Source of the DNA: Adhaeribacter terrigena
Lineage (GTDB): Bacteria; Bacteroidota; Bacteroidia; Cytophagales; Hymenobacteraceae
Length of the DNA stretch: 64,000 nt
Direction of reading: 5' to 3'
NCBI RefSeq assembly: GCF_016623615.1
Contig: NZ_JAEHFX010000001.1
Coordinates: 930,001 to 994,000 of the forward strand
Shown here: positions 1 to 64,000 of the stretch, piece after piece
Layout: the number at the start of each line of letters is the position of its first letter
How positions within the stretch are numbered: the first letter of the stretch is position 1
Program-made: the position numbers and the translations under genes
The notes under the pieces: generated by a model
The model's database searches: none
What the model saw: only the letters and a program-made list of their open reading frames with translations
Told to the model about the DNA's origin: nothing

Positions 1-158
1 GGTTTCACAACCATGTTCCGGGTTCCGGAATCGGACTTTATATTGTGAACCGCATTGTTAAAAACCAAGGTGGCACGCTGGAGCTCGAAACAGAAGTTGA
101 CCGGGGTTCAACGTTTAAAATTTCCCTTCCGCACAAAGAAAAAAACGAAATAGCATGA
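1..158 (+). CDS. Sensor histidine kinase, C-terminal fragment
   Basis: The reading frame is open from the window edge to a TGA at 156-158 and encodes about 51 residues. It contains the G2 box of a HATPase_c domain (GSGIGLYIV) and the closing strand motif GSTFKISLP, so it is the end of the ATP-binding domain of a histidine kinase. The stop codon overlaps the ATG of the next gene in an ATGA arrangement, which suggests translational coupling with its response regulator. The sensor, dimerisation and N-box parts lie outside the window, so the signal cannot be inferred. Confidence 0.85.
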   Translation, partial: FHNHVPGSGIGLYIVNRIVKNQGGTLELETEVDRGSTFKISLPHKEKNEIA

Positions 159-598
159 GAAAATTATCGCCGCTGAAAATGATCATGTTGGTGGACGACG
201 ACGATACCACCAACTACCTGAACCAACGCCTGCTGGAGAAACTGGATGCCGCCGAAAAGGTGCTGGTTATGAAAGACGGCGAAGAAGCCCTGAATTACCT
301 TACCAAAGCCTGCGAATCGGCCCATTCCGAAGAGTTCCCTTGCCCGGACCTCATGTTCCTGGATATTAAAATGCCGGTTATGGATGGGTTTGAATTTCTG
401 GAAGCCTATAAGAATTCTAAACTTACTTTTAAACAGGAGATCGTGATCATGATGCTTACTTCGTCGGCCAGTTTCTACGATCTGGAAAAGCTGAAACAAT
501 TCCCCGACGTTAAAAAGCACTACTCCAAATCGTTAACCGAAACCGACGTAAAAGATATCATGGAAGCTTATTTCCCGGCCCACGTTTCGCAGGTTTGA
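155..598 (+). CDS. Single-domain response regulator (CheY-like receiver)
   Basis: A 147-residue protein made only of a receiver domain. The acidic pocket is the DDDD run at residues 14-17, the phosphoacceptor is Asp70 in FLDIKMPVMDG, and the switch Thr is T102 in MLTSS. The usual Lys-Pro at the end of strand 5 is Lys-Ser here (about K125-S126). There is no DNA-binding or enzymatic output domain, so it probably acts by protein contact or in a phosphorelay. It overlaps the upstream kinase by 4 nt. It matches the small receiver proteins often paired with hybrid or PAS kinases in Bacteroidota; the target is unknown. Confidence 0.9.
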   Translation: MRKLSPLKMIMLVDDDDTTNYLNQRLLEKLDAAEKVLVMKDGEEALNYLTKACESAHSEEFPCPDLMFLDIKMPVMDGFEFLEAYKNSKLTFKQEIVIMMLTSSASFYDLEKLKQFPDVKKHYSKSLTETDVKDIMEAYFPAHVSQV

Positions 599-650
599 TT
601 TTAAGATGGTTCGAATTTTCGATCTTTCGAAGATTCTACTTTTTGAAGAG

Positions 651-666
651 AAAACGGTATCGTTTT
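651..666. repeat. Dispersed core repeat copy
   Basis: AAAACGGTATCGTTTT. It is the exact reverse complement of the copy at 916-931. Confidence 0.75.
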
Positions 667-672
667 AGAATG

Positions 673-703
673 AAAAACTGCTTCAGCAACGGAGCAGTTT
701 TTT
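673..703 (+). terminator. Rho-independent terminator after response regulator
   Basis: A 10-bp stem AAAAACTGCT (673-682) pairs with AGCAGTTTTT (693-702) around a 10-nt loop, and a T run follows. Confidence 0.75.
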
Positions 704-709
704 GCTTTT

Positions 710-725
710 AAACCATATCGTTTTT
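710..725. repeat. Dispersed core repeat copy
   Basis: AAACCATATCGTTTTT, a diverged copy directly after the terminator T run. Confidence 0.6.
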
Positions 726-755
726 GATTGAGGTCCACTGAAAAAAATATTTCTT

Positions 756-851
756 AAATGCGAAATTCCTTCCCCAACCTCTTGAAAATGGGACTTTATC
801 AGATAACGTATTTTTGATAGTCTTCCTTTGAGGGGGAGGAATTACGCATTT
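756..851. repeat. Imperfect long inverted repeat
   Basis: The left arm at 756-781 begins AAATGCGAAATTCC and the right arm at 830-851 ends GGAATTACGCATTT. They pair over about 20 bases with a few mismatches around a 48-nt centre that contains the palindromic TTATCAGATAA. It may be a remnant of a small non-coding mobile element. Confidence 0.5.
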
Positions 852-878
852 CAAAGTCCAAGCCCAATAAAAACAAAA

Positions 879-910
879 GCCGCCCCGAAATACTTCGGGG
901 CGGCTTTTTC
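879..910. terminator. Strong bidirectional terminator
   Basis: GCCGCCCCGAA (879-889) pairs perfectly with TTCGGGGCGGC (894-904) around a 4-nt loop. A run of A lies on the left and T on the right, so it can end both the forward response-regulator transcript and the reverse peroxiredoxin transcript. Confidence 0.85.
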
Positions 911-915
911 TTATA

Positions 916-931
916 AAAACGATACCGTTTT
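916..931. repeat. Dispersed core repeat copy
   Basis: AAAACGATACCGTTTT, just outside the terminator and 50 nt from the peroxiredoxin stop codon. Confidence 0.75.
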
Positions 932-981
932 CCGGTAAAAAAGTCTTAAATCTTACCGCTTAAGTCTTTCGTCTGAAAAAA

Positions 982-1611
982 TTAGTGACGGCTCAGGTAG
1001 CTGGCAACGCCTTCGCGGGTAGCGCTCATGGCTTCTTTGCCTTCTTCCCAGTTAGCCGGGCAAACTTCGCCTTTTTCTTCGAAGTATTGCAGGGCCGTAA
1101 CCATGCGCAGCGCCTCATCGATTGAACGGCCCAGTGGCAGGTCGTTTACAACCTGGTGACGAACGATGCCTTCTTTGTCGATCAGGAACAGGCCGCGGTA
1201 AGCAACCGGCTCGCCTTTGAATTCCATTTCGCCTTCGTCGTTATAGTGGTATTCGCCGGCTAAAACATCGTAGTTGGTAGCAATGGTTTTAGAAGCATCG
1301 GCCACTAACGGGTAGTTTACGCCTTCAATGCCGCCTTTATCGCGCGGAGTAGATAACCAGGCAAAGTGAGAGAAATGCGTGTCGGTAGAGCAACCTACTA
1401 CGGCTACGTTCTTCGATTCGAATTCTGCCATGCGATCCTGGAACGCGATGATCTCAGTTGGGCAAACGAAGGTAAAGTCCATCGGGTAGAAATAGAAAAG
1501 TACGTGTTTCTTTCCCAGGTATTGATCTAATGAGAAATTCTCTACGAATTCACCGTCTACAACGGCAGTTGCTTTAAAATGAGGAGCTCTTTTTCCTACT
1601 AATACAGCCAT
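982..1611 (-). CDS. Typical 2-Cys peroxiredoxin (AhpC/Prx family)
   Basis: A 209-residue cytoplasmic thiol peroxidase that reduces H2O2 and organic peroxides. The peroxidatic Cys is C50 in FTFVCPTE and the resolving Cys is in GEVCPANW near the C-terminus, so the enzyme forms intersubunit disulfides. Length and both VCP motifs are typical of the AhpC/Prx1 class. No adjacent ahpF is seen, so the reductant is probably thioredoxin. A good Bacteroidota promoter lies upstream at 1693-1723, and the GC-rich terminator at 879-909 lies downstream. The gene appears monocistronic. Confidence 0.95.
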   Translation of the reverse strand: MAVLVGKRAPHFKATAVVDGEFVENFSLDQYLGKKHVLFYFYPMDFTFVCPTEIIAFQDRMAEFESKNVAVVGCSTDTHFSHFAWLSTPRDKGGIEGVNYPLVADASKTIATNYDVLAGEYHYNDEGEMEFKGEPVAYRGLFLIDKEGIVRHQVVNDLPLGRSIDEALRMVTALQYFEEKGEVCPANWEEGKEAMSATREGVASYLSRH

Positions 1612-1692
1612 GATTTTTTATAATTAAAAATTAGAAATTAAGAATTAGAAATTTCCAGAACGCGTAAGTACGCATGCCGAATAGGTTTGACA

Positions 1693-1723
1693 CAAAGCTA
1701 CGCCGGAAGGTTGGGAAAGGCAA
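1693..1723 (-). promoter_or_regulatory. Bacteroidota-type promoter of the peroxiredoxin gene
   Basis: On the minus strand there is TTG (1723-1721), a 20-nt spacer, then TAGCTTTG (1700-1693). This fits the TTG-N19-21-TAnnTTTG consensus. It implies a leader of about 75 nt, which includes a degenerate AT repeat at 1620-1650. Confidence 0.7.
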
Positions 1724-1768
1724 GTTTTGGGCTTGGGTTTATTATTTGGGTTATTCAAAATAAAAGCC

Positions 1769-2428
1769 TTATTGAATAGAAAAATTAAAAGTTCTCTCCT
1801 GTGCTCCGGGTTCACAAGGATATCCATATTTTTTCGAATATTCGCCAAGTCTGGTAATCGCATCAATTGCAGCTTTATCGCATTCAGGAGACAAACTTTT
1901 TATTATCAATATATCTGTTATTAAACAATCGGGCTGAATTTTGTATCCAATTTTAACCTTACCTTCAATATTCTTTTTTGCAGCCGTTTCTGGGTAATTA
2001 ATATCTGCTCTTATCTCCGGGTTCAAGTACTTTTTATTGGTGTAATCATACCGTTCTATAACTTGTCCGTTTTCTCTTCTGGTTTTCCAAACACCTATTT
2101 TTTTATCCTTCTGATAGTTTCCTTTCGATTTTATTATTGAAGGCTCAGAATACTCAACCCATTCTCCATTTTTCTTGCCATTCAAAAAGTTACCTCTTAT
2201 TCTGATAAAAAAGTCAAGATTTTCTGGGTGGGAATGGTTAAAATCGGTTGGTTTAAAATAAGCAACATATTCGCCATGCTTGATGTTTTTATTAGATTTC
2301 AGTACCGAATAGCTTTCAAAAACTTCCTTCGAGCCCTTGAATTTAACAATAACGTGTTTGGTGGCTTGTGGAAGGGCTACGAAATTGCAGCTCAATAAAA
2401 TAAACCAAACAAATAGTGATTGTTTCAT
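1769..2428 (-). CDS. Secreted protein with MORN-like region and TonB C-terminal-like domain
   Basis: I start it at the ATG at 2428 (MKQSLFVWFILL), which gives a clean signal peptide; a longer ORF begins at 2449. The middle third has MORN/YwqK-type repeats (GKKNGEWVEYSE, KKIGVWKTRRENGQ). The end looks like a TonB C-terminal domain (YPETAAKKNIEGKVKIGYKI and a conserved CDKAAIDAITRL segment). There is no transmembrane anchor of the TonB kind, so coupling to ExbBD is doubtful. It is markedly more AT-rich than its neighbours and sits 27 nt from the acs stop. The function is unknown. Confidence 0.75.
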   Translation of the reverse strand: MKQSLFVWFILLSCNFVALPQATKHVIVKFKGSKEVFESYSVLKSNKNIKHGEYVAYFKPTDFNHSHPENLDFFIRIRGNFLNGKKNGEWVEYSEPSIIKSKGNYQKDKKIGVWKTRRENGQVIERYDYTNKKYLNPEIRADINYPETAAKKNIEGKVKIGYKIQPDCLITDILIIKSLSPECDKAAIDAITRLGEYSKKYGYPCEPGAQERTFNFSIQ

Positions 2429-2455
2429 AGTAAATACACACTGGTACAAGGAAAA

Positions 2456-4375
2456 CTAAACTCCAGTTTTCCCCGCCAACCTCACCGCCCCCGCTTTAAT
2501 TTCCTCTACCACTTCCGGATCCAGCAACGTAGAAGTATCGCCTAAATTCCCGGTTTCACCTTCCGCAATTTTTCTTAGAATACGCCGCATGATCTTGCCC
2601 GAACGGGTTTTGGGTAAATTGCTTACGATCTGGATTTTTTCCGGTCGCGCAATTGGTCCGATCATTTTCACCACCATTTCGTTGATTTCTGCTATCAGTT
2701 GTGCTTCGTTTTCCGGTTGCTTTTCACATATCACGTAGGCGTAAATGGCGTGGCCTTTAATGCTGTGCGGGTAACCTACCACGGCGCTTTCCACTACGTT
2801 CGGGTGTTCGTCTATCGCGCTTTCAATTTCGGCCGTGCCAAAACGGTGCCCGGAAACGTTAATTACGTCGTCTACGCGGCCCATGATGCGGTAATGGCCG
2901 TCCTGGTCACGTTTGCAGCCGTCGCCGGTAAAATAAAGATTAGGATACGTGGCAAAGTAATTCTGGCGGCAGCGTTCGTGATCGCCCCAGGTGGTGCGGA
3001 ACATGCCCGGCCACGGAAATTTCAGGCACAAATTACCTTCTACGCCGTTGCCTTCAATTAAATTGCCTTCGTTATCTACCAGAACGGGTTGCACGCCGGG
3101 CAGCGGCAGCATGGCGTAACTTGGTTTGGTTGGCGTTATGCCGGCAATCGGAGAAATTAAAATGCCACCGTTTTCGGTTTGCCACCAGGTATCCACGATC
3201 GGGCAGCGTTTGCGGCCTACGTGTTCGTCGTACCAATGCCAGGCTTCTTCGTTTATGGGTTCGCCTACGGAGCCTAAAACTCGAAGGCTTTTCATTTCGA
3301 ACTTTTGCGGAATTTGGGGCCCGAAGGCTTCCAGCGAACGAATGGCGGTTGGGGAAGTATAAAAAATATTCACGCCGTATTTCTCAATAATTTCCCAGTA
3401 CCGGCCGGCATCAGGGTAAGTAGGAATACCTTCGAACATGAGCGTGGTGGCGCCGGCCAGTAACGGACCGTACACAATATAGGAATGCCCGGTGATCCAG
3501 CCAATGTCTGCGGTGCACCAGTAAATTTCGCCTTGCCGGTACTGGAAAACGTTGCGGAAGGTATAATCGGTATAAACCATGTAGCCGCCGGTAGTGTGCA
3601 CCACACCTTTCGGTTTGCCGGTAGAGCCAGAGGTGTAAAGAATGAAAAGCGGATCTTCGGCATCAACGCTTACGACTTCGTTATTGGAATTTACTTCGTT
3701 CAGTTCGTCGTGCCACCACAGATCGCGGCCTTCGTGCATCGTAACTTCGGTGCCGGTGCGCCGCAAAACCAATACTTTCTCGATGGTTGGCGTCTGGGTT
3801 AAAGCCTCGTCGGCGATTGCTTTCAGCGGAGTAGTTTTGGCGCCGCGATAGGAAGCATCGGCCGTTAAAAGCATTTTGCAACCGCTGTCGTTAATTCTAT
3901 CGGCTATGGCCTGGGCTGAAAAACCGGCAAAAACCACTGAATGGATGGCACCAATGCGGGCGCAGGCCAGCGTGGCAATAGCCAGTTCCGGCACCATGGG
4001 CAGGTAAATGCAAACGCGGTCGCCTTTGGAAATGCCATTGCGCAGCAGTATGTTGGCCAACTGACAAACCTTGATGTGCAGCTCAATGTAAGAAAGTACA
4101 ATGTTGCCTTCGTTGGGGTCGTTGGGTTCCCAGATAATAGCGGGCTGGTCGCCGTGTACCTCCAGGTGCCGGTCCAGGGCATTTTCGGTGATGTTTAGCT
4201 GGCCGCCTTTAAACCATTCGATCTTCGGTTCCCGGAAATTCCAGTTCAGAATTTGATCCCACTTTTTGTGCCAGGTAAATTTTTCGGCTTTATCGGCCCA
4301 GAAGGCTTCCGGGTTTGCTACGCTGAGTTGGTACTGTTTTTCGTATTCGGCAAAAGAAGTGATGTCGGGCTGCAT
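2456..4375 (-). CDS. acs: Acetyl-CoA synthetase
   Basis: A 639-residue AMP-forming enzyme that turns acetate, ATP and CoA into acetyl-CoA. The P-loop-like motif YTSGSTGKPKG lies at about 247-257, and the catalytic, acetylation-sensitive Lys is about K594 in TRSGKIMRR. The WWQTENG and YFTGDG motifs are present, and the length fits the family (about 650). I chose the ATG at 4375 (MQPDITSF) over a TTG two codons upstream. It faces away from the VOC gene at 4648. Confidence 0.96.
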   Translation of the reverse strand: MQPDITSFAEYEKQYQLSVANPEAFWADKAEKFTWHKKWDQILNWNFREPKIEWFKGGQLNITENALDRHLEVHGDQPAIIWEPNDPNEGNIVLSYIELHIKVCQLANILLRNGISKGDRVCIYLPMVPELAIATLACARIGAIHSVVFAGFSAQAIADRINDSGCKMLLTADASYRGAKTTPLKAIADEALTQTPTIEKVLVLRRTGTEVTMHEGRDLWWHDELNEVNSNNEVVSVDAEDPLFILYTSGSTGKPKGVVHTTGGYMVYTDYTFRNVFQYRQGEIYWCTADIGWITGHSYIVYGPLLAGATTLMFEGIPTYPDAGRYWEIIEKYGVNIFYTSPTAIRSLEAFGPQIPQKFEMKSLRVLGSVGEPINEEAWHWYDEHVGRKRCPIVDTWWQTENGGILISPIAGITPTKPSYAMLPLPGVQPVLVDNEGNLIEGNGVEGNLCLKFPWPGMFRTTWGDHERCRQNYFATYPNLYFTGDGCKRDQDGHYRIMGRVDDVINVSGHRFGTAEIESAIDEHPNVVESAVVGYPHSIKGHAIYAYVICEKQPENEAQLIAEINEMVVKMIGPIARPEKIQIVSNLPKTRSGKIMRRILRKIAEGETGNLGDTSTLLDPEVVEEIKAGAVRLAGKTGV

Positions 4376-4380
4376 AGTCA

Positions 4381-4410
4381 AATTTGAAGATTTGGAAATT
4401 TGAAAATTTG
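4381..4410. repeat. Degenerate AAATTTG tandem repeat
   Basis: Four imperfect copies of a 7-8 bp unit (AAATTTGAAGATTTG and variants) lie just upstream of the acs start codon and run directly into a core repeat. The same unit appears at 5037-5068, 5187-5220, 10838-10862, 21800-21820 and 60058-60127. Confidence 0.7.
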
Positions 4411-4440
4411 AAACGGTAGGGAAAAGGCCTGAAAAAGTAA
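4410..4440. repeat. Dispersed core repeat, extended copy, reverse orientation
   Basis: GAAACGGTAGGGAAAA is followed by GGCCTGAAAAAGTAA, which is the reverse complement of the usual ACTTTTTCAGG flank. Confidence 0.75.
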
Positions 4441-4647
4441 TGCATACTCTAAAAAACCGGTTCCGGATTTGAAAAGTTAATAAGTTTTCGGGAAAAGATA
4501 ACCGGGCAGGCCTGATTTTTTTGTCAGCAACCGGCTTGCTGTCAGAACATGGGGTTAAGAAATATTTAAAAGCAGGGAAGGGTTTGCCGAAGGTTCCGGA
4601 AAAACGCTATCTTGCTAACCTGAAAAACTAACCCCAAAATAATAATT

Positions 4648-5025
4648 ATGAAATCCAATTACATTAACTGGTTCGAAATTCCGGTTACCGACATGAGCCG
4701 CGCTTCAAAATTCTACAACGAAGTTTTTGGTATTGAAGTGCAAGCGTTCCCTTACGGCGAAGATCAGGAAATGGGAATTTTTGCGCACACCCAGGAAACC
4801 GGCGTTGCCGGCGCGCTGGTAAAAGGGCAGGGCTACGAACCTTCTGCCAAAGGACCGTTACTTTACCTGAACGGCGGCGAGGATCTTTCAAACGCGTTAG
4901 CCAAAGTAGAAGCTGCCGGCGGCAGCGTGCTGATGGAAAAATTCCAGATATCTCCGGAAAACGGCTACATGGCTATTTTCCTGGATACCGAAGGCAATAA
5001 ACTGGCTATGCATTCTATGAACTAG
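4648..5025 (+). CDS. VOC family protein (glyoxalase/dioxygenase fold)
   Basis: A 125-residue single-domain protein with paired beta-alpha-beta-beta-beta modules. It starts NYINWFEIPVTDMSRASKFYNEVFGIEV and ends with a beta-strand carrying an acidic residue (IFLDTEGNKLAMHS). This matches the YdcJ/PA2721-like VOC group. VOC proteins bind a divalent metal and include isomerases, dioxygenases and antibiotic-binding proteins, and the sequence alone does not say which. It is probably monocistronic, with a strong terminator at 5085-5120. Confidence 0.85.
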   Translation: MKSNYINWFEIPVTDMSRASKFYNEVFGIEVQAFPYGEDQEMGIFAHTQETGVAGALVKGQGYEPSAKGPLLYLNGGEDLSNALAKVEAAGGSVLMEKFQISPENGYMAIFLDTEGNKLAMHSMN

Positions 5026-5036
5026 GATTTCCTGAT

Positions 5037-5068
5037 CTGGAAATTTGAAGATTTGAAAATTTGGAGAT
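5037..5068. repeat. AAATTTG-type repeat, left arm
   Basis: GGAAATTTGAAGATTTG and relatives follow the VOC stop codon. The array is inverted relative to 5187-5220, so the two arms could pair around the terminator and the second hairpin between them. Confidence 0.65.
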
Positions 5069-5084
5069 GATCCGGTTTTCAAAA

Positions 5085-5122
5085 ACAAAAGGCCCCTGAT
5101 TTATTTCAGGGGCCTTTTGTTT
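5085..5122. terminator. Strong bidirectional terminator
   Basis: A perfect 15-bp stem (5085-5099 with 5106-5120, core AGGCCCCTGA) has a 6-nt loop, flanked by A on the left and T on the right. It separates the convergent VOC and enoyl-CoA hydratase genes. Confidence 0.85.
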
Positions 5123-5126
5123 TTGC

Positions 5127-5172
5127 GTTGCTGGCGCAAGTTACGCTTTGGCTTAACACTTGCGCCAGCAAC
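5127..5172. repeat. Perfect 15-bp inverted repeat without T run
   Basis: GTTGCTGGCGCAAGT (5127-5141) pairs exactly with 5158-5172 around a 16-nt loop. It lies right behind the terminator, and no T tract follows. Confidence 0.7.
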
Positions 5173-5186
5173 TTAAGATTAGAAAA

Positions 5187-5220
5187 CATTTTCAAATCTT
5201 CAAATTTCTAAATTTGAATT
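5187..5220. repeat. AAATTTG-type repeat, right arm
   Basis: This array of TTCAAATCTTC-type units is inverted relative to 5037-5068. It runs into the stop codon of the enoyl-CoA hydratase gene. Confidence 0.65.
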
Positions 5221-5992
5221 ACTTTCCGGTAAACTGTGGCGCGCGTTTCTCCACGAAAGCGTTCATGCCTTCTTTCTGATCTTCGGAAGCAAAGCACATG
5301 TAGAAATTCTTCCGCTCAAAATACAAGCCTTCATCTAAACCGGTTTCAAACGAACGGTTCACGCTTTCTTTTGCCAGTTTAACGGCTACCGGACTCATTT
5401 TTGCAATTTCAGCGGCCAGTTTCAGGGCTTCTTCCAGATATAATTCCACGGGCACCACGCGGTTTACTAAACCGTGTTTTTCTGCTTCTTCGGCCGAAAT
5501 AAATTTGCCGGTCAGCACCATTTCCATGGCTTTGGCTTTACCTAAGGCTTTGGTTAAACGCTGCGTGCCGCCGGCGCCCGGCATTACGCCAATTTTAATT
5601 TCCGGCTGACCAAATTGCGCGGTTTCCGAAGCAATGATCATGTCGCAGGTCATGGCCAGTTCGCAGCCGCCACCTAAGGCAAAACCAGAAACGGCGGCAA
5701 TGATTGGTTTCTTCGTTTTCTTGATCTGATCCCAGGTAGAGAATTGGTCGATGTTGAACATATCGATTGCGGTTTTGCCGGCCATCTGTTTAATATCAGC
5801 ACCGGCGGCAAAAGCGCGTTCGTTGCCGGTTAGTACAATAGCGCGCACGCTGTCATCGTCGTCGAGTTGTTTCAGTGCATCGCGCAGCTCGCCCATTAAC
5901 TGTAAATTCAACGCATTCAGTTCTTTCGGACGGTTCAGCTCGATTAAGGCAACGTGTTCCTGGTGGTTTGGGGTAACTTTTATGAATTCCAT
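5219..5992 (-). CDS. Enoyl-CoA hydratase (crotonase)
   Basis: A 257-residue cytoplasmic crotonase that hydrates trans-2-enoyl-CoA in fatty-acid beta-oxidation. Both catalytic glutamates are recognisable: E111 in GGGCELAM and E131 in GQPEIKIGVMPGAGGTQRL. The oxyanion-hole segment AFAAGADIKQM is at about 60-70. The length is typical of the short bacterial form. No thiolase or FadB is nearby, so the exact acyl-CoA substrate is open, and a 3-hydroxybutyryl-CoA dehydratase role is also possible. Confidence 0.93.
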   Translation of the reverse strand: MEFIKVTPNHQEHVALIELNRPKELNALNLQLMGELRDALKQLDDDDSVRAIVLTGNERAFAAGADIKQMAGKTAIDMFNIDQFSTWDQIKKTKKPIIAAVSGFALGGGCELAMTCDMIIASETAQFGQPEIKIGVMPGAGGTQRLTKALGKAKAMEMVLTGKFISAEEAEKHGLVNRVVPVELYLEEALKLAAEIAKMSPVAVKLAKESVNRSFETGLDEGLYFERKNFYMCFASEDQKEGMNAFVEKRAPQFTGK

Positions 5993-6034
5993 AGTTTTAA
6001 ATTTTTAGACATAGGTATCAAGACACAAGTATCA

Positions 6035-6072
6035 GGACTTTTTTAGGTAAAAACGCTAGCGTTTTCGGGGTT
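6035..6072. repeat. Dispersed core repeat with perfectly palindromic core
   Basis: GGACTTTTTTAGGT precedes the core AAAACGCTAGCGTTTT at 6050-6065, a perfect 16-bp palindrome and the most symmetric copy seen. Confidence 0.8.
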
Positions 6073-6083
6073 AAAGGTGGCGG

Positions 6084-6551
6084 TCATTTCATTTCGACAT
6101 CTTTATATTTTTCGTCACCAAAACCTTCGCCAATATAGACATAATCAATTTTAGGGGTTCCTTTTTCATTAATAATGATCAGGCCAATATTGTCAACAGT
6201 ATCTCCAGTAGGAGCCCAAACATAAGAAATTGAATACAAATTGTATTTTGAATTTTCTTTAATCACTCTTAAAGTTTCAGGCGTTTTAATATTCATGTCC
6301 TGAGCATTTAAGAAGGGATCCCAATCTAACTCATTCTCACGATATTGCTTTTCCAGGAAAGAAACTAGTCTACTAGTACAGTAAGATTTTAATATTGAAT
6401 CTCTTTTCGAAATGCTTTCAGCTTCTTTTGAAAGCTCCCCATTATACTCTTGGTAAAATTTCTTAATAAAAAGAATATCTTCCTTCTCTGTACTTAAATT
6501 ATTACATCCGCAGATAAATTGAAGTATGATAACAAAAAGAAAATTCTTCAT
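6084..6551 (-). CDS. Putative lipoprotein, unknown function
   Basis: I start at the ATG at 6551 (MKNFLFVIILQFICGC), which gives a lipoprotein signal with a Cys at about residue 16; the ORF extends upstream to 6650 without a better start. The mature part is about 140 residues with a C-terminal half rich in beta strands (NLYSISYVWAPTGDTV, IGLIIINEKGTPKIDYVYIGEGF). It resembles DUF3828-type small periplasmic proteins, but I am not sure. It is much more AT-rich than its neighbours and is bounded by short inverted GTCATTTC/GAAATGAC motifs (6083-6098 and 6615-6625), which hints at acquisition. Confidence 0.65.
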   Translation of the reverse strand: MKNFLFVIILQFICGCNNLSTEKEDILFIKKFYQEYNGELSKEAESISKRDSILKSYCTSRLVSFLEKQYRENELDWDPFLNAQDMNIKTPETLRVIKENSKYNLYSISYVWAPTGDTVDNIGLIIINEKGTPKIDYVYIGEGFGDEKYKDVEMK

Positions 6552-6591
6552 CAATTTAAATTTAAAGGAACCTGAATCAAAACTACTACTT

Positions 6592-6626
6592 ATTGGGTGA
6601 GGTTTCTCCCTGTGGTCGAAATGACG
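6592..6626. repeat. Short dispersed motif at gene boundary
   Basis: On the minus strand this reads GTCATTTCGACCACAGGGAG followed by AAACCTCACCC. I have the impression that this type of sequence recurs between genes in Bacteroidota, but only this copy and a half copy near 6083 occur here. Confidence 0.4.
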
Positions 6627-6633
6627 CGGAATA

Positions 6634-7893
6634 TTAAGCCCGGCAGGCAAACTGGTACGTATTCCGGGTCCGTTGCTCGAGCAATATTTCTTTACCGGAA
6701 GTCAAATTCCGGATGCTTTCCGAATCGTAGTTTTTGATGGTGAAAAGTTGCAGTGAAATGTTGTATTGAATTACGAATTGATCGCGCAGGGTTTCCATGA
6801 GTTTTTCCATCCTGGCGCCGTGGTAATCGGTGCAGATAGAAAAGGAAATGGCGGAATTCTGCATCAGGTTTATTTTAATGCGCAGCTCGGAAAGTACGTG
6901 AAAAATGGTGCTTAAATTCTGCTCCGAAATAAACGAAAAATCTTTCACCCCGAAGGAGATGAGGCATTGGTTCTGCTTTAAAATAAACGCCGGCGCCAGT
7001 TTTTCGTGCGGACAATTTCCGATGCGCGTTCCTTCACTCTCCGGATCCAGAAACGATTTTACGAATAACGGAATCTGCCGGTCGGCCAGCGGTTTTATGG
7101 TTTTAGGGTGAATAACCGAAGCGCCGTAATAAGCCATTTCAATGGTTTCCTGGTAGGAGATCTGCGGGTAGCGCACCGTATTTGAGAAAATCTTCGGATC
7201 AGCGTTGAGTAAACCGGCCACATCTTTCCATATCGTCATACTTTGGGCTTTGAGGCAATAAGCAAAAATGGCTGCGCTGTAATCTGAACCTTCGCGGCCA
7301 AGCGTAGTAGTTTGCCCGTCGGAGGTGCCACCAATGAAGCCCTGGGTAACAATGATCTGGTTTTTTAGCATTTCCGGCAGGTCGCGCTGGATCAGTTTTT
7401 CGGTCCAGGTCCAGTCTACTTTGCCTTCGCGCCAGGTGCTGTCGGTCTGGATATATTTGCGGCAATCGAGCCACATGGCCGGCAGGTTTTCGGCTTTCAG
7501 GAAATGATGGAGCAGGGTAGAAGCCAGCAATTCGCCGAAGGAAATGACCTGGTCGTACTGCTGATCGAATTTATCGGGAACCAGGTTCTGCAGTTTTTCT
7601 TCGAGCTCCACAAATAAATGTTCCAGCGCCTCGTAAACCGGGTTTCCTTTTTCCGGAAATAATTCCTGGGTCACCGAAAAATGGTAGGTTTTTAAGGCAA
7701 AAAAGTCGGAGGAATAGTTTTGCTGCTGATGTGCCAGGCCGAAAATGGTTTCCAGAGCGTTGGTAGTTTTGCCAATAGCCGAAACCACGATCAGCAATTG
7801 CCCCGAAACGCTATGCTTTTGAACGATAAAACTAACGTTCCGGAAAGCAGCTGCATCTTTTACCGAAGCGCCGCCGAACTTGAAAACCTGCAT
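6634..7893 (-). CDS. lysC: Aspartate kinase (monofunctional)
   Basis: A 419-residue enzyme that phosphorylates aspartate, the first step toward lysine, threonine, methionine and isoleucine. The N-terminal amino-acid-kinase domain begins VFKFGGASVKD (3-13) and has the GREGSDYSAAIFA motif at about 200. The tail has two ACT-like segments (LISFGVKDFSFISEQNLSTIFHVLSELRIKINLM), the usual feedback site. It is divergent from fbp, with starts 118 nt apart. There is no fused homoserine dehydrogenase. Confidence 0.93.
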   Translation of the reverse strand: MQVFKFGGASVKDAAAFRNVSFIVQKHSVSGQLLIVVSAIGKTTNALETIFGLAHQQQNYSSDFFALKTYHFSVTQELFPEKGNPVYEALEHLFVELEEKLQNLVPDKFDQQYDQVISFGELLASTLLHHFLKAENLPAMWLDCRKYIQTDSTWREGKVDWTWTEKLIQRDLPEMLKNQIIVTQGFIGGTSDGQTTTLGREGSDYSAAIFAYCLKAQSMTIWKDVAGLLNADPKIFSNTVRYPQISYQETIEMAYYGASVIHPKTIKPLADRQIPLFVKSFLDPESEGTRIGNCPHEKLAPAFILKQNQCLISFGVKDFSFISEQNLSTIFHVLSELRIKINLMQNSAISFSICTDYHGARMEKLMETLRDQFVIQYNISLQLFTIKNYDSESIRNLTSGKEILLEQRTRNTYQFACRA

Positions 7894-7929
7894 GTTTACT
7901 AAAATTATGAAGCTGTAAATGTAGAAAGC

Positions 7930-7961
7930 TTGGTTTTATCGCGCAAATAATTATATTTTTG
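7930..7961 (+). promoter_or_regulatory. Promoter of fbp
   Basis: TTG at 7930-7932, a 21-nt spacer and TATTTTTG at 7954-7961 match the Bacteroidota sigma-A consensus. The start codon lies about 50 nt further on. Confidence 0.75.
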
Positions 7962-8010
7962 TGGCATCAATCACTTGCTAACATAACTCCCAGTTTTTAT
8001 TCCCAGACAA

Positions 8011-9030
8011 ATGGATAATAAGGATACCAAAATTGCGCTTCCTGTCGGAACGACGCTCGACCGCTTTATCATGCGCAAACAGGAAGATTTCCCGTATGCC
8101 ACCGGCGAACTTTCCCAATTGCTCCGCGACATTGCCTTGGCTTCTAAAATTGTGAACCGCGAAATTAACCGTGCGGGCCTGATGGATATTGCCGGCGCAT
8201 TTGGCAGCCAGAACGTGCAGGGTGAAGATCAGCAGAAACTCGACGTAATTGCCAACATTCGCTTTATCCGGGCATTCCGCAACGGCGGTGAAGTTTGCAC
8301 CATTATTTCGGAGGAAGACGAAGAAATTATACAGACCGGCAACCCGGATGGTAAATACATCGTGGCCATGGACCCGCTCGATGGTTCTTCCAACATCGAC
8401 GTGAACGTTTCGATCGGTACTATTTTCTCGATCTACCGCCGGAAATCGGCAACGGGTTGTGATGGAGACCTGACCGATTGTTTACAAAAAGGCGTGGAGC
8501 AGGTGGCAGCCGGTTACGTAATTTATGGTTCTTCTACCATGCTGGTTTACACTACCGGCAACGGCGTAAACGGCTTTACTTACGAGCCATCTTTAGGTGA
8601 ATTCTTCCTCAGCCACCCGGACATCGTAACGCCGAAAACGGGTAAAATCTACTCTATAAACGAAGGCGGTTACAATTCTTTCCCGCAGGGCATTAAAGAT
8701 TACGTAGAGTATTGTAAATCAAATGAATACTCGGCCCGCTACATTGGTTCTCTGGTTGCCGATTTCCACCGGAACTTATTGAAAGGCGGTATCTATCTTT
8801 ATCCGCCAACGGCTAAAGCACCAAACGGCAAGCTGCGCTTAATGTACGAAGCAAACTCCCTGGCTTTCATCGTAGAACAGGCCGGCGGAAAAGCAACCGA
8901 TGGTAAAAACCGGATCATGGAGATCGAGCCAACTTCGCTGCATCAGCGTTGCCCGCTGGTGATCGGTTCTGCTGAAATGGTAGATAAAGTAAAAGAAGTA
9001 TTAACCCAGGCGGAAGCCGCTTTGGTTTAG
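8011..9030 (+). CDS. fbp: Fructose-1,6-bisphosphatase class I
   Basis: A 339-residue metal-dependent phosphatase of gluconeogenesis that converts fructose 1,6-bisphosphate to fructose 6-phosphate. Metal ligands are seen in ISEEDEE (about 99-105) and in [11 protein letters not shown] (120-130). The substrate-binding region includes [20 protein letters not shown], with AGGKATDG close behind, as in all class I enzymes. It is monocistronic, with its own promoter and a terminator at 9052-9086. Confidence 0.97.
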
Positions 9031-9051
9031 ATTCTAAATAATTTTGAAATG

Positions 9052-9088
9052 AAAAACAGCGCTGCATATTTTGTAGCGCTGTTTTTTT
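9052..9088 (+). terminator. Terminator of fbp
   Basis: AAAAACAGCGCT (9052-9063) pairs with 9075-9086, extended by three inner pairs, and a run of seven T follows. Confidence 0.85.
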
Positions 9089-9239
9089 GTGCCTTTACAT
9101 TATGGCACACTTCCCGTTTTGGAGGGGTAGGGTAGGATTTTTTTGCGTTATCAGATAATGATAAACCCGGAACGCTTCGTGCTATATGCTTCCCAATGCC
9201 AATTTTAAAGGAAACTGCGGATCGCCAACAGAAATTTTT

Positions 9240-9542
9240 CTAACTTTGATAGCGGCGGCGGAATTCCATTTTTTGCTTTTCGCGCTCAATTACCAGGCGG
9301 GCTACATTTTCGGCAATCTGGCGCGAATCGTCGGCGAGTAAAGCCTGGCGGAGCAATTTTTCGCTCACATCGTGGCGGTATAAAATGCCGAAAAGTTTCT
9401 GCGTGTTGGTTTGCAGCAAGGTGGCGATGGCCAGCGTCAGAATTTCCAGCAATTCGTTTTCCGGCATTAACTTGCGCCTAAGCTTGAGCCCGAAATTCTG
9501 GTTAATGGTTTGCAGCAAAGTTTTATCGAGGTTATCTTTCAA
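9240..9542 (-). CDS. Small conserved protein of unknown function
   Basis: A helical protein of about 100 residues containing KTLLQTINQNFG, LLEILTLAIATLLQ and a basic end (LVIEREKQKMEFRRRYQS). The pattern is that of a small conserved family I cannot name. The start is uncertain: an ATG exists at 9605 but would lie inside the signal-peptide region of the opposing beta-barrel gene, so I place it at a TTG at 9542. Either way its 5' end collides head-to-head with the gene starting at 9552, which leaves almost no room for two separate leaders. Confidence 0.55.
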   Translation of the reverse strand: MKDNLDKTLLQTINQNFGLKLRRKLMPENELLEILTLAIATLLQTNTQKLFGILYRHDVSEKLLRQALLADDSRQIAENVARLVIEREKQKMEFRRRYQS

Positions 9543-9551
9543 AATTACGCT

Positions 9552-10133
9552 ATGAAAAAAGTACTTACCATTTTTACGTTCCTGAGTTTTTTCCTGTTCG
9601 GCCATACCGTTTCGGCTCAGAATATCCGCAATGCCATTGTAATCGGCGCCAGCGCTTCGCAGATAGACGGCGATGCGATGAGCGGTTTTAATAAAGGCGG
9701 GCTGGTTTTCGGCGGCAGCTCCAATTTCAAAATTACCGATAAATTTAGTTTTCAGCCCGAAATTTTATGGCTCCAGAAAGGCAGCAAAACCAGCAACCGC
9801 GATAGCCTGGTGTACACCAAGTGGCGTTTAAATTATGTTTCGGTGCCGGTTTTACTTAATTATAAGATCCAGCCGCGGTTTACCCTGCAGGCTGGTATCA
9901 CTGCCGATTACCTGATCGATGCCAAACTGGACGATGGCGGCGGTTTTTTTGAGCGTACGGCCGACCTTGAAAGATTCGACCTGAATTATACCGGCGGCAT
10001 TGAATACAAGATCGGCGATAACTTTTCGGCCAATGCGCGCTACCAGTATTCTTTTTTCTGGCTCGATGACCTGCATTTTAAAAACAGCAACGTGCTGGTT
10101 ACGCTGCGTTTCTATTTGGGCGGAAGGGAATAA
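9552..10133 (+). CDS. Outer-membrane beta-barrel (porin-family) protein
   Basis: I start at the ATG at 9552, which gives the signal peptide MKKVLTIFTFLSFFLFG...VSAQ. The mature part of about 170 residues alternates short amphipathic strands (FSFQPEILWLQKGSK, LNYVSVPVLLNYKIQPRFTLQAGI, GGIEYKIGDNFSANARYQYSF) and ends NVLVTLRFYLGGRE, the usual beta-barrel finish of the PorT/OmpW-like outer_membrane_beta-barrel_2 group. It is probably an eight-stranded barrel. The cargo or role is unknown. Confidence 0.8.
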   Translation: MKKVLTIFTFLSFFLFGHTVSAQNIRNAIVIGASASQIDGDAMSGFNKGGLVFGGSSNFKITDKFSFQPEILWLQKGSKTSNRDSLVYTKWRLNYVSVPVLLNYKIQPRFTLQAGITADYLIDAKLDDGGGFFERTADLERFDLNYTGGIEYKIGDNFSANARYQYSFFWLDDLHFKNSNVLVTLRFYLGGRE

Positions 10134-10152
10134 TTTCAGAGTTCTGGTGCCC

Positions 10153-10168
10153 GAAACCATAGCGTTTT
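10153..10168. repeat. Dispersed core repeat copy
   Basis: GAAACCATAGCGTTTT, 20 nt past the beta-barrel stop codon. Confidence 0.7.
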
Positions 10169-10263
10169 TTTTCGATTGTTTGAATTTTTGAAGTTCGAAT
10201 ATTCGATTTATTATCGGATTGTCTTACCCTGGAATCCGGAACGCACGAATAGTATTTGGCCGC

Positions 10264-10279
10264 AAAACGCTACCGTTTT
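10264..10279. repeat. Dispersed core repeat copy
   Basis: AAAACGCTACCGTTTT, immediately before the terminator at 10282-10317. Confidence 0.8.
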
Positions 10280-10281
10280 TA

Positions 10282-10317
10282 AACAAAAAAGTCTGCTATT
10301 CAGCAGACTTTTTTGTT
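10282..10317. terminator. Bidirectional terminator containing a stop codon
   Basis: A 16-bp stem (10282-10297 with 10302-10317) has a 4-nt loop ATTC. The TAG stop of the DUF5606 gene (10298-10296, minus strand) falls at the stem-loop junction, so the hairpin is partly coding. Confidence 0.85.
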
Positions 10318-10823
10318 TTCTTTGGCTTAGCTTCGGCTTTCGCTTCTTCTTCGCCGGCTTCAACTTTTTCAGCTTTGGCCTTGGTTTTCTTTGCCGGTTT
10401 TTCTTCTGCTTCAGGCTGCGCAGCTGCTTCGGTAAAGGTCAGGTGTTTTTTTACGAGCAAATACCAGCTGGCAATTTTCTTAATGTCAGACATGTAAACG
10501 CGTTCGCGGTCATAATCCGGCAGGATCTTTTCCATGAAAGCGGTCAGTTCCTGGCTCGAAGATTTCGCATTAACCGGAATGTTCTCACCAAATTGCTGAT
10601 TGATATTATCGAAAATATCAGTTAACGGAACCGTTACATCCGGATCGTTGGTATAAATGGAAATTTCGTGCAACAATGAAATGCGGTGTTTGGCTTGTGC
10701 CGCCGAACGAACCGGATTATCGGCAAGCGTTTCGATAATTACGCCGCTACGGGTAGGGCTTAAAATGCGGTACAAACCTGGCATACCGGAAATAGAAGCA
10801 ATTTCTCTTAAATCAACAGGCAT
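10296..10823 (-). CDS. DUF5606 domain protein
   Basis: A 175-residue cytoplasmic protein. The first 130 residues (LREIASISGMPGLYRILSPTRSGVIIETL, then SLLHEISIYTNDPDVTVPL) match DUF5606, a conserved Bacteroidota family without known function. The last 40 residues are a low-complexity Lys/Ala/Glu tail (EEKPAKKTKAKAEKVE) that is probably disordered and may bind nucleic acid. The stop lies within the terminator hairpin. Confidence 0.85.
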   Translation of the reverse strand: MPVDLREIASISGMPGLYRILSPTRSGVIIETLADNPVRSAAQAKHRISLLHEISIYTNDPDVTVPLTDIFDNINQQFGENIPVNAKSSSQELTAFMEKILPDYDRERVYMSDIKKIASWYLLVKKHLTFTEAAAQPEAEEKPAKKTKAKAEKVEAGEEEAKAEAKPKKTKKSAE

Positions 10824-10837
10824 AGATTAATTAGAAA

Positions 10838-10862
10838 ATTAGAAAATGTGGAAATTTGAAAA
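10838..10862. repeat. AAATTTG-type degenerate repeat
   Basis: Short run of units like GAAAATGTGGAAATTTGAAA between the DUF5606 start codon and the next gene, of the same kind as 4381-4410. Confidence 0.5.
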
Positions 10863-10925
10863 TGAACGCCGGAATCTACAAAGCTGCATCTTCAAATTGT
10901 AGATAGATTCCCGAGGTCTAAAAAG

Positions 10926-11405
10926 TTATAGTTTGAAATTAACCGGAACGCTGGATTGTACGCTGTAACCCGGCGCATTGAATTTCAGTAGTCTTACCAC
11001 GCGTAACGCTTCTTCGCCGGTGCCCGCACCCATGTTTTTCAGAATGCGCATGTTGGTGGTAGTCCCGTCGGGGTTTAACGTTACCGATACAATGCACTGG
11101 CCCTGAATACGGTTGCGTTTGGCCATAGGCGGGTACTGGATGTTCTTGTTAATAAATTCGTACATAGCTGCCTGGCCGCCTTCGTAATACTGGGCAATCG
11201 GAATAGCTTTATCGGCCCCTTTTCCGCCGGCTTTATCCTGACCGGGCGCAATTGGTTCCGGCGATTTTTGGGGCGTGCCCTGCGCGTTTTCTTCCGCCGG
11301 GGTTTCAGTTTTAACTTTAACTTTTGTTTTGGTTTCGGACTGGGCCGAGGCATTAAGCGATAAAAAAGCGAAGCCTGCGGCCGCCAGAATTACTTTTACT
11401 TTCAT
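10926..11405 (-). CDS. Secreted TonB C-terminal domain protein
   Basis: A 159-residue protein with a cleavable signal peptide (MKVKVILAAAGFAFLSLNASAQ), a charged Pro/Lys linker (about 24-65) and a TonB C-terminal domain (FINKNIQYPPMAKRNRIQGQCIVSVTLNPDG..., with the conserved YP-A-G pattern). It lacks the N-terminal transmembrane anchor and so the ExbD contact of a true TonB. It may be a periplasmic partner of TonB-dependent receptors or a peptidoglycan binder. It is one of two anchorless TonB-C proteins here (the other is at 1769). Confidence 0.8.
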   Translation of the reverse strand: MKVKVILAAAGFAFLSLNASAQSETKTKVKVKTETPAEENAQGTPQKSPEPIAPGQDKAGGKGADKAIPIAQYYEGGQAAMYEFINKNIQYPPMAKRNRIQGQCIVSVTLNPDGTTTNMRILKNMGAGTGEEALRVVRLLKFNAPGYSVQSSVPVNFKL

Positions 11406-11472
11406 GTTAAATACAGTTTTATTAAGATTGAGCTTGTGCAGAAGGTCCCAATTTTAATGCCAATTTAATATT

Positions 11473-12075
11473 TTATTCGGATACTTGTTTGTTCGTAGCG
11501 TCTATAAAATCCAAAATTTCGTCGCGGCCGGCTTTTTCTGCCGACGAGGTTTTGAATATCTGCGGCAGTTCTTCCCAGGTTTCGCGCATTTTACGCGAAA
11601 ATGCGGCAATATTCTGGTCCGTTTTTACAGCCGATTGTTTGTCGGTTTTCGTAAACACCAGCACAAACGGAACTTCGAGGGCACCTAAAAGCTCAATAAA
11701 TTCCAGATCGGAAGCCTGGGGTTCGTGCCGGGAATCGATGAGTACGAATACGCAGATCAGGTTGGTGCGGAGCCGCATATATGCCCGGATCATTTTGCCC
11801 CATTTCTCGCGGCTGTCTTTGCTTACTTTGGCCCAACCGTAGCCCGGCAGATCGACCAGGTACCACGATTCGTTGATCAGGAAGTGGTTTATTAGCTGGG
11901 TTTTACCGGGGAAAGAAGATGTCTTTGCCAGTTTATTGCGGTTGGTAAGCATGTTTATGAGCGACGACTTACCCACGTTGGAACGGCCAATAAAGGCATA
12001 TTCCGGCAGGTTTGTTTGCGGACATTTATCTACCTGGGTGTTGCTGCAAATAAACTGGGCATCTTTAATGATCAT
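11473..12075 (-). CDS. engB: Ribosome biogenesis GTPase EngB/YsxC
   Basis: A 200-residue TRAFAC GTPase needed for assembly of the large ribosomal subunit. G1 is GRSNVGKSS (about 30-38), G2 SFPGKTQ, G3 DLPGYGWA, G4 TKTD and G5 SSAEK. I start at the ATG at 12075 (MIIKDAQFICSN), where the family aligns, and not at 12114. It stands alone, transcribed toward the TonB-C gene. Confidence 0.95.
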   Translation of the reverse strand: MIIKDAQFICSNTQVDKCPQTNLPEYAFIGRSNVGKSSLINMLTNRNKLAKTSSFPGKTQLINHFLINESWYLVDLPGYGWAKVSKDSREKWGKMIRAYMRLRTNLICVFVLIDSRHEPQASDLEFIELLGALEVPFVLVFTKTDKQSAVKTDQNIAAFSRKMRETWEELPQIFKTSSAEKAGRDEILDFIDATNKQVSE

Positions 12076-12300
12076 GGTGTAATAAAATAGGTGAGGGCAG
12101 GCTTGCCACAACAAACTTACTCAAATCCGGCGGCATTACTAAATTAAAGCAGGCAGAACCCTGCGCGGATTTATTTAGTAACATAAATGTTTTTTTTATT
12201 GAACGGCGAAAATCTGTTGTTAATTTCGGTTTTTTATCTGCAAATTGAACCGGCATAAATGGCAGTGTGCCTGAAAGTATTTTGGATGAAATTGGATAAC

Positions 12301-14262
12301 ATGAAAATTTTACGTCGCGTACTTTTTCTGGCAATTTGCCTGTGCTTTTTCGTTGTGGCTACTTCTCAGGCCCAGACCCCCAAAAAAATCATTAAAAAAG
12401 CCGACAAAGCTTTTTTTAACGATGAATCAGACAAAGCACTTGCGCTCTATGAGCAGGCCCTGGCTTCAAACCCCGATAACATAAGAGTGAATTACCGGCT
12501 TGGGTTACTTTATCTGCAATTCAAACAGCCTCATAAAGCCATTCCGGTTTTACAAAAAGCTACCAAACTTTCGCCTAAATATAATCCGGAATATACCCTG
12601 AACCTGGCGCAGGCTTACCAGTTAAACGGAAATTTCGAGGAAGCCATAAACCAGTACCAGGCAGCGCTGGCCAATACCAGTAAACGAAAAGAGCTTGAAA
12701 TAGAGGGCCTGAATAAAAAGATCACGGAATGCGTTTCCGGTCAGCATTTAAGATCGTTACCCACTACTGCGGAGGTCCGCATGCTGCCGGGCGAACTGAA
12801 TTCCGCTGCTTCCGATCACGCCCCGATCCTTTTCAATAACGACAGATCGCTGCTTTTTACCTCCAGCCGGCAGGCAAAACCAGCAAAAAGACCCGACGAG
12901 AATATTTATGTTTCGGAATTTGACGGACAGAACTGGTCAATCCCCAAAGCTTTTTCAAAACCCGTAAACACTTCCGGTCACGACGCTGCGGCGGGCATTT
13001 CTGCCGATGGCAATACGCTTTATATATACAGGTACGAAAACGGCGGTGATATTTATCAGCTGAAAAGAACCGGTACCACCTGGGGAGAGCCTGAAGAAAT
13101 GCCGGAACCAATCAATTCGGAATTTTACGAACCGTCTATTTTTATTACCGCCGATAACCAGTTTGCCTTTTTTGCCAGCGACCGTTACGATAGTTTCGGC
13201 GGCCTGGATCTGTACATAACCTTGCGCCAGCCCGATGGCAGCTGGAGCGAAGCCATGAACCTGGGGCCCAATATCAATACCGAATACGATGAAGATGCTC
13301 CGTTTGTATCCCCCGATGGCTTAACGCTGTATTTCAGTTCGCGCGGACATAACAGCATGGGGGGCTACGATATTTTCAGCTCCAATTCCGAAGGCGCCAC
13401 CTGGACGAAAGCCCGCAACCTCGGTTTTCCGGTCAATTCGCCTTTCGATGATATTTACCTGGTAACCATTGCCAATGGCAACCAGGGATTTTTTAGTTCC
13501 GACCGGGTTGGCGGCGCAGGAGACAAAGATCTTTACGGCGTTACTTTCCGCAGCGCAGTTGCTACCGATTCTTTAATTGCCGCTACTGAACCGGAAACGG
13601 TAAAAGACACGCTGGTAGCTACGGCCCGGCCAGACACGCAAACGATAATGCTGCGCGGAAAAGTTACCGAGGCAGGTTTAGGAGCGCCGCTGGCAGCCCA
13701 ATTGGTTCTCACAGAAGTAAGCCAGAACCAGAACCCGATCTATGCCAATGCCGACAGCCTTTCTGGCGGTTACCAGTTTGTAGTAGACAAAGGAAAAAAG
13801 TATAATCTTGTGGCCCGGAAAGAAGGGTATTTTTACGCCACCGAGAACCTGAACTTCCCCGAAAATTTTTTGGACGATACCGTAGCTAAGAACTTCGCGC
13901 TGAAGAAAATCAAAACCGGAGCTAAACTGGTACTTAATAATCTGTTCTTTGAATACAACAGCGATCAACTCACCATGAGCTCCCGCGATGAATTAAACCG
14001 CCTCTACGATCTGATGGTAGATAATTCAGGACTGAGCGTTGAGATATCCGGCCACACCGATAGCCGCGGTAGCGCTGCTTATAACCAGGCCTTATCGCTG
14101 AAGCGCGCCAAAGCTGTGGTGAACTACCTGAATGAAAAAGGAATTTCGGAAGCAAGATTAAAAGCAGTAGGGTATGGAGCCCAGAAACCGATAGCCACCA
14201 ATAAAACAGAAAAGGGCCGCAAACAAAACCGCCGTACCGAATTTAAAGTGCTTCAAAAATAG
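12301..14262 (+). CDS. PorE-like OmpA protein (TPR, beta-propeller, CRD, OmpA)
   Basis: The ATG at 12301 gives the signal peptide MKILRRVLFLAICLCFFVVA. The domain order over 653 residues is: TPR repeats (about 30-135), WD40-like PD40 propeller (about 165-405, motifs LYFSSRGHNSMGGYDIF and GFFSSDRVGGAGDKD), a carboxypeptidase regulatory-like beta-sandwich (about 455-530) and an OmpA peptidoglycan-binding domain (about 545-653, ISGHTDSRGSAAYNQ). This is the architecture of PorE, which links the type IX secretion trans-envelope complex to the cell wall. It is followed by a close relative at 14714. Which of the two is the PorE orthologue is not settled, since such proteins are often multicopy. Confidence 0.88.
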   Translation: MKILRRVLFLAICLCFFVVATSQAQTPKKIIKKADKAFFNDESDKALALYEQALASNPDNIRVNYRLGLLYLQFKQPHKAIPVLQKATKLSPKYNPEYTLNLAQAYQLNGNFEEAINQYQAALANTSKRKELEIEGLNKKITECVSGQHLRSLPTTAEVRMLPGELNSAASDHAPILFNNDRSLLFTSSRQAKPAKRPDENIYVSEFDGQNWSIPKAFSKPVNTSGHDAAAGISADGNTLYIYRYENGGDIYQLKRTGTTWGEPEEMPEPINSEFYEPSIFITADNQFAFFASDRYDSFGGLDLYITLRQPDGSWSEAMNLGPNINTEYDEDAPFVSPDGLTLYFSSRGHNSMGGYDIFSSNSEGATWTKARNLGFPVNSPFDDIYLVTIANGNQGFFSSDRVGGAGDKDLYGVTFRSAVATDSLIAATEPETVKDTLVATARPDTQTIMLRGKVTEAGLGAPLAAQLVLTEVSQNQNPIYANADSLSGGYQFVVDKGKKYNLVARKEGYFYATENLNFPENFLDDTVAKNFALKKIKTGAKLVLNNLFFEYNSDQLTMSSRDELNRLYDLMVDNSGLSVEISGHTDSRGSAAYNQALSLKRAKAVVNYLNEKGISEARLKAVGYGAQKPIATNKTEKGRKQNRRTEFKVLQK

Positions 14263-14713
14263 GCCGGAAAATGAAAACGAAGGAACTGTGGATAAATAAA
14301 TATTTAATATAGTCTATCTGAAATATAAGTGGCCTGTTTTTTGCAGGCTCAGAATCTGCTTTCTTTTCAGGAATTAGAGTTTTTTATCTCAAAATCCTAC
14401 CGTTTTTAAACGCCTGAACCTTAATTTGGTAAGTGGGCTTTGGCAGGAAATTAAGAATTAGTAGCTAAAAATTAGTAACCAAATTGGCCGGAAACTAGTA
14501 ACGTAGGCAAAATGCTGTGCGCTACTTCAACCAGAATTGAAAATTACAAGGGCAGCTGCTTTTACAGCGCCTTAGCGACTTAAGGATAGTTTTTTTATAT
14601 ATATTATAACCTATATGTTGTATTAATAGTATAGGAGGTTACAAAGTTCAGTTCATAAATTTTTAAATAAATACTCTATTAAACGTACACGCTACAAATT
14701 AACTACTTACAAC
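14263..14713. other. Intergenic region between the two PorE-like genes
   Basis: These 451 nt show no gene. They hold a core repeat at 14391, a degenerate AT repeat at about 14447-14505 (units near ATTAGTAAC), and an AT-rich tract around 14590-14640 with a short inverted pair AACCTATA/TATAGG. An AGGAGGT at 14633-14639 is about 75 nt from the start codon, too far to be its ribosome site. Confidence 0.6.
14391..14406. repeat. Dispersed core repeat copy
   Basis: AAAATCCTACCGTTTT, preceded by GAGTTTTTTATCTC, a diverged form of the usual flank. Confidence 0.75.
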
Positions 14714-16924
14714 ATGGATAACGCAGTCAGAATACTCAGAAAGACTACTTTCCTTTTCGTGCTTACCCTTTGTGCCACAGCTTCGGCTTTTGCGCAAAGT
14801 ACCCGCAAGCTTATGAAGGATGGTAATAAGTTTTTCGAAAATGAGAATTACCGCGCAGCCCTTCCTTTTTATGAAAAAGTATTGGCCAAGGAACCTAATA
14901 ACGAAACTGCCCTGTTCCGGGCAGGTGTTAGCTACATGGCTTTCGATAAGGAAAAAGCCAGCGATTATATTTACAGAGCGCAGAAGCTGAAGCCAAAAGT
15001 GTCGAAGGATGTGGAATACTGGTTGGGCCGTGTAGATCATATCAACTACCGTTTCGACGATGCTATTAACCACTACAAGGCATACGATGCCACGCTGAAG
15101 AAGAAAAAGGATTCCCGGAAAGCTGAAATTGCCATGCTGATCCAGCAAAGCAGAAACGCGAAAGATCTTTTCAATAAGCCAAAAGATATTTTCGTGAAAA
15201 ACCTGGGGCCGACCATCAACTCGCAATATTCGGAGCATAGCCCGGTAATTTCTGCAGATGATAACTACCTGCTCTTTACTTCGCGCGGCGAAGGCGTAAC
15301 CGGTGGTAAAACTGCTGCTGACGGTGAGTATTTTGAAGATATTTTTGAAGCCAGACGTTTAGGTCCGGATGAGTGGGAGCAGCCTCGTTCTTTGAGCAGC
15401 TCGCTTAACGGTAAAGGCCACGACGCTTCTATCCAGATCTTCGATAACGACACCAAGCTTTTAATGTATCGCCAGGATGAGAACGGAGATATTTTCTATT
15501 CCGAAAAAGTTGATAACAACTGGACGAACCCTAAGAAACTGAACAACAACATTAATACCAAGGCGTTTGAGAGTGATGCTTTCATTACCCCGGATGGCCG
15601 TACTATGTATTTCTCTACCTCGCATTATTCTGAGAACGGTGACCTGGATATTTACGTTTCGCAGCGTGCAGAAGGCGGCGACTGGGGTAAACCAACCTCT
15701 ATCGGAACCACGATCAATACGCAATACGACGATGACAGCCCGTATTTGAGCAAAGACGGCAAAACGCTTTACTTCTCTTCGCGCGGCCATAATACCATGG
15801 GTGGTTACGATATCTTCATGACCAAATATGATTCGGTAGCCCGCAAATGGACAAAACCAGAAAATATGGGTTACCCGGTAAACACGCCGGATGATGATAC
15901 TTACTATCGTTTGAGCCCGGATGGCAGCTATGCTTATCTTTCTTCTTACCGCATTGGCGGCTACGGCGAAAAAGATATTTACACCATTAACTACATCCGC
16001 AACGTAACCATTAAAGGCCAGGTATTCTCAATGCGCGACAGCTCAACAATCCCGGGTGTAGAACTGGTATTTAACAGCCAGACTGCCGATAAAAGAGCCA
16101 TCAGCTACCGCGATATTACCAAGCCGGATTCCGGCAACTACAGCGTAAACGTGCTTTCCGGCCGTAAATATTCGGTGGTAGTTACCAAAGACGGAAAGAA
16201 CATTACTACCGAAGAATTTGATGTGCCGGTGGTAACCAACGATACCACTACCATTGTTAAGAATTTCTACGTGCCTTACGAAGACTCTTCGATGGTAGCC
16301 CGTGCGATGAAGTTCAAAAACATTTACTTCGATACCGACAAGTATAAACTGCGTCCGGAATCTGTAAGAGAACTTGATAACATTGCATCGGTACTGAAAG
16401 CGAACCCGCAAGTGAATATCTCTATTGAAGGCCACTGCGATAGCCGCGCTACCGACGAATACAACATGGTATTAGGCGATAACCGCGCGAAAGCCGCTTA
16501 TGAATACCTGCGCAAAAAAGGTGTTTCTCAGGCTCGTATGGTAACTGTGAGTTACGGCGAGCGTCGTCCGGCAGTAGAAAACGATTCTCCTGAAAACATG
16601 CAGCTGAACCGCCGTACCGAGTTTATTGTATTGAACCAGCCTAGCCGCAGCACAACCGGCGCAGGTGCAGGAACCATGAACCGTGGAACTACTTCCGGCA
16701 GCGGAACCCAGCAAAATATCCGTCCGGCTACCGGCGTAATGGAAAACGGTACCATGAAAGTGAAAACTTCTAAGTCCGGCGAAACCAAGATCAAGATCGA
16801 GAACGGTAAAAACGAACAGAAGATCGAGATCGAAAAAGACGGTGAGATCAAAACCAAAGGTAAAGTTAAAAGCGGCGAAGACGACAAAGTGAAATATAAG
16901 TCAGAAACCGAACCTAAAAAATAA
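14714..16924 (+). CDS. PorE-like OmpA protein with basic C-terminal tail
   Basis: A 736-residue envelope protein with a signal peptide (ending ASAFAQ, about 28), TPRs (about 29-150), a PD40 propeller (about 170-415, repeated SxDGxxLYFSSRGHNTMGGYDIF), a CarboxypepD_reg-like domain (about 440-510) and an OmpA domain (about 535-645, IEGHCDSRATDEYN, GERRPAVEND). The order matches PorE of the type IX system. Unlike the upstream copy it has an extra tail of about 90 residues rich in Lys, Glu and Gly. Codon use looks more biased than in the upstream gene, which suggests high expression. A strong terminator follows. Confidence 0.9.
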   Translation: MDNAVRILRKTTFLFVLTLCATASAFAQSTRKLMKDGNKFFENENYRAALPFYEKVLAKEPNNETALFRAGVSYMAFDKEKASDYIYRAQKLKPKVSKDVEYWLGRVDHINYRFDDAINHYKAYDATLKKKKDSRKAEIAMLIQQSRNAKDLFNKPKDIFVKNLGPTINSQYSEHSPVISADDNYLLFTSRGEGVTGGKTAADGEYFEDIFEARRLGPDEWEQPRSLSSSLNGKGHDASIQIFDNDTKLLMYRQDENGDIFYSEKVDNNWTNPKKLNNNINTKAFESDAFITPDGRTMYFSTSHYSENGDLDIYVSQRAEGGDWGKPTSIGTTINTQYDDDSPYLSKDGKTLYFSSRGHNTMGGYDIFMTKYDSVARKWTKPENMGYPVNTPDDDTYYRLSPDGSYAYLSSYRIGGYGEKDIYTINYIRNVTIKGQVFSMRDSSTIPGVELVFNSQTADKRAISYRDITKPDSGNYSVNVLSGRKYSVVVTKDGKNITTEEFDVPVVTNDTTTIVKNFYVPYEDSSMVARAMKFKNIYFDTDKYKLRPESVRELDNIASVLKANPQVNISIEGHCDSRATDEYNMVLGDNRAKAAYEYLRKKGVSQARMVTVSYGERRPAVENDSPENMQLNRRTEFIVLNQPSRSTTGAGAGTMNRGTTSGSGTQQNIRPATGVMENGTMKVKTSKSGETKIKIENGKNEQKIEIEKDGEIKTKGKVKSGEDDKVKYKSETEPKK

Positions 16925-16946
16925 CCGCTGAAAAAGCAGAATCAAC

Positions 16947-16982
16947 AAAAACGGGCTAAACGAAAGTTTAGCCCGTTTTTTT
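16947..16982. terminator. Strong terminator after the second PorE-like gene
   Basis: A 15-bp perfect stem (16947-16961 with 16966-16980) is closed by a GAAA tetraloop, and a T run follows. Confidence 0.9.
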
Positions 16983-16999
16983 ACAACATATTTTAGTAA

Positions 17000-17025
17000 T
17001 TGTAGTTAAGGGAATTGTATTTTTG
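17000..17025 (+). promoter_or_regulatory. Probable promoter of menG-porT
   Basis: TATTTTTG at 17018-17025 is a good -7 box. The nearest TTG (17000-17002) is only 15 nt upstream, shorter than usual. Confidence 0.55.
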
Positions 17026-17047
17026 TGCTTCAAGCAAAATTTAGCCC

Positions 17048-17770
17048 ATGGCGGTAGTTCCGTATAAAGATGCCCCTGATTCGAAAAAGAACCAGGTAGC
17101 GCAGATGTTTAACAGTATTGCAGGCAAGTACGATTTCCTGAACCATTTTCTGAGTGCCGGCGTGGATATTTACTGGCGCAAAAAGGCTATCGGTTTGCTG
17201 CAAAAAAGTAAGCCCAAGCAAATTCTGGACATTGCCACCGGTACCGGCGATCTGGCCATTGAAGCCCTGAAAGTACATCCGGATAAAGTTACCGGCGTAG
17301 ATATTTCGGAAGGCATGCTGGCCGTGGGGCGGGAAAAAATGCAGAAAAAAGGCCTTGCCGGTAAAATAGAACTGCTTTCCGGCGATTCGGAGAATCTGCA
17401 ATTTAAAGCTGATTCTTTCGATGCCATAACCTGTGCTTTTGGCGTGCGCAATTTCGAAAACCTGGAAAAAGGACTTTCGGAGATGAACCGCGTACTAAAA
17501 CCGGGGGGCAGAGTCGTTATACTGGAGTTCTCGAAGCCCACGGCTTTCCCGATGAAACAAGCTTATAACTTTTATTTTAAAAATATTCTGCCGGTTTTTG
17601 GGAAAATGATCTCCAAAGACCAGTCGGCTTATACTTACCTGCCGGAATCGGTGCAGGCTTTCCCGGATGGAAAAGCTTTTCTGGGCATTCTGGATAAAGT
17701 AGGTTTTAAGCAAACCCAATGGCAGTCACTTACTTTCGGAATATGCTCAATTTACACCGCTGTAAAGTAG
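17048..17770 (+). CDS. ubiE: Demethylmenaquinone methyltransferase (UbiE/MenG)
   Basis: A 240-residue SAM-dependent methyltransferase of the UbiE/COQ5 family. Motif I is DIATGTGD (61-68), the post-I acidic residue is in GVDISEGML, and the signature [26 protein letters not shown] is intact. Bacteroidota make menaquinone, so it should catalyse the last C-methylation of demethylmenaquinone. Its 3' end overlaps the next gene, porT, by 28 nt, an order common in T9SS-bearing Bacteroidota. Confidence 0.94.
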
Positions 17771-18468
17771 TTTTCAGCTTCATTTTAGTACTGTTTTCTA
17801 CAGTAGCTATTGCTCAGAAAGATCAGAAGATCAGCGGGAAAAACCTGCCGAATTACGATAACCGCAAAATGCACTATGGGTTTTACCTGGGTGCTACGGC
17901 TTCGCGTTTTAACGTAGATTATTCCGACGAATACATCCAGCGCCTGCAGGTGGCCGATTCTTCCGGGTTACGCGCGGCTAACCCTAAAACTACGCCCGGA
18001 TTCACGCTTGGGTTTGTGCTTAGCCGGCAGTTAGGCGATTATTTTACGATCCGTTTCCTGCCCGGCGTTGGTTTTTATAACCGCCAGATAGAATTTGAGG
18101 ATAACGGCGAGCTGGTGAACCAGGAAGTGCCGAGCACCACGGTGCATTTGCCTTTCCTGTTTAAATACATGTCGAAACGCCGGCAGAATACGCGAATGTA
18201 TTTTGTAGCGGGTGTAACTCCAAGCATAGACATGGGTGGCAGCAAACGCGGCGAACGGATTGATAATAAACTGCGGGTAGATAAAAATAATTTTCAGATC
18301 GAATATGGCGTAGGGGTTGACCTGTTTTATCCTTTCTTTAAATTTGCCCCGGAAATTCGGGTTGCCCACGGGGTGCCCAATATTCTGATAACCGATAATA
18401 ACCCCTACAGCCGGAGCTTTCAGAATTTAAGAACTACCACGGTTACGCTTTATCTTAATTTCGAATAA
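17743..18468 (+). CDS. porT: PorT/SprT, type IX secretion protein
   Basis: The ATG at 17743 gives the signal peptide [20 protein letters not shown] (Ala-rich cleavage site after it). The mature protein of about 215 residues is an outer-membrane beta-barrel ([60 protein letters not shown], terminal [11 protein letters not shown]) typical of PorT. PorT is required for assembly or function of the type IX secretion machinery. Identification rests on the sequence pattern plus the conserved position right after ubiE, with which it is translationally coupled. Confidence 0.9.
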
Positions 18469-18478
18469 GACTTTTGAC

Positions 18479-19231
18479 ATGCCAAACCCTACCGTTTTTA
18501 TTACCGGTGCCACTTCGGGCATTGGCCGTGCCACGGCGCTTTTACTCGGTAATGCAGGCTTCAGAATTATTGCTGCCGGCCGCCGGACCGAACGCCTGGA
18601 AGAACTGAAAACTTTGCTCCCGGCAGGGAATGTGCACACCCTGGAATTTGACGTGCGCGATAAAGCGGCCGTAAAAAACGCTATTGAAACGCTGCCGGAA
18701 ACCTGGAAAAACATTGACGTGCTGATCAACAATGCCGGTAACGCGCACGGACTTTCTGATATTCAGAATGGCAATGTGGACGATTGGGATCTGATGATCG
18801 ATATTAACGTGAAAGGTCTCTTGTACGTGAGCCGCGAAATTATTCCGGGTATGATTGCTAATGGCGGCGGTCGCATCATTAACATCGGTTCTATTGCGGG
18901 CAAGGAAGTTTACCCGAACGGGAACGTATATTGTGCCAGCAAATTTGCCGTAGATGCGCTTTCCAAAGCTATGCGGTTAGATCTGCTGAAAGAAGGTATT
19001 ATGGTGTCGGAAATTAACCCGGGCATGGTAGAAACCGAGTTTTCGGAAGTGCGCTTTAAAGGCGATAAGGAGAAAGCGGCGCAAACCTATAAAGGAATGG
19101 AACCGCTGCGCCCGGAAGATATTGCTGACGTGATCCATTTTACTTTAACCCGCCCGAAACACGTAAACCTGGCCGATATTCTAATTTTGCCGGCGGCACA
19201 GGCAAGCACCACGCTAAGCATCCGTAAATAA
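18479..19231 (+). CDS. Short-chain dehydrogenase/reductase (YdfG-like)
   Basis: A 250-residue classical SDR with a Rossmann fold. The cofactor motif is TGATSGIG (9-16), with NNAG at 84-87 and catalytic S138, Y151 and K155 (YCASK). Basic residues after beta-2 (GRRTERL) suggest NADP. It is closest in pattern to YdfG, which oxidises 3-hydroxy acids such as L-allo-threonine or serine. It starts 10 nt after porT, so it may share the transcript, and ends 2 nt before the cytochrome gene. Confidence 0.88.
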   Translation: MPNPTVFITGATSGIGRATALLLGNAGFRIIAAGRRTERLEELKTLLPAGNVHTLEFDVRDKAAVKNAIETLPETWKNIDVLINNAGNAHGLSDIQNGNVDDWDLMIDINVKGLLYVSREIIPGMIANGGGRIINIGSIAGKEVYPNGNVYCASKFAVDALSKAMRLDLLKEGIMVSEINPGMVETEFSEVRFKGDKEKAAQTYKGMEPLRPEDIADVIHFTLTRPKHVNLADILILPAAQASTTLSIRK

Positions 19232-19233
19232 TA

Positions 19234-21180
19234 ATGAAGCTTTTTAGGAACTGGAATACGAAAGAATGGGCCGTTTTTGCAACGGCCTGTTTGTTTATAT
19301 CGGCCTGCGTTTTTATAGGCTGCTCCGGAAACGGTAGCAAAAATGAGGAGAAAACTGCTGCTACGGTTTCGCAAACCGGTTATCTGAACCACAGCCATGA
19401 AGTGCATTATACGGGCATGAAAAGCTGCGTTTCCTGCCATCAGGACATTTACCAGACTTACCTGGAAACCGGAAAAGCGCGTTCCTTTCACCTGCCGGAC
19501 CCAAAAGACCAGATCGAGAATTTTGCAGCCAAACCGGTTTACGATAAATTCTCCGACCTGAGCTACACGGCGTTCTGGCAAGGCAATGATATGTACATTT
19601 CCGAATTCCGTTTGCAGGGCAAAGACACGGTGCATTACCGCGCTGAAAAAATTGATTTTGTAATTGGCTCCGGAAACCAGACGCGCTCCTATATTTTTGA
19701 AAGTAACGGGTATTTCTATGAAATGCCGATAACCTGGTACGTGGGGAAAAAGATCTGGGACCTGAGCCCGGGCTATGAAAACGGCGCCAATTCCGGTTTC
19801 AGCCGCACCATTGGGCAGCAGTGTTTAGAATGCCATAATTCCGATAATAAATTCGTAGAAAATTCGGTAAATAAATTTACGAGCGTAGGCTTAGGTATGA
19901 GTTGCGAAAAATGCCACGGCCCCGGCGAAGCGCACGTAAAACTGATGCAGCAAGGTTCGAAGGAAAGTATTAAAAACAGCATCGATTACAGCATTGTAAA
20001 CCCTGCGCATTTGCCTATTCAATTGCAGTTCGATGTTTGCCGGCAATGCCACCTGGAAGGGTTAACGGTACCGAAAATGAATAAAAAACTCGTAGATTTC
20101 CGGCCGGGTTTGCCGCTGAACAGTTTTGTAGATGTGTTCATTCCGGTGCAGAATATGAGCGTTCCGGCCTTTGGTTTTGCTTCGCACGCAGAACGTTTGC
20201 AGCAAAGCCCTTGCTTTATTGGTTCGGGCGAAAAACTGACTTGTAATACCTGCCACGATCCGCACAAAGCCCTGAAAGGCAATTCGCTGCTGTTTTACGA
20301 CGAAAAATGCCAGGGCTGTCACGCGCCCGAAAAAATGGTAGACCCGCACAAGAACGTGAAAATTGCCGGTCAGAACTGCGTAACCTGCCACATGCCAAAA
20401 TCGGGCACTACCGATATTCCGCACGTTTCCAGCACCGATCATTTTATCCGGAAAAAAGCGGAAACCGAGCCGATCACCGTTTCTAAAAACCGGCTGGTTT
20501 CGTTCAAGAGCTTTACTTCCAAAGAAAATTTATCGGAAACGGACCGCAGCCATTTGCTGGCCAACATGCTGTACTTCGAGCAGAATGAGCAGAACCCGGA
20601 ATACCTGGCGCGCATTGTAAAGTTTCAGAAAAACCTGGACCGCGACGAACAAATAAAACTGGCTTACCTGCGTAAAGCTGCTCCCGAACCGGAATGGAAT
20701 AACCTGACGCCGGCGCAGATATCTGAACCATACACGGCATTTTATTTGTCGCAATTATTCCGGAATAACCCGGAAAACGCTATTGCTTTTGCCCAAAAAA
20801 GTACGCAACTGGCACCCGCCAATTTAGATTTCCGTTTCCGGCTGGCTGAACTTTACGACGATTTCGGGCAGAAGCAACTGGCCGAGGAAAACTACCGCCA
20901 GGTACTGCAAATGGAACCTGGCTATAAAATGGCGCTGCTCAATTTAGGGTTCCTGCTCAGTCAGCACGGCGATTTTAAAAACGCGATAGATTTAACCGAA
21001 AAAGCCATAAAAGCTGACCCGAATTACACCCGCGCCTACGAAAACCGGATCAATATTCTGCTGCAAACCGGCCAGTTTCCGAAAGGGTTGGATGAACTGA
21101 GTAAACTGATCCGTAAATTCCCGCAAAACGCTAATTATAAAGCCCTTAAAAGCAGGGTGGAGGAAGCGATGCGGAATTAA
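19234..21180 (+). CDS. Heptahaem c-type cytochrome with C-terminal TPRs (lipoprotein)
   Basis: A 648-residue protein with a lipoprotein-type signal (VFIGC, Cys at about 30), so it is probably anchored in the envelope. Seven CXXCH haem sites occur in order: CVSCH (65-69), CLECH, CEKCH, CRQCH, CNTCH, CQGCH and CVTCH, all within the first 400 residues. TPR motifs fill the last 150 (SPENAIAFAQ-type helices, NYRQVLQMEPGYKMALLNLG, KAIKADPNYTRAYENR). The haem half resembles the cytochrome c554 / NrfA-related group, and no oxidoreductase partner is adjacent. It likely moves electrons at the periplasmic face; the donor and acceptor are unknown. Confidence 0.88.
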   Translation: MKLFRNWNTKEWAVFATACLFISACVFIGCSGNGSKNEEKTAATVSQTGYLNHSHEVHYTGMKSCVSCHQDIYQTYLETGKARSFHLPDPKDQIENFAAKPVYDKFSDLSYTAFWQGNDMYISEFRLQGKDTVHYRAEKIDFVIGSGNQTRSYIFESNGYFYEMPITWYVGKKIWDLSPGYENGANSGFSRTIGQQCLECHNSDNKFVENSVNKFTSVGLGMSCEKCHGPGEAHVKLMQQGSKESIKNSIDYSIVNPAHLPIQLQFDVCRQCHLEGLTVPKMNKKLVDFRPGLPLNSFVDVFIPVQNMSVPAFGFASHAERLQQSPCFIGSGEKLTCNTCHDPHKALKGNSLLFYDEKCQGCHAPEKMVDPHKNVKIAGQNCVTCHMPKSGTTDIPHVSSTDHFIRKKAETEPITVSKNRLVSFKSFTSKENLSETDRSHLLANMLYFEQNEQNPEYLARIVKFQKNLDRDEQIKLAYLRKAAPEPEWNNLTPAQISEPYTAFYLSQLFRNNPENAIAFAQKSTQLAPANLDFRFRLAELYDDFGQKQLAEENYRQVLQMEPGYKMALLNLGFLLSQHGDFKNAIDLTEKAIKADPNYTRAYENRINILLQTGQFPKGLDELSKLIRKFPQNANYKALKSRVEEAMRN

Positions 21181-21214
21181 TGTGCTGATGTGTTGATTGG
21201 CATAGTAGCAAAGT

Positions 21215-21282
21215 AAAGCGAAAGTAGCGTGATGTAGCGTAGGGTTTAAATTCTCTACGCTACATCACGCTACTTTCGCTTT
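21215..21282. repeat. Perfect 28-bp inverted repeat
   Basis: The left arm 21215-21242 and right arm 21255-21282 are exact reverse complements over all 28 bases, with a 12-nt loop. There is no T run, so it is not an ordinary terminator. It lies 35 nt past the cytochrome stop codon. Confidence 0.85.
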
Positions 21283-21286
21283 AAGA

Positions 21287-21316
21287 CAGTTTTTCGCCTC
21301 AAAACCCTACCGTTTA
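21287..21316. repeat. Dispersed core repeat, extended copy
   Basis: CAGTTTTTCGCCTC is followed by AAAACCCTACCGTTTA (21301-21316). Confidence 0.8.
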
Positions 21317-21346
21317 TAACCCTTTCCGGAAATTCCAGTTTAACTT

Positions 21347-21402
21347 AATCACTAATCACTAATCACTAATCACTAATCACTAATCACTAATCACTAATCA
21401 CT
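21347..21402. repeat. Eight perfect tandem copies of AATCACT
   Basis: A 7-bp unit repeated exactly eight times (56 bp), ending 5 nt before a GTG start codon. It is a likely site of slipped-strand length change in the leader or promoter of the VOC gene. Confidence 0.95.
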
Positions 21403-21407
21403 TTCCC

Positions 21408-21806
21408 GTGGAAATTCTGCAAATAAAAGAAACCTGTTTGTATGTGAAGGATCTGGATGCTACGCGGCAATTTTACGCCGGGAAGCTGGGGCTGGAAATT
21501 ATTGGCGAAGTGAAAAACCGCCACGTTTTCTTTCGGGCTGGAAAATCGGTTTTGCTTTGTTTCGATCCGGAAGCTTCTAAAAAAGGCGAAACCCTGCCGC
21601 CACATTACGGTACCGGAAATCTGCATCTCGCTTTTGAAGTTGCTCCCGACCGCTACGAAGACCAGAAAACCATTGTAAAGGCTTTGGGAATTGGCATTGA
21701 GCACGAACACGAATGGCCCAACGAACTCAAGTCATTTTACTTCCGCGACCCGGACAATCATCTACTGGAAATTGTAATGACGGGAATGTGGGAAAAGCAG
21801 ATTTGA
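21408..21806 (+). CDS. VOC family protein
   Basis: A 132-residue protein with two beta-alpha-beta-beta-beta modules (ETCLYVKDLDATRQFYAGKLGLEI, FYFRDPDNHLLEIVMTGMW). Candidate metal ligands are His in LHLAFEV and Glu in HLLEIV, as in glyoxalase and fosfomycin-resistance proteins. It starts at GTG 21408, five bases after the heptamer array, which makes the array part of its leader. Its TGA stop lies inside an AAATTTG-type repeat (CAGATTTGAAGATTTG). The substrate is not predictable. Confidence 0.82.
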   Translation: MEILQIKETCLYVKDLDATRQFYAGKLGLEIIGEVKNRHVFFRAGKSVLLCFDPEASKKGETLPPHYGTGNLHLAFEVAPDRYEDQKTIVKALGIGIEHEHEWPNELKSFYFRDPDNHLLEIVMTGMWEKQI

Positions 21807-21952
21807 AGATTTGAAAATGTAGCGATGACAAAAAGTACAAAGGAGAACATGAGGAAATAAAAGAAGACTGTTATGGTTTTTCTCGTGAGTAGCCAGCCAT
21901 TCCGGATTACTTTATTTATTAAGGAGCTAGCCTGGCAATTACCAATCAACAA

Positions 21953-22603
21953 TTAAATAATACCCGCATCCAGCTGCCGCAGAATTTCTGCATCCATTTT
22001 ATGGCCGCCGTTAAAGCTTACGATCTGAGGCGTGAGGCCATAGGAGCGGAGCAGTTCGTATTGTTTTTGCGGCATATCTTCCGGAATCATTTCATCTTCG
22101 GTGCCGCGCACCATTACCAGGTTGGTTTGCTTCAGGGTTTCTAAAGAAAGATCGAAATTCATATCTTCCGGAAATGCGGCCGCCCATAAAATTAAGCGGT
22201 TGCAGGGCACTTTTCCGGCGGCCAGCCAGCGACAAACGGTAGCGCCGCCCTGCGAAAAACCCAGGATATTCACTTTTAAATTTGCCGGAAAATCAGGTTT
22301 CAGGCTTTCGAAAAGCTGGTTCAGGTAATTTACGTAATCGTGAATTTCGGTTTCGCGGTTATAACTTGTCATCCAGCTGGCGCCTACGTGGCCCCGGAAA
22401 CCTTCACGGTAAAATTTCGATAATGCCTCTGGTGCTACTACCACATTTTTGCCCGTATCCAAGCTCTGGAAATGGCGCAGAAAATAATCGGCCCGCTGTC
22501 CGTAGCCGTGGCAAACGATCCAGAGCGTTTCGGTTGCTTTAGAAAATTCGCCGAGCTGGTAAACATTGGCGGTGCGGGTTACGGGCAGGTTAAAGGCTTT
22601 CAT
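21953..22603 (-). CDS. Alpha/beta hydrolase (carboxylesterase/phospholipase type)
   Basis: A 216-residue serine esterase. The nucleophile is S118 in GFSQGG, with probable Asp near 170 (RGTEDEMIP) and His201 (GGHKM). The oxyanion segment is VCHGYGQRADYF. Length and the late Asp/His positions match the YpfH/carboxylesterase family, which acts on short acyl or lysophospholipid esters. It has no signal peptide and is therefore cytoplasmic. Confidence 0.88.
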   Translation of the reverse strand: MKAFNLPVTRTANVYQLGEFSKATETLWIVCHGYGQRADYFLRHFQSLDTGKNVVVAPEALSKFYREGFRGHVGASWMTSYNRETEIHDYVNYLNQLFESLKPDFPANLKVNILGFSQGGATVCRWLAAGKVPCNRLILWAAAFPEDMNFDLSLETLKQTNLVMVRGTEDEMIPEDMPQKQYELLRSYGLTPQIVSFNGGHKMDAEILRQLDAGII

Positions 22604-22751
22604 GGTTTTATTTTGGGAAAGCGAAATTGTGAAAAATTTCTGAATACTGCGGCCCGTTGACTAAAGCCAACGGCAATGAATGGCGAAGGTGAAGTTGTAA
22701 AACCCGGCGGTGCCCCCAATGGTAAAACCGTGAGAATTAGAGTTGCTATGA

Positions 22752-22767
22752 AAAACGCTATGCTTTT
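22752..22767. repeat. Dispersed core repeat copy
   Basis: AAAACGCTATGCTTTT, followed by CAGCTGAAAAACT, the mirrored flank. Confidence 0.75.
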
Positions 22768-22806
22768 CAGCTGAAAAACTCCATTATGCTTCTCCCTGAA
22801 AAAAAA

Positions 22807-22946
22807 TCATTACCGTCTGCTTTAACAGACAGAATAAAGCTGCCTGAATTTTCGGCTTTAGCCAAATTTACAAAATTCTGATTTGGCTAAAGCAGAAGAT
22901 CGAAAAGTAGTTAATCGTAAGCTAAAGCAGTCGGCAATGAAATTAG
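22807..22946. repeat. Nested inverted repeat (MITE-like)
   Basis: The outer arms are TCATTACCGTCTGCTTTA (from 22807) and TAAAGCAGTCGGCAATGA (to about 22940), with two mismatches. The inner pair 22855-22867 and 22881-22893 (GCTTTAGCCAAAT and its exact complement) lies within. The whole 140-bp block could fold as a two-tier hairpin. Confidence 0.7.
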
Positions 22947-22964
22947 TACAGTAGTTTCCCGGTA

Positions 22965-22980
22965 AAAACCTTGCCGTTTC
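22965..22980. repeat. Dispersed core repeat, diverged
   Basis: AAAACCTTGCCGTTTC, 34 nt before the cytidine deaminase stop codon. Confidence 0.55.
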
Positions 22981-23014
22981 ACTAACTTTTTGGCCGGTTT
23001 TAACTCGCAGATTT

Positions 23015-23521
23015 TTATTCTTTCGGTTGGGCGCCCAGCAGATTTTCCTTGGTAAAAACCAGCGGCAGCAGATCTTTTACACTCGAAAGACGGTAAATTT
23101 CAGTGCCTTCGCCTTGCAAAAGCAATTTTATGGGCGAGCCTTGCCGATCTTCATATTCGGTCATAACCTGGCGGCAACCTCCGCAGGGTGCGCCTTGTAA
23201 ATATTTATAGGTGAACGCTTTACGGGCCGCTACGGCAATCAGCTCGATGGCCATGAAAGGGGCAATGGCGCTTTTGCCAAACAAAGCGGTCCGTTCGGCG
23301 CACATGCCTGAAGGGTAGGCTGCGTTTTCCTGATTGTTGCCGATGTGAATGGTGCCGTCTTCGAGCAATAAAGCAGCGCCCACCAGGAAATTGGAGTAAG
23401 GCGCATAAGCGTTTTCAGTTGCTTCTTTGGCTTTGTTCCAGGTTCGTTTTTCGCTTTCGGTCAGCTCTTTTTCTGACTCCAGCACTTCAATTCTGATCTT
23501 TATTTTTAATTCTCTGGCCAT
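23015..23521 (-). CDS. cdd: Cytidine deaminase
   Basis: A 168-residue zinc enzyme that deaminates cytidine and deoxycytidine in pyrimidine salvage. Zn ligands are C74, C113 and C116 with catalytic E76 (MCAERTA, PCGGCRQVM). The substrate loop NNQENAAYPSG is present. It is slightly longer than the usual 130-residue homotetrameric form because of a charged N-terminal extension of about 30 residues. Confidence 0.95.
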   Translation of the reverse strand: MARELKIKIRIEVLESEKELTESEKRTWNKAKEATENAYAPYSNFLVGAALLLEDGTIHIGNNQENAAYPSGMCAERTALFGKSAIAPFMAIELIAVAARKAFTYKYLQGAPCGGCRQVMTEYEDRQGSPIKLLLQGEGTEIYRLSSVKDLLPLVFTKENLLGAQPKE

Positions 23522-23643
23522 GGCCGTTTCTATTAATCAAGTGAAAAAGGGCGTTAAAAGTAACAGTTTCTGATGAGAATACAAGTTTTTGTTTGGGCAG
23601 GGAAGCAGAAAATGGTAATTTTCCCTAAATTTTGAGCTTCACT

Positions 23644-24987
23644 ATGAAACATATCCTCCTTTTAGGCGCCGGCCGCTCGGCTTCGGTGCTCATTGCCTAC
23701 CTGTTGCAAAATTCCCTGGAACATAACTGGACCCTGACCATCGGTGATATTTCCGTAACGCACCTGGATGAAACCCTGGTGGGCCGCGATTACGCAAATG
23801 CCGTTATTTTCGATGTTTTTGACGAAGAGCAGCGCACTTCCGAAGTTGCCAAAGCCGATCTTGTGATTTCTTTGCTGCCGGCGGCTTTTCATATTCAGGT
23901 GGCGCTGGAGTGTTTGAAGCAGCACAAAAATATGATCACGGCTTCGTACGTTTCGCCGGAAATTCAGGCTTTGCACGAGCAAGCGGAAGCTGAAGGCCTG
24001 ACGTTTATGATGGAATGCGGCCTGGACCCGGGCATCGACCACATGAGCGCCATGCAGGTTATTCACCACATTAAAGAAAGCGGCGGCCACATCTTTTCGT
24101 TTAAATCGTACACCGGTGGTTTAATGGCGCCGGAATCGGATACCAACCCCTGGAACTACAAAATTACCTGGAACCCGCGCAACGTGGTTTTAGCCGGACA
24201 AGGCACTGCTAAATACCTGGAAAACGGCTGCTACAAATACATTCCGTACCACCGCTTATTTTCCCGCACCGAAACCTTTAATGTGCTGGATTATGGCGAA
24301 TTTGAAGGCTATGCCAACCGCGATTCTTTAAGCTACCGCGAGCCGTACGGCCTGCAAAAGATCGACACCATTTTGCGCGGCACGTTCCGCCGCAAAGGGT
24401 ATTCCGAAGCCTGGAACGCGCTGGTGCAACTTGGTATGACGGATGACACTTACAAGCTGGAAAACTCTGCCACCATGACCTACGCCGAATTTACCGCCGC
24501 TTATTTGCCGGCCGGAAATGAAGCCTTGTCGTTAGCAGAAAGAACGGCCCGTTATTTGGGTTTTCCGGCTGAAAGTGACACTGTTGCTAAGTTAAACTGG
24601 CTGGGTTTATTCAGCGATGAAATGATCGGTCTGGAAATTGCAAGTCCGGCGCAGATAGTGGAGAAAATGCTGGTAGAGAAATGGAAATTAAGCACCGGCG
24701 ACAAAGACATGATCGTGATGCAGCATATTTTCGATTATGAATTGCAGGGCCAGAAAAAACGCATGACCAGCAGCATGGTGGTGTTGGGCGAAGATGAAGT
24801 GAGGACTGCGATGGCGAAAACGGTAGGTTTGCCGGTTGGAATTGCGGCCAAATTAATGCTGCAAGGCGAGATCACGGAAAAGGGCGTGGTAATGCCAACC
24901 AAAGGTGCCGTATACGGACCAATTCTGCGGGAATTAAAGGCACATGGCATTCATTTTATAGAAGAAGTTACGCCGCTGGAAAACTAA
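23644..24987 (+). CDS. Saccharopine dehydrogenase-like NAD(P) enzyme
   Basis: The ATG at 23644 (MKHILLLGAGRSASVLIAYLL) opens a Rossmann domain with GAGRSA; a TTG four codons upstream is less likely. The 447-residue protein has the Sacchrp_dh_NADP domain and C-terminal half (MECGLDPGIDHMSAMQVI, SYTGGLMAPESDTNPWNYKITWNPRNVV). This is the glutamate-forming saccharopine dehydrogenase / LYS9 type. The role in lysine breakdown, or in a related reductive amination, is inferred, as no LKR gene is adjacent. Confidence 0.9.
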   Translation: MKHILLLGAGRSASVLIAYLLQNSLEHNWTLTIGDISVTHLDETLVGRDYANAVIFDVFDEEQRTSEVAKADLVISLLPAAFHIQVALECLKQHKNMITASYVSPEIQALHEQAEAEGLTFMMECGLDPGIDHMSAMQVIHHIKESGGHIFSFKSYTGGLMAPESDTNPWNYKITWNPRNVVLAGQGTAKYLENGCYKYIPYHRLFSRTETFNVLDYGEFEGYANRDSLSYREPYGLQKIDTILRGTFRRKGYSEAWNALVQLGMTDDTYKLENSATMTYAEFTAAYLPAGNEALSLAERTARYLGFPAESDTVAKLNWLGLFSDEMIGLEIASPAQIVEKMLVEKWKLSTGDKDMIVMQHIFDYELQGQKKRMTSSMVVLGEDEVRTAMAKTVGLPVGIAAKLMLQGEITEKGVVMPTKGAVYGPILRELKAHGIHFIEEVTPLEN

Positions 24988-24989
24988 GA

Positions 24990-25017
24990 AAAACGGTAGG
25001 GTAAATGCCTGAAAAAG
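24990..25017. repeat. Dispersed core repeat, extended copy, reverse orientation
   Basis: AAAACGGTAGGGTAAA then TGCCTGAAAAAG. It begins 3 nt after the stop codon and merges with the terminator stem at 25012. Confidence 0.8.
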
Positions 25018-25051
25018 TGCTGCTGAGTTATTTCGGCAGCACTTTTTTTTT
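25012..25051. terminator. Bidirectional terminator
   Basis: AAAAAGTGCTGC (25012-25023) pairs with 25036-25047, and eleven T in total follow. It separates the convergent dehydrogenase and TrmN6 genes. Confidence 0.85.
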
Positions 25052-25055
25052 TTGT

Positions 25056-25766
25056 TCAGAAAATCAGATAGTAATCCTTCAGCAATGTTGCAAAGTCGGC
25101 AGTGTAAGCCTGATCCGGATTGCGGATGATGAGGCTTTGTTTTTGAGTTGGTTTTTCCCAAAACGAATAGGCGTAAATGGTGCGCAAATGTTTGCCATCG
25201 GGCTGGGTGAAAAGCTGCAATTCCCTGGCCGGAAACAGTTTTTCTTTAAATGCCAGATTCCGGAAAACTTCGGCTTCGGCAGGCGGCAGCAATAAATAGA
25301 AAATTCCTTCCGGCGTTAAAAACTGTTTTACAAAATGCACCAGATCTTCGAAAGGCAGTTCCTGCGTATGTTTGGCAATGGTTCTGGCCGTATCCGGCGA
25401 TTTTAAAGAAGCCTGAAAAAACGGCGGATTGCAAATGATCACGTCGAACTGCTGCTGGTTTTCCTGCCCGAATTGTTGCAGACTTTTTTGCGCTAAAACG
25501 ATACGGTTTTTCCAGGGGCTTTCCGCGAAATTTTCTTCGGCCTGAGCAGCCGCCGCCGCGTCAATTTCTACGGCGGTGATCTGGGCGTGGGAGCGTTGCG
25601 CCACCATTAAACTCAGCAAACCGGTGCCGGTGCCAATATCCAGAATTTGTTTTGCATCTTTCACCTCCGCCCAGGCACCCAAAACGCAGGAATCCGTGCA
25701 AACTTTCATGGCGGTTCTATCCTGGTTTATACGGAATTGCTTGAACTGAAAGTAAGCGTTGGCCAC
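25056..25766 (-). CDS. trmN6: tRNA1(Val) (adenine37-N6)-methyltransferase
   Basis: A 236-residue SAM methyltransferase. Motif I is DIGTGTG (43-49) and the catalytic motif is NPPF (113-116). The N-terminal FRFKQF-like segment (YFQFKQFRINQDRTAMKVCTDS) is typical of YfiC/TrmN6, which makes m6A37 in tRNA1Val. The start is GTG (25766). The upstream region holds an inverted-arm repeat. Confidence 0.9.
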   Translation of the reverse strand: MANAYFQFKQFRINQDRTAMKVCTDSCVLGAWAEVKDAKQILDIGTGTGLLSLMVAQRSHAQITAVEIDAAAAAQAEENFAESPWKNRIVLAQKSLQQFGQENQQQFDVIICNPPFFQASLKSPDTARTIAKHTQELPFEDLVHFVKQFLTPEGIFYLLLPPAEAEVFRNLAFKEKLFPARELQLFTQPDGKHLRTIYAYSFWEKPTQKQSLIIRNPDQAYTADFATLLKDYYLIF

Positions 25767-25975
25767 GTGGTTAATGTGCTAATGGGTAATGAATAATTTG
25801 CTGTTGATGTATTGTGAGAATCCGCAATAAATCGGTTTAAAACGCTAGGATTTTGAGGCTAAAAAGTAATTCAGATACAGTGTATTAAGAAAGAACCGAT
25901 TCCCATTTATCTTTTTTCCAAATTAACGCTGTATAAAATAGCACATTAGCCCATTAAAAATTAGCACATTACTTC
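25767..25975. repeat. Core repeat between inverted TGTGCTAATG arms
   Basis: The left arm at 25771-25798 has TTAATGTGCTAATGGG. The right arm at 25939-25975 has AGCACATTAGCCCATTAA and a further AGCACATTA, inverted relative to the left. The core AAAACGCTAGGATTTT (25839-25854) plus a GCTAAAAAGT flank lies between. The TAA stop of rnhA is inside the right arm. Confidence 0.75.
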
Positions 25976-26424
25976 AGGCTCGCTTCATACCCATGGTCTA
26001 TCAGCTTGTCCGGACCTTCGGCCGATTGCACTGCCAGCACGTCGCAGCGTTCGTTTTCCGGGTGACCGGCGTGGCCTTTGATCCAGACGAATTTCACCAT
26101 TTTCGGGTCGTATACTTTCAGAAAGCGGATCCAGAGATCCGGGTTGGCTTTGCCCGAGAAGCCTTTTTGTTTCCAGCCGTAAACCCATTTTTTCTCTACC
26201 GCATCTACTACGTATTTGGAATCGGAGAAAACCGTAACCGGAATATCTTTCTGCTTGATCGCTTCCAGGCCTACAATCACGGCCAGTAATTCCATGCGGT
26301 TGTTGGTGGTTTTGCGGAAACCCTGCGAGATTTCTTTCACATGGTGCTTGTAGCGCAGAATTACGCCGTAGCCGCCCGGTCCGGGGTTGCCGCGCGAAGA
26401 GCCGTCAGTAAAAAGTTCGATCAA
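25969..26424 (-). CDS. rnhA: Ribonuclease HI
   Basis: A 151-residue endonuclease that cuts the RNA strand of RNA-DNA hybrids. The catalytic DEDD set is visible: D7 in ELFTDGSSRGNPG, a Glu in NNRMELLAVIVGLEA, Asp in VFSDSKYVVDAVEK, and Asp near the end in NERCDVLAV. The WVKGHAGHPENERC-type loop is present. A good -7 box lies 24 nt upstream. Confidence 0.96.
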   Translation of the reverse strand: MIELFTDGSSRGNPGPGGYGVILRYKHHVKEISQGFRKTTNNRMELLAVIVGLEAIKQKDIPVTVFSDSKYVVDAVEKKWVYGWKQKGFSGKANPDLWIRFLKVYDPKMVKFVWIKGHAGHPENERCDVLAVQSAEGPDKLIDHGYEASLK

Positions 26425-26447
26425 AATAGTGTGCGTTTATTGGGCTG

Positions 26448-26455
26448 CAAAGGTA
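26448..26455 (-). promoter_or_regulatory. -7 box of rnhA
   Basis: TACCTTTG on the minus strand fits TAnnTTTG. No clear TTG is found at the right spacing. Confidence 0.5.
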
Positions 26456-26510
26456 GAGAATTTAGCAGGAACCTGCGCCGGAAACCTTTGCCGCAGCGTT
26501 AAATCATGAA

Positions 26511-26897
26511 TTAAAACATAGTATTGTTATTTTTCGCTTCCGAAGGAATTACCTGCAGCACATCCCAGTGCTCCACAATTTTACCGTTTTCATCGAAGCG
26601 GAAAATATCGATGCCGGCATAGTCGTGGTCGCTGGGCCAGGTTTGGTAGCAATGCAAAACTACCAGGTCATTTTCGGCAATTACCCGTTTGAATTCCACT
26701 TTTTTACCTGGATATTCCCGGGCCATGCGTTCGAAGTATTGGATAAAAGCAGCTTTGCCGTCGCCTACGTGGGGATTATGCTGGATGTATTCTGATCCCA
26801 CGTATTTTTCAATGGCTTCAGCCGGCTGGCATTGGTTGAACATCAGGTCATAAAAAGCAACAGCATTTTGTTTGTTCTTTTCGGGTTTTTGGGGCAT
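26511..26897 (-). CDS. SnoaL-like / NTF2-fold protein
   Basis: A 128-residue single-domain protein with the NTF2 cone fold seen in the predicted SnoaL-like group ([61 protein letters not shown]). The EHWDVLQ end is the family signature. Some members are polyketide cyclases or ester cyclases, but most are uncharacterised. No biosynthetic partners lie nearby. Confidence 0.85.
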
Positions 26898-26957
26898 TTC
26901 AGATAGCGTTTAGGTTTGGCCGTTTTACGGTTTTCCGGCACAAAAGCATAGCGTTTT
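26896..26957. repeat. Two adjacent core repeat copies
   Basis: A half copy (CAGATAGCGTTTAGG, about 26900-26914) lies at the SnoaL-like start. A full copy AAAAGCATAGCGTTTT is at 26942-26957, 18 nt from the next stop codon. Confidence 0.65.
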
Positions 26958-26974
26958 TGTGCTTCTTTTTCCGC

Positions 26975-29119
26975 TTAAAACCGCACCTGAATACCCGGCC
27001 CTAAAAAGTAGAACCACGGATCTTTGCTTTTCGAAATGAAATAACCGCCGCCCAGGTATAACGGAAAACTGAGTTTGGTATCGCGGGTGGTAGGGTAGAG
27101 CGATCCGATCACCACCACGCCCAGGTCCCGTTTTACGTCGGCGTTGTTGCTGAAATTAAAGGCGTTTAAGGCCAGGAAACCGGCGCCTACCTTATACGGA
27201 CGGTAGCGGTTTATTTTTTCGGGGTGGTAAAAGCTGAACTGCGCGATCATGGCCATACTGATACCCCCGAAACTGCCGTAACCATCGGTACCCTGATTTT
27301 TAACCAGCAAGCCGGCCGGGAACGACACTTCGGTATCGAATTTTACGCGGCGGCGCAGCACAATTTCCATCTTTTTGCTGAAGCCTTCGCCGCCGTATTT
27401 GTCTTTGTTGTGGCTTACAATGATTTCCACTTTAGACCATTCGTTCAGATCGTAGGTTTTGCGGCCCAAGTAATTGTTCAGGCTTATTTCGCCCTGCGTA
27501 CAAGCTTCTCCGTAAAAGGCCGCACGCGGGGAATTATCTCCGGGGCAGATCACCACGTTTTCGATGGTGCGCTGGTCTATGAGTTCGTTGCGGTTGTTGG
27601 TTACCCGCACCTGAATGGTGAGGTATTGCTGGCCGTAAAGTTTGCGTTCCTGGTCTATCAGATTCGGCGAAAACGAGAGCACCAGGTCTTTAAGCACATG
27701 TTCGTAAAAGATCGGGCCGCTGGCAAGCGAAGTAATTTTCCGGGGTTTATCGCCGTAATTCAGCAATACAAAATCCAGGGGTTTGGGGCGCTGGTGTTCT
27801 TTTACCGAAAGCGCATAACCGGTGCTTACCGCCCGGTTGTAAATCCCGATCCTTTTCCGGGTAATGTTAATGGGCACGCGAAGGCGGAAAACGGCAGACT
27901 GTTCGCTTAAAAGGGTAGAATCGGCGGTAATGTCGCGGAGATCTTCGAAGTTGAACTGCGCTTTCTGCAGGCCTTCACCTTCTATTCTTAAGCTGATCAC
28001 TTCGCCGGGATTTACCGTTAAATTGGTGGTCCAGTCGCCGCCTTCGTGCATAATGGCTACGCTTTTAATGCTGGTTTTGGGTATTACGTCGAAATTGGTG
28101 ATGAATTTTGCCTGGTCGCCGTCTTTTATGTACAAATACCCTTCGGAAATGCGGTGGTAATTGAAAATGCGGAGCCAGCAAAGTACCTTGTTGTTGGTTA
28201 CGTTATTGCGGGTAAATAATTCGGCTACCAGCATGCCGCCGGGCTGCTCCTGGTCTTCGATGCGGTAAGTTTTCTGCAAACTTAGGTTCCAGTTATTTTC
28301 GATCAGGATCTCGATGCCTTTCGTGCGGGCTACGTCGTCGTAAACCATTTCTTTTTTGTCGGTGGCCAGAAAGCGCAGGCGGCTGCCTTTTACCGTAAAA
28401 GTCTGGGTTATTTCCGGAAGGTCATAGGTGATGCGGCCATTCTGATTCAGGCTGGGTTTTATGGTTTGCAGGTTCAGCTTTAAGGTGCGTTTGCCTAAAG
28501 CCGTTGGCATTACGTGCAGGCGCAAAATGCCGTTCCGCTCCGAAAGCCGGTATTCCAGGCCCTCGCCTTTCACCCAATCGGTCGGGAACTTAAGATTAGC
28601 TAAGTTGTTGGTGGTCAGTTCAAAAACCTTTTCTTCGCCAATAAAAAGCTCGGTATCTTCCTGCAGTAATTTAGCGGTGGTTTGGGTATGCGGGAATAAT
28701 TTTACGATCTCGGTGCGCGGTTCCGGGGTATCGGCTTTTTTAACGAAGAAAGTAAAATTGAGAAACTGGCTGGCGGTCAGGTTTTTGAACCGGACCCGGA
28801 ATTTAAAGTATTCGTTGTTTACGTTTACAATGGAATCGAGCAGGGTAAAATCGGCGGAAGGGGCCAGTTTTACGCTTTGAATATTGGGTGCTACAGGAGT
28901 CAGGGTTACTTCCGCTACCTGGTTTTCGCGCGTGTACAGAAATGCCAGGTGTTCTTCGCCCTGAAACGTAAGGGTATATTGGCTGAACGGGTAGGCGCTG
29001 GTATCTACTTTCAGCGTTATTTCTTTAAAAGACGGCGTAACCGGGGGCTGGGCAAAAGCGGGCACGGCCAACCACAGCAGCGCCAGTAAACTTAAAACGA
29101 AAAACTTCTTCACAGGCAT
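26975..29119 (-). CDS. Large exported protein of unknown function
   Basis: A 714-residue protein with a signal peptide (MPVKKFFVLSLLALLWLAVPAFAQ). Most of the length is rich in beta strands, with several Ig- or IPT-like stretches (VIPKTSIKSVAIMHEGGDWTTNLTVNPGEVISLRIEGEGL). The last 120 residues look like outer-membrane strands (GGISMAMIAQFSFYH, KVGAGFLALNAFNFS, FPLYLGGGYF) and end in an aromatic residue (GPGIQVRF). I recognise no named domain. It could be a surface protein held by a C-terminal barrel. It lies alone between two repeat-bearing gaps. Confidence 0.8.
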   Translation of the reverse strand: MPVKKFFVLSLLALLWLAVPAFAQPPVTPSFKEITLKVDTSAYPFSQYTLTFQGEEHLAFLYTRENQVAEVTLTPVAPNIQSVKLAPSADFTLLDSIVNVNNEYFKFRVRFKNLTASQFLNFTFFVKKADTPEPRTEIVKLFPHTQTTAKLLQEDTELFIGEEKVFELTTNNLANLKFPTDWVKGEGLEYRLSERNGILRLHVMPTALGKRTLKLNLQTIKPSLNQNGRITYDLPEITQTFTVKGSRLRFLATDKKEMVYDDVARTKGIEILIENNWNLSLQKTYRIEDQEQPGGMLVAELFTRNNVTNNKVLCWLRIFNYHRISEGYLYIKDGDQAKFITNFDVIPKTSIKSVAIMHEGGDWTTNLTVNPGEVISLRIEGEGLQKAQFNFEDLRDITADSTLLSEQSAVFRLRVPINITRKRIGIYNRAVSTGYALSVKEHQRPKPLDFVLLNYGDKPRKITSLASGPIFYEHVLKDLVLSFSPNLIDQERKLYGQQYLTIQVRVTNNRNELIDQRTIENVVICPGDNSPRAAFYGEACTQGEISLNNYLGRKTYDLNEWSKVEIIVSHNKDKYGGEGFSKKMEIVLRRRVKFDTEVSFPAGLLVKNQGTDGYGSFGGISMAMIAQFSFYHPEKINRYRPYKVGAGFLALNAFNFSNNADVKRDLGVVVIGSLYPTTRDTKLSFPLYLGGGYFISKSKDPWFYFLGPGIQVRF

Positions 29120-29186
29120 AAAAAAACACTAAAACGGAGGTTCGGAAATGACTATTGCCTGTTATTTTCTGCAGGTAATAAAATGA

Positions 29187-29214
29187 AAAAACCGGTTTTG
29201 AGGCCGGTTTTTAA
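29187..29214 (-). terminator. Terminator of msrB
   Basis: AAAAACCGG (29187-29195) pairs with 29204-29212, and a T run follows on the minus strand. Confidence 0.7.
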
Positions 29215-29236
29215 CTTCTCCGTTTCGGGTGCAAAA

Positions 29237-29812
29237 TTACGGTTTTTTCGGGTTAAGCGCATTATCCGGTTCAAAATCCAAAACAATTGAATTCATGCAG
29301 TAGCGCATGCCGGTTGGCGGCGGACCATCGTTGAAAATATGCCCCAGATGCGAGTTGCAACGGCCGCAAACCACTTCGATGCGCTCCATGCCGTGCGAAA
29401 GGTCTTTGTTGTATTTTACTGCGTCTTTGCGGGCCGGCTCAAAAAAGCTGGGCCAGCCGCAGGAACTCGCAAATTTCTGATCGGCGCGGAAAAGAGGATT
29501 CCCGCAAACGGCGCAATAATAATTTCCCAGGCCTTCGGTGTTCCAGTATTTACCGGTGAAGGCACGTTCGGTACCGGCCTGGCGGGCTACGGCATATACA
29601 TCGGCGGGCAGAATTTTTTTCCATTCGGCATCCGAAACGTTCAGTTTGGTAGTATCGGTGCGGGAATAATAGGGGTTAGCGGCATGTTGCGATTCGGTAT
29701 TTCCGGGGTGATCCTGAGTAGTCATATTGGTTTGCGTTGTAGGGTTTGGTTTGTTTTGGCAGCTGGTAAAAAACGGGCAGGCGAAAATAAACAGGAAAAA
29801 GATCTTTTTCAT
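29237..29812 (-). CDS. msrB: Peptide methionine-R-sulfoxide reductase, lipoprotein form
   Basis: I start at the ATG at 29812 (MKKIFFLFIFACPFFTSC), which gives a lipobox Cys at about 18. The enzyme repairs methionine-R-sulfoxide in envelope proteins. It has two CxxC zinc pairs (CAVCGNP and CGRCNSHLGH), the CGWPSFFEP motif and the catalytic Cys in RYCMNSIVLDF. A Thr/Gln-rich linker follows the signal. Being lipidated, it probably acts in the periplasm or at the outer membrane. Confidence 0.94.
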   Translation of the reverse strand: MKKIFFLFIFACPFFTSCQNKPNPTTQTNMTTQDHPGNTESQHAANPYYSRTDTTKLNVSDAEWKKILPADVYAVARQAGTERAFTGKYWNTEGLGNYYCAVCGNPLFRADQKFASSCGWPSFFEPARKDAVKYNKDLSHGMERIEVVCGRCNSHLGHIFNDGPPPTGMRYCMNSIVLDFEPDNALNPKKP

Positions 29813-29845
29813 GCCTTTATAACGCATCGGGTAGTTTTTTGGTCT

Positions 29846-29861
29846 GAAAAGATAGCGTTTT
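29846..29861. repeat. Dispersed core repeat copy
   Basis: GAAAAGATAGCGTTTT, 34 nt upstream of the msrB start. Confidence 0.7.
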
Positions 29862-29890
29862 TAAACTCGGAAAATGATTTCGTGGAGCAT

Positions 29891-29927
29891 AGAAAAAAGC
29901 AGCGCCGGTTTTAAAACCGGCGCTGCT
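29891..29927 (-). terminator. Perfect 30-bp palindromic terminator of the subtilase gene
   Basis: 29898-29912 and 29913-29927 are exact complements with no spacer (AGCAGCGCCGG and its mirror around TTTTAAAA). On the minus strand it is followed by TTTTTT. Confidence 0.85.
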
Positions 29928-29940
29928 GATGTTATGCTGC

Positions 29941-29983
29941 TGACTTTTCAGGCTTTAAGCCCTACCGTTTTCAGGTCTGAAAC
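29941..29983. repeat. Dispersed core repeat, extended on both sides
   Basis: GACTTTTCAGGCTTTAAGCC then CTACCGTTTT then CAGGTCTGAAAC. Both flanks carry CAGG motifs. It ends 13 nt before the subtilase stop codon. Confidence 0.8.
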
Positions 29984-29995
29984 GGGAAGTGTAGC

Positions 29996-32900
29996 TTATT
30001 GCACCACAATGCGGCCAGAGCCCAGCTTTGTGCCATTTAGATCCCGAAGCTGCAGCCAGTAAATGCCCGGTCCGTACTGACTTAAATTAAACCCGGTTTT
30101 GTCATAAGCTTCTTTTGTAGTGAATTCCTGATTTAATACCACCGAGCCTTTCGCATCGTAAACTGCCAGGGAGTAAACATGACCGGTACCGGTTTGGTTG
30201 TGGAACCGGACCTGAAAACGGCCTTTATTTGGGTTTGGGTAAATAAATACATTGCTCGTTGCAGAATCTGAAATGGCTAGTTTGTTCGACGTTCCGGTAC
30301 AGCCTTCGGAAGTAGCTATGGCCACTTCATACTCCCCGAGCTCGTCTACTGATACCGGTAGTGTTGCGGCAGTTTTTCCGGTTAAAACCATACCGTTTTT
30401 CTTCCAGGTATAGCTTAAAGTGCCGGCAGCCTGCGTAGTTGCCGATAGCGTAGTGGTCAGACCCGGGTACAGTTGCTTATAAGGCGCAGCCGTCAGGCGT
30501 ACTTCCGGATTTGGCATCGGGGTAATGGTAACAGGAGCCGAGGTGCTGACGCAGCCCGTAGCCTGGGTAATATTTACGGAATAATCTCCCGGTTGCTTTA
30601 CTTTAATAGCCTGGGTGGTTTCGCCGGTGCTCCAGTAATAAGAATTTCCGGCACTTGCGGTTAAGGTGGCTTCTCCGTCGTTGCAAATGGCGGTTTGAGT
30701 GGCATTGATCGTGGCCGGCGGCACCGGGTTGATGGTTAATGTAACCGGCGTTCGGGTTGGGCTTTCGCAGTTGCCGGAACTGCTGTAGGTGGCCGCATAA
30801 TAGGTAACCGTGCCAGGAGAATTCAAACTAGGATCGTTTACCACCGTGCCACCGGTTGGGGCATTATACCACACCACGCTGTAACCTGCCGGCACACTGG
30901 CCGTGGCTGTAAGTACCGGAGTCGGGTTGAAATCACATACCATGCGGTCGCCGGTGCTGATGGGCGGCGCTAAAGCCCCGGCTGAAACGGCCAGGTTCCG
31001 GATGGTTGTCTGGCAGGGCCCGCTTGTACCATATACGGCAATGTTGCCGGAAACAGATGTTGCCGGATAATTAACCACAATATTGTTTGTGCCCTGCCCG
31101 CTCACGATGGTAATGCCGGTCGGAACGCTCCAGGTATAAGTAGTAATGCCGGTGGTGGTTGGTACTGTGTAAGGAATATTCTGGCTGCCCTGGCACAGAC
31201 TGGTCGGGCCGGAAATAGCACCCAGCGAGAGCGAACCACCGGAAGAAATGCTGCGGGTTATAGCAAGTGTTCGTTCGCTTTGCGAGCCGGTTAAATTGTT
31301 TTTAGCAACCAGAGTAAACCACAGGCTGGCGCCTGGAGTAAGGCCGCTTGCTGCATAGGAAGTACCGGTAACGTTTGCAGCCAGGTTTACCCAGGTGCCG
31401 GTGGCAGCATCCAGTTTTAAAAGGTCGTAATGGGTAGCATTGGTAACGGCTGGCCAGCTGAAATTCAGGGAGCCGGCGCATAAACCCGGGTTGGCGCTTA
31501 AACTGGCCGGAGTTCCCAGAATTTTAAAAGTGACATCGCTTTGGTCGGTTAAGGTTCCGCTGGAGATTTTAATTAAAGCCGTGGCCGTATTTAAACCGGC
31601 CGGTATAGTCCAGGAATAACGGGTAGCCGTTGCCGATACCGCAGCTGAAATAGTGGTCCAGGTGGCGCCGTTGTTTATGGAATACTGAATGGTTTGATTT
31701 CCGGTAACGCCGGCATTATTCCATGTGATGGTTTCCTGCGCGCCCGGGCTTAAAGATTCGCCTCCGTTCGGGAAGATCACTTCAATATTCGGCTGGATGA
31801 TTTCCCAGGTCAGGGAGTATTGCTGGTTCGGACCGGTTGGCACAGCGGTTCCGTTCACGCGCAGGGTATACGTTCCGGCCGTTGGATTGTCGAGGGTTAC
31901 CTGTTCAATGTTGCTGATGTTGTCGAGGGCGCGGGTGGCATTGCTGGTAGGGCTTAGTTTATCCAGGATCCAGGGCAGGGTAGTGGTAGGGCCGTTTATA
32001 ACTTTCAAATCGAGATTGTTTACCAGGGCGGTGCTGGCATTGGCGGCTCCGGCCGGGTCGTTCCAGGTAAGCATTACTTTTAGTTTTACTGTGCCCGATG
32101 GCACCGTTATGCTTATATCGTTGGTGGCTCCGGTGGCAACGATGTTTACGGCGTAGCGGTTTTGTTCCAAGGCTTTTACGGCGGCCAAAGCATTGATTCT
32201 GCCGAAACCAAATTTATAATCCGGACCCGGATTGCCGAGGTCCTGCGCAGTATTGCAAACCACCGCTTTTATTAGTGAAGAAATGGGTAATGCGTTGGAA
32301 TTTAATTGTTTATAGCGTTCTACTAATAAAGCTACCGAACCCGATACGCCCGGCGTAGACATGGAAGTACCGGTAATGGTGCCGTAGGTGTTTAAGGGTG
32401 TATAAGTAGACAGAACGTTAGTTCCGAAAGCGCTGATCTCGGGTTTTACGCGGCCATCGTGCACCGGACCATAGCTGCTGCTGTTATTAATGGTTTCGGT
32501 GGTGGTAATGTTGGCGACCAGGATGTTGTTTTTGGCCGTTTTGCCGCTGCCTGTTATAGTAGACCAGCCGCCGCTGCAAGCCGATTGGGAATTTCCGGCT
32601 GAATGCACATGTAAATGCCACGGAAACGTATTCAGATTAACATCGGTGCTGCGGCTGGTAGTGGAATACGCTACGCCGGCTCCGGTTACGCCGCAGGTTT
32701 GGGTACTGCCGTAAGAATGGCTGCTGATATTCAGGTTCTGGGCAGGAATGGCCGCAAACATTTCCGATTGAATGTTGCCGTTGAAATTGTAGGAATATAG
32801 TTTAGCGTTGGGCGCCATGCCGCGGGCTTTGGGGTTGATGATGCCACGGCCGCCGATGGTGCCGGCTACGTGCGTGGAATGGCTTTCGGGCTGGTTGGTT

Positions 32901-33697
32901 TCCATCATAACCAGGCGGCTGGCCGTTGGCGAAAAATCGACGTGCGGACTTACTTCGCCGCCATCCCAGATTCCGATCTTTATGCTGTCGCCTTTCAGGT
33001 TTCTGATGCCGTCGTTAAGCACGTTTACGCGATGCAGGGTGCGGCCCAGCAGGTTTTCAATTTTATTCGGTGCATCGATCGGTTCAGCCCACTGCACAAA
33101 AGGCAGGTTGAGCAGTTTCTGCAGATTTTTCTGCGGAACCCGCAACGTAAAAGTCCGGAACATGGGCATTTCTTCCAGAACGGTGATTTGCAGTTTCGAA
33201 AATTCTTTTTGCAGCGTAACAGTCGAGAGTTTTTCGAAAGTAATTACCGAAAGATCGGCGTAGCCGGGTTGTTTGATGGCGTGCACCGGTAGGTTGTTTT
33301 TCAGCACGGCCGGAACCGTTTTTTGAGCGGCGCTGAGCCTGAAAACGCTACGCACATTCAGGTTTTTAAATTGGGCCGGGTTGAAATGTTGTGGCAAGGA
33401 AGCCGTGTAAGCCAGGTTCGGCAGGTAATCCAGCAGGGTGATGCCGGCGGCGGTTAACTGTACTTTTTGCTGCTGATCTGGTAGCGTTTTAAATTGCACC
33501 ACCACGTAGCTTTTCCCGTTAAAGGTGCTGTGCCTGAAAACTTCGGCGTCGGGCTTTAAGGTTTGGATATTTTCCTGCGGGATGAATTTGCCGGCGTTCA
33601 GCAGCATGGTATAATCCGGATTGGGCTGGGCGAAAAGCAAACCGGGAAAGAACAGGGCCAGAAAAAGTTTTAAGGTGCGGAGTAGCAGTTTTTTCAT
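29996..33697 (-). CDS. Secreted subtilisin-like (S8) protease with T9SS sorting domain
   Basis: A 1233-residue exoprotein. The signal peptide is about 1-23, the inhibitor-like pro-region about 25-215, and the S8 catalytic domain about 235-520 with D245 (IGIWDGG), H276 (HSTHVAGT), oxyanion N369 (HSAGN) and S445 (GTSMSTPG). A P-domain-like stretch, Ig/FN3-like and PKD-like repeats follow. The C-terminal 85 residues are a type A sorting signal (VFIYPNPNKGRFQVRF ... GIYWLQLRDLNG) recognised by the type IX system. The product is thus secreted or anchored at the cell surface. One core repeat lies in frame at 30384-30399. Confidence 0.95.
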   Translation of the reverse strand: MKKLLLRTLKLFLALFFPGLLFAQPNPDYTMLLNAGKFIPQENIQTLKPDAEVFRHSTFNGKSYVVVQFKTLPDQQQKVQLTAAGITLLDYLPNLAYTASLPQHFNPAQFKNLNVRSVFRLSAAQKTVPAVLKNNLPVHAIKQPGYADLSVITFEKLSTVTLQKEFSKLQITVLEEMPMFRTFTLRVPQKNLQKLLNLPFVQWAEPIDAPNKIENLLGRTLHRVNVLNDGIRNLKGDSIKIGIWDGGEVSPHVDFSPTASRLVMMETNQPESHSTHVAGTIGGRGIINPKARGMAPNAKLYSYNFNGNIQSEMFAAIPAQNLNISSHSYGSTQTCGVTGAGVAYSTTSRSTDVNLNTFPWHLHVHSAGNSQSACSGGWSTITGSGKTAKNNILVANITTTETINNSSSYGPVHDGRVKPEISAFGTNVLSTYTPLNTYGTITGTSMSTPGVSGSVALLVERYKQLNSNALPISSLIKAVVCNTAQDLGNPGPDYKFGFGRINALAAVKALEQNRYAVNIVATGATNDISITVPSGTVKLKVMLTWNDPAGAANASTALVNNLDLKVINGPTTTLPWILDKLSPTSNATRALDNISNIEQVTLDNPTAGTYTLRVNGTAVPTGPNQQYSLTWEIIQPNIEVIFPNGGESLSPGAQETITWNNAGVTGNQTIQYSINNGATWTTISAAVSATATRYSWTIPAGLNTATALIKISSGTLTDQSDVTFKILGTPASLSANPGLCAGSLNFSWPAVTNATHYDLLKLDAATGTWVNLAANVTGTSYAASGLTPGASLWFTLVAKNNLTGSQSERTLAITRSISSGGSLSLGAISGPTSLCQGSQNIPYTVPTTTGITTYTWSVPTGITIVSGQGTNNIVVNYPATSVSGNIAVYGTSGPCQTTIRNLAVSAGALAPPISTGDRMVCDFNPTPVLTATASVPAGYSVVWYNAPTGGTVVNDPSLNSPGTVTYYAATYSSSGNCESPTRTPVTLTINPVPPATINATQTAICNDGEATLTASAGNSYYWSTGETTQAIKVKQPGDYSVNITQATGCVSTSAPVTITPMPNPEVRLTAAPYKQLYPGLTTTLSATTQAAGTLSYTWKKNGMVLTGKTAATLPVSVDELGEYEVAIATSEGCTGTSNKLAISDSATSNVFIYPNPNKGRFQVRFHNQTGTGHVYSLAVYDAKGSVVLNQEFTTKEAYDKTGFNLSQYGPGIYWLQLRDLNGTKLGSGRIVVQ
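30371..30401. repeat. Core repeat inside the subtilase coding sequence
   Basis: AGTTTTTCCGGTT then AAAACCATACCGTTTT (30384-30399) matches the extended repeat. It encodes KNGMVLTGK in an Ig-like segment near the C-terminus. Confidence 0.65.
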
Positions 33698-33870
33698 TTA
33701 CAAAGAATTGGGAAAGAGCTTTGTAAATATATCGAAATAAACAGGAATAAAATTAGAAGGTTTTAGGCGAAGTTATAAAATATTTAGTGAAGCAGAATTG
33801 TGCGTGTATGGTTATGAGAATCAGAGGTTTATTTAAGAGTTTCCAGGGCGGAAATGATAGCGTTATTGGG
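33698..33870. other. AT-rich gap upstream of the subtilase
   Basis: This 173-nt stretch contains a diverged core repeat (GAAATGATAGCGTTATT at 33851-33867) next to the lipoprotein stop. No gene is seen. Confidence 0.5.
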
Positions 33871-34446
33871 CTAATATAATTCAAACCCCTTTGCTATTTT
33901 CTTATTAATAAAGCTGAATAATTGTGAAGCTTCTTTTGACAGGCTATAAATTGATTCGGTAGTCCACTCTGTACATTGTAGTTCTTTACTTTTGTATCCG
34001 CCATAAACCAACGATACAATAATAGGGCGTTGGTCGCTTGGAAACTGCCAATCTTCACCTTCTCCAACGTAGCTATTATTGTTGTAATGGGAAGAAAGGT
34101 AATTATAGGTCAATGTATAAAGACTGTCTATTTCCCAGTTTTCAAATTTAAGTTTAAAGGTGTCTGGAGTTGCACGAATATTTTTCGATTTTAAAATATA
34201 AAGCGTACTTGCTTCGGGGCCCATTTTTAAATGTTTAAAGCCAGGGCTAAAGCTTGGACTGACCATATCTGGTGTAAAAAGAGAAGCATTAAAAGACGGG
34301 TGCTCAAGTCCTCCTCCTACAAAAATATTCACAGCGAAATACTTTGGGTTGCTTCTGGCTGGCTTTTGGTTCTTTTCCGCATTCTGGCAGGCAAACAGAG
34401 TTCCTGCCAGAATAAACAATAACAGAAAATTTTTTATGGATTTCAA
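33871..34446 (-). CDS. Putative lipoprotein, unknown function
   Basis: A 191-residue protein with a lipoprotein signal MKSIKNFLLLFILAGTLFAC (Cys20). The mature part is soluble and mixed alpha/beta (KYFAVNIFVGGGLEHPSF, ENWEIDSLYTLTYNYLSSHY) and matches no family I know. It is clearly richer in A and T than the neighbouring genes, which suggests an acquired or fast-evolving gene. It is transcribed alone. Confidence 0.75.
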   Translation of the reverse strand: MKSIKNFLLLFILAGTLFACQNAEKNQKPARSNPKYFAVNIFVGGGLEHPSFNASLFTPDMVSPSFSPGFKHLKMGPEASTLYILKSKNIRATPDTFKLKFENWEIDSLYTLTYNYLSSHYNNNSYVGEGEDWQFPSDQRPIIVSLVYGGYKSKELQCTEWTTESIYSLSKEASQLFSFINKKIAKGFELY

Positions 34447-34532
34447 TTAGTTAGATAAGTTTAAGAACTTTTTATTTTAGGTAGAATGAGCTAAAATAAA
34501 ACAGGCAGCAGAATAAATCAGATTAAAGAAGC

Positions 34533-35576
34533 TTAACTTTCTTCGTGGAAGAAAAGCTGGTAGAAATGCATGCCTTTTTCCTGATCGTAGCCTTTTACGA
34601 TCTGGCTGGCCTGGCCGTGCACGTAAACGTGGAAGTTCTTGTCGAGCTTGATGATGCTTTTCATAATTTTTGCCTGCTTTTTTACGGCGGCCGTTGAAAT
34701 GTCGAATTCGTCGTAGATCGGCACTTCGTTGTTGCTGGCGTACTGGGTTTTAAATTCCTCGAAACTCTCGATAAGATCCGGGTGCGCGATTACTTCCTGT
34801 TGAAATTCTTTGATGTTAAAGGTTTCTTTTTCGCGCAGGTATGAGGCGGATTTGTTAAGCAGATCGGCCTGATCGGCGCGGTTAATTTCGAATTGTTCCG
34901 GCAAATGTTCCTCCACAAAATTCTTGCAGAGCGCCATCATGTTGCTGGTATGGAAGTAAATATCTTCGCGCGATTTCAGGCGTAAAAATTCTTCGCGCCA
35001 GTACTGCGCTTCGTTGCCTTTGTTCAGGTTATCGACGGTGGCTACCATAAAACCTTTGTCGCGGTCGGTGTTGAAAATGAGGGCGCCTTTGTCGAGTTTG
35101 TTGATGTTCACGCCGTCTTCGCTGTCGATGTCGAAATTGTCGCCGTTCGGGTACACTTTTAAATACGTATCCCGGCTTTCCGATTTGAAAACCCCGATGG
35201 CATCCACCGCTTCGCCGTGCACCACCAGGTCTTTCATGAAGGTAACGTAAAATTCGCCTTCCTTAATTTTAGGGTGGTTGCTTTGCTCGTAGAGGTGTTT
35301 TGCCAGGTTTACTGATTGCTCGTGAAAGGTTTCCGGGTTATCGAAGATGTTGGCGCAAAAAGAAAATACTTCGTTCAGGTTGATGTCGGATTCATGGTGG
35401 AGGTTGAAATATTCTTCCTGCTTGAACGGCGAGAGGAAATATTTCATGAGCAATTCCTTTACAAACCCATCGAGTTTCAGTTCGCCTTTGGAAAGTTTGA
35501 GGCCTTCTTCGCGGCTTTTGTTGCCTACTTTATGCAGGATAATGGATTCGAGCTGAACTTCGGAGGTGACGAGCAT
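34533..35576 (-). CDS. Nucleoid-associated protein (NdpA/YejK-like)
   Basis: A 347-residue protein of the PF04245-type NdpA family. The pattern includes LESIILHKVGNKSREEGLKLS at the start, FYVTFMKDLVVHGEAVDAIGVFKSE in the middle and a basic KKQAKIMKSIIKLDKNFHVYVHG near the end. Escherichia coli YejK binds nucleoid DNA. Some relatives are phage- or defence-linked, but no such context is seen here. Upstream lies a TTAATGTGCTAATG repeat. Confidence 0.82.
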   Translation of the reverse strand: MLVTSEVQLESIILHKVGNKSREEGLKLSKGELKLDGFVKELLMKYFLSPFKQEEYFNLHHESDINLNEVFSFCANIFDNPETFHEQSVNLAKHLYEQSNHPKIKEGEFYVTFMKDLVVHGEAVDAIGVFKSESRDTYLKVYPNGDNFDIDSEDGVNINKLDKGALIFNTDRDKGFMVATVDNLNKGNEAQYWREEFLRLKSREDIYFHTSNMMALCKNFVEEHLPEQFEINRADQADLLNKSASYLREKETFNIKEFQQEVIAHPDLIESFEEFKTQYASNNEVPIYDEFDISTAAVKKQAKIMKSIIKLDKNFHVYVHGQASQIVKGYDQEKGMHFYQLFFHEES

Positions 35577-35579
35577 ATT

Positions 35580-35615
35580 TTAATGTGCTAATGAATTAAT
35601 GTGCTGATTTGCTAA
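35580..35615. repeat. TGTGCTAATG-type arm
   Basis: TTAATGTGCTAATG and a second ATTAATGTGCTGATT. The first 14 bases are identical to the arm at 25771. It lies right upstream of the NdpA-like start codon. Confidence 0.65.
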
Positions 35616-35666
35616 ATTTTATGTGGTCAGCAAAATCTGGGGTGTAAAGGTACAGAGTTTTTGGAG

Positions 35667-35685
35667 GGAAAAGGATAGCGATTTG
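35667..35685. repeat. Dispersed core repeat, diverged
   Basis: GGGAAAAGGATAGCGATTT, adjacent to the CTGAACACGA element. Confidence 0.6.
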
Positions 35686-35689
35686 CTAT

Positions 35690-35800
35690 TGTCTGAACAC
35701 GAATTTTAAGATTTATATGATTAACAGGATTTTATAAACCTGGCGAAATAATTTCAGAGAATCATTTTTATCTTTTAATCCTGAAAATCGTGTTCAGACA
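35690..35800. repeat. Inverted repeat with CTGAACACGA ends
   Basis: The arms 35690-35707 and 35783-35800 are complementary (TGTCTGAACACGA at each end, one mismatch in 18). The interior has degenerate ATCCTG/CAGGAT units. It is flanked on both sides by core repeats (35667 and 35820). Confidence 0.75.
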
Positions 35801-35819
35801 AAATAGAGTTTTAAGGGTA

Positions 35820-35835
35820 AAAAGGATAGCGTTTT
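35820..35835. repeat. Core repeat abutting a stop codon
   Basis: AAAAGGATAGCGTTTT. The last base is the first base of the TfoX-N stop triplet (35835-35837 on the plus strand). Confidence 0.75.
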
Positions 35836-36143
35836 TACAGGGTTTTTACAAACTCCATCGCTTTTTGCGCCAGTTCGGGCCATTTTTCAGAATAACTGTA
35901 TGGCACCTGAACCCAACCGTTCATCGGGCGGCCGTCGGCAGGCTCGAAAATCTGGGCGCCATCTAAACTCAGGGTTTCGTTTAGCAAACTTTCTTCGAGT
36001 TTGAAGGCAATAGAATCATTTTTGAAAAGTACGCCGGCTTTGTTGTTCGGGGCTTTCAGGCAAAGCGCGCCAAACATTTTACCTTGGGTGGCATCGGGCG
36101 TTTGGGTGGCAATTTTATGATAGAGTTCTTCGGCTGGGGTCAT
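35835..36143 (-). CDS. TfoX N-terminal domain protein
   Basis: A 102-residue protein consisting only of a TfoX_N-like domain (DATQGKMFGALCLKAPNNKAGVLFKNDSIAFKL, GWVQVPYSYSEKWPELAQKAMEFVKTL). In gammaproteobacteria TfoX regulates competence, but stand-alone TfoX_N proteins are widespread with no proven role. It is transcribed alone and its stop codon lies within a core repeat. Confidence 0.8.
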   Translation of the reverse strand: MTPAEELYHKIATQTPDATQGKMFGALCLKAPNNKAGVLFKNDSIAFKLEESLLNETLSLDGAQIFEPADGRPMNGWVQVPYSYSEKWPELAQKAMEFVKTL

Positions 36144-36221
36144 ATTATGGGAGAAAGATGAAAGTGAAAAGATTGTCTGAATTGGGATTCGTCAGATTTA
36201 GGGATTTCTGGATTTAATTTT

Positions 36222-36375
36222 TGAACACGATTTTTTTGATTTAGGAAATTAAAGGATTTCTTTCTGAAACGTAAACTTATTTCAGGACGCGACATTCCTG
36301 AAAAATCCGGTCAATCCTAGACATCATCTTTCAAAACCAATCCTGCACATCCTAAAATTCCTTAAATCATGTTCA
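36222..36375. repeat. Second CTGAACACGA-type inverted repeat
   Basis: TGAACACGATT at 36222-36232 pairs with AATCATGTTCA at 36365-36375, with several AATCC/GGATT units inside. The TGA stop of the M1 peptidase (36375-36373) is supplied by the right end. Confidence 0.7.
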
Positions 36376-37998
36376 GATTTTAGTGGTTGTAATGTAGAAA
36401 TTTTCGTCGGTTTTGAAAGTAAATTTCTTTGGAAGGTTTTTCATTTCCTGCCATTCGGTAGTTGGAGTCAGCCACGTTGACTGCCCGTTTACATAGCATT
36501 TCAGGCGCATATCGAAGCCTGCCACGCAGTTGGTCCAGCGGTATTTAAGTTTTTGTTTTTCAACGGTGTATTCCAGTTTCGGAATTTTAGTTTCGCGTAA
36601 ATACTGGTCGAAAACAGATTGTAAATTGAGGCCGGTTTTTTGGGAGAGGTAATTTTCAATCTGCTTTGTAGTTACAGTCTGGTGGTAGAAATCCTGGTTC
36701 AGGCCGCGCAGAATTTCCCGGAATTTCTGGTCGTCGTTTACGATTTGGCGGATGGTGTGCAGCATGTTGGCGCCTTTGTTGTACATATCGCCGGAGCCTT
36801 CGTGGTTTACGTGGTATGCACCGATTATGGGCCGGTCGTTGGCAATGTTGCGGCGCAGCCCTATTACGTATTCGTCGCCGGCTTTTTTACCGAAATGATA
36901 ATCCAGGTACAGGGCTTCGGAATAATTGGTGAAGCTTTCGTGCACCCACATGTCAGCAATATCTTTGTAGGTGATGTTGTTGGCAAACCACTCGTGGCCG
37001 CTTTCGTGAATGATGATAAAATCGAACTTCAGCCCCCAGCCGGTGCCGCTCAAATCTCTGCCTAAATAGCCGTTTTTGTAGCCGTTGCCGTAGGTAACCG
37101 AGCTCTGATGTTCCATGCCTAAATAGGGTACTTCCACGAGCTTGTAGCTGTCTTCGTAAAAAGGGTAGGGGCCAAACCAGTGTTCAAAAGCCTGCAGCAT
37201 TTTGGGCACCTGTTTAAATTGTTCTCTGGCTTTTTCGAGGTTGTCGCGCAGTACATAATAATTGCAATCGAGCACGCCTTTTTCGCCCTGGTATTTTTCG
37301 CCGAAGGTTACATAATCGCCCAGGTTCACGTTCACGCCGTAATTATTGATCGGGTTGGTTACGGCCCAATGGAAAGTTCTGGTGCCGTCCTTATTGGTTT
37401 CGGTTTTGCGCAGCCGTCCGTTGGAAACTGCCGTTAAATTTCCGGGGGAAGTTACGCTGATCTGCATGCTATCGGGTTCGTCGTACATGTGATCTTTGCA
37501 GGGCCACCACAAGCTGGCGCCTTCGCCCTGGCAACTGGTGGCTACGAATGGGTTACCGTTTTTATCTTTTTGCCAGGTAAAACCGCCGCTCCAGGGCGGG
37601 TTTTTGCTCACTTTGGGTTTGCCGCTGTAAAAGACTTCAATTTCCTTTATTTCACCCGCATTTTGTTTTTCCAGAAGCGTTATTAAATGCGCGTTGCCAT
37701 CGGTTTTAACCTTCAAATCCCTACCGTTTTGGGTAGCTTTTTCCAGTTTGAGCGGCGGTTGCAGGTCTATTTGCATTACCTGGGCCGGTTGTAAAACTTT
37801 GTAGCGGATCACGTTGCTGCCCTGCACGCTTTGAGTTGCCGGATCTACCTTGATTTTCAGGTGATAAAAATTCAGGTCCCACCAGGCGCGCTCGGGCGTA
37901 ATGCTGCCGCGCAGGGTATCCTGATGGGTAAAGTGCTGACCGTTACAGGCTAAAGCTGTAAAAGCAAAAGGAAGAATGAAAAGGAAACGTTTCAGCAT
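36373..37998 (-). CDS. M1-family zinc aminopeptidase
   Basis: A 541-residue secreted metallopeptidase with a signal peptide ending near the Cys of FAFTALAC, so possibly a lipoprotein. The zinc motif is HESGHEW (about 330-336) with the second-shell Glu in WVHESFTNY. The GAMEN-like exopeptidase motif is LGMEHQS. The N-terminal beta domain resembles LTA4H-type M1 enzymes. It lacks the long C-terminal helical domain of PepN. It likely removes N-terminal residues from peptides in the periplasm. Confidence 0.93.
   Translation of the reverse strand: MLKRFLFILPFAFTALACNGQHFTHQDTLRGSITPERAWWDLNFYHLKIKVDPATQSVQGSNVIRYKVLQPAQVMQIDLQPPLKLEKATQNGRDLKVKTDGNAHLITLLEKQNAGEIKEIEVFYSGKPKVSKNPPWSGGFTWQKDKNGNPFVATSCQGEGASLWWPCKDHMYDEPDSMQISVTSPGNLTAVSNGRLRKTETNKDGTRTFHWAVTNPINNYGVNVNLGDYVTFGEKYQGEKGVLDCNYYVLRDNLEKAREQFKQVPKMLQAFEHWFGPYPFYEDSYKLVEVPYLGMEHQSSVTYGNGYKNGYLGRDLSGTGWGLKFDFIIIHESGHEWFANNITYKDIADMWVHESFTNYSEALYLDYHFGKKAGDEYVIGLRRNIANDRPIIGAYHVNHEGSGDMYNKGANMLHTIRQIVNDDQKFREILRGLNQDFYHQTVTTKQIENYLSQKTGLNLQSVFDQYLRETKIPKLEYTVEKQKLKYRWTNCVAGFDMRLKCYVNGQSTWLTPTTEWQEMKNLPKKFTFKTDENFYITTTKI
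37715..37730. repeat. Core repeat inside the M1 peptidase gene
   Basis: AAATCCCTACCGTTTT in frame within the N-terminal beta domain (encodes QNGRDLK). It could be chance, but it matches the core at 14 of 16 bases. Confidence 0.45.
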
Positions 37999-38019
37999 AT
38001 CTCAGGCGAATTAACGGTA

Positions 38020-38052
38020 CTTTTTACGGTAAAAGGGATAGCGTTTTTAAGC
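38020..38052. repeat. Dispersed core repeat, extended copy
   Basis: ACTTTTTACGGT then AAAGGGATAGCGTTTT (38032-38047), 22 nt upstream of the M1 peptidase start. Confidence 0.75.
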
Positions 38053-38077
38053 TATGTCAGAAATATTAAAAGTAATG

Positions 38078-38112
38078 AAAAAAGCCTTTCGTTTTAAAGA
38101 AAGGCTTTTGAG
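38078..38112. terminator. Terminator, GCCTTTC family copy 1
   Basis: AAAAGCCTTTC (38080-38090) pairs with 38099-38109. The sequence GAAAGGCTTTTGAGTTT is shared with two other terminators at 38792 and 39320. Confidence 0.8.
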
Positions 38113-38158
38113 TTTTTGTAAATATATAGGGGAATGGAACTTTACTTCTGGTTTTGTT

Positions 38159-38725
38159 TTATTCAGGATCAATTATTTCCAGATCCCATTTTTTTAAGTT
38201 CCGGGGAGAATTTTTTATGATTTTGTTAATGCTTAATACATTCATACCCAGGCCGATGCCAGATAGCACCACGGTGCCGGCCATGGCTTTGTCTTCACCG
38301 GTAGTTACCACATGGCAGTTCCTGCAGGGCGGTGCCGGATCCTGGGTCTGATTACTAATGGCGCCCACAACCAAAGCTGTTCCAAACCCGCTCAAAAGAA
38401 AACTGCCAAATCCGCTACCCTTTTTTTTGGTGCCAAAACTATACAGATCGTTTACGTTAAAAGTTACCCCATTTACGGTTAAGGTTTCAGTTGAAATTTC
38501 GCTTAAAATACCCGTTATGGCTTTAGACTGGCTTTTGCCGTTAACCGGCTTCAGAAAATACGCTACCCGGGCGCCGGTAGTTATTGGTTTTAATTTTTTG
38601 CCGGTTGTTTTATTGGTTAACTGAATGGCTTTTTGTGCAAACAAGCTGGTATTTGTAGAAAAAAATAATATTATTACCAGCGCAATTATTGCTTTTTTAA
38701 AGAAGGCTCGTACGGGTGTTTTCAT
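38159..38725 (-). CDS. Exported or membrane-anchored protein, unknown function
   Basis: I start at the ATG at 38725 (MKTPVRAFFKKAIIALVIILFF), which gives a signal peptide ending near SLFAQ. The body of about 165 residues has a beta-rich first half (KPITTGARVAYFLKPVNGKSQSKAITGILSEIS) and then hydrophobic Gly-rich segments (GSFLLSGFGTALVVGAI, AMAGTVVLSGIGLGMNVLSI) that could be membrane hairpins. A CRNCH motif is present but isolated. I recognise no family. Terminators of the same family lie on both sides. Confidence 0.65.
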   Translation of the reverse strand: MKTPVRAFFKKAIIALVIILFFSTNTSLFAQKAIQLTNKTTGKKLKPITTGARVAYFLKPVNGKSQSKAITGILSEISTETLTVNGVTFNVNDLYSFGTKKKGSGFGSFLLSGFGTALVVGAISNQTQDPAPPCRNCHVVTTGEDKAMAGTVVLSGIGLGMNVLSINKIIKNSPRNLKKWDLEIIDPE

Positions 38726-38789
38726 ATGGAGATTTTTTTCAAAACTAAGAAAACATCTCGTGCCTGCCAATAAAATCCTTATGCTAACA

Positions 38790-38826
38790 AAAAAAGCCTT
38801 CCATTTCAGAAAGGCTTTTGAGTTTC
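38790..38826. terminator. Terminator, GCCTTTC family copy 2
   Basis: AAAAGCCTT (38792-38800) pairs with AAGGCTTTT (38811-38819). The right half is nearly identical to copies 1 and 3. It is followed by a core repeat at 38834. Confidence 0.75.
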
Positions 38827-38833
38827 TTAGCTT

Positions 38834-38849
38834 AAAAACATAGCGTTTT
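38834..38849. repeat. Dispersed core repeat copy
   Basis: AAAAACATAGCGTTTT, 7 nt from the stop codon of the PhnB-like gene. Confidence 0.75.
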
Positions 38850-38855
38850 TCAAGC

Positions 38856-39269
38856 TTATTTTGGCTGTTCCTGCTGAAAGTTGAACAACCAGTGGATGCC
38901 GAATTTGTCGATCAGCATGCCAAAGTAAGCGCCCCAGAAAGTATTCTCTAAAGGCATGGTAATGGTTCCGCCTTCGCTTAACTTTTTGAACAAGGCATCG
39001 GTTTCATCTTTGCTTTGGGTGTGCACCGATAGCGAAACGCTGTCGCCGAATTTTACCGGACGGTCAGGCATACCGTCGGAAGCCATGAGCATAAAATTGC
39101 CGCTGCTTAATTGGGCGTGCATCACGCGGCTTTTATCCGCTTCAGAAGCATTTACGGGCGCCTGGCCAAAGGTCTGGATCTGCAGTTCACCGCCAAAAAC
39201 GGTTTTGTAAAATTCCATTGCCTCTCGGCAGTTTCCGTTAAAAGCAAGGTAGGGAGTTAAATGAGCCAT
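38856..39269 (-). CDS. PhnB-like VOC protein
   Basis: A 137-residue protein of the PhnB / YjdN VOC subgroup (TPYLAFNGNCREAMEFYKTVFGGELQIQTFGQAP, NFMLMASDGMPDRPVKFGDSVSLSVH, ending WGAYFGMLIDKFGIHWLFNF). This subgroup lacks a proven enzyme activity despite the old name. It is the third VOC protein in the window. A terminator lies upstream at 39320. Confidence 0.88.
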   Translation of the reverse strand: MAHLTPYLAFNGNCREAMEFYKTVFGGELQIQTFGQAPVNASEADKSRVMHAQLSSGNFMLMASDGMPDRPVKFGDSVSLSVHTQSKDETDALFKKLSEGGTITMPLENTFWGAYFGMLIDKFGIHWLFNFQQEQPK

Positions 39270-39317
39270 AGTTTTATGAAAGGTGTAAATAATTAGAATC
39301 TGAGGGCTAAGTTAATA

Positions 39318-39356
39318 AAAAAAGCCTTCCGTGGCGGAAAGGCTTTTGAGTTTTTT
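39318..39356. terminator. Terminator, GCCTTTC family copy 3
   Basis: AAAAGCCTTCC (39320-39330) pairs with 39336-39347 with one bulge, and GAGTTTTTT follows. Confidence 0.8.
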
Positions 39357-39360
39357 ATGC

Positions 39361-39376
39361 AAAACGCATAGCGTTT
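39361..39376. repeat. Dispersed core repeat copy
   Basis: AAAACGCATAGCGTTT directly after the terminator, then a CTTTTCAGG motif that runs to the stop codon of the phosphoesterase. Confidence 0.75.
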
Positions 39377-39386
39377 ACCTGCCTTT

Positions 39387-40163
39387 TCAGGCTTCGTGGT
39401 TAACCGTCATTTCGGGTACTTTACCTACTTCAAAAATGAAGAACCCCGGCAAACCGGCGCGGTTTAAAATTGGTTTGGCTACGTTAAAAACGGGTACTCC
39501 GGCCGAGGTTTTTCCTTCCAGCGTGCCTACGTGGGCATGCCCGTGAAATGCTGCTAAAACCTGCCGCCGATTGATGGGCTCTACCAGGCGCGAAGATCCC
39601 ATGAAAGGGAAAATTTCTGGTGGTTCACCTTCTATGGTGGCTTTTATGGGCGCATAATGCAGCAGCACAATTTTAGGAATGTCGCCGTAATTGCCTTCGA
39701 GGTGCTGGAGGGCGCGGTCTAGTTTCAAAGATTCATCCACGGCTTCCTGTACAAAATCCTTGAACATTTTCTCGCCGAACATCGAGAGCATAAACCGGTC
39801 GAAACCGCCGCCAAAACCTTTCACGCCCGCAAAACCGATGTTGTTGATCACCACCGATTCGCCGTCGAGCACGTGCACGCCGGCGTGTTCCAGAATTTTT
39901 TTGATCTGCCGCTGCTCCCCGCGCTCATAATCGTGGTTGCCCAGAACAGCCACAACCGGAATGGTACAGCCTTTCAGTTCTTCGGCCAAAACTTCCGCTT
40001 CTACCAAATGGCCAGTATCGGTCAGGTCGCCGCAAAGCATTAAAATATCGGCCGCAGCAGAAGCTTGTTTAAAATAGTCCCGCCATTTTCCCTGATCATT
40101 TTCCTGCACGTGAATATCGCCCACGCAGGCAATGCGGGTGATGGTTTGCTGATTTTCTTCCAT
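39387..40163 (-). CDS. Calcineurin-like metallophosphoesterase
   Basis: A 258-residue two-metal phosphoesterase. The motifs run in order: GDIHV (D..H), CGDLTDTG, GNHDYERG, HYAPIKA and FHGHAHVG. All metal ligands are present. The substrate could be a cyclic nucleotide, a nucleic acid end or a phosphoprotein. It follows the nucleotidyltransferase gene by 5 nt, so the two form a two-gene unit. Confidence 0.88.
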   Translation of the reverse strand: MEENQQTITRIACVGDIHVQENDQGKWRDYFKQASAAADILMLCGDLTDTGHLVEAEVLAEELKGCTIPVVAVLGNHDYERGEQRQIKKILEHAGVHVLDGESVVINNIGFAGVKGFGGGFDRFMLSMFGEKMFKDFVQEAVDESLKLDRALQHLEGNYGDIPKIVLLHYAPIKATIEGEPPEIFPFMGSSRLVEPINRRQVLAAFHGHAHVGTLEGKTSAGVPVFNVAKPILNRAGLPGFFIFEVGKVPEMTVNHEA

Positions 40164-40168
40164 AAAGC

Positions 40169-40909
40169 TTATATGGTTTTAATAGTGATCACTTTAAACT
40201 CGGAATCCATGATATCGGTGCGGTACTGGGTCTGATCGATGATGGGACCGAGGCACACGCGCTCTACCGGCAACGGCATATCGAACTGACCCTTGGCTTT
40301 TTCAATGAGAATATCGAAGAGCCAGCGCGGAATAATATCGCGTTCGGTAGGGTACACGAACTGGAAAATGAGGATCTGGGCGAAAAGCAAATGCCAATGT
40401 TGTTCCATGCGGTTCCAGATGCGGTGCCAGTCCAGGAAATTGCCGTATTTCACAATTATGTGGTTTACATCGGCGCCGTCGTAGCGTTCGCGGTTCTGCA
40501 CGTAAATTTTGCACCACATCAGTTCTTCGGCCGGAATAAATTTAACCGGTACGCCATACGCTTCGCCTTCGGTGGCGTGCTGAAACCAGATATCGTCTAC
40601 GTAATTGATGTTGTTTACCGTGTTGAAGATGATGTCGATGTAATAATCGTCTTTAAAAACCTTGGCCAGCCAGCGCACATCGGTCAGTTCGGTATGAAAG
40701 CCCTGATCGGCGAAAAATTTTAAAATGCGCGGATAATCGCCGGCTTTGCAAAAAAGGTCGAGGTCTTTGAGGTCACGGATAATGCCGGTGTATTGCCTTA
40801 GTGCCAGGCCGCCGCCTACTAAAAACGGGATGCCGCTTTGGGATAATAATTGCAGGGCGTTGCCGAAGAATCCGTGCGCTTCCGTTGCTAATTCTGCTTC
40901 ACTGATCAT
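40169..40909 (-). CDS. Nucleotidyltransferase-like protein
   Basis: A 246-residue protein with the hallmark of the pol-beta nucleotidyltransferase fold: VGGGLALRQY (31-40), then DLKDLDLF (46-53), whose two acidic residues D49 and D51 would bind metal. A third acidic residue may be in YYIDIIFN. The C-terminal half is helical. This resembles the NTP_transf_5 / AbiEii-like group. It is translated just ahead of the phosphoesterase, so a modify-and-remove pair is conceivable but unproven. Confidence 0.72.
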   Translation of the reverse strand: MISEAELATEAHGFFGNALQLLSQSGIPFLVGGGLALRQYTGIIRDLKDLDLFCKAGDYPRILKFFADQGFHTELTDVRWLAKVFKDDYYIDIIFNTVNNINYVDDIWFQHATEGEAYGVPVKFIPAEELMWCKIYVQNRERYDGADVNHIIVKYGNFLDWHRIWNRMEQHWHLLFAQILIFQFVYPTERDIIPRWLFDILIEKAKGQFDMPLPVERVCLGPIIDQTQYRTDIMDSEFKVITIKTI

Positions 40910-41060
40910 GTAAGAGAAGGTAATCTGAGTTGAGTTTTTTGCCGGGCAGGCCGCTTTGGCTGCCGGTTTTTTGCTGAAACGCAGCCGGCGGGCAGAGGTT
41001 ATATTTTACTCTTTTAGCTGAGGCTGCCAACAGCAAGCAAAGTACTGGGTTTACTCTTTT

Positions 41061-41098
41061 TCAGGTTTTTGGTTTGGAAACGGTAGCGTTTTGGCTTA
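41061..41098. repeat. Dispersed core repeat, extended both sides
   Basis: TCAGGTTTTTGGTTTG then GAAACGGTAGCGTTTT (41077-41092) then GGCTTA. The core is one base from a perfect palindrome. Confidence 0.75.
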
Positions 41099-41106
41099 AA
41101 AAAGTA

Positions 41107-41132
41107 AAGACCGGATCGCAGGGGCCGGTCTT
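41107..41132 (-). terminator. Terminator of the outer-membrane protein gene
   Basis: AAGACCGG (41107-41114) pairs with CCGGTCTT (41125-41132), and a T-rich tract follows on the minus strand. Confidence 0.7.
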
Positions 41133-41163
41133 GAAAGTAACAAGTTTTTAAGAAGTGAGGAAA

Positions 41164-41826
41164 TTAAAAACAATAATCCAGGCCGGCATTCAGCAAACCT
41201 TTGTAACCGAAACCCACTTCAAATGCAAAGCGGATTTTTTCATTCACGGCACTGCGCACAGCCAGCGGCGTAAACTGGATGTTCGGGTGAATCCTTCTGG
41301 TTAAAAAGCGACTTTCCCATTCGGGCGGAATGTTGGTATAGGGTTTGGAAAAGGTATAGCCAAGCCCTAAAAGGCCATAAAACTCTATTTTCTCTCCTAA
41401 ATTATACCCACAAGTTGCTTCGGCGGCGGCCGTTAAATAATGCCGGTTGAAACTGCCCACGTAGGCATCTTCTACTTTAAATTTTGCCGAAGTGCTTTCG
41501 AACGTTGCCGTGCTGCCCAGGGAAAACCACTTATTGATATTATAAAAATAAGCCAGCGAAACGGCCGGGGTATTCCTACGGTTGGTTATTTCGGTTTTGG
41601 TGTATTGGCCGGTAAACATGGAGCTAATAACCGGGCCAAAGGCTTTTTCGCTGAAATCGTTCAGGGAATTGATCATGCGGTTGCTGGAAAGCGTGCCAAC
41701 CCGGATACTCAGGCCGTGTTTTTTATGGCCGGTTGCTTCAGGCTGGGCTGTCTGGGCTTTGGCTGCCGGCTGTATTAAACAACAAAGAAGTAGGCCTGCA
41801 GCCAGCGAAATACGTTTTAATTTCAT
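41164..41826 (-). CDS. Outer-membrane beta-barrel protein
   Basis: The ATG at 41826 gives the signal peptide MKLKRISLAAGLLLCCLIQP ending AKAQ. The mature part of about 195 residues alternates amphipathic strands (TPAVSLAYFYNINKWFSLGSTATFEST, YLTAAAEATCGYNLGEKIEFYGLLGLGYTF, IRFAFEVGFGYKGLLNAGLDYCF), with the usual aromatic C-terminus. It is probably an eight-stranded barrel. The function is unknown. Confidence 0.8.
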   Translation of the reverse strand: MKLKRISLAAGLLLCCLIQPAAKAQTAQPEATGHKKHGLSIRVGTLSSNRMINSLNDFSEKAFGPVISSMFTGQYTKTEITNRRNTPAVSLAYFYNINKWFSLGSTATFESTSAKFKVEDAYVGSFNRHYLTAAAEATCGYNLGEKIEFYGLLGLGYTFSKPYTNIPPEWESRFLTRRIHPNIQFTPLAVRSAVNEKIRFAFEVGFGYKGLLNAGLDYCF

Positions 41827-41888
41827 AGCAGGGCATTTATGCCTTGAAATTAAAAAGTTTCTGTGAAATAACAAAAATTAAACAGGCA

Positions 41889-41918
41889 GACTTTTCAGGC
41901 GTTAAACCCTACGGTTTT
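41889..41918. repeat. Core repeat overlapping the marC stop codon
   Basis: GACTTTTCAGGCGT then TAAACCCTACGGTTTT. The last codons of marC (Lys-Pro-stop) are read from the core itself on the minus strand. Confidence 0.8.
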
Positions 41919-42514
41919 ATCAGAATGCCTTCCAGGTTAATATTGGTTTTGAAAAGTTTGATGGCAATGGCCAGCAGAATTACACCGAAAACTTTTCGTA
42001 ACACTTCGGTGCCGCCCTGGCCCAGTTTCTGTTCCAGCCAGCCCGATGATTTCAGCACGCCGTAAACAAAGAACAAGTTGAGCACAATGCCGATGAGAAT
42101 GTTGGGCAAAGAATAAGCGGCCCGCAAAGAAAGCAGCGTGGTCATGGTGCCGGCACCGGTGATAAGCGGGAAGGCAAGCGGCACAATGGAGCCGGTTTTG
42201 GCTTCAGGATGGGATTGAAAAAGGTGAATGCCTAAAACCATTTCCATACCAATGAGGAAAATAATAAGCGCACCGGCCAGGGCAAAACTCTGAAAATCGA
42301 TGCCAAAAAGCGCCAGAATAGATTCCCCGACGAATAAGAACACGATCATGATCATGCCGGCCACAATGGTAGCTTTTTCGGAGTGAATTACGCCTTCGCG
42401 CTGCCGCAAACTAATAATAACGGGGATGGATCCCAGAATATCGATCACGGCAAAAAGAATGAGGCTAACAGAAGTAATGCCTTTCAGGCTGATCTGGTCG
42501 AGAATGTTTTCCAT
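41909..42514 (-). CDS. MarC-family integral membrane protein
   Basis: A 201-residue inner-membrane protein with about six transmembrane helices (SLILFAVIDILGSIPVIISL, IVAGMIMIVFLFVGESILALFGI, FALAGALIIFLIGMEMV and others). The SIPLI-like start and FPLITGAGTM motif fit the MarC/UPF0056 family, once thought to export antibiotics but of unknown role. The last residues come from a core repeat. A repeat arm lies upstream. Confidence 0.9.
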   Translation of the reverse strand: MENILDQISLKGITSVSLILFAVIDILGSIPVIISLRQREGVIHSEKATIVAGMIMIVFLFVGESILALFGIDFQSFALAGALIIFLIGMEMVLGIHLFQSHPEAKTGSIVPLAFPLITGAGTMTTLLSLRAAYSLPNILIGIVLNLFFVYGVLKSSGWLEQKLGQGGTEVLRKVFGVILLAIAIKLFKTNINLEGILIKP

Positions 42515-42574
42515 AGTATTCAGGAGGGTGGTGGAGCGGTTAATATTTTAAAATTAGGCTTATACGGGTTTTGA

Positions 42575-42737
42575 GAATTGTTGAATGATGGAATTAGGGA
42601 ATGATTGAATGATAGAATGAAGGAATGGCAGAATTATTTAAATTTAACTTATTCTTCCAATCTTTCATTCTCTATTTTAATTCACTCATTCACTTATTTA
42701 AAATTCTCTCATTCTCTCATTCACTCAATCAGTCATT
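42575..42737. repeat. Inverted arms of GAATGATT-type repeats
   Basis: The left arm (42575-42628) has GAATGATTGAATGATAGAAT and relatives. The right arm (42655-42737) has CATTCTCTCATTCACTC and relatives in inverted orientation. The right arm contains the TAA stop of the aminotransferase gene. No clear core copy lies between them. Confidence 0.7.
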
Positions 42738-43800
42738 AATTATAGTTCTTGGTGAAAAAATCTTTCAGGGTTTCGAATTCTACATCGGTATTGGCCGGGA
42801 AGTTGGCGATGCGGAAAGTATCGCGGGCCCATTTTCCGTAGCCGTTACCGAGCTGAATATTATGGGCGGCGGCATTTTTCTTGATGTCTTCCACCAGTTT
42901 ATGATGGCCCTGCAACGCAATTACGGTGTTGGAGCGCACTTCCGGATTGGTGACCAGAGGGCGGAACTGCGTGAACGGCTCAAAAAACTCGTATAGGTTT
43001 TGCGCCCGCTGCACCAGTTGCTGATCGATGGTTTTTATGAGTTCGCGTTGTTCTAAAACCCGATTCATTAAATATAAATTGAGCGTGTTGGGCGTGTACG
43101 AAGTCTGGTAATTCAGCATTTTTTCGTAGAGCAGCACCACGCTGTTGTAGTGGTTTTTTTCATCGAGTTTCTTGGCGCGGTAGAGGGCGCGCGGCGAACA
43201 AACCATTACGGCCATACCCGGCGGTAACCCGAAGCATTTCTGTACGCTGGCAAACCAGATGTCGGCTTTAATGTATTTCAGGTTCAGGCCGGCCATGCTG
43301 GAAGTGGCATCTACGGCCAGCAACTGGTCCTTGCATTTATTATACAGGTTCAGAATGGTGTTGGCGTTGATCTGGGTGCCGTTGCTGGTTTCGTTCTGGG
43401 TAATGCAAACCACTTCGGCATCGTCGGGAATTTCCAGATTGTTGGTATCGATGTGTTCTTCCAGCGGAAATTCATGGGCCTGGCTTTCGGAACAGATCTT
43501 TTGCGCGTACTCAAACCATTTCTGCCCGAAAGAACCGTTGTAAAGATGAAAGCTCTGCGAGAGCGTAAAGCTTTGGGCAATAATTTCCCAGCACTCGGTA
43601 GCCGACGAAGTAAAGAAAATGTAGTAATCCTGGGGAATGTTCAGTTTCTTTTTCAGGCTGTTTACCGTGGCCCGCATCAGCTGCATAAACGTTTCGGAAC
43701 GGTGCGGAATATTCATAATGCCGCCGTCGTAAGCATCGGTTAAAAATTGGCGCACTTCCGGGTAAACTTTAGAAGGGCCGGGATAGAAGTTGAGCAGCAT
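42736..43800 (-). CDS. Class V aminotransferase (PLP)
   Basis: A 354-residue fold-type I enzyme of the class V group. The PLP Lys is K188 in WFASVQKCFGLPPG and the ring-binding Asp is D164 in AVDATSSMAG. The start FYPGPSKVYPEV resembles the SerC/alanine-glyoxylate family. It is shorter and different from canonical SerC, so phosphoserine, alanine-glyoxylate and other roles remain possible. It is transcribed alone. Confidence 0.85.
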   Translation of the reverse strand: MLLNFYPGPSKVYPEVRQFLTDAYDGGIMNIPHRSETFMQLMRATVNSLKKKLNIPQDYYIFFTSSATECWEIIAQSFTLSQSFHLYNGSFGQKWFEYAQKICSESQAHEFPLEEHIDTNNLEIPDDAEVVCITQNETSNGTQINANTILNLYNKCKDQLLAVDATSSMAGLNLKYIKADIWFASVQKCFGLPPGMAVMVCSPRALYRAKKLDEKNHYNSVVLLYEKMLNYQTSYTPNTLNLYLMNRVLEQRELIKTIDQQLVQRAQNLYEFFEPFTQFRPLVTNPEVRSNTVIALQGHHKLVEDIKKNAAAHNIQLGNGYGKWARDTFRIANFPANTDVEFETLKDFFTKNYN

Positions 43801-43870
43801 GGTGGTAGCGGGTATCGGGTAAAAAGTATCTAATAGCGAGTATCAGGATTGTTTTTTGCGGGATGCAAAG

Positions 43871-43917
43871 CAGTTTTTCACGCAAAAAGCCTACCGTTTT
43901 TTGTGCAGGTCTGAAAA
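43871..43917. repeat. Dispersed core repeat, extended copy
   Basis: CAGTTTTTCACGC then AAAAGCCTACCGTTTT (43885-43900) then GTGCAGGTCTGAAAATG. Confidence 0.8.
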
Positions 43918-43970
43918 TGAGGCAGCCTGAAGCGAACTATTCCTTACGTAGGAACGAAAATTCCGGCTGA

Positions 43971-44426
43971 TTATTTATGCGCACCGAAGCCTAATTTGCG
44001 GGGTTTCAGGCTTAAAAAATAATGCAGCGCCAGCCGGTAACTTTCCAGCCCGAAACCGGAAATGGAGCCTTTGCAATGTTTGGCCAGTAAACTGCTTTTC
44101 CGGAATTCTTCGCGCCCGAAAATATTGGAGATATGCACTTCCACCACCGGCGCTTCGATGGCTGCTACCGCATCGGCAATGGCTACAGAAGTGTGGGTAT
44201 AGCCGCCGGCGTTTAAAACAATACCTTTGTAGCCCGAAAAACCCGTTTCGTGCAGTTTGTCGATGATCTGGCCTTCGTGGTTGCTTTGAAAATACTCGAG
44301 CTCCAGTTCCGGAAAGGCGTCTTTTAATTCCGGTAAGAAAAGTTCGAACGATTTGGAACCGTAAATGCTGGTTTCGCGGCGGCCGAGCAGATTCAGGTTC
44401 GGGCCATTAATGATGCAGATCTTCAT
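43971..44426 (-). CDS. aroQ: 3-Dehydroquinate dehydratase type II
   Basis: A 151-residue dodecameric enzyme of the shikimate pathway. The N-terminal INGPNLNLLGRRE holds the catalytic Arg/Tyr region, with FQSNHEGQIID, NAGGYTHTSVA and EVHISNIFGREEFR following. Length and motifs are typical. Its -7 box lies in the narrow divergent region shared with xerD. Confidence 0.96.
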   Translation of the reverse strand: MKICIINGPNLNLLGRRETSIYGSKSFELFLPELKDAFPELELEYFQSNHEGQIIDKLHETGFSGYKGIVLNAGGYTHTSVAIADAVAAIEAPVVEVHISNIFGREEFRKSSLLAKHCKGSISGFGLESYRLALHYFLSLKPRKLGFGAHK

Positions 44427-44430
44427 AGTT

Positions 44431-44459
44431 TTCAGGGCAAAATAGGTAGCGTTTTTTCA
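44431..44459. repeat. Dispersed core repeat
   Basis: TTCAGGGC then AAATAGGTAGCGTTTT (44440-44455) then TTCAGGG, with the CAGG motif on both sides, just upstream of the aroQ start. Confidence 0.75.
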
Positions 44460-44466
44460 GGGGAAG

Positions 44467-44493
44467 CAAAGGTACGGGATTTCGCTATCTTTG
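44467..44493. promoter_or_regulatory. Divergent -7 boxes for aroQ and xerD
   Basis: TACCTTTG on the minus strand (44474-44467) faces aroQ. TATCTTTG on the plus strand (44486-44493) faces xerD. Both fit TAnnTTTG. The xerD start is 130 nt away, so its leader would include the repeat arms. Confidence 0.6.
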
Positions 44494-44495
44494 TA

Positions 44496-44624
44496 GATTG
44501 AATTGTTAAATGGTTTAATGGCTTAATGGCTGTTTAAAAATGGTTCAGACTTTTTTGCCTCCAAAGCATAGCGTTCTAAGAACTAAATCAGCAATTTAAC
44601 AATGCAACAATTAAACAATTTAAT
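44496..44624. repeat. Core repeat framed by inverted arms, upstream of xerD
   Basis: The left arm (44496-44538, TTTAATGG units) and right arm (44583-44624, CAATTTAAC units) are inverted, about 75% complementary over 36 bases. The extended core (GACTTTTTTGCCTCC, then AAAGCATAGCGTTC) lies at 44549-44576. A 25-base stretch of the left arm (44497-44521) recurs exactly, in reverse complement, at 58803-58827. Confidence 0.8.
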
Positions 44625-45524
44625 ATGAATTGGCCGATCTACCAGAAACAGTTTGAAGGTTATTTGCAGTTGGAAAAATCGCTGAGCGGGAATTCGGTAG
44701 AGGCTTACCGGAACGACCTGGGTAAACTGCGATCTTTTCTGGAAGCTACTAACCAGCAGGTAGATCCTGCGCAGGTTACGCCGGCGCATTTGCAGGGTTT
44801 TCTGCAGTGGGTGAACGAGCTGGGCATGTCGGCTACGAGTCAGGCGCGCATGTTGTCGGGCATCCGGGCGTTTTACAAGTTCCTGATCATGGAGAATATT
44901 GTAACCGCCGACCCAACCGAAAACCTGGAAGCCCCGAAGCTGCGCCGCAAACTGCCCGATACGCTGAACTTTCAGGAAATTGAGGAATTATTTGCTGCCA
45001 TTGATGTTTCGAAACCGGAAGGTGCTCGCAATAAAGCCATGCTTGAAACCTTGTACAGTTCGGGGTTGCGGGTTTCGGAACTGGTGGAGCTGAAGTTGAG
45101 TAATTTTTACCCGGATATGGGTTTTCTGAAAGTGGTGGGCAAAGGCAATAAGGAACGGCTGGTACCAATCGGCCGCGACGCGCTGAAATTCATCCAGATC
45201 TATTTAGAGCATTTCCGGAAGAATCTGAAAATAAAACCGGGGCAGGAAGATTATTTGTTTCTGAACCGCCGCGGTACCAAACTTACCCGTGTAATGGTTT
45301 TCCTGATCATTAAAGAGCTGGCGCAGAAAATTGGTTTGCAGAAGCAGATCAGTCCGCATACGTTCCGGCATTCTTTTGCTACGCATTTAATTGAAGGCGG
45401 CGCCGATCTAAGGGCTGTGCAGGAAATGCTAGGCCACGAAAGTATTACTACTACCGAAATTTATACGCACCTGGACCGGGATTATCTGAAGCAGATCATT
45501 ACTGATTTTCACCCGCGGAGTTAG
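44625..45524 (+). CDS. xerD: Site-specific tyrosine recombinase XerD
   Basis: A 299-residue chromosome-dimer resolvase. It has an N-terminal SAM-like core-binding domain (about 1-90) and a catalytic domain whose Arg is in YSSGLRVSEL, Lys in VVGKGNKERLVP, the HxxR box in HTFRHSFATHL and HE, and nucleophile Tyr in TTEIYTHLDRDYL. The length is exactly that of XerC/XerD. FtsK, its activator, lies 3 kb downstream at 48253, and no dif site was noticed. Confidence 0.95.
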   Translation: MNWPIYQKQFEGYLQLEKSLSGNSVEAYRNDLGKLRSFLEATNQQVDPAQVTPAHLQGFLQWVNELGMSATSQARMLSGIRAFYKFLIMENIVTADPTENLEAPKLRRKLPDTLNFQEIEELFAAIDVSKPEGARNKAMLETLYSSGLRVSELVELKLSNFYPDMGFLKVVGKGNKERLVPIGRDALKFIQIYLEHFRKNLKIKPGQEDYLFLNRRGTKLTRVMVFLIIKELAQKIGLQKQISPHTFRHSFATHLIEGGADLRAVQEMLGHESITTTEIYTHLDRDYLKQIITDFHPRS

Positions 45525-45596
45525 GAGTGGGGAATTAATGTCGGTTTTGAATTAACGTTTCAAGGTTTGGCCGCAGTAGAGCAGCCACCGTAAGGT

Positions 45597-45614
45597 GGTA
45601 TCGTATAGCGTTTG
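45597..45614. repeat. Dispersed core repeat, diverged
   Basis: GGTATCGTATAGCGTTTG, next to the stop codon of the small membrane gene. Confidence 0.5.
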
Positions 45615-45616
45615 GT

Positions 45617-45922
45617 TTATTTTTTTTGAACCTTATAAAAGAGGAAGACACAAGTTTTTGCAAGCTTAAGCCCTGGAGCTAAAACTATCCAAGTACAAGT
45701 TGTTAATATTATGATCATGAATGGAATAAAAAGTATATTTATTGTGAAACCCTTGACCCCTACATACTGCTCATCATTCAAATTAGCTGGCATAATTTCT
45801 AATGCAGCTAATAAACCCGTCAAAATGCCAATAGGAATGTAGAAACCTGTATAACAGAATAATAAAAGTTTAAATAAGCTTTTGCTATTCATTGAAAGTA
45901 TTTCATTCATAAGTGTTTGCAA
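45617..45922 (-). CDS. Small membrane protein, unknown function
   Basis: A 101-residue or shorter protein (alternative ATG starts at 45910 and 45892). It has two hydrophobic segments (LFKLLLFCYTGFYIPIGILTGLLAAL and INILFIPFMIIILTTCTWIVLA) and thus probably two transmembrane helices. It is very AT-rich compared with its neighbours. I recognise no family. Confidence 0.55.
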   Translation of the reverse strand: MQTLMNEILSMNSKSLFKLLLFCYTGFYIPIGILTGLLAALEIMPANLNDEQYVGVKGFTINILFIPFMIIILTTCTWIVLAPGLKLAKTCVFLFYKVQKK

Positions 45923-45959
45923 GATTGATGGTGTGAAGAACTTGTTTTTTTTAGTTAAG

Positions 45960-46040
45960 CTACGCTTTAATCATTTCAATTTTATCCAATTCCTGAATAT
46001 ATGTAATAACATCGGCGTATTCAGTTGCAGTTAGCGGCAT
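45960..46040 (-). pseudogene. Short ORF, possible gene remnant
   Basis: A 26-codon ORF from ATG 46040 reads MPLTATEYADVITYIQELDK and ends in TAG. The helix pattern (MP-LT-EY-DVI-YI-EL) resembles the last helix of class I cytochromes c with its Met ligand. No upstream portion survives before an in-frame stop. It may be a decayed gene end or chance. Confidence 0.25.
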
Positions 46041-46098
46041 ATCCGTAGGTTTTCAGCAATCTAAACTTTAACCTGCAAAACGCCTAGTCAAAAACCGT

Positions 46099-46128
46099 TA
46101 CTTTTTCACCCCAAAAACCTACCGTTTT
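46099..46128. repeat. Dispersed core repeat, extended, touching a stop codon
   Basis: TACTTTTTCACCCC then AAAACCTACCGTTTT. The final TT belongs to the stop triplet of the next minus-strand gene (46127-46129). A second, broken copy (AAAACGCCTAGTC) lies at 46077-46089. Confidence 0.75.
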
Positions 46129-46612
46129 ACTTTCCTTCCACCTTCATATACCACGGGTCGAATTTGCGTTCGGTGCGGTAGCCTTGTACTTTGGTTTTTT
46201 GCAGGCTGCCGTTTCTTTCAATGCCGTAAAGGCGGGTGCCCTGCAGGAAAAGTTTCTCGGGAGCAGGGTGCTGGTTCTGGCCTTCCGTAGTGCCGGGGCG
46301 CAGGCTTTGCTCTTTGGCGGCAACTTTTTGGCCTCTTTCGTTCAGCGATAAATAAAGCCGGATGGTGGTGGGGTTAACCCAAACCGTATCATAAACCGGC
46401 ACCATTTTCAGGAAGATCGTATCCTTTTTGGTTTTCCAGGTGCCGTTGGTCCAGCTCGAAGCCTGCTCCAGGCGCCATCTGTATTCGAAAGTAGAGTCGG
46501 GCTTTAATTTCAGCTCGCTTCCGAAGTAGTTATAGTAGTCTCCGGAAAATTTGTCCTGAGCCAGCAGGTTGCAGGCGAACAAGGAAAAAAATATTGCCAG
46601 AAATAATTTCAA
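46127..46612 (-). CDS. Exported protein, unknown function
   Basis: A 161-residue protein with the signal peptide MKLFLAIFFSLFACNLLAQ. The mature part is beta-rich (KFSGDYYNYFGSELKLKPDSTFEYRW, GTWKTKKDTIFLKMVPVYDTVW), a pattern common in small periplasmic lipocalin- or copper-resistance-like Bacteroidota proteins. I recognise no named family. It is transcribed alone. Confidence 0.7.
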   Translation of the reverse strand: MKLFLAIFFSLFACNLLAQDKFSGDYYNYFGSELKLKPDSTFEYRWRLEQASSWTNGTWKTKKDTIFLKMVPVYDTVWVNPTTIRLYLSLNERGQKVAAKEQSLRPGTTEGQNQHPAPEKLFLQGTRLYGIERNGSLQKTKVQGYRTERKFDPWYMKVEGK

Positions 46613-46882
46613 TTTCTACTCAGATTATTCATAAAAAATACAATTAGGCTTACTAAATTAGGAGCAATAATGCGGCTTTTGTTTTAAATCAGCGCAGGAA
46701 AAACTCTCAGAAACCAACTTTTTAGGCCCAATATTCAGCGAATTTAAGAAATTGTAACAAGTTATTTAGCTTAGCCTTATTTATTTTGTGCAATTTTTTT
46801 TTAAGTCCGGATTTGGGCCTGCAAAAAAGACATTAAAAAAATGAGCCAAGCGCTTATGAACGGGGAAAGTAGGGTGATATCG

Positions 46883-46911
46883 GGTTTTTATGCCCAAAAC
46901 CATAGCGTTTT
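46883..46911. repeat. Dispersed core repeat, extended copy
   Basis: GGTTTTTATGCCC then AAAACCATAGCGTTTT (46896-46911). Confidence 0.75.
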
Positions 46912-46936
46912 CTTAGGCAATCCGTGCTTTCTGTTC

Positions 46937-46944
46937 TATATTTG
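46937..46944 (+). promoter_or_regulatory. -7 box of pyrD
   Basis: TATATTTG, 29 nt before the GTG start. No good TTG was found upstream. Confidence 0.5.
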
Positions 46945-46973
46945 TATAACGCTAACCTCACCTGAATCTGCTT

Positions 46974-48008
46974 GTGTATAAAGAACTGTTACGTCCGCTG
47001 CTATTCCAGATAGACCCTGAAAAGGTTCATAATTATTCTTACACGGCTCTTCGGACCGCTTTTAGACTACCTTTTTCCGCTAAAATTGCCGAAAATCTAT
47101 ACTGCATAAATAACCCTAAACTGGAACGCGAAGTTTTTGGACTGAAGTTCCCGAACCCGGTTGGTCTGGCGGCAGGTTTCGATAAAAATGCTTTGCTGGT
47201 AGATGAATTTTCGCACCTGGGTTTTGGTTTTATCGAGATCGGAACCGTAACGCCCCGGCCACAGCCCGGCAACGATAAACCGCGTTTGTTTCGGCTGCCC
47301 GTAGATCAGGCCATTATAAACCGGATGGGTTTTAACAACCAGGGTGCCGAAACGGCTGCGCACCGGCTGAAATACCGCAAAAGCAATATCATTATTGGCG
47401 GCAACATTGGCAAAAATAAAGATACGCCGAACGAACACGCGCTGCGCGATTACGAGAAATGCTTCGATGCGCTTTATGATGTGGTAGATTATTTTGTGGT
47501 AAACGTGAGCTCGCCGAATACGCCCGGCCTGCGCGAGCTGCAGGATAAAGAGCCGCTGATGGAATTGCTGGCGGCGGTGCAACGGAAAAATAACGCTAAA
47601 GCCAAGCCGAAACCACTGCTGCTCAAAATTGCCCCGGATCTGACCGACAGCCAGCTGGACGACATTGTGGAAATTGCCAGAGAAACCAAACTGGCCGGCA
47701 TTATTGCCACCAACACTACAATCAGCCGCGAAAACCTAGAAACCCATTTAAGCGATATTCAGGAAATAGGAGCAGGCGGCCTTAGCGGGAAACCGTTAAA
47801 AGAACGCGCTACCGAAGTAATAAAATACCTGCGGAGTAAACTGTCGGAAAACGTGCGCATTATTGGCGTAGGCGGTATCATAACGGCCGACGATGCGATC
47901 GAAAAATTAAATGCCGGCGCCGACCTGATTCAGCTTTATACCGGTTTCGTGTACGAAGGCCCGGCGCTGGTAAAAGCCATAAACGAGAAAATTTTAGCTA
48001 GTGATTAG
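46974..48008 (+). CDS. pyrD: Dihydroorotate dehydrogenase, quinone-dependent (class 2)
   Basis: A 344-residue flavoenzyme of pyrimidine synthesis, membrane-associated and menaquinone-linked. The N-terminal [18 protein letters not shown] helices are the class 2 mark. Catalytic Ser is in [12 protein letters not shown], the FMN site in [11 protein letters not shown] and the substrate loop in NTTISRENL. The start is GTG (46974). The last residues (Ala-Ser-Asp-stop) are read from an AGTGATT repeat arm. Confidence 0.95.
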
Positions 48009-48236
48009 TGAATAGTGATTAATGATTAGTTTTCGGATTTTCAGGTTTAAAACGGTAGGGTTTCAGGCGTAAAAAGTCAGCCTTGCGAAGATCGTTTCCT
48101 TAAAAGTAGTCTATCATAGTTTTCAGCATACCAGCCAGGGAAACTACTTTTTCCGATCATCACCGTTTCTCATTCAATTAATTATTATTCACGAATTATT
48201 ATTCATTAATCCTTATCCATTAATCATTAATTTTGG
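47999..48236. repeat. Core repeat framed by inverted AGTGATT/AATCATT arms
   Basis: The left arm AGTGATTAGTGAATAGTGAT begins inside the pyrD stop region (47999-48029). The right arm (about 48180-48236, ATTAATC units) ends 16 nt before ftsK. The extended core (AAAACGGTAGGGTTTC at 48049, then AGGCGTAAAAAGTC) lies near the left arm. The heptamer is the reverse complement of the unit at 21347. Confidence 0.75.
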
Positions 48237-48252
48237 GGTTTGAACTGTAGAG

Positions 48253-50907
48253 ATGGCAAAAAATACATACCGATACGATGAGGGGAATGAGGCGAAAAGT
48301 AAGAATGCGCCCCGCAATGCAACCAAAGAACCAATAGGCCGCAACGAATTCAGAAAAGCAAACGAACCGAAGGGCGAACAAAAAGAAAAGAAAGTGTTTA
48401 AAATGCCGGCCTTTAGCTTGCCGCGTATTACGCTTTTTAAAGACCGCCGGGTGCAGTTGCTCTTCGGTTTTTTCTTTTTGCTGGCTTCGCTTTATTTAAC
48501 CATTGCCTTCGTTTCGCATATTTTTACCGGCGATGCCGACCAAAGCATTGTAGAAGGCTTGCCGCAGTCTACGGTTAAAACGTCGGGACTGGAAGCGGAG
48601 AACTGGCTGGGTTTGGCAGGCGCTTACGTTTCGAATTATTTTATCCGGGAGTGGCTGGGTATCGGGGCTTTTTTCCTGATCCCGCTTATCTTTTTCTGGG
48701 GTTATAAAATTGTTTTCCGTAGCCGTAATATTTCGGTTTCGTATGTAAATACCCTTTGCCTTTTCAGCATGCTCTGGACGAGTTTGCTTTGCGGTTACCT
48801 GGTTTACACTACCAATACAGTAACGGATTACGGTTTCCTGACCGGCGGCATTGGATACGAAAGTACCATCTGGCTCGAAAGTCTGATCGGTTCGGGTACC
48901 ATTCTGTTGCTGGCTTTCCTGCTCATTATTTTCGTGGTTTTCTTCTTTAACATCACCACACTTATTGCCACTAAAAAGGAAAATGCGGCAGATCCGGGAA
49001 CCGGTAATTTTGCGAAAGACGAAGAAACATACGAGCAGCTTTCCACCGGTTTTAACCATTACAATAACCCGTCGGCAAGTTTAGAAACCGAAGAGGAATT
49101 TGAAGAGGTAGAAGACGAGGAAGCAGATATGGAAGAAGTGGCTTCGACTTTTTCGGTTAAAAAGCCTACCGTTTCTAATGGCCCGAACGGCCACGAACTG
49201 GAATTGACTGTAACGCCGCCGGCTGTGGTTTCGCCGCTGCCTGCGCCGGTAAATGGCCTGAGCCTGCAGATTGAAACACCCATGCTGGAGCTGGAAGAAA
49301 TGGATCTGGAAGCCGAACCGGAAACAGAAGAAGAAACGCCGGTTGACTGGAAAGTAACCCCGATTCCAGAGGAAGAAATGGGCCGAGAAATAGAAAACTA
49401 CGACCCTACTTTAGATCTGGCCCGTTACCAATACCCGACTTTGGAATTGCTCAGCGATTACGGCGGCAATAAAGTGCAGGTAAGCAAAGAAGAACTGGAA
49501 GCCAACAAAGATAAGATCGTAGAAACGCTTGCGAACTACAACATCGGCATTGCCAGCATTAAAGCTACTATTGGTCCAACCGTTACGCTTTACGAAATTG
49601 TGCCGGATGCCGGCGTGCGGATCTCCAAGATCAAAAACCTGGAAGACGATATAGCTCTGAGCTTAGCTGCTTTGGGAATCCGGATCATTGCCCCGATTCC
49701 GGGTAAAGGTACCATTGGTATTGAAGTGCCGAACAAGAAAAAGGAAATGGTTTCCATTAAATCGATGCTGAGTACGGAGAAATTCCTGAAAAGCGAAATG
49801 GATTTGCCAATTGCTTTCGGAAAAACCATTACAAATGAAGTGTTCATTACGGACCTGGCCAAAATGCCGCACTTGCTCATGGCGGGTGCCACCGGCCAGG
49901 GGAAATCGGTTGGTCTGAATACGATCCTGACTTCTTTATTATATAAGAAACATCCGAGTCAGCTGAAATTCGTATTAGTCGATCCTAAAAAAGTGGAGCT
50001 TTCGCTTTTTAATAAGATCGAACGTCACTTCCTGGCTAAGCTTCCGGATAGCGAAGAACCGATCATTACCGATACCAAAAAGGTCGTGAACACGCTGAAT
50101 TCGCTTTGTATGGAAATGGATATGCGCTACGACCTGCTGAAAGATGCCGGCTGCCGCAACCTGAAAGAATACAACCAGAAGTTCGTGGAGCGTCGCCTGA
50201 ACCCAAAAAAAGGTCACCGGTTTATGCCTTTCATTGTGTTGGTGATCGATGAGCTTGCTGACTTAATGATGACGGCGGGTAAGGAAGTAGAAACGCCGAT
50301 CGCGCGTCTGGCGCAGCTGGCCCGTGCCATTGGCATTCACTTAGTTGTGGCTACGCAGCGGCCTTCGGTAAACGTAATTACGGGTATTATCAAAGCCAAC
50401 TTTCCGTGCCGGATCTCTTTTAAAGTAACGTCTAAAATTGACTCCCGCACCATTCTGGATACCGGCGGCGCTGACCAGTTGGTAGGGCAGGGCGATATGC
50501 TGTTCTCCGTAGGTTCCGATCTGATCCGTTTGCAGTGCGCCTTTGTAGATACCCCGGAAGTGGACCGCATTTGCGATTTTATCGGTGATCAGCAAGGGTA
50601 TTCGGATGCGTATTTGCTGCCGGAATTTGTGGGCGATGACAGCGGCGGCGGTGAAAAAGCGGATTTCGACCCGGCGAACCGCGATGCTTTGTTTGAAGAT
50701 GCAGCCCGATTGATTGTAATGCACCAGCAAGGCAGTACTTCCTTAATTCAGCGGCGCTTGAAACTGGGTTATAACCGGGCGGGCCGATTGATCGATCAGC
50801 TGGAAGCTGCCGGCGTGGTTGGTCCGTTTGAGGGCAGCAAGGCGCGCGAAGTGCTTATTCCGGACGAATACAGTTTGGAACAGTTATTGAATACCCTGGG
50901 AAAATAA
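48253..50907 (+). CDS. ftsK: DNA translocase FtsK
   Basis: An 884-residue septal motor that segregates chromosome termini and activates XerCD. There are four transmembrane helices (about 70-235), an acidic Pro/Glu linker (about 250-395), an alpha-beta RecA motor with Walker A GATGQGKSVG (about 545-554) and Walker B VLVIDELADLMM (about 658-670), and a C-terminal gamma winged helix (from about 815, LIQRRLKLGYNRAGRLIDQLE). A core repeat is embedded in frame in the linker. Confidence 0.96.
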   Translation: MAKNTYRYDEGNEAKSKNAPRNATKEPIGRNEFRKANEPKGEQKEKKVFKMPAFSLPRITLFKDRRVQLLFGFFFLLASLYLTIAFVSHIFTGDADQSIVEGLPQSTVKTSGLEAENWLGLAGAYVSNYFIREWLGIGAFFLIPLIFFWGYKIVFRSRNISVSYVNTLCLFSMLWTSLLCGYLVYTTNTVTDYGFLTGGIGYESTIWLESLIGSGTILLLAFLLIIFVVFFFNITTLIATKKENAADPGTGNFAKDEETYEQLSTGFNHYNNPSASLETEEEFEEVEDEEADMEEVASTFSVKKPTVSNGPNGHELELTVTPPAVVSPLPAPVNGLSLQIETPMLELEEMDLEAEPETEEETPVDWKVTPIPEEEMGREIENYDPTLDLARYQYPTLELLSDYGGNKVQVSKEELEANKDKIVETLANYNIGIASIKATIGPTVTLYEIVPDAGVRISKIKNLEDDIALSLAALGIRIIAPIPGKGTIGIEVPNKKKEMVSIKSMLSTEKFLKSEMDLPIAFGKTITNEVFITDLAKMPHLLMAGATGQGKSVGLNTILTSLLYKKHPSQLKFVLVDPKKVELSLFNKIERHFLAKLPDSEEPIITDTKKVVNTLNSLCMEMDMRYDLLKDAGCRNLKEYNQKFVERRLNPKKGHRFMPFIVLVIDELADLMMTAGKEVETPIARLAQLARAIGIHLVVATQRPSVNVITGIIKANFPCRISFKVTSKIDSRTILDTGGADQLVGQGDMLFSVGSDLIRLQCAFVDTPEVDRICDFIGDQQGYSDAYLLPEFVGDDSGGGEKADFDPANRDALFEDAARLIVMHQQGSTSLIQRRLKLGYNRAGRLIDQLEAAGVVGPFEGSKAREVLIPDEYSLEQLLNTLGK
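49147..49176. repeat. Extended core repeat inside the ftsK linker
   Basis: GACTTTTTCGGTT then AAAAAGCCTACCGTTTC. This matches the extended repeat along its whole length and encodes STFSVKKPTVS within the disordered linker. Confidence 0.75.
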
Positions 50908-51012
50908 GCAGGAAACCCTGTTAAACCCTCAAGACGCAGGATTGTCAGATACGCGGCTGATATTTATTCTGCCTTTTGGGTTGCTTACTTTCAAATTATC
51001 ACACTTAATTAT

Positions 51013-51660
51013 ATGAAACGCATTACAATTTTATTCCTCTTTTTGGTGAGCATGGCCCAGGTTTCTTTCGGGCAACAGCAGGATCCGCGCGCTACCAAAA
51101 TTCTGGATGCTATGAGCAAAAAATATCAAAGCATGAAAGCCTTCCGGGCTAGCTTTGTACAGACTTTAGAAAACCCTTCCGCTAAAATAAAAGAAAACAT
51201 GGAAGGCGATATTACGGTGAGCGGCAACAAATTTCGTTTAAAAATGAGCGGCCAGGAAGTGATCAATAACGGCACCACCATCTGGACGTTTATGAAGTCG
51301 GAAAACGAAGTGAATATTTCGGAAAATGACCCGGAAGAGCAGGACATGGCGCCCAATAAAATTTATACCATGTATAAAAAAGGCTATAAATACGTGTACT
51401 TGGCCGATGAAAAAGTGAACGGGGAACTTTGCAGCGTGATTGAACTTACGCCCGAAGATAAAAGCAATGCGATCTTTAAAGTGCGCATGAACATCAGCAA
51501 GAAAGATAACTCCGTGAAAAGCTGGAAAATGTTCAAAAACAATGGCAACCGGTATACTTTCACGATCAAAGAATTTACACCAAATGTACCGGTAACTGCC
51601 AACACATTCACGTTTGATAAGAGCCAGTATAAAGGCGTTAAAGTGATTGACCTGCGGTAG
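51013..51660 (+). CDS. LolA-like outer-membrane lipoprotein carrier
   Basis: A 215-residue periplasmic protein with the signal peptide MKRITILFLFLVSMAQVSFG. The LolA fold pattern is clear (MKAFRASFVQTLENPSAKIKENMEGDITVSGNKFRLKMSGQEVINNGTTIWTFMKSENEV, then ELCSVIELTPED). It should shuttle lipoproteins across the periplasm. It follows ftsK by 105 nt and probably has its own promoter. A LolA next to ftsK is common in Bacteroidota. Confidence 0.9.
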   Translation: MKRITILFLFLVSMAQVSFGQQQDPRATKILDAMSKKYQSMKAFRASFVQTLENPSAKIKENMEGDITVSGNKFRLKMSGQEVINNGTTIWTFMKSENEVNISENDPEEQDMAPNKIYTMYKKGYKYVYLADEKVNGELCSVIELTPEDKSNAIFKVRMNISKKDNSVKSWKMFKNNGNRYTFTIKEFTPNVPVTANTFTFDKSQYKGVKVIDLR

Positions 51661-51687
51661 TTTTTCAGGTTAAAACCCTACCATTTT
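51661..51687. repeat. Dispersed core repeat, extended copy
   Basis: TTTTTCAGGT then AAAACCCTACCATTTT (51672-51687), directly after the lolA TAG. Confidence 0.85.
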
Positions 51688-51690
51688 TGT

Positions 51691-51722
51691 AAGCTGTTCC
51701 TGAAAAGGAGCAGCTTTTTTTT
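51691..51722 (+). terminator. Terminator of lolA
   Basis: AAGCTGTTCC (51691-51700) pairs with GGAGCAGCTT (51707-51716) with one mismatch, and a T run follows. Confidence 0.8.
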
Positions 51723-51725
51723 GGT

Positions 51726-51754
51726 AGTTTTTGCTCTTAAAACCCTACCGTTTT
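51726..51754. repeat. Dispersed core repeat, extended copy
   Basis: AGTTTTTGCTCTT then AAAACCCTACCGTTTT (51739-51754). It is the second copy within 80 nt, in the same orientation, with the lolA terminator between. Confidence 0.85.
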
Positions 51755-51795
51755 AACTGTAGAAACTACTTGTTAATTAAGGGGATAGACAGGGT

Positions 51796-51840
51796 AAAAA
51801 AATGCCGGGCCGGCCGCTTACTTAGGCGACCGACCCGGCT
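51796..51840 (-). terminator. Terminator of the HNH-AP2 gene
   Basis: A GC-rich stem (51804-51817 with 51825-51839, 12 of 14 pairs) is followed on the minus strand by TTTTTTT. Confidence 0.75.
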
Positions 51841-51940
51841 CAGGAATCTTTTGATCAGTATTAAAACTATATCAACTTTCGATTTGCATATATAATTCCT
51901 GGTGAGAGATTATTTGAGGCTTAGTTTATCAAGCAAAAAA

Positions 51941-52513
51941 CTATTCTTGCTCAACTTTAGATTCTTCTTTCGGTTCGTAACCTGGTATTTTGTTCAGGCT
52001 CTTGGTAATACCGAAAAGTTCTTCCGATTTTTTGTTGTAAGCCAAAGCAGCTTCTTCCAAAGTGTCGAATAAACCTAAGTTGATACGCTGTTTTTCGTAA
52101 TGTATAATTGCGCGGAATTTATTAGAATCTTTCACCACGCCGCGGATACCCAACTTGTTGTCGGTTTTAGAGGTATTGCGAACCACTTTGCTAAGCGGAG
52201 CCCACTCCAGGTTTTCCAGGCGACAGTCCAGACGGTTGCTGTTTTTGAAAGTTACGTACAAACGACGCTCATCCTGCTGCTGCTCAATGAATTTCATGGC
52301 AATAAGTTTATGCAGGTAAATGGTTTCGTTGCGGTACGTACCATTTTTTAAAGGCCAGTTCTTCTGGAAGAAAGCATAACCACCAGAGTGAATACGCAGG
52401 TGCTTCAGGAAGCCGATGCTGGTTAAATAAGGGTCATTCTGCAGGTAGTCGTAAACGTTATCGTCTACCAGAACCAGCTTGTCCGAGTTTTTTAAGGTTA
52501 ATTTACAGATCAT
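51941..52513 (-). CDS. HNH endonuclease-like protein with AP2 domain
   Basis: A 190-residue protein. The middle has an HNH_3-type segment (IYLHKLIAMKFI, then NRLDCRLENLEWAP) with His near 69 and the N-rich second half, although the first catalytic His is not obvious. The C-terminal half is an AP2-like DNA-binding domain (GIRGVVKDSNKFRAIIHYEKQRINLGLFDTLEEAALAYNKKSEELFG). This pairing is known from homing endonucleases, but no intron or intein is nearby, so it may be domesticated as a regulator. It ends in an acidic tail. Confidence 0.8.
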   Translation of the reverse strand: MICKLTLKNSDKLVLVDDNVYDYLQNDPYLTSIGFLKHLRIHSGGYAFFQKNWPLKNGTYRNETIYLHKLIAMKFIEQQQDERRLYVTFKNSNRLDCRLENLEWAPLSKVVRNTSKTDNKLGIRGVVKDSNKFRAIIHYEKQRINLGLFDTLEEAALAYNKKSEELFGITKSLNKIPGYEPKEESKVEQE

Positions 52514-52567
52514 TTTTTTGTGAGAGTTAGTTAAAAAATTCCAGCCTGTAAGTACTGAATCCTATTA

Positions 52568-52575
52568 CAAATATA
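52568..52575 (-). promoter_or_regulatory. -7 box of the HNH-AP2 gene
   Basis: TATATTTG on the minus strand, about 55 nt before the start codon. No clear TTG at the usual distance. Confidence 0.5.
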
Positions 52576-52932
52576 ACACTTTTATATATAAGCTAAAAAA
52601 AAATTTTATTCAGTGTTGTTCGATAATTGCCAGAGCCTCAAATGCAAGTAATGAACGGATAATTTCGTTTTTTCTTATAGTGTTTGTTCATAAAAAAGGT
52701 AAAACAGCCTTAACGGGTCTTCGATCTTTTAGGTTTAACAAAAAATATAATTTAATAAGTTCAGCAAGGTAATGCTTGTTAATGAATTTAACACTATTAG
52801 ATTGAATTTTTCTTAAAAAATACTGCAATATTCTGTTTTTTATCCTAAGGCCTTAAATTTTAGGTTGAAACGGCTGGCAGGAGGTCTGCAACTGCGGATT
52901 TAAAAAAGTATGGCCGGATAGAAAAAATAAAA

Positions 52933-52940
52933 TAGTTTTG
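52933..52940 (+). promoter_or_regulatory. -7 box of pyrF
   Basis: TAGTTTTG, 31 nt before the start codon. Confidence 0.55.
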
Positions 52941-52971
52941 CAGTGAAATCAGGGCAATTCTAAACAGCTTT

Positions 52972-53793
52972 ATGACCTCAGCACAACTTTTCGACCAGAT
53001 CCGGCAGAAGAAATCGTATCTCTGCATTGGCCTCGATACCGATATTCAAAAATTACCCAGGCATTTGCTGGAACTGGAAGATCCGGTTTTTGAATTTAAC
53101 CGTCAGATCATTGAAGCTACCGCCGACCTGTGCGTGGCTTATAAACCGAACATCGCCTTTTATGAAGCGCTTGGCCCGAAAGGCTGGGAAAGTCTGGAAA
53201 AAACGGTAGCAATTCTGCCAAAAAACTGCTTTTCCATTGCCGATGCCAAACGCGGCGATATTGGCAATACTTCCGAACTTTATGCCCGCGCTTTCTTCGA
53301 CCGCATGCAGTTCGATTCGGTAACCGTGGCGCCTTATATGGGGGAAGATTCGGTGAAGCCTTTTCTGGGGCACAAAGGAAAGTGGGTGATTTTGCTGGCG
53401 CTTACTTCCAATATGGGCAGCCGCGACTTTCAGCTTTTGAACACGGAAAATTCGGAAATGTTGTTCGAAACCGTTCTGAGAACCAGCAGCCAGTGGGGCG
53501 ACGCCTCGCAGATGATGTACGTGGTTGGCGCTACGCAAACGGCTTATATCAATAAGGTTCGCCAAATTGTTCCCGATCATTTCCTGTTGGTGCCGGGTGT
53601 AGGGGCGCAGGGCGGAAGTTTGCCCGAAATTTCGAAAGCCGGTTTTAATAAGCAGTGCGGTTTGCTCGTAAATTCTTCGCGACAGATCATTTACGCTTCT
53701 TCGGGCGAAGATTTTGCCGAAAAAGCCCGTGAAGCTGCCCTGGCGGTGCAACAGGAAATGGCGCAGTTACTAGACGAATATCTGCCGGAGTAA
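52972..53793 (+). CDS. pyrF: Orotidine 5'-phosphate decarboxylase (type 2)
   Basis: A 273-residue TIM-barrel enzyme for the last step of UMP synthesis. The catalytic [10 protein letters not shown] (about residues 90-99) has the Lys-Asp pair, and LCIGLDTD and [10 protein letters not shown] are the phosphate-binding and C-terminal motifs. The length is that of the longer bacterial type 2 enzyme. pyrD lies 6 kb upstream, not in the same operon. Confidence 0.96.
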
Positions 53794-53795
53794 GC

Positions 53796-53824
53796 ACTTT
53801 TCAGGCTGAAACCCCTACCGTTTT
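53796..53824. repeat. Dispersed core repeat, extended copy
   Basis: ACTTTTCAGGCTG then AAACCCCTACCGTTTT (53809-53824), 3 nt after the pyrF stop. Confidence 0.85.
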
Positions 53825-53917
53825 AAATCGCGGATTAAGGGATTTCGCAGATGTTTATTGAAACCAATTGAATGGGAACTTGAATTGAATTTTCGGGAAA
53901 TCTGAAAATCCTGATCC

Positions 53918-53955
53918 GGACTTTTTTAGGCTTAAAGCATAGCGCATAGCCTTTT
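53918..53955. repeat. Dispersed core repeat, extended, with duplicated core half
   Basis: GGACTTTTTTAGGCTT then AAAGCATAGCGCATAGCC. The half GCATAGC occurs twice in a row, 7 bp apart. Confidence 0.65.
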
Positions 53956-54019
53956 AAGTGGAAAGTAGCGGGAATCTGAAAATTTCGTACTTTACGGAAA
54001 TTGTTAAAGCAAGCCTGTT

Positions 54020-55312
54020 ATGAACGAAGATTTTCTGGCTTACCTGTGGAAGCTTCAGTATTTCGATAAAGCCAGTCTGCAAACAGAAAGCGGGGAACCG
54101 CTTTCTGTTTTGAGAACGGGTATGCAAAATGCCAATGCCGGGCCCGATTTTCTGGATGCGAGTTTGAAAATTGGCGAAATAACCTGGGCTGGAAGCGTAG
54201 AACTGCACGTGAAAGCCTCCGACTGGCACCGCCACCGCCATACCACCGATAAAAAATACGACCAGGTAATTTTGCACGTAGTTTGGGAAAACGATATGCC
54301 GGTTTTACGCACCAATGGCTCGGAAGTACCGGTATTAGCGTTGCAAAACCGGGTTTCGCCCGCTTTATTACAAACATATCAGCAGCTGAAACAATCCAGG
54401 TTAACCATCCCCTGCGAAAGTTTTTTGCCCCAAATCTCCGGCTTAACCAAAACCGCCATGCTCGAAAGAGTTTTGCTCGAAAGGCTGGAACTAAAGGCGG
54501 AACGCATCCGGGCAATGTATTATGCTTCGGGGAATAATTGGGAAGAAACGGCTTATGCCGCGCTGCTTTCCGGTTATGGATTTAAGATCAACCAGGCTGG
54601 TTTTGAAAAGTTAGCGCGGCAGTTACCTTATAAAGTTCTGCAAAAGCACCGGCACCAGATCTTACAAACGGAAGCGCTGCTTTTCGGCCAGGCCGGATTT
54701 TTAACCGGCAATTTCTCCGAAGACGCTTACCTGGAACAGTTGCAAAAGGAATTCGGTTATCTGACGCATAAATATAACCTGCCGGAGCCTTTACAAGCTT
54801 CAGACTGGAATTTTCTGCGCCTGCGGCCCGCTAATTTTCCTACGGTGCGATTAGCGCAACTGGCCGCTTTGTTTACTTCCCAGGAACATATTTTTTCTTT
54901 TTTCCTGGCCGATCATTCCATTAAAGATCTGGAAGCATTTTTTGTAGCTAAGCCTTCCTTTTACTGGGAGAACCATTACATGCCGGGCCGCAGCGGTAAA
55001 ATTAAGGTCGGCGCCATTGGTAAAAGCAGCATCAATATTTTGCTCATAAATATAGTGGCCCCGCTGCTGGTTGCTTATGCGCACGAAACCGGGCAGTTGA
55101 CATTGGTAGAAAAGGCTTTAAATTTGCTGGAAATGTTGCCCCCCGAAAAGAATCAGATTTTAACGCTGTACGAAGCCCTGGGCTTTGAAAATAAAGCAGC
55201 CTCGCAATCGCAGGGTTTATTAGCGCTTAGCCAAAATTATTGCCGTCCGGTTCGTTGCCTGCATTGCGCCATCGGAAACGGTATTCTGAAACGTTCTAAA
55301 ACTGCTTTTTAA
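54020..55312 (+). CDS. DUF2851 family protein
   Basis: A 430-residue cytoplasmic protein. The opening LWKLQYFDKASLQTESGEPLSVLRTGMQNANAGPDFLDASLKIG, and GSVELHVKASDWHRHRHTTDKKYDQVILHVVWEND with its His/Asp pair, are diagnostic of DUF2851, a family common in Bacteroidota with distant similarity to nucleases. The C-terminal half is helical. A Cys pair (PVRCLHCAIGN) lies near the end. The next gene starts at the base after its stop codon. Confidence 0.9.
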   Translation: MNEDFLAYLWKLQYFDKASLQTESGEPLSVLRTGMQNANAGPDFLDASLKIGEITWAGSVELHVKASDWHRHRHTTDKKYDQVILHVVWENDMPVLRTNGSEVPVLALQNRVSPALLQTYQQLKQSRLTIPCESFLPQISGLTKTAMLERVLLERLELKAERIRAMYYASGNNWEETAYAALLSGYGFKINQAGFEKLARQLPYKVLQKHRHQILQTEALLFGQAGFLTGNFSEDAYLEQLQKEFGYLTHKYNLPEPLQASDWNFLRLRPANFPTVRLAQLAALFTSQEHIFSFFLADHSIKDLEAFFVAKPSFYWENHYMPGRSGKIKVGAIGKSSINILLINIVAPLLVAYAHETGQLTLVEKALNLLEMLPPEKNQILTLYEALGFENKAASQSQGLLALSQNYCRPVRCLHCAIGNGILKRSKTAF

Positions 55313-56599
55313 ATGCCGGTTTTCCATCTTTTGCTCTCCATTGGTTTACTGGCAGGTTTAATTTACTGGCTTTGGCGGAAAACAGCTTTCAATAGTTGCT
55401 GGAATTTTATTTTCTGGCCGGCGTTGGGTTTTAAATTGTTTTGCGGGGTATTGCTGGGTTGGTTTTACGAAGGCGGCTGCGATACCTTTGTTTACCAGCA
55501 TTATGCCGATAAGGTGACGGCAATTGGTTACGCAGCCCCGGAAGCGTACCTGAAAATTATTTTCCTAAATGTGCTTCCGGTTGCCGATCTGGTTCCATTT
55601 GCCACCTTTTCCAATTCCTTTTTCTTTATCAAAATCGTAAGCCTGCTGAATTTTATTACAGGTAGCAATTATTACCTCAACGGGGCTTTTATATCGTTAT
55701 TCAGTTTTGCCGGATGTTGGTTTCTGGTTCAGGCTTTCGCGCGGATTTTTCCCGGAACTGCAAACGCAGCAGTACTGGCGTTCCTGTTTTTTCCTACGGC
55801 CATTTTCTGGAATTCAGGAGTAATGAAAGAACCGGTTTTAATGGGTGCACTTGGCTTTTTCTGGGGGCTAGCCCTGAAAACGGTATATTTTTCAGGTAAA
55901 AAACTGTGGCTGAATTTATTGTTGCTGCTTTTAACGAGCTGGCTGCTCTGGAAGATTAAATTTTTCGTGGCTTTAATAATTTTTAGCCTTACCGCATTTT
56001 GGTGCCTGGTTTTATGGGCCTATAAAAGGTTTTCCTTTTTGCGCCGGAAGTACGTGCTGCCCTTAAGCCTGCTGGTAATAATTGCCGGTTTTGCGGTGGT
56101 TTTAAGTTTTGGGCTTCAGAAATTTGCATCGGCTTTTTTTTACCGGCACCTGGTCTGGAATTATGAAACCTTGAAGGCGCAATCTGTTGGAAAACCCATC
56201 ATCGCCTTAAATGATCTTAAACCCGAATTAGGCAGCGTTTTAATGAATATCCCGGAAGCGTTAGCCGGAGCTATCTTCCGACCTTTTTTCTGGGAAGGCG
56301 ATAATCTATTATACCGTTTGGCGGGCGCAGAAAACCTGGTGATCATCATTTTATTCCTGGGCAGTCTATCGTTTTTTAAGAAAGGGCGAAAGCAGCAATT
56401 CCTGGGTTTCTATGGGGTTCTGATCGCGTTCGTTCTGATCATGGCTGTACTGATTGGGCTTACCACTCCCAACCTGGGAACCCTGAACCGCTACCGTACT
56501 ATTTTTCTGCCATTTCTGGTTTATCTGCTTTTACAAGCTCCTTTTTGGCAAAAAATGCTGGATCGCTTCAACCTTAAATTCAAAAGCCGAAGGGTCTAA
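55313..56599 (+). CDS. Polytopic membrane protein, perhaps polysaccharide-related
   Basis: A 428-residue inner-membrane protein with about ten hydrophobic segments. It has an extracytoplasmic-type loop (FYEGGCDTFVYQHYADKVTAIGY) and the motif FLFFPTAIFWNSGVMKEP, similar to the P-x-x-W-x-S-G-x-x-KE pattern seen in some Wzy/EpsG-like polymerases. The start codon directly follows the DUF2851 stop (zero gap), so the two are probably coupled. The function is inferred only from the neighbourhood (NeuD-like and O-antigen ligase genes). Confidence 0.7.
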   Translation: MPVFHLLLSIGLLAGLIYWLWRKTAFNSCWNFIFWPALGFKLFCGVLLGWFYEGGCDTFVYQHYADKVTAIGYAAPEAYLKIIFLNVLPVADLVPFATFSNSFFFIKIVSLLNFITGSNYYLNGAFISLFSFAGCWFLVQAFARIFPGTANAAVLAFLFFPTAIFWNSGVMKEPVLMGALGFFWGLALKTVYFSGKKLWLNLLLLLLTSWLLWKIKFFVALIIFSLTAFWCLVLWAYKRFSFLRRKYVLPLSLLVIIAGFAVVLSFGLQKFASAFFYRHLVWNYETLKAQSVGKPIIALNDLKPELGSVLMNIPEALAGAIFRPFFWEGDNLLYRLAGAENLVIIILFLGSLSFFKKGRKQQFLGFYGVLIAFVLIMAVLIGLTTPNLGTLNRYRTIFLPFLVYLLLQAPFWQKMLDRFNLKFKSRRV

Positions 56600-56651
56600 A
56601 GTTGCTTTCGCGGCAGCAAACCCGTAGCTTTGGGGTTTATTATAGCATTTT

Positions 56652-57284
56652 ATGGAAAACCCGGTTATTATTTTTGGTGCACAGACTTTGGGCAAAACGG
56701 CCCTCGATATTTTTACCAGCAATAATGTAGTTGTATACTGTTTCCTCGACGATGATGCCAAACTGCACCAGACCGAGCTGAACAACATTCCGGTTATGGG
56801 CAACACCGACGATGAAGAAATCCTGAAAATTCTGGGTAAGAAGAGCGAAGTTTTTATTGCCGCCGAAGACAGTGCGGTGCGTAAAAGCCTGGCAAACAAA
56901 CTGAAAGAAGATTACAAGCAGGTTCCGGTCAATGCCATTCATAAAAACAGTTACGTATCGGAGCATGCCTGGCTGGGCCACGGAAACCTGATTAATGCGG
57001 GTGCGGTTGTTCAAACGGGCTGCAAGATCGGCGATAACTGCGTGATCCAGTCGAATGCGGTGATCGAAGCAAACGCTATTATTGGTGATTTTGTACAGAT
57101 CGGTGCAGGAGCCTTGATCAATGCCGAAGCAACCATTGAAGATCAGGCTTTTATTGGAACCGGCGCAATAATTGTAGGCAGTGTAAAGATCGGGAAAAAA
57201 GCCCGCGTGGGTGCAGGTGCCGTAGTAATTGCCGATGTGCCCGCAAACCAGACCGTTTTCGGTAATCCGGCTCAAAAAGTATAA
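56652..57284 (+). CDS. NeuD/PglD-like acyltransferase
   Basis: A 210-residue protein with an N-terminal Rossmann-like substrate domain (VIIFGAQTLGKTALDIFTSNN) and a left-handed beta-helix made of hexapeptide repeats (INAGAVVQTGCKIGDNCVIQSNAVIEANAIIGDFVQIGAGAL). This is the NeuD/PglD layout, where the His-Glu pair in the beta-helix acetylates an amino-sugar nucleotide with acetyl-CoA. It would O- or N-acylate a sugar destined for surface polysaccharide. Confidence 0.85.
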   Translation: MENPVIIFGAQTLGKTALDIFTSNNVVVYCFLDDDAKLHQTELNNIPVMGNTDDEEILKILGKKSEVFIAAEDSAVRKSLANKLKEDYKQVPVNAIHKNSYVSEHAWLGHGNLINAGAVVQTGCKIGDNCVIQSNAVIEANAIIGDFVQIGAGALINAEATIEDQAFIGTGAIIVGSVKIGKKARVGAGAVVIADVPANQTVFGNPAQKV

Positions 57285-57344
57285 ATTTAAAGCATCATTA
57301 CAATCGCAGGAATTAAGCCGGAAGGTTTGTTTTTAAGCCAAATT

Positions 57345-57373
57345 AGTTTTTCCAGGAAAAAGCATACCGTTTC
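57345..57373. repeat. Extended core repeat next to a start codon
   Basis: AGTTTTTCCAGGA then AAAAGCATACCGTTTC (57358-57373). The ATG of the ligase begins 3 nt later. Confidence 0.8.
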
Positions 57374-57376
57374 TTA

Positions 57377-58684
57377 ATGGGCAAGAGCTTCGTATTTCTT
57401 CAGAAAATAAACGTACCGCAAGCCGCTTTTTTCTTCTGCTGCCTGATCGTGGCGGGTATGCTTACCACCAATTTCTTCCGGATACTTTCCAGTATTGGCA
57501 ATGCTGGTTTGCTGCTCACGGCATTGGTTTCGCTGGCGCAGCAAAATAATGTGTCAAATCTTCGGAAGTATCCGTATTTTCTGGGCTTTATCATCATCTA
57601 CCTGGTTCACTTACTGGGTTTTATGCAGCCGGAAATAAGCAGCATGAAAGACCTGCAACGCGACCTGGTAATGAAACTGCCGCTGCTTATTCTGCCGTTT
57701 GCTTTCGCGGTTCTGCCTGCTATTTCGCGCCCCAAACTAAACCAGCTGTTCTATTTATTTGTGGTCTGCGTTTTCCTGGGTTCGGTTTACAGCACGGGTT
57801 ATTATCTCAATAATTTCGAAGCGGTAAACGAGCAATATATCCATTCGCAGGTAATGAAAACGCCTACTAACCACGTGCGCTACAGTTTAATGGTGGCATT
57901 TGCGGTGCTGGTTGGTTACCGGTTGTGGCTTAAAGGTTTTTTTGTATTTGGAGATTGGGAACGGAAACTACTGCTTTTTATTACCGTCTGGCTGTTTGTT
58001 TTCCTGCATATTCTGGCCGTGCGGAGCGGTTTGGTAGCGTTTTACGCGGTAGCTGCTTTGGGCCTGGCATTCGATTTTTTCTTCCGCCGGCAGTACCTGC
58101 GCAGCTTTGTGGCTGGTATTGGTTTATTATTGGCTTTGCTGGCCGCTTTTTATACGCTGCCTACTTTCTATAATAAGTTCTTCCTGACCATTGCCGACGT
58201 GAACCGTGTTTCCGACGAAGACAGTGCGCACGATTATTCCATAACCGGCCGTGTTTATTCTTATAAAGTAGCCATGGCAGTATTTGAAGAAAACCCGGTA
58301 ATTGGCGTTGGTATCGGCAACCTTGACAAGGAATTGGGCGAAAAATACACCAGGCTTTTTCCGGAAATTCTGGAACGGGGCCATTTGCTGCCGCACAACC
58401 AGTATCTTTTTGATCTGGTGGCTTTCGGAATCGTGGGGCTCCTTATTTTCCTGATCGGTTTTTATTATCCGCTTTTTCGTTTTGCCGGCCGGTTCGAACC
58501 TTTATTCCTGTTTCATTATCTCATCATTACGCTTTCCTGTATGTTCGAAAGTACCCTCGAAACGCAGGTTGGTTTAATGTATTCCATTTTATTTATCTTG
58601 CTTCCGCTCTGGTATTTCAAAGCCAATCCCGCTCAAAAGGAAACCTGGCAAAACGGTACCTTTTTCGCACCTAAAAGTCTTTAA
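57377..58684 (+). CDS. O-antigen ligase family protein (Wzy_C)
   Basis: A 435-residue inner-membrane protein with about eleven transmembrane helices. The large periplasmic loop contains SAHDYSITGRVYSYKVAMAVFEENPVIGVGIGNLDKELGEKYTRL, followed by GHLLPHNQYLFDLVAFGIVG, the H-N-x-[YF]-L signature of the Wzy_C/WaaL group. It should join polysaccharide to lipid A core or polymerise it. It follows the NeuD-like gene with a core repeat between. Confidence 0.88.
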   Translation: MGKSFVFLQKINVPQAAFFFCCLIVAGMLTTNFFRILSSIGNAGLLLTALVSLAQQNNVSNLRKYPYFLGFIIIYLVHLLGFMQPEISSMKDLQRDLVMKLPLLILPFAFAVLPAISRPKLNQLFYLFVVCVFLGSVYSTGYYLNNFEAVNEQYIHSQVMKTPTNHVRYSLMVAFAVLVGYRLWLKGFFVFGDWERKLLLFITVWLFVFLHILAVRSGLVAFYAVAALGLAFDFFFRRQYLRSFVAGIGLLLALLAAFYTLPTFYNKFFLTIADVNRVSDEDSAHDYSITGRVYSYKVAMAVFEENPVIGVGIGNLDKELGEKYTRLFPEILERGHLLPHNQYLFDLVAFGIVGLLIFLIGFYYPLFRFAGRFEPLFLFHYLIITLSCMFESTLETQVGLMYSILFILLPLWYFKANPAQKETWQNGTFFAPKSL

Positions 58685-58829
58685 GAGTTAAATTGTTGAA
58701 TGGCTTAATGGTTAAATGGCTTTATAGTTTTTGAAGGCGAAAGCATACCGTTTTCCGAATTAACAATCAGCTATTTAACAATTTAGCAATTTAACCATTC
58801 AACCATTAAACCATTTAACAATTCAATTT
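58682..58829. repeat. Core repeat framed by long inverted arms
   Basis: The left arm (58685-58722) starts right after the ligase stop and uses TTTAATGG-type units. The core is GAAAGCATACCGTTTT (58739-58754) with an AGTTTTTGAAGGC flank. The right arm (58757-58829) is the inverted array. Part of it (58803-58827) is exactly complementary to the arm at 44497-44521. Confidence 0.85.
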
Positions 58830-58876
58830 GAACCTTTTGCTGATAAATATCACTTTTTAATCTGTTGCCGGAACGT

Positions 58877-58884
58877 TAATTTTG
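58877..58884 (+). promoter_or_regulatory. -7 box of trhO
   Basis: TAATTTTG, 57 nt before the start codon. Confidence 0.5.
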
Positions 58885-58941
58885 CGGCCGTAAACCCAGG
58901 AAATTATTTATTTAAACACTTAGTCTGAAGCTAAGCCCGTT

Positions 58942-59898
58942 ATGAAAGATTACAGTATTTTACTTTATTACTGCTACGCGCAGATCGAAAATCCGGAGCA
59001 ATACCGCGAAGAACATCACTTGCTTTGCCTGAACCTGAATTTGCGCGGCCGCATCATCATCGCTTCCGAAGGACTGAATGGTACGGTTTCCGGCTTACGA
59101 GAAGATTGCGAAAAATACATGGCCGCCGTTAAAGCCGATCCGCGTTTCGCTAAAACCGACTTTAAAATTGATTATTCCGATAAACACGCTTTTGCCAAAC
59201 TGCACGTGCGCCATAAACCGGAAATTGTGCATTCCAGCCTCCGCAACATCGACCCGAACAAACGGACCGGTATTCATCTGGAGCCCGAAGAATTCCGCAA
59301 GATGAAAGACCAGGACGACGTGGTAATTCTGGATGTGCGGTCTGATTACGAATTCAGCGTGGGGCGTTTTAAAAATGCCGTTACCCTGCCTATTGAGAAC
59401 TTCCGCGATTTCCCGGCCAAAGTAGATGAGCTGAAAGAAAAATACAAAGACAAAAAAATCCTTACGTATTGTACCGGCGGTATTAAATGCGAAAAAGCCA
59501 GCGCGTTTTTACTTGAGCAAGGTTTTGAAAACGTTTACCAGCTGCACGGCGGAATTATTAAATACGGTCAGGAAGCCGAAGGTGCCGATTTTGAAGGCAA
59601 ATGCTATGTGTTCGATAACCGCTTAACCGTGGATGTGAACAAAGTAAACCCGTCCATTATTTCCAAATGCTACGTTTGCGCCACGCCTTCCGATAGAATG
59701 GTGAACTGCGCCAACCCAACCTGCAACATCCACGTGGCGATCTGCGAAAGCTGCGGCGACAAAATGCAGGGCGCATGTTCCGTGGAATGTAAAACCAATC
59801 CCGAAGTGCGGCCTTATGATGGCAGCGGTTATTACCAGAAAGAAAGCAACGGCTACAATCCCTTTAAAGGCCTGAAGCGCGAAAAAGTAAAGAATTAA
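58942..59898 (+). CDS. trhO: tRNA uridine(34) hydroxylase TrhO (YceA)
   Basis: A 318-residue rhodanese-family enzyme that makes 5-hydroxyuridine at tRNA position 34. The N-terminal domain has SYKDHAF-like SDKHAFAKLHVR. The rhodanese domain has the catalytic Cys in YCTGGIKCEKAS, with TrhO's typical second Cys after the loop. The C-terminal Cys-rich segment (CYVCATPSDRMVNCANPTCNIHVAICESCGDK) is probably a zinc site. It is complete, with its own terminator. Confidence 0.94.
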   Translation: MKDYSILLYYCYAQIENPEQYREEHHLLCLNLNLRGRIIIASEGLNGTVSGLREDCEKYMAAVKADPRFAKTDFKIDYSDKHAFAKLHVRHKPEIVHSSLRNIDPNKRTGIHLEPEEFRKMKDQDDVVILDVRSDYEFSVGRFKNAVTLPIENFRDFPAKVDELKEKYKDKKILTYCTGGIKCEKASAFLLEQGFENVYQLHGGIIKYGQEAEGADFEGKCYVFDNRLTVDVNKVNPSIISKCYVCATPSDRMVNCANPTCNIHVAICESCGDKMQGACSVECKTNPEVRPYDGSGYYQKESNGYNPFKGLKREKVKN

Positions 59899-59903
59899 AA
59901 CAG

Positions 59904-59937
59904 AAAAGAGCAGGAAATAAACTTCTGCTCTTTTTTT
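59904..59937 (+). terminator. Terminator of trhO
   Basis: AAAAGAGCAG (59904-59913) pairs with 59925-59934, with a T run. Confidence 0.8.
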
Positions 59938-59953
59938 ATTCGCAATACTACAG

Positions 59954-59985
59954 AAAATGCTATGCTTTTGGCAAAGAAAAGTGCC
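59954..59985. repeat. Dispersed core repeat, reverse orientation
   Basis: AAAATGCTATGCTTTT (59954-59969) then GGCAAAGAAAAGTGC. Confidence 0.75.
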
Positions 59986-60057
59986 TCGTATAGTAACTTT
60001 TTAATTAAAGCATTTCCAAATTTAACCATCTTCACATTCCCTTATCTTCTCACTTCC

Positions 60058-60127
60058 TCATTTTCAAATTTTCAAATCTTCAAATTTCCAAATCTTCAAA
60101 TCCCAAATTTTCAAATTTCTAAATTTC
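60058..60127. repeat. AAATTTG-type array, unpaired
   Basis: About nine degenerate copies of TTCAAATCTTC/TTTCAAATTT run to within 40 nt of the nucleoside phosphorylase start. No opposite arm is found in the same gap, so this looks like a right arm without its partner. Confidence 0.75.
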
Positions 60128-60164
60128 CCTTACCTTCACCCGAAATTTAAATACCCGCAAAAAC

Positions 60165-61034
60165 ATGGCCATGCAAGCAATTCCCGAATCTGAACTGATC
60201 TTAAATCCGGACGGAAGCGTTTATCATTTGAATTTATTGCCCGAACATATTTCTGGTACCATTATCACCGTCGGCGATCCGGAGCGGGTGGCCAAAGTGA
60301 GCAAATATTTCGATTCTATTGAGGTGGAAGTTGCGAAGCGGGAATTTATTACGCACACCGGCTATTACAAAGGCAAGCGCATAACCGTAATTTCTACCGG
60401 CATGGGCACCGATAACATCGATATCCTGATGAATGAGCTGGATGCGCTGGTCAATATCGATCTGCTGACCCGCCTTCCCGTAGCCGAAGAAGACCGCATT
60501 TCGCTGAATATTATTCGCATTGGTACTTCCGGCGCCTTGCAAACTACGGTGCCGTTGGGCGGCCACCTGGCTTCAGTTTATGGAATAGGTTTGGATAGTT
60601 TAATGGAATTTTACCCGCTGCAGCAAACCGCTTTCGAAAACGCTATCTCCCAGGGCCTGAAAACTGCTTTGAATCTGCCGTATGCGCCGTATTGTGTACA
60701 AGGTTCCGAAAAGCTGCGCCAGAAAATTGCCTTCGATATGATTCCGGGCAATACGCTTACCTGCCCGGGATTTTATGCGCCGCAGGGCCGGGTGTTGCGG
60801 GTGCCGCTTAAAAATGCGAACCTGATCCAGGATTACCATAATTTTGCGCACGAAGATTTTAAACTCACCAATTTCGAAATGGAAACGGCCGGTTATTACG
60901 CGTTGGGAAGATTATTAGGTCATGAAATGCTGTCGCTGAACGCGATCGTGGCCGACCGGATCAATCACCGCTTCGCCGAAAATGCCGACGAAACGATAAA
61001 TGATCTTATTCTGAAAGTGCTGGATCGGGTTTAA
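60165..61034 (+). CDS. Nucleoside phosphorylase (uridine phosphorylase-like)
   Basis: A 289-residue PNP/UDP-family enzyme that cleaves nucleosides with phosphate. The phosphate-site motif is ITVGDPERVAKVS, the nucleoside motifs are IRIGTSGAL and the late NFEMETAGYYALGRLLGH, where the Glu binds ribose 2'-OH. It is longer than typical UDP (about 253) and lacks the exact uridine signature, so the base specificity is open. It begins ATGGCCATG and the second Met is also possible. The stop codon starts a repeat arm. Confidence 0.87.
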   Translation: MAMQAIPESELILNPDGSVYHLNLLPEHISGTIITVGDPERVAKVSKYFDSIEVEVAKREFITHTGYYKGKRITVISTGMGTDNIDILMNELDALVNIDLLTRLPVAEEDRISLNIIRIGTSGALQTTVPLGGHLASVYGIGLDSLMEFYPLQQTAFENAISQGLKTALNLPYAPYCVQGSEKLRQKIAFDMIPGNTLTCPGFYAPQGRVLRVPLKNANLIQDYHNFAHEDFKLTNFEMETAGYYALGRLLGHEMLSLNAIVADRINHRFAENADETINDLILKVLDRV

Positions 61035-61174
61035 TTTTAATGGCTTAATTGTTTAATTGTTTAATGGTTAAGTGGGCTGTAGATAATCCGGGAAACGGTA
61101 TGCTTTCGCCTTTAAAAACTATAAAACAATTTAGCCATTCAACAATTAAACCATTCAGCCATAAAACAATTTAG
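61032..61174. repeat. Core repeat framed by inverted arms, stop codon to stop codon
   Basis: The left arm (61038-61079) begins at the phosphorylase TAA. The core GAAACGGTATGCTTTC is at 61092-61107 with a GCCTTTAAAAACT flank. The right arm (61121-61174) contains the stop codon of the convergent gene. The extended core is nearly the exact complement of the copy at 58727-58754. Confidence 0.85.
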
Positions 61175-61470
61175 TAAAATTCAACGCCGTTAATAGCGGC
61201 AATGGGTAAAGAAGAACCCGATTTCAGGATCACGTATTCTTTATCATAATCCCAGATGGTGGTGTTTACCCTTTTTTGTTCGCCGTCGGCGGTCATAAAG
61301 AAAATGTCTACTTTGCCGTGGTAAGCGTTTCCGAGTAAAGTGGCGCGGTGAATATCGTATTGGCGGCGTTTTTTGTCTTCGGGCGATACCAGAATATCTT
61401 CGCGGTTAAAACGCAGGTTCGGGATAAGTTCTTTTTCGATCAGCTCGGGCGAAGTGATAATGTATTCCAT
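61171..61470 (-). CDS. Small conserved protein, unknown function
   Basis: A 99-residue cytoplasmic protein, beta-rich in its second half (RRQYDIHRATLLGNAYHGKVDIFFMTADGEQKRVNTTIWDYDKEYVILKSGSSLPIAAINGVEFY). The pattern is consistent with a small conserved Bacteroidota family, but I cannot name it. It has no signal peptide. Its stop codon lies in the repeat arm. Confidence 0.7.
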   Translation of the reverse strand: MEYIITSPELIEKELIPNLRFNREDILVSPEDKKRRQYDIHRATLLGNAYHGKVDIFFMTADGEQKRVNTTIWDYDKEYVILKSGSSLPIAAINGVEFY

Positions 61471-61633
61471 GATCTGGTGCGGCTTAAAAGTGTGAGTGTA
61501 TCTGCTAATATAGTATTTACTTATATTAAACCAACGCCATCCTGCAATAAATTGTTTTATCGCGTTTGCAAAGTTTTTATCAAACCAAGGGCCTTTTGCG
61601 GGCAGTTTAGTTTTATTTTCATGCGTACACAGG

Positions 61634-61663
61634 CAGTTTTTTTGCCTGAAAGCATAGTGTTTT
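61634..61663. repeat. Dispersed core repeat, extended copy
   Basis: CAGTTTTTTTGCCT then GAAAGCATAGTGTTTT (61648-61663), in the leader region of the Fur-family gene. Confidence 0.75.
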
Positions 61664-61748
61664 TATTAATTTACGGCAGCACTTTCCAGAAATATGGGCC
61701 GGGTTATTTCAAATCTTTAAAATAAACCTTTCTACCAAAAATAACTGT

Positions 61749-61756
61749 TATCTTTG
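61749..61756 (+). promoter_or_regulatory. -7 box of the Fur-family gene
   Basis: TATCTTTG, only 12 nt before the ATG at 61769, so the leader would be very short (about 6 nt) or absent. Confidence 0.55.
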
Positions 61757-61768
61757 CACAGATCGCTT

Positions 61769-62242
61769 ATGGCATTAGATACAGTAAAATTTGAAGAGGT
61801 AAAAAAGATTTTTACCGCCTACCTCGAAAGCAAAGGTTTGCGTAAAACCCCGGAACGCTACGCTATTCTGGAGGAAATTTATTCGCGCACCGGCCATTTC
61901 GATGTAGAATCGCTGTATATCAGCATGAAAAATAAAAACTACCAGGTAAGCCGCGCTACGGTCTATAATACGTTAGACCTGCTGGTAGAAAACGACCTGG
62001 TAAGCAAACATCAGTTCGGTAAAAATCTGGCGCAATACGAAAAATCGTATGGTTACCGCCAGCACGATCACGTAATTTGCACCGAATGCCACAAAGTGGT
62101 AGAATTTTGTGATCCGCGCGTGCATCAGATCCAGACCATGGTAGGGGAGTTGCTGAATTTTCATATCTTGCATCACTCCTTAAACCTTTACGGAATTTGC
62201 GGCGATTGCCGCGCGAAGAATAACGCTGTACCAGTATCATGA
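61769..62242 (+). CDS. Fur-family transcriptional regulator
   Basis: A 157-residue metalloregulator. I use the ATG at 61769 ([13 protein letters not shown]) because a TTG at 61754 lies within the promoter box. The winged helix has [14 protein letters not shown] and the helix-turn-helix [15 protein letters not shown]. The metal site has [11 protein letters not shown] and CDPRVHQ; a second CxxC (CGDC) near the end binds structural zinc. It may be Fur or PerR/Zur; the metal ligand set alone does not decide. It overlaps the STAS gene by 4 nt. Confidence 0.9.
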
Positions 62243-62586
62243 AAATAGAAAGTACCCTTCAGGATAATATCTTATATGTGCGTTTGCAGGGCGACCTGAT
62301 TGGCAACCCTGACTCTCAGCAATTAGTAGATCTGGTAAATTCCAAGATCAACGATTCGGTTATTCATTGCGCCGTAGATCTTTCTAAAGTGCGTTTCATA
62401 AACAGTAGTGGCATTGGCGTGCTGGTTTCTTTATTAACCAAGTTCCGTAACCGCGGCGGCGAACTGGTACTCATCAATCCTTCGGAACATATGCGCAAGC
62501 TACTAATCATAACGAAGCTGAACGCTATCTTTACGATAGCCGAAGACGACGCCTTCGCGGCGAAATTCCTGAAAGAATCGGTATAA
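62239..62586 (+). CDS. STAS domain anti-sigma factor antagonist
   Basis: A 115-residue single STAS domain. The phosphorylatable Ser is S56 or S57 in INSSGIGVL, and the N- and C-terminal helices match SpoIIAA-type antagonists. No kinase (RsbW-like) is nearby, so the partner is elsewhere. It is translationally coupled to the Fur-family gene through an ATGA overlap, an unusual pairing. Confidence 0.9.
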
Positions 62587-62587
62587 C

Positions 62588-62624
62588 AAAAAGCCTGGCT
62601 CCTAAAAAATGCTGGGCTTTTTAA
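62588..62624 (+). terminator. Probable terminator after STAS
   Basis: AAAAAGCC (62588-62595) and GGCTTTTT (62615-62622) pair around a 19-nt loop that may pair further inside. Confidence 0.55.
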
Positions 62625-62692
62625 CTTTATAAGTAACACATCCATCAACCATAAATCCGCAACGCGGAAATACTTAAGTTCTTACCAATAAA

Positions 62693-63961
62693 ATGGCAGT
62701 AGATATTCTGATTGGCCTCCAGTGGGGCGACGAAGGAAAAGGAAAAATTGTAGACGTTTTAGCTCCGAAGTACGATATTGTGGCCCGTTTCCAGGGCGGC
62801 CCGAACGCTGGCCACACCTTAGAGTTTGAAGGCACCAAGCACGTGTTGCACCAGATCCCTTCCGGTATCTTTCATCCGCACATTCAGAACATTATCGGCA
62901 ACGGCGTAGTTTTAGATCCGGTAGTTTTCCAGACCGAAATGGAGAAATTAACCGCCCGTGGCATTGATGCAGCCAAAAACCTGTACATCTCTAAAAAGAC
63001 CGCTTTAATTCTGCCATCGCACAAAGCCATCGATAAAGCTTCGGAAGAAGCGCTCGGCGAACAAAAGATCGGCTCTACCTTAAAAGGCATTGGTCCGACT
63101 TACCAGGATAAAGTTGGCCGCAACGGTTTACGCGTAGGCGATATTTTACTACCCGATTTCAAAGAACGCTACGAAGCAGCTAAAGCCCGTCACGCCAAAA
63201 TCGTAGGGTTTTTAGGCGGAAAACTCGAGATCGAAGAGCTGGAAAAACAATTCTTTGCCGCTGTAGATTATCTGCGCACGCTTAAACTCATCGATAGCGA
63301 ATACATGATCAACGAGGCCCTGAAGGCCGGTAAAAAAATTCTGGCCGAAGGTGCCCAAGGTTCTTTGCTGGATATAGACTTCGGAACCTATCCGTTCGTA
63401 ACTTCTTCCAATACCTTAGTAGCCGGCGCATGCACGGGTTTAGGCGTGGCTCCACGTCATATCGGCGAAGTGTACGGAATTTTCAAAGCTTATTGCACCC
63501 GCGTAGGAAGTGGCCCGTTCCCAACCGAACTGTTAGATGAAGTTGGCGAAGAGATCCGCAAAGCAGGCCGCGAGTTCGGTTCAACCACCGGTCGTCCGCG
63601 CCGATGCGGCTGGGTAGACCTGCCAACGCTGAAATATTCCATTATGTTGAACGGCGTAACGCAATTAAACATGATGAAAGCCGATGTACTGGATGATTTC
63701 GATGAAATTAAAGTGTGCACGCATTATAAAACTGCTTCCGGCGAAATCACCGATAAAGTACCACATCAGTTCGAGGCAGAAATTATGGAACCGGTTTACG
63801 TAACCATGAAAGGCTGGAAAACCGCCACTATGGAAACAGAAAGCTACAACCAGCTTCCCCAAGAGTTTTTAGAATACATTAGCTTTCTGGAGAAAGAACT
63901 GGAAGTAAGTATTAATATAGTATCAGTAGGGCCTGATCGTAAAAGCACGCTGATCAAGTAA
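62693..63961 (+). CDS. purA: Adenylosuccinate synthetase
   Basis: A 422-residue GTP-dependent enzyme that converts IMP and aspartate to adenylosuccinate, the first committed step to AMP. GDEGKGK (12-18) is the P-loop, with NAGHT following, IGTTLKGIGPTY-like IGSTLKGIGPTY in the middle and GSTTGRPRRCGWVDLP near 305. The length is typical. Confidence 0.97.
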   Translation: MAVDILIGLQWGDEGKGKIVDVLAPKYDIVARFQGGPNAGHTLEFEGTKHVLHQIPSGIFHPHIQNIIGNGVVLDPVVFQTEMEKLTARGIDAAKNLYISKKTALILPSHKAIDKASEEALGEQKIGSTLKGIGPTYQDKVGRNGLRVGDILLPDFKERYEAAKARHAKIVGFLGGKLEIEELEKQFFAAVDYLRTLKLIDSEYMINEALKAGKKILAEGAQGSLLDIDFGTYPFVTSSNTLVAGACTGLGVAPRHIGEVYGIFKAYCTRVGSGPFPTELLDEVGEEIRKAGREFGSTTGRPRRCGWVDLPTLKYSIMLNGVTQLNMMKADVLDDFDEIKVCTHYKTASGEITDKVPHQFEAEIMEPVYVTMKGWKTATMETESYNQLPQEFLEYISFLEKELEVSINIVSVGPDRKSTLIK

Positions 63962-63983
63962 TATTTACTTTAAACTCATAATT

Positions 63984-64000
63984 AAAACGCTACTGATTTT
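63984..64000. repeat. Core repeat at the window end
   Basis: AAAACGCTACTGATTTT, 23 nt after the purA stop. Confidence 0.6.

Follow-up and report, generated by a model that had tools for sequence, protein, structure and literature searches.

The inverted repeat studied here lies in a 64,000-nt stretch of the Adhaeribacter terrigena genome (the window, i.e. the whole stretch of DNA that was analysed), in the gap between a multihaem cytochrome gene and a glyoxalase-superfamily gene. An earlier note had described a perfect repeat with arms at 21215-21242 and 21255-21282 that follows a haem protein gene. We found that the repeat is real and one pair longer, with 29-nt arms that are 100% complementary and 12 nt between them, and that the upstream gene encodes a multihaem cytochrome with TPRs at its C-terminal end. 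From the stop codon of this gene to the palindrome the distance is 33 nt, and 124 nt separate the palindrome from the gene for a glyoxalase-fold protein downstream. The features, in window coordinates, are as follows.

19234-21180, plus strand: multihaem cytochrome / TPR protein gene, upstream of the palindrome
21214-21242, plus strand: left arm, 29 nt, the outer 20 nt private to the window copy
21234-21263, no strand: the window copy's 30-bp version of the family core GTAGCGTAGGGTTTAAACCCTACGCTAC
21243-21254, plus strand: tip GGTTTAAATTCT, 12 nt; the family consensus at the same place is GGTTTAAACC
21255-21283, plus strand: right arm, 29 nt, the exact reverse complement of the left arm
21301-21317, plus strand: variant of the 17-bp motif AAAANNATAGCGTTTTT with 3 mismatches, a neighbour outside the palindrome
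21346-21402, plus strand: TAATCAC heptamer array, 8.1 copies, a neighbour outside the palindrome
21408-21806, plus strand: glyoxalase-superfamily gene, downstream of the palindrome

The core repeat (the 17-bp motif) and the heptamer array that the earlier note placed beside the palindrome are both present; its view that the whole gap is structured DNA is only partly right, since it lumps together three unrelated repeats. The 17-bp motif AAAANNATAGCGTTTTT occurs (at up to 1 mismatch) at 870 places in A. terrigena vs 2 for the reversed control, at 96 places in A. soli and at a rate near background in 27 further relatives, and is a species-specific expansion. Within 464 kb (C11:530001-994000), its 79 places (0 for the control) are mostly intergenic, frequently no more than 150 nt from a gene end, and it sometimes forms inverted pairs that make terminator-like hairpins. 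The TAATCAC array precedes the glyoxalase gene; the same gap in A. soli (L111) has heptad-like arrays in opposite orientation at both edges, and many of the heptad-like arrays of A. soli occur as inverted pairs 15-200 bp apart.

We compared the window palindrome with all perfect inverted repeats (arms of at least 14 nt, loops of up to 30 nt) in the same 464 kb and found it to be the longest of 47, with an arm of 29 followed by arms of 23, 22 and 20; the others are mostly A-run/T-run terminator-like. Three shuffles of the 464 kb gave 0 repeats with arms of at least 14 nt (longest arm 11-13), and a search with the window arm (up to 3 mismatches) matched nothing else in the window except the opposite arm. 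Together these results rule out a chance origin. The statement that such a repeat is improbable without selection or recent origin holds in that the repeat is far beyond chance, but it leaves out the best-supported cause, arm copying, to which mirrored insertions and deletions point. The gap folded as RNA reaches -66.3 kcal/mol (z -9.2), and it gave sub-threshold Rfam matches only, mostly to miRNA families, as expected of a long hairpin, so we rejected membership of an Rfam family.

The centre of the palindrome is a variant of a self-complementary 28-bp core, GTAGCGTAGGGTTTAAACCCTACGCTAC, and the window copy has 30 bp in its place owing to the altered tip. This tip is altered with all 29 pairs intact, as expected if the opposite arm can correct stem bases only. 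When the genome was searched with the window locus, the matches were partial and confined to the centre; the search for other copies of the 28-mer that had been advised gave no second copy of the window arms, because arms differ between copies and what recurs is the central core alone. With up to 3 mismatches allowed, the core is found at 21 places in the A. terrigena genome besides the window copy (22 in all) and at 63 places in A. soli, the one further listed genome of the genus; a search with the reversed core gave 0 matches. At the same threshold it is absent from 35 other genomes of the family and has one match among 22 order relatives, and among 395 genomes sampled across the phylum it was matched in the A. 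terrigena genome only. A scan of 84,980 species genomes for the exact core returned A. soli and three MAGs (Sphingobacteriales TSM_CSS, Cytophagaceae CAN_BIN26 and Chitinophagales MAG-366). We discarded a phage origin, as the exact core is absent from viral_contigs. An assembly error, which had been named as the refutation of the repeat, is unlikely given the same behaviour in dozens of independent copies from two species.

For the analysis of the arms we gathered 66 distinct copies (22 from A. terrigena, 37 from A. soli as the fetched loci only, 6 from MAGs and 1 from an order relative), with copies alike over the core and 10 bp on each side merged into one. Core pairs are unpaired in 26/294 cases in A. 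terrigena vs 2/518 in A. soli, but the use of the exact core to fetch most A. soli loci biases these figures. A fairer measure is how many of all copies within 3 mismatches have an exact core: 38/63 in A. soli vs 5/21 in A. terrigena (p 0.005).

Around the constant core, the outer arms are perfect for 0-20 bp (median 8) and reach at least 3 bp in 58/66 copies; the exact-core copies have loopless half-arms of 14-33 bp. Over the 8 positions that flank the core on each side, the pairing rate is 0.826 in 46 of the 47 exact-core copies (one, at the edge of its locus, was dropped), compared with a mean of 0.350 and a maximum of 0.462 when arms were swapped between copies. With the MITE-linked copies removed, pairing of these 8 outer pairs is still 0.793 (n=35). 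All 46 arms are distinct, partly by construction since near-identical copies (core and 10 bp per side) had been merged. Uninterrupted pairing extends for 0-19 bp, and past the first mismatch it is 100/353 (0.28), the chance level; each arm pair is perfect up to an abrupt end. A single long ancestral palindrome in decay would instead predict scattered mismatches and residual pairing.

Changes in one arm are mirrored in the other. One locus is common to A. terrigena (L013) and A. soli (L080), and its arm differences are small insertions and deletions mirrored on both sides. The MITE-linked A. soli copies have a common background that allows comparison: L069 and L075 carry insertions of 9 and 8 bp, respectively, on both sides of the core, and L092 has a 1-bp deletion mirrored on both sides. 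The left arm of L094 carries sequence of the right-hand IS end, and in L070 it is the right arm that carries sequence from the IS end on the left. Mirrored insertions cannot arise from two independent point mutations but can arise from arm copying; hence, one arm was copied from the other. The mirrored multi-base changes expected of a palindrome maintained by template switching are therefore found in L013/L080, L069, L075, L092, L094 and L070.

Only two orthologous pairs were found, and these two copies common to A. terrigena and A. soli have flanks of 77-83% identity. Pairing is not kept in every copy: L034 of A. terrigena has decayed in place vs the perfect L065 of A. soli. At the window locus, A. 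soli has no palindrome and no arms, with a gap of 175 vs 239 nt between the same anchors, and the A. terrigena counterpart of L071 is empty as well; both empty gaps are too diverged to tell which flank was copied.

A gene associated with the core was found on a contig of the Sphingobacteriales MAG (L077), where exact cores at 244-271 and 791-818 bracket one minus-strand gene (296-733) for a 145-aa Y1 protein. This protein scores 101 bits for Pfam Y1_Tnp and 83.4 bits for the NCBIfam IS200 transposase profile (cut-off 55); its score for the REP tyrosine transposase profile is 26 bits, below the cut-off of 80. It has the motifs EDHIH, WQ and YIRNQQQHH, i.e. those of TnpA_Y1 subclass 1.2, a match by motifs and length. 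The L077 MAG, which could be mis-binned, has the only tnpA locus with this exact core, and relatives of its protein are present in 179/395 genomes of the phylum. At positions 34-250 of L077, tandem units of ~53 bp, each with a half core only (CCGTAGCGTAGGGT), adjoin the transposase unit.

We fetched 30 related tnpA loci and scored 24, the other 6 being dropped for want of a recognised ORF; 22 of the 24 have the Y motif. An inverted repeat lies on some side of the gene in 14/24 and on both sides in 7/24, and the same inner 9-mer palindrome is found on both sides in 6/24, the remaining 18/24 having no such pair. The corresponding counts among 346 control genes of the same chromosome as the window were 118, 13 and 2, so that 6/24 vs 2/346 gives a Fisher p of 1e-6, a rough value as relatives and controls come from different genomes. 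In genome G155, the core is ATAGCGATGGGTTT-N-AAACCCATCGCTAT, close to that of the window family, and the palindrome occurs at 15 places, three of them around tnpA. We read 14 distinct copies there and found 11 intact, with an arm extension of 0-6 bp. G155 thus holds an independent family that repeats the L077 pattern.

The A. terrigena genome has 0 Y1 genes; hence, its copies would be orphaned and decaying. A. soli has 7 Y1 genes, two of them with the subclass 1.2 Y motif; the six regions around the 7 matches contain no core, and any hairpins present there are of other kinds, as is the case for both genes with the Y motif. We rejected an A. soli RAYT as the mobiliser, since no core lies near the RAYT-like genes (~180 aa), and such hairpins as accompany some of them are of other kinds. 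The A. soli loci L188 and L189 carry genes for 182-aa REP tyrosine transposases (113 bits with NCBIfam for the one checked) with flanking hairpins of the GTTTCGGACA/TGTCCGAAAC and CTTCCGGACAT/ATGTCCGGAAG types; copies of that repeat lie near some palindromes (L055, L061, L093 and L094).

We propose, at a probability of roughly 0.6, that the window repeat belongs to a dispersed REP-like palindrome family that was spread by a Y1 transposase of the subclass 1.2 type and perfected by template switching during replication. A small Y1 (HUH) single-strand transposase with subclass 1.2 motifs would have dispersed the core hairpin (CGTAGGG-TTTAAA-CCCTACG; 5' foot GTAG, 3' foot CTAC) in Adhaeribacter genomes; judging by the association of core and gene, this is probably how it moved. 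A core that landed beside unrelated DNA would then be a site at which the replication fork folds back, where the new strand may snap back, copy the neighbouring sequence inverted and return to its template (quasipalindrome template switching). The palindrome would gain locus-specific arms in this way, and later mismatches would be repaired from the opposite arm, such that both arms evolve as mirror images. The mirrored arms are observed, and from their sequences we infer the template-switch mechanism.

The palindrome repeated at both ends of several subclass 1.2 genes would be a candidate substrate for this subclass. The family would also document template switching as it occurs in nature, in dozens of independent palindromes that have one core in common and arms that were each written separately; from some of them one can read which way a copying event ran and how long it was. 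We extend the proposal more tentatively, at somewhat less than even odds, to palindromes throughout Bacteroidota, which subclass 1.2 Y1 transposases may mobilise and which may then grow mirror-image arms from neighbouring DNA; if so, the host receives from a mobile element inverted repeats that differ from locus to locus.

Among the alternatives, the one that survives best, though unlikely, is that the core goes into pre-existing palindromes exactly at their centre, so that the arms are older hairpins and arm copying is unneeded. Some arms do resemble old terminators (L098 and L100), and 14 of the 36 arms of at least 8 nt have a second TAGC foot, 8-10 nt further out than the TAGC of the core (mean of 1.07 and maximum of 5 over 2000 shuffles). 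Together with a weak TCTCC consensus that adjoins the core, this foot suggests that part of the family has common longer ancestors or nested insertions. However, loopless palindromes with a half-length of at least 8 are rare (7 in 80 kb of intergenic DNA), arm lengths are continuous from 0, and no empty site with both arms joined was found. The flank-to-flank copying in L094, L070 and L092 also argues against such insertion.

Slightly less probable still is that the hairpins are terminators or stabilisers of mRNA 3' ends whose pairing is kept by compensatory mutation. Gene context fits this explanation: no copy is centred in a gene (0/56 classifiable copies; 10 of the 66 are too near a locus edge to classify), in two cases a stem overlaps a predicted gene end, by 9 and 19 nt, and 19/53 copies lie between convergent genes (binomial p 5e-5; 6 edge cases omitted from 59). 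The RNA hairpin of the window copy is also very stable, and a terminator consensus scan flags one loose match there, with the stem counted to 20 pairs. As the earlier note had observed, no T run follows this stem directly (TTTTT starts 6 nt beyond it); it is not a plain terminator, and we rejected an intrinsic terminator for want of an adjacent U tract. Most copies likewise lack one, with TTTT at the stem end on 34/132 sides vs 0.18 at random intergenic sites (p 0.02), so we took transcriptional effects as secondary; any effect on the cytochrome mRNA (3'-end protection or weak termination) is taken as a side effect. In addition, point compensation cannot yield mirrored insertions or deletions, selection on the RNA leaves the abrupt arm ends unexplained, and the A. 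terrigena copy L034 has decayed in place.

A. soli has an IS of ~0.83 kb with ends AGAAGCTATCTCATAAAT and a transposase split over two ORFs (L144/L145 and related loci), and several kinds of MITE derived from it, some of which are complete and bear the palindrome. We consider it improbable that the palindromes at large are internal parts of such MITEs that were spread by this IS. An IS-like end does lie within 130 bp of 14/66 copies (vs 5/660 control positions), and these copies, near an unrelated IS or MITE end, could have been carried by that element. The other 52/66, including the window copy, have no such end; nor do the MAG copies, and many copies of the IS end have no palindrome. Outside the arms, no direct repeat beyond chance marks a target-site duplication (k=2 in 5 and k=3 in 2 of 63). 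Given the count of 14/66, we rejected the MITE as a general vehicle. That all copies stem from a recent burst and are as yet undecayed is the least credible explanation, for all the exact cores of A. soli, because arms differ from copy to copy, two copies common to both species have flanks of 77-83% identity, and the window copy has an altered tip on a perfect stem.

The transposon-spread family with copied arms that we propose resembles the REP elements of the TnpA_REP/RAYT systems (GTAG REPs, with REPINs/BIMEs), which are described as short, intergenic and multicopy, with GTAG at the hairpin foot and a Y1 gene flanked by copies (PMC3733652, PMC6006769). It is likewise a short palindrome dispersed between genes, with 22 copies in A. 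terrigena and 63 in A. soli. In the definition of GTAG REPs given in PMC3733652, an unpaired GTAG stands at one end only of a stem of 5-13 bp with a loop of 2-20; in contrast, the GTAG of the present family is paired with CTAC, and its palindromes are 28-66 bp and often loopless. The outer arms also differ per copy, unlike those of REPs, and a cognate flanked Y1 gene in the same genome was seen only in the L077 MAG, not in A. terrigena. The partner gene carries subclass 1.2 motifs, unlike the RAYTs of class 2.

According to the survey of Quentin et al. (2018, PMC6006769), TnpA_Y1 subclass 1.2 occurs in Bacteroidetes and has a median length of 148 aa and the motifs DH[IV]H, WQ and Y---Q--HH; the L077 protein (145 aa, all three motifs, Bacteroidetes) agrees with this description. 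The same account gives subclass 1.2 generally without IS200-type terminal structures, lists no REP for it and leaves its transposases without a substrate, whereas several members found here are flanked by repeated perfect palindromes.

Searches of open-access full texts with related terms gave no paper on this palindrome family. Sponge mitochondria are reported to have repetitive hairpin-forming elements (PMC2800124) that, like the present family, are mobile and intergenic and have spread repeatedly; their stems are conserved and their loops vary, whereas here the core is conserved and the outer stems vary. The copying of an arm as its reverse complement corresponds to quasipalindrome template switching, in which reverse-complement copying is described to create, extend and repair hairpin stems (Monttinen and Loytynoja 2022, PMC8794818; for E. 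coli, PMC7202029). Those reports concern single loci or rRNA stems; in the present case, template switching would have shaped a whole mobile family.

Follow-up and report, generated by a model that had tools for sequence, protein, structure and literature searches.

The DNA analysed here, referred to as the window, is a stretch of 64,000 nt from the genome of Adhaeribacter terrigena (G000; 4.43 Mb, 24 contigs). In this window, a gene for a 132-residue protein of the VOC/glyoxalase superfamily follows a multihaem cytochrome/TPR gene, and eight exact AATCACT units lie directly in front of its GTG start codon (Table 1). The array was reported by TRF at 21346-21402, with a period of 7, 8.1 copies, 100% matches and a score of 114, and essentially no comparable match was found in 100 dinucleotide shuffles. 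A preliminary description had called it the only exact tandem array in the window, which holds for TRF arrays of at least three units with 100% matches. The distance of 5 nt to the GTG codon was also given correctly; the end had been placed at 21408, which adds the five spacer bases and the G of GTG. GTG is a credible start: the ortholog in the congener Adhaeribacter soli MA2 (G001; 84% amino acid identity) also begins with GTG at this position, where more distant orthologs have ATG.

The array was expected to lie where the leader or promoter of the VOC gene should be. It does occupy the leader, and inspection by eye revealed no clear Bacteroidota-type promoter upstream of the gene. An Rfam scan of the window gave no matches. 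The same intergenic region contains a perfect inverted repeat and a copy of a dispersed motif, both of which could have effects of their own beside the array. The 29-bp inverted repeat contains internal GTAGCG repeats and is absent from the orthologous intergenic region of A. soli.

Table 1. Features of the window. Positions are counted from the first nucleotide of the 64,000; a dot marks features without strand.
Feature	Position	Strand	Remarks
(AATCACT)x8 array	21347..21402	+	mRNA-side strand without G; right arm of the cytochrome-VOC intergenic region, expanded
Spacer TTCCC	21403..21407	+	between array and start codon; from the sequence
VOC/glyoxalase-superfamily gene, 132 aa, GTG start	21408..21806	+	PF00903, E=9.5e-11; conserved start codon position
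Left edge of cytochrome-VOC intergenic region, TGTGCTGATGTGTTGATTGG...	21181..21209	+	degraded left arm, no longer matching the array
Perfect 29-bp inverted repeat, 12-nt loop	21214..21283	+	repeat search; downstream of multihaem cytochrome/TPR gene
Dispersed ~30-bp motif, one copy	21288..21316	+	AsTTTTT-N7-AAAnnmTAsCGTTTT; absent at the A. soli VOC site
Short AGATTTGA octamer array over VOC stop codon	21799..21815	+	TRF; another edge element, outward orientation
Four-unit element, reverse complement of ACTAATCATTAATCACTATTCACTAATCACTA	47999..48030	-	left arm; includes the dihydroorotate dehydrogenase stop codon
Array of ATTCATTAATCATT class	48172..48229	+	near right edge of the intergenic region whose left arm is 47999-48030
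Framed intergenic region	58691..58823	.	TTAATGG-type left arm 58691-58722; CCATTCAA-type right arm 58760-58823; dispersed motif between
Framed intergenic region	61028..61171	.	GGTTTAAT-type left arm; AACAATT-type right arm
Framed intergenic region	42581..42721	.	GAATGA-type left array; TCATTC-type right array
Dispersed ~30-bp motif, examples	21288-21316, 18469-18499, 30370-30400, 48050-48083		

Array statistics for A. terrigena were obtained from 704 kb of sampled stretches, with genes predicted by a simple home-made caller. Intergenic arrays had periods of mostly 7, 8, 14 and 16; arrays inside coding sequences (CDS) favoured 12, 18 and 15. Among 58 intergenic arrays of the period-7/8 type, 44 were located at most 25 bp from a CDS edge, and arrays passing the TRF threshold were present at 44 of 870 edges, giving a base rate of 5%. 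The edge arrays followed a strict strand rule. Read outward from the CDS, G exceeded C in 43/44 arrays, with one tie and none in the opposite orientation (all 21 stop-edge arrays and 22 of 23 start-edge arrays). Miscalled starts weaken such a rule rather than create it. The same outward G-rich orientation was observed for edge arrays of A. soli (16/18, none opposite) and of genome G002 (4/4). Arrays of the AATCACT class within 25 bp of an edge kept the rule in 36/36 cases in A. soli, 9/9 in A. terrigena and 5/5 in G056, the genome of a member of another Cytophagales family. Octamers of the ATTTGAAG type in Adhaeribacter (window 4380-4413, 5043-5068 and 60060-60126) also obeyed the rule, and so did (GAGTGAAT)n in G002, where it borders one region on both sides (L063/L117).

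Plain base composition was rejected as a general explanation of the rule. In the first 20 nt, sense-strand skew was such that start edges were G-poor overall (0.32) and stop edges nearly neutral (0.06); because stop edges are almost neutral, the strict orientation of their arrays is not a matter of composition alone. Three-frame stop codons were rejected as the purpose of the arrays. On the sense strand a modest excess was observed, 0.53 against 0.37 in shuffled arrays at stop edges and 0.23 against 0.09 at start edges. The backward-read pattern provides no usable control for AATCACT, as AATCACT arrays are mirror-symmetric.

Elsewhere in A. terrigena, at least three exact AATCACT units were found at C11:761209 and at two contig ends, with contig C17 closing and contig C18 opening on such an array. 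Among 59 related genomes, an exact AATCACT triple was confined to A. terrigena, A. soli and G056. In G056, arrays of up to 21 copies lie at CDS edges and share the orientation seen in Adhaeribacter. The long arrays are located at G056:C1 (L127-L132), and TAACTGA arrays are present in this genome as well. In A. soli, exactly four units were observed in 34 of 43 copies of the AATCACT class, and 34 of the 43 are no more than 10 bp away from a CDS edge. The reverse-complement version previously noticed at 47999 is real and consists of four units with substitutions. Its suggested common origin with the focal array stands at the level of the family: the 32-mer ACTAATCATTAATCACTATTCACTAATCACTA is identical at two A. 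terrigena loci, the window copy and one other, and at four A. soli loci, all of them unrelated. A second 32-mer, ACTAATCACTAATCATTATTCACTAATCACTA, occurs at 15 places in A. soli, and eight of these form four inverted pairs 105-227 bp apart.

Arms were present at both edges of the intergenic region, as inverted terminal copies, at 13 of 20 A. soli loci picked solely by their match to the AATCACT heptamer class. In A. terrigena, left and right arms of one region matched as inverted repeats above swapped arms with z = 7, a signal owed in part to copies of the dispersed motif; matching in direct orientation showed no excess over swapped arms. Framed regions occur between tandem, convergent and divergent gene pairs, and at many edges only one arm is present or the classes do not match (L150, L154, L158, L160). 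The interiors between A. soli arms were mostly unrelated and the copies shared no conserved interior, residual matches being arm overlaps or another, REP-like repeat. This separate dispersed repeat, with CATCCTGAGC or similar, was seen in the interiors of L149, L153, L155 and L156.

The window is collinear, in inverted order, with A. soli C9:100-200 kb, and orthologous slots can therefore be compared. The flank AACCCTTTCC..AAATTyCAGTTTA is common to both species at the VOC locus. The slot itself holds about four degenerate units in A. soli (AATCATT, ATTCATT, AACCATT and AATCATT) against eight AATCACT in A. terrigena. Copy number at this slot thus does change, but between species. The frame is intact in A. 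soli, with an arm alignment score of 21, and broken in A. terrigena, with a score of 6; the A. terrigena intergenic region now contains the 29-bp hairpin and a copy of the dispersed motif. A second slot is found at the end of C17 and the start of C18, which consist of 11 and 10 perfect units, respectively. The flanking genes, which we take from inspection of the sequence by eye to be those of a DinB-type protein and a KUP transporter, are neighbours in A. soli (C8) with (AATCACT)8 between them. For this reason the A. terrigena assembly break lies most likely inside one long AATCACT-family array, and C17 and C18 are probably neighbours, in line with A. soli C8. Copy number at the DinB-KUP slot is 11 or more in A. 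terrigena and 8 in A. soli.

Arrays were kept at the orthologous slots VOC, DinB-KUP, L149/L056, L152/L043, L159/L089, L161/L042, L163/L056 and L164/L058. Beyond VOC, the array was found in the same place, usually with another unit, as compared to the 5% base rate of decorated edges. Clear co-change of both arms was observed in only two or three intergenic regions. At L159/L089, both arms are of the ATTAGTG type in A. soli and of the ATTGTTA type in A. terrigena; arm alignment scores were 23 and 20 within species versus 8 and 11 across, and duplexes were predicted at -36 and -31 versus -14 and -11 kcal/mol. At L164/L058, the scores were 24 and 21 within species versus 15 and 13 across, and the A/T-only arms of A. 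terrigena pair weakly (predicted -10.8 kcal/mol). Co-change was weaker at L163/L056 (25 and 12 within species versus 9 and 15 across), where the value of 12 belongs to A. terrigena. At L149/L056, only one of the two A. terrigena edges bears a clear array, and the within-genome score is 7. Some arm pairs therefore stay complementary while their sequence changes.

The ~30-bp motif, one copy of which lies 30 bp upstream of the focal array, was found to be a separate element. Its strict pattern had 1,590 matches in A. terrigena, 96 in A. soli and almost none in 57 other relatives, and the window contained 79 PWM hits versus 1-4 in simulated sequence. At a score of at least 18, the density in sampled sequence was 3.5 per kb intergenic versus 0.26 per kb CDS, a 13-fold difference, and no hit was observed in simulated sequence. 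The motif is richest between convergent genes, often as inverted pairs; copies on opposite strands frequently have one palindromic centre in common, with one offset in 48 pairs and a second in 11. Array and motif as a single fixed element was rejected: the motif occurs at many array-free sites and at variable spacing, and is missing at the A. soli VOC slot. A RAYT-driven REP origin of the motif in A. terrigena was rejected as well, as the genome is without a Y1_Tnp gene. The motif is reminiscent of DNA uptake sequences or of a site for a nucleoid protein, which may serve as a lead; the likeness to uptake sequences is due to A/T tracts about one helical turn apart, high copy number and inverted pairs.

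The focal array is one overgrown member of a family of edge repeats, and nothing was found that marks it as an on/off switch. Most probably, it is a slippage-expanded copy of an edge-marking family of heptamer arms, with a weak effect on VOC expression and no role as a dedicated switch. A short heptamer element, usually of 3-4 units, marks CDS edges across the A. terrigena genome, and the focal copy would have been expanded by replication slippage, for which the long perfect arrays of the DinB-KUP slot also speak. The arms show their G-rich, C-poor strand outward from the CDS edge, and two arms frame a region as an inverted repeat. Arms may spread and stay complementary by copying between similar arrays, possibly through slippage together with hairpin-mediated template switching or gene conversion. 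Translation may limit the tolerated orientation, because the start edge would tolerate only a G-poor, unstructured leader.

In front of the VOC gene, the array would provide an open, G-free last 56 nt of the leader. The predicted opening energy of the start region was 9.2, 8.9 and 8.7 kcal/mol for 4, 8 and 21 units, respectively, and 13.6 kcal/mol with random 56-mers. Since the prediction is flat between 4 and 21 units, a weak dependence of the VOC gene on copy number is expected. An open leader fits the translation of Bacteroidetes, which is reported to be tuned by mRNA structure and not by Shine-Dalgarno pairing (PMC6847099). Several points speak against the edge-arm explanation. The left arm is lost at the VOC locus, where the frame is not intact; arm co-change is weak in some orthologous pairs, such as L163/L056, where the A. 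terrigena pair scores lower than the cross pair (12 versus 15); and we infer the copying mechanism rather than observe it.

A broader proposal is put forward more tentatively. Many intergenic regions of Adhaeribacter, and perhaps more widely of Cytophagales, may be framed by outward repeat arms at CDS edges, in slots that persist between species while the units change jointly in both arms. This might be an undescribed architecture, kept by arm-to-arm copying or by selection for pairing. No description of frames with co-changing arms was found in the literature searched; subscription journals lay outside its scope and this is weak evidence of novelty. If true in more genomes, arm co-change would provide a natural example of covariation in intergenic DNA that turns over quickly. 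It would also make it possible to test whether selection (for insulation or mRNA ends) or a mutational process (hairpin template switching) upholds the frames.

Selection for an intergenic stem is a somewhat unlikely explanation of the arms as a whole. A hairpin of the two arms, in read-through RNA or in DNA, would insulate neighbouring genes, by hiding the downstream start in read-through transcripts or by stabilising 3' ends, and selection would keep the arms complementary. The arms keep matching while both change, they abut start and stop codons, and the arm duplexes of A. soli were predicted at about -26 to -40 kcal/mol, all of which agrees with such a stem. However, framed regions are found in tandem, convergent and divergent gene pairs alike, single arms and unmatched classes are frequent, and the focal array has no partner.

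It is unlikely that an S1-like, cold-shock or Csr-like RNA-binding protein recognises the leader repeats and thereby controls the translation of a set of genes. The same idea has been proposed for (TAACTGA)n (PMC4679880), and it would suit arrays that abut start codons in a phylum described as lacking Shine-Dalgarno leaders (PMC6847099). On the other hand, stop-edge copies are equally frequent and place the complementary strand in the mRNA, and the unit differs between sister species at the same slot, which a sequence-specific binder would not easily tolerate.

It is quite unlikely that the intergenic region is taken up by a small mobile element, or by an invertible DNA segment, with the arms as its terminal inverted repeats. 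The identical A. soli 32-mers, four times arranged as inverted pairs, point in this direction. The mostly unrelated interiors argue against it, and the interior motif of the DinB-KUP slot has the same orientation in both species. With arms at most 10 nt from CDS edges, each event would require the replacement of an entire intergenic region.

The preliminary description had considered phase variation, in which slippage within a population changes the copy number and turns VOC expression up or down; although a perfect eight-unit array is prone to slippage and the length at the slot differs from that of A. soli, such a contingency locus is very unlikely, because the equal use of stop edges, the metabolic nature of the gene (a glyoxalase-fold protein, PF00903, and not one of the host/environment interface such as surface or restriction-modification genes) and the flat predicted start accessibility argue against a switch, and no promoter could be placed around the array. 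Position in front of a gene is by itself no signal of expression control, as equally many arrays directly follow stop codons (21, compared to 23 at start codons). A lone perfect array before a gene need not be a phase switch, and the present one should not be read as such, since it belongs to a genome-wide set with a positional and a strand rule at both gene ends.

Among known systems, hmw1A/hmw2A of Haemophilus influenzae likewise have a 7-bp tandem array upstream of one gene. The hmw1A repeats are reported to be linked to phase variation of a surface adhesin (PMC8262952, PMC2424069), whereas the VOC gene is a metabolic gene within a genome-wide array family. REP/BIME sequences with RAYT transposases are also dispersed intergenic inverted repeats. 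The Adhaeribacter arms differ in being tandem heptamers that abut CDS edges, and a profile search for Y1_Tnp (PF01797) gave no matches in the A. terrigena genome and seven genes in A. soli. Cyanobacterial STRR (short tandemly repeated repetitive) heptamers form dispersed arrays in variable but structured intergenic regions. They resemble the Adhaeribacter arrays as dispersed heptamer arrays, although with different units, and to our knowledge a strict CDS-edge location with outward orientation has not been described for them.

The closest known system consists of (TAACTGA)n direct repeats between the genes of Beggiatoaceae, cyanobacteria and a few Bacteroidetes (MacGregor 2015, PMC4679880). 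These intergenic heptamers mostly abut start codons and contain stop codons in all three forward frames, and one Bacteroidetes set is reversed, directly after the stop codon. Related strains differ in copy number by 7-nt steps, and assemblies break at long arrays (PMC4679880). The heptamer unit, the intergenic and start-abutting location, the all-frame stops, the copy change in 7-nt steps and the assembly breaks are all common to the Adhaeribacter arrays. (TAACTGA)3 had no match in A. terrigena and A. soli, and was present in G051, G052 and G056. A location directly upstream of start codons is seen in Adhaeribacter as well, 5 nt before the VOC GTG and in 23 start-edge arrays in 704 kb. However, the Adhaeribacter arrays are not mostly directed forward towards the start codon; stop edges (21) are used as commonly as start edges, in complementary orientation. 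Further differences from (TAACTGA)n are that many 7- and 8-bp unit classes obey one edge and orientation rule in Adhaeribacter, and that intergenic regions are framed by matching arms whose units can change jointly.
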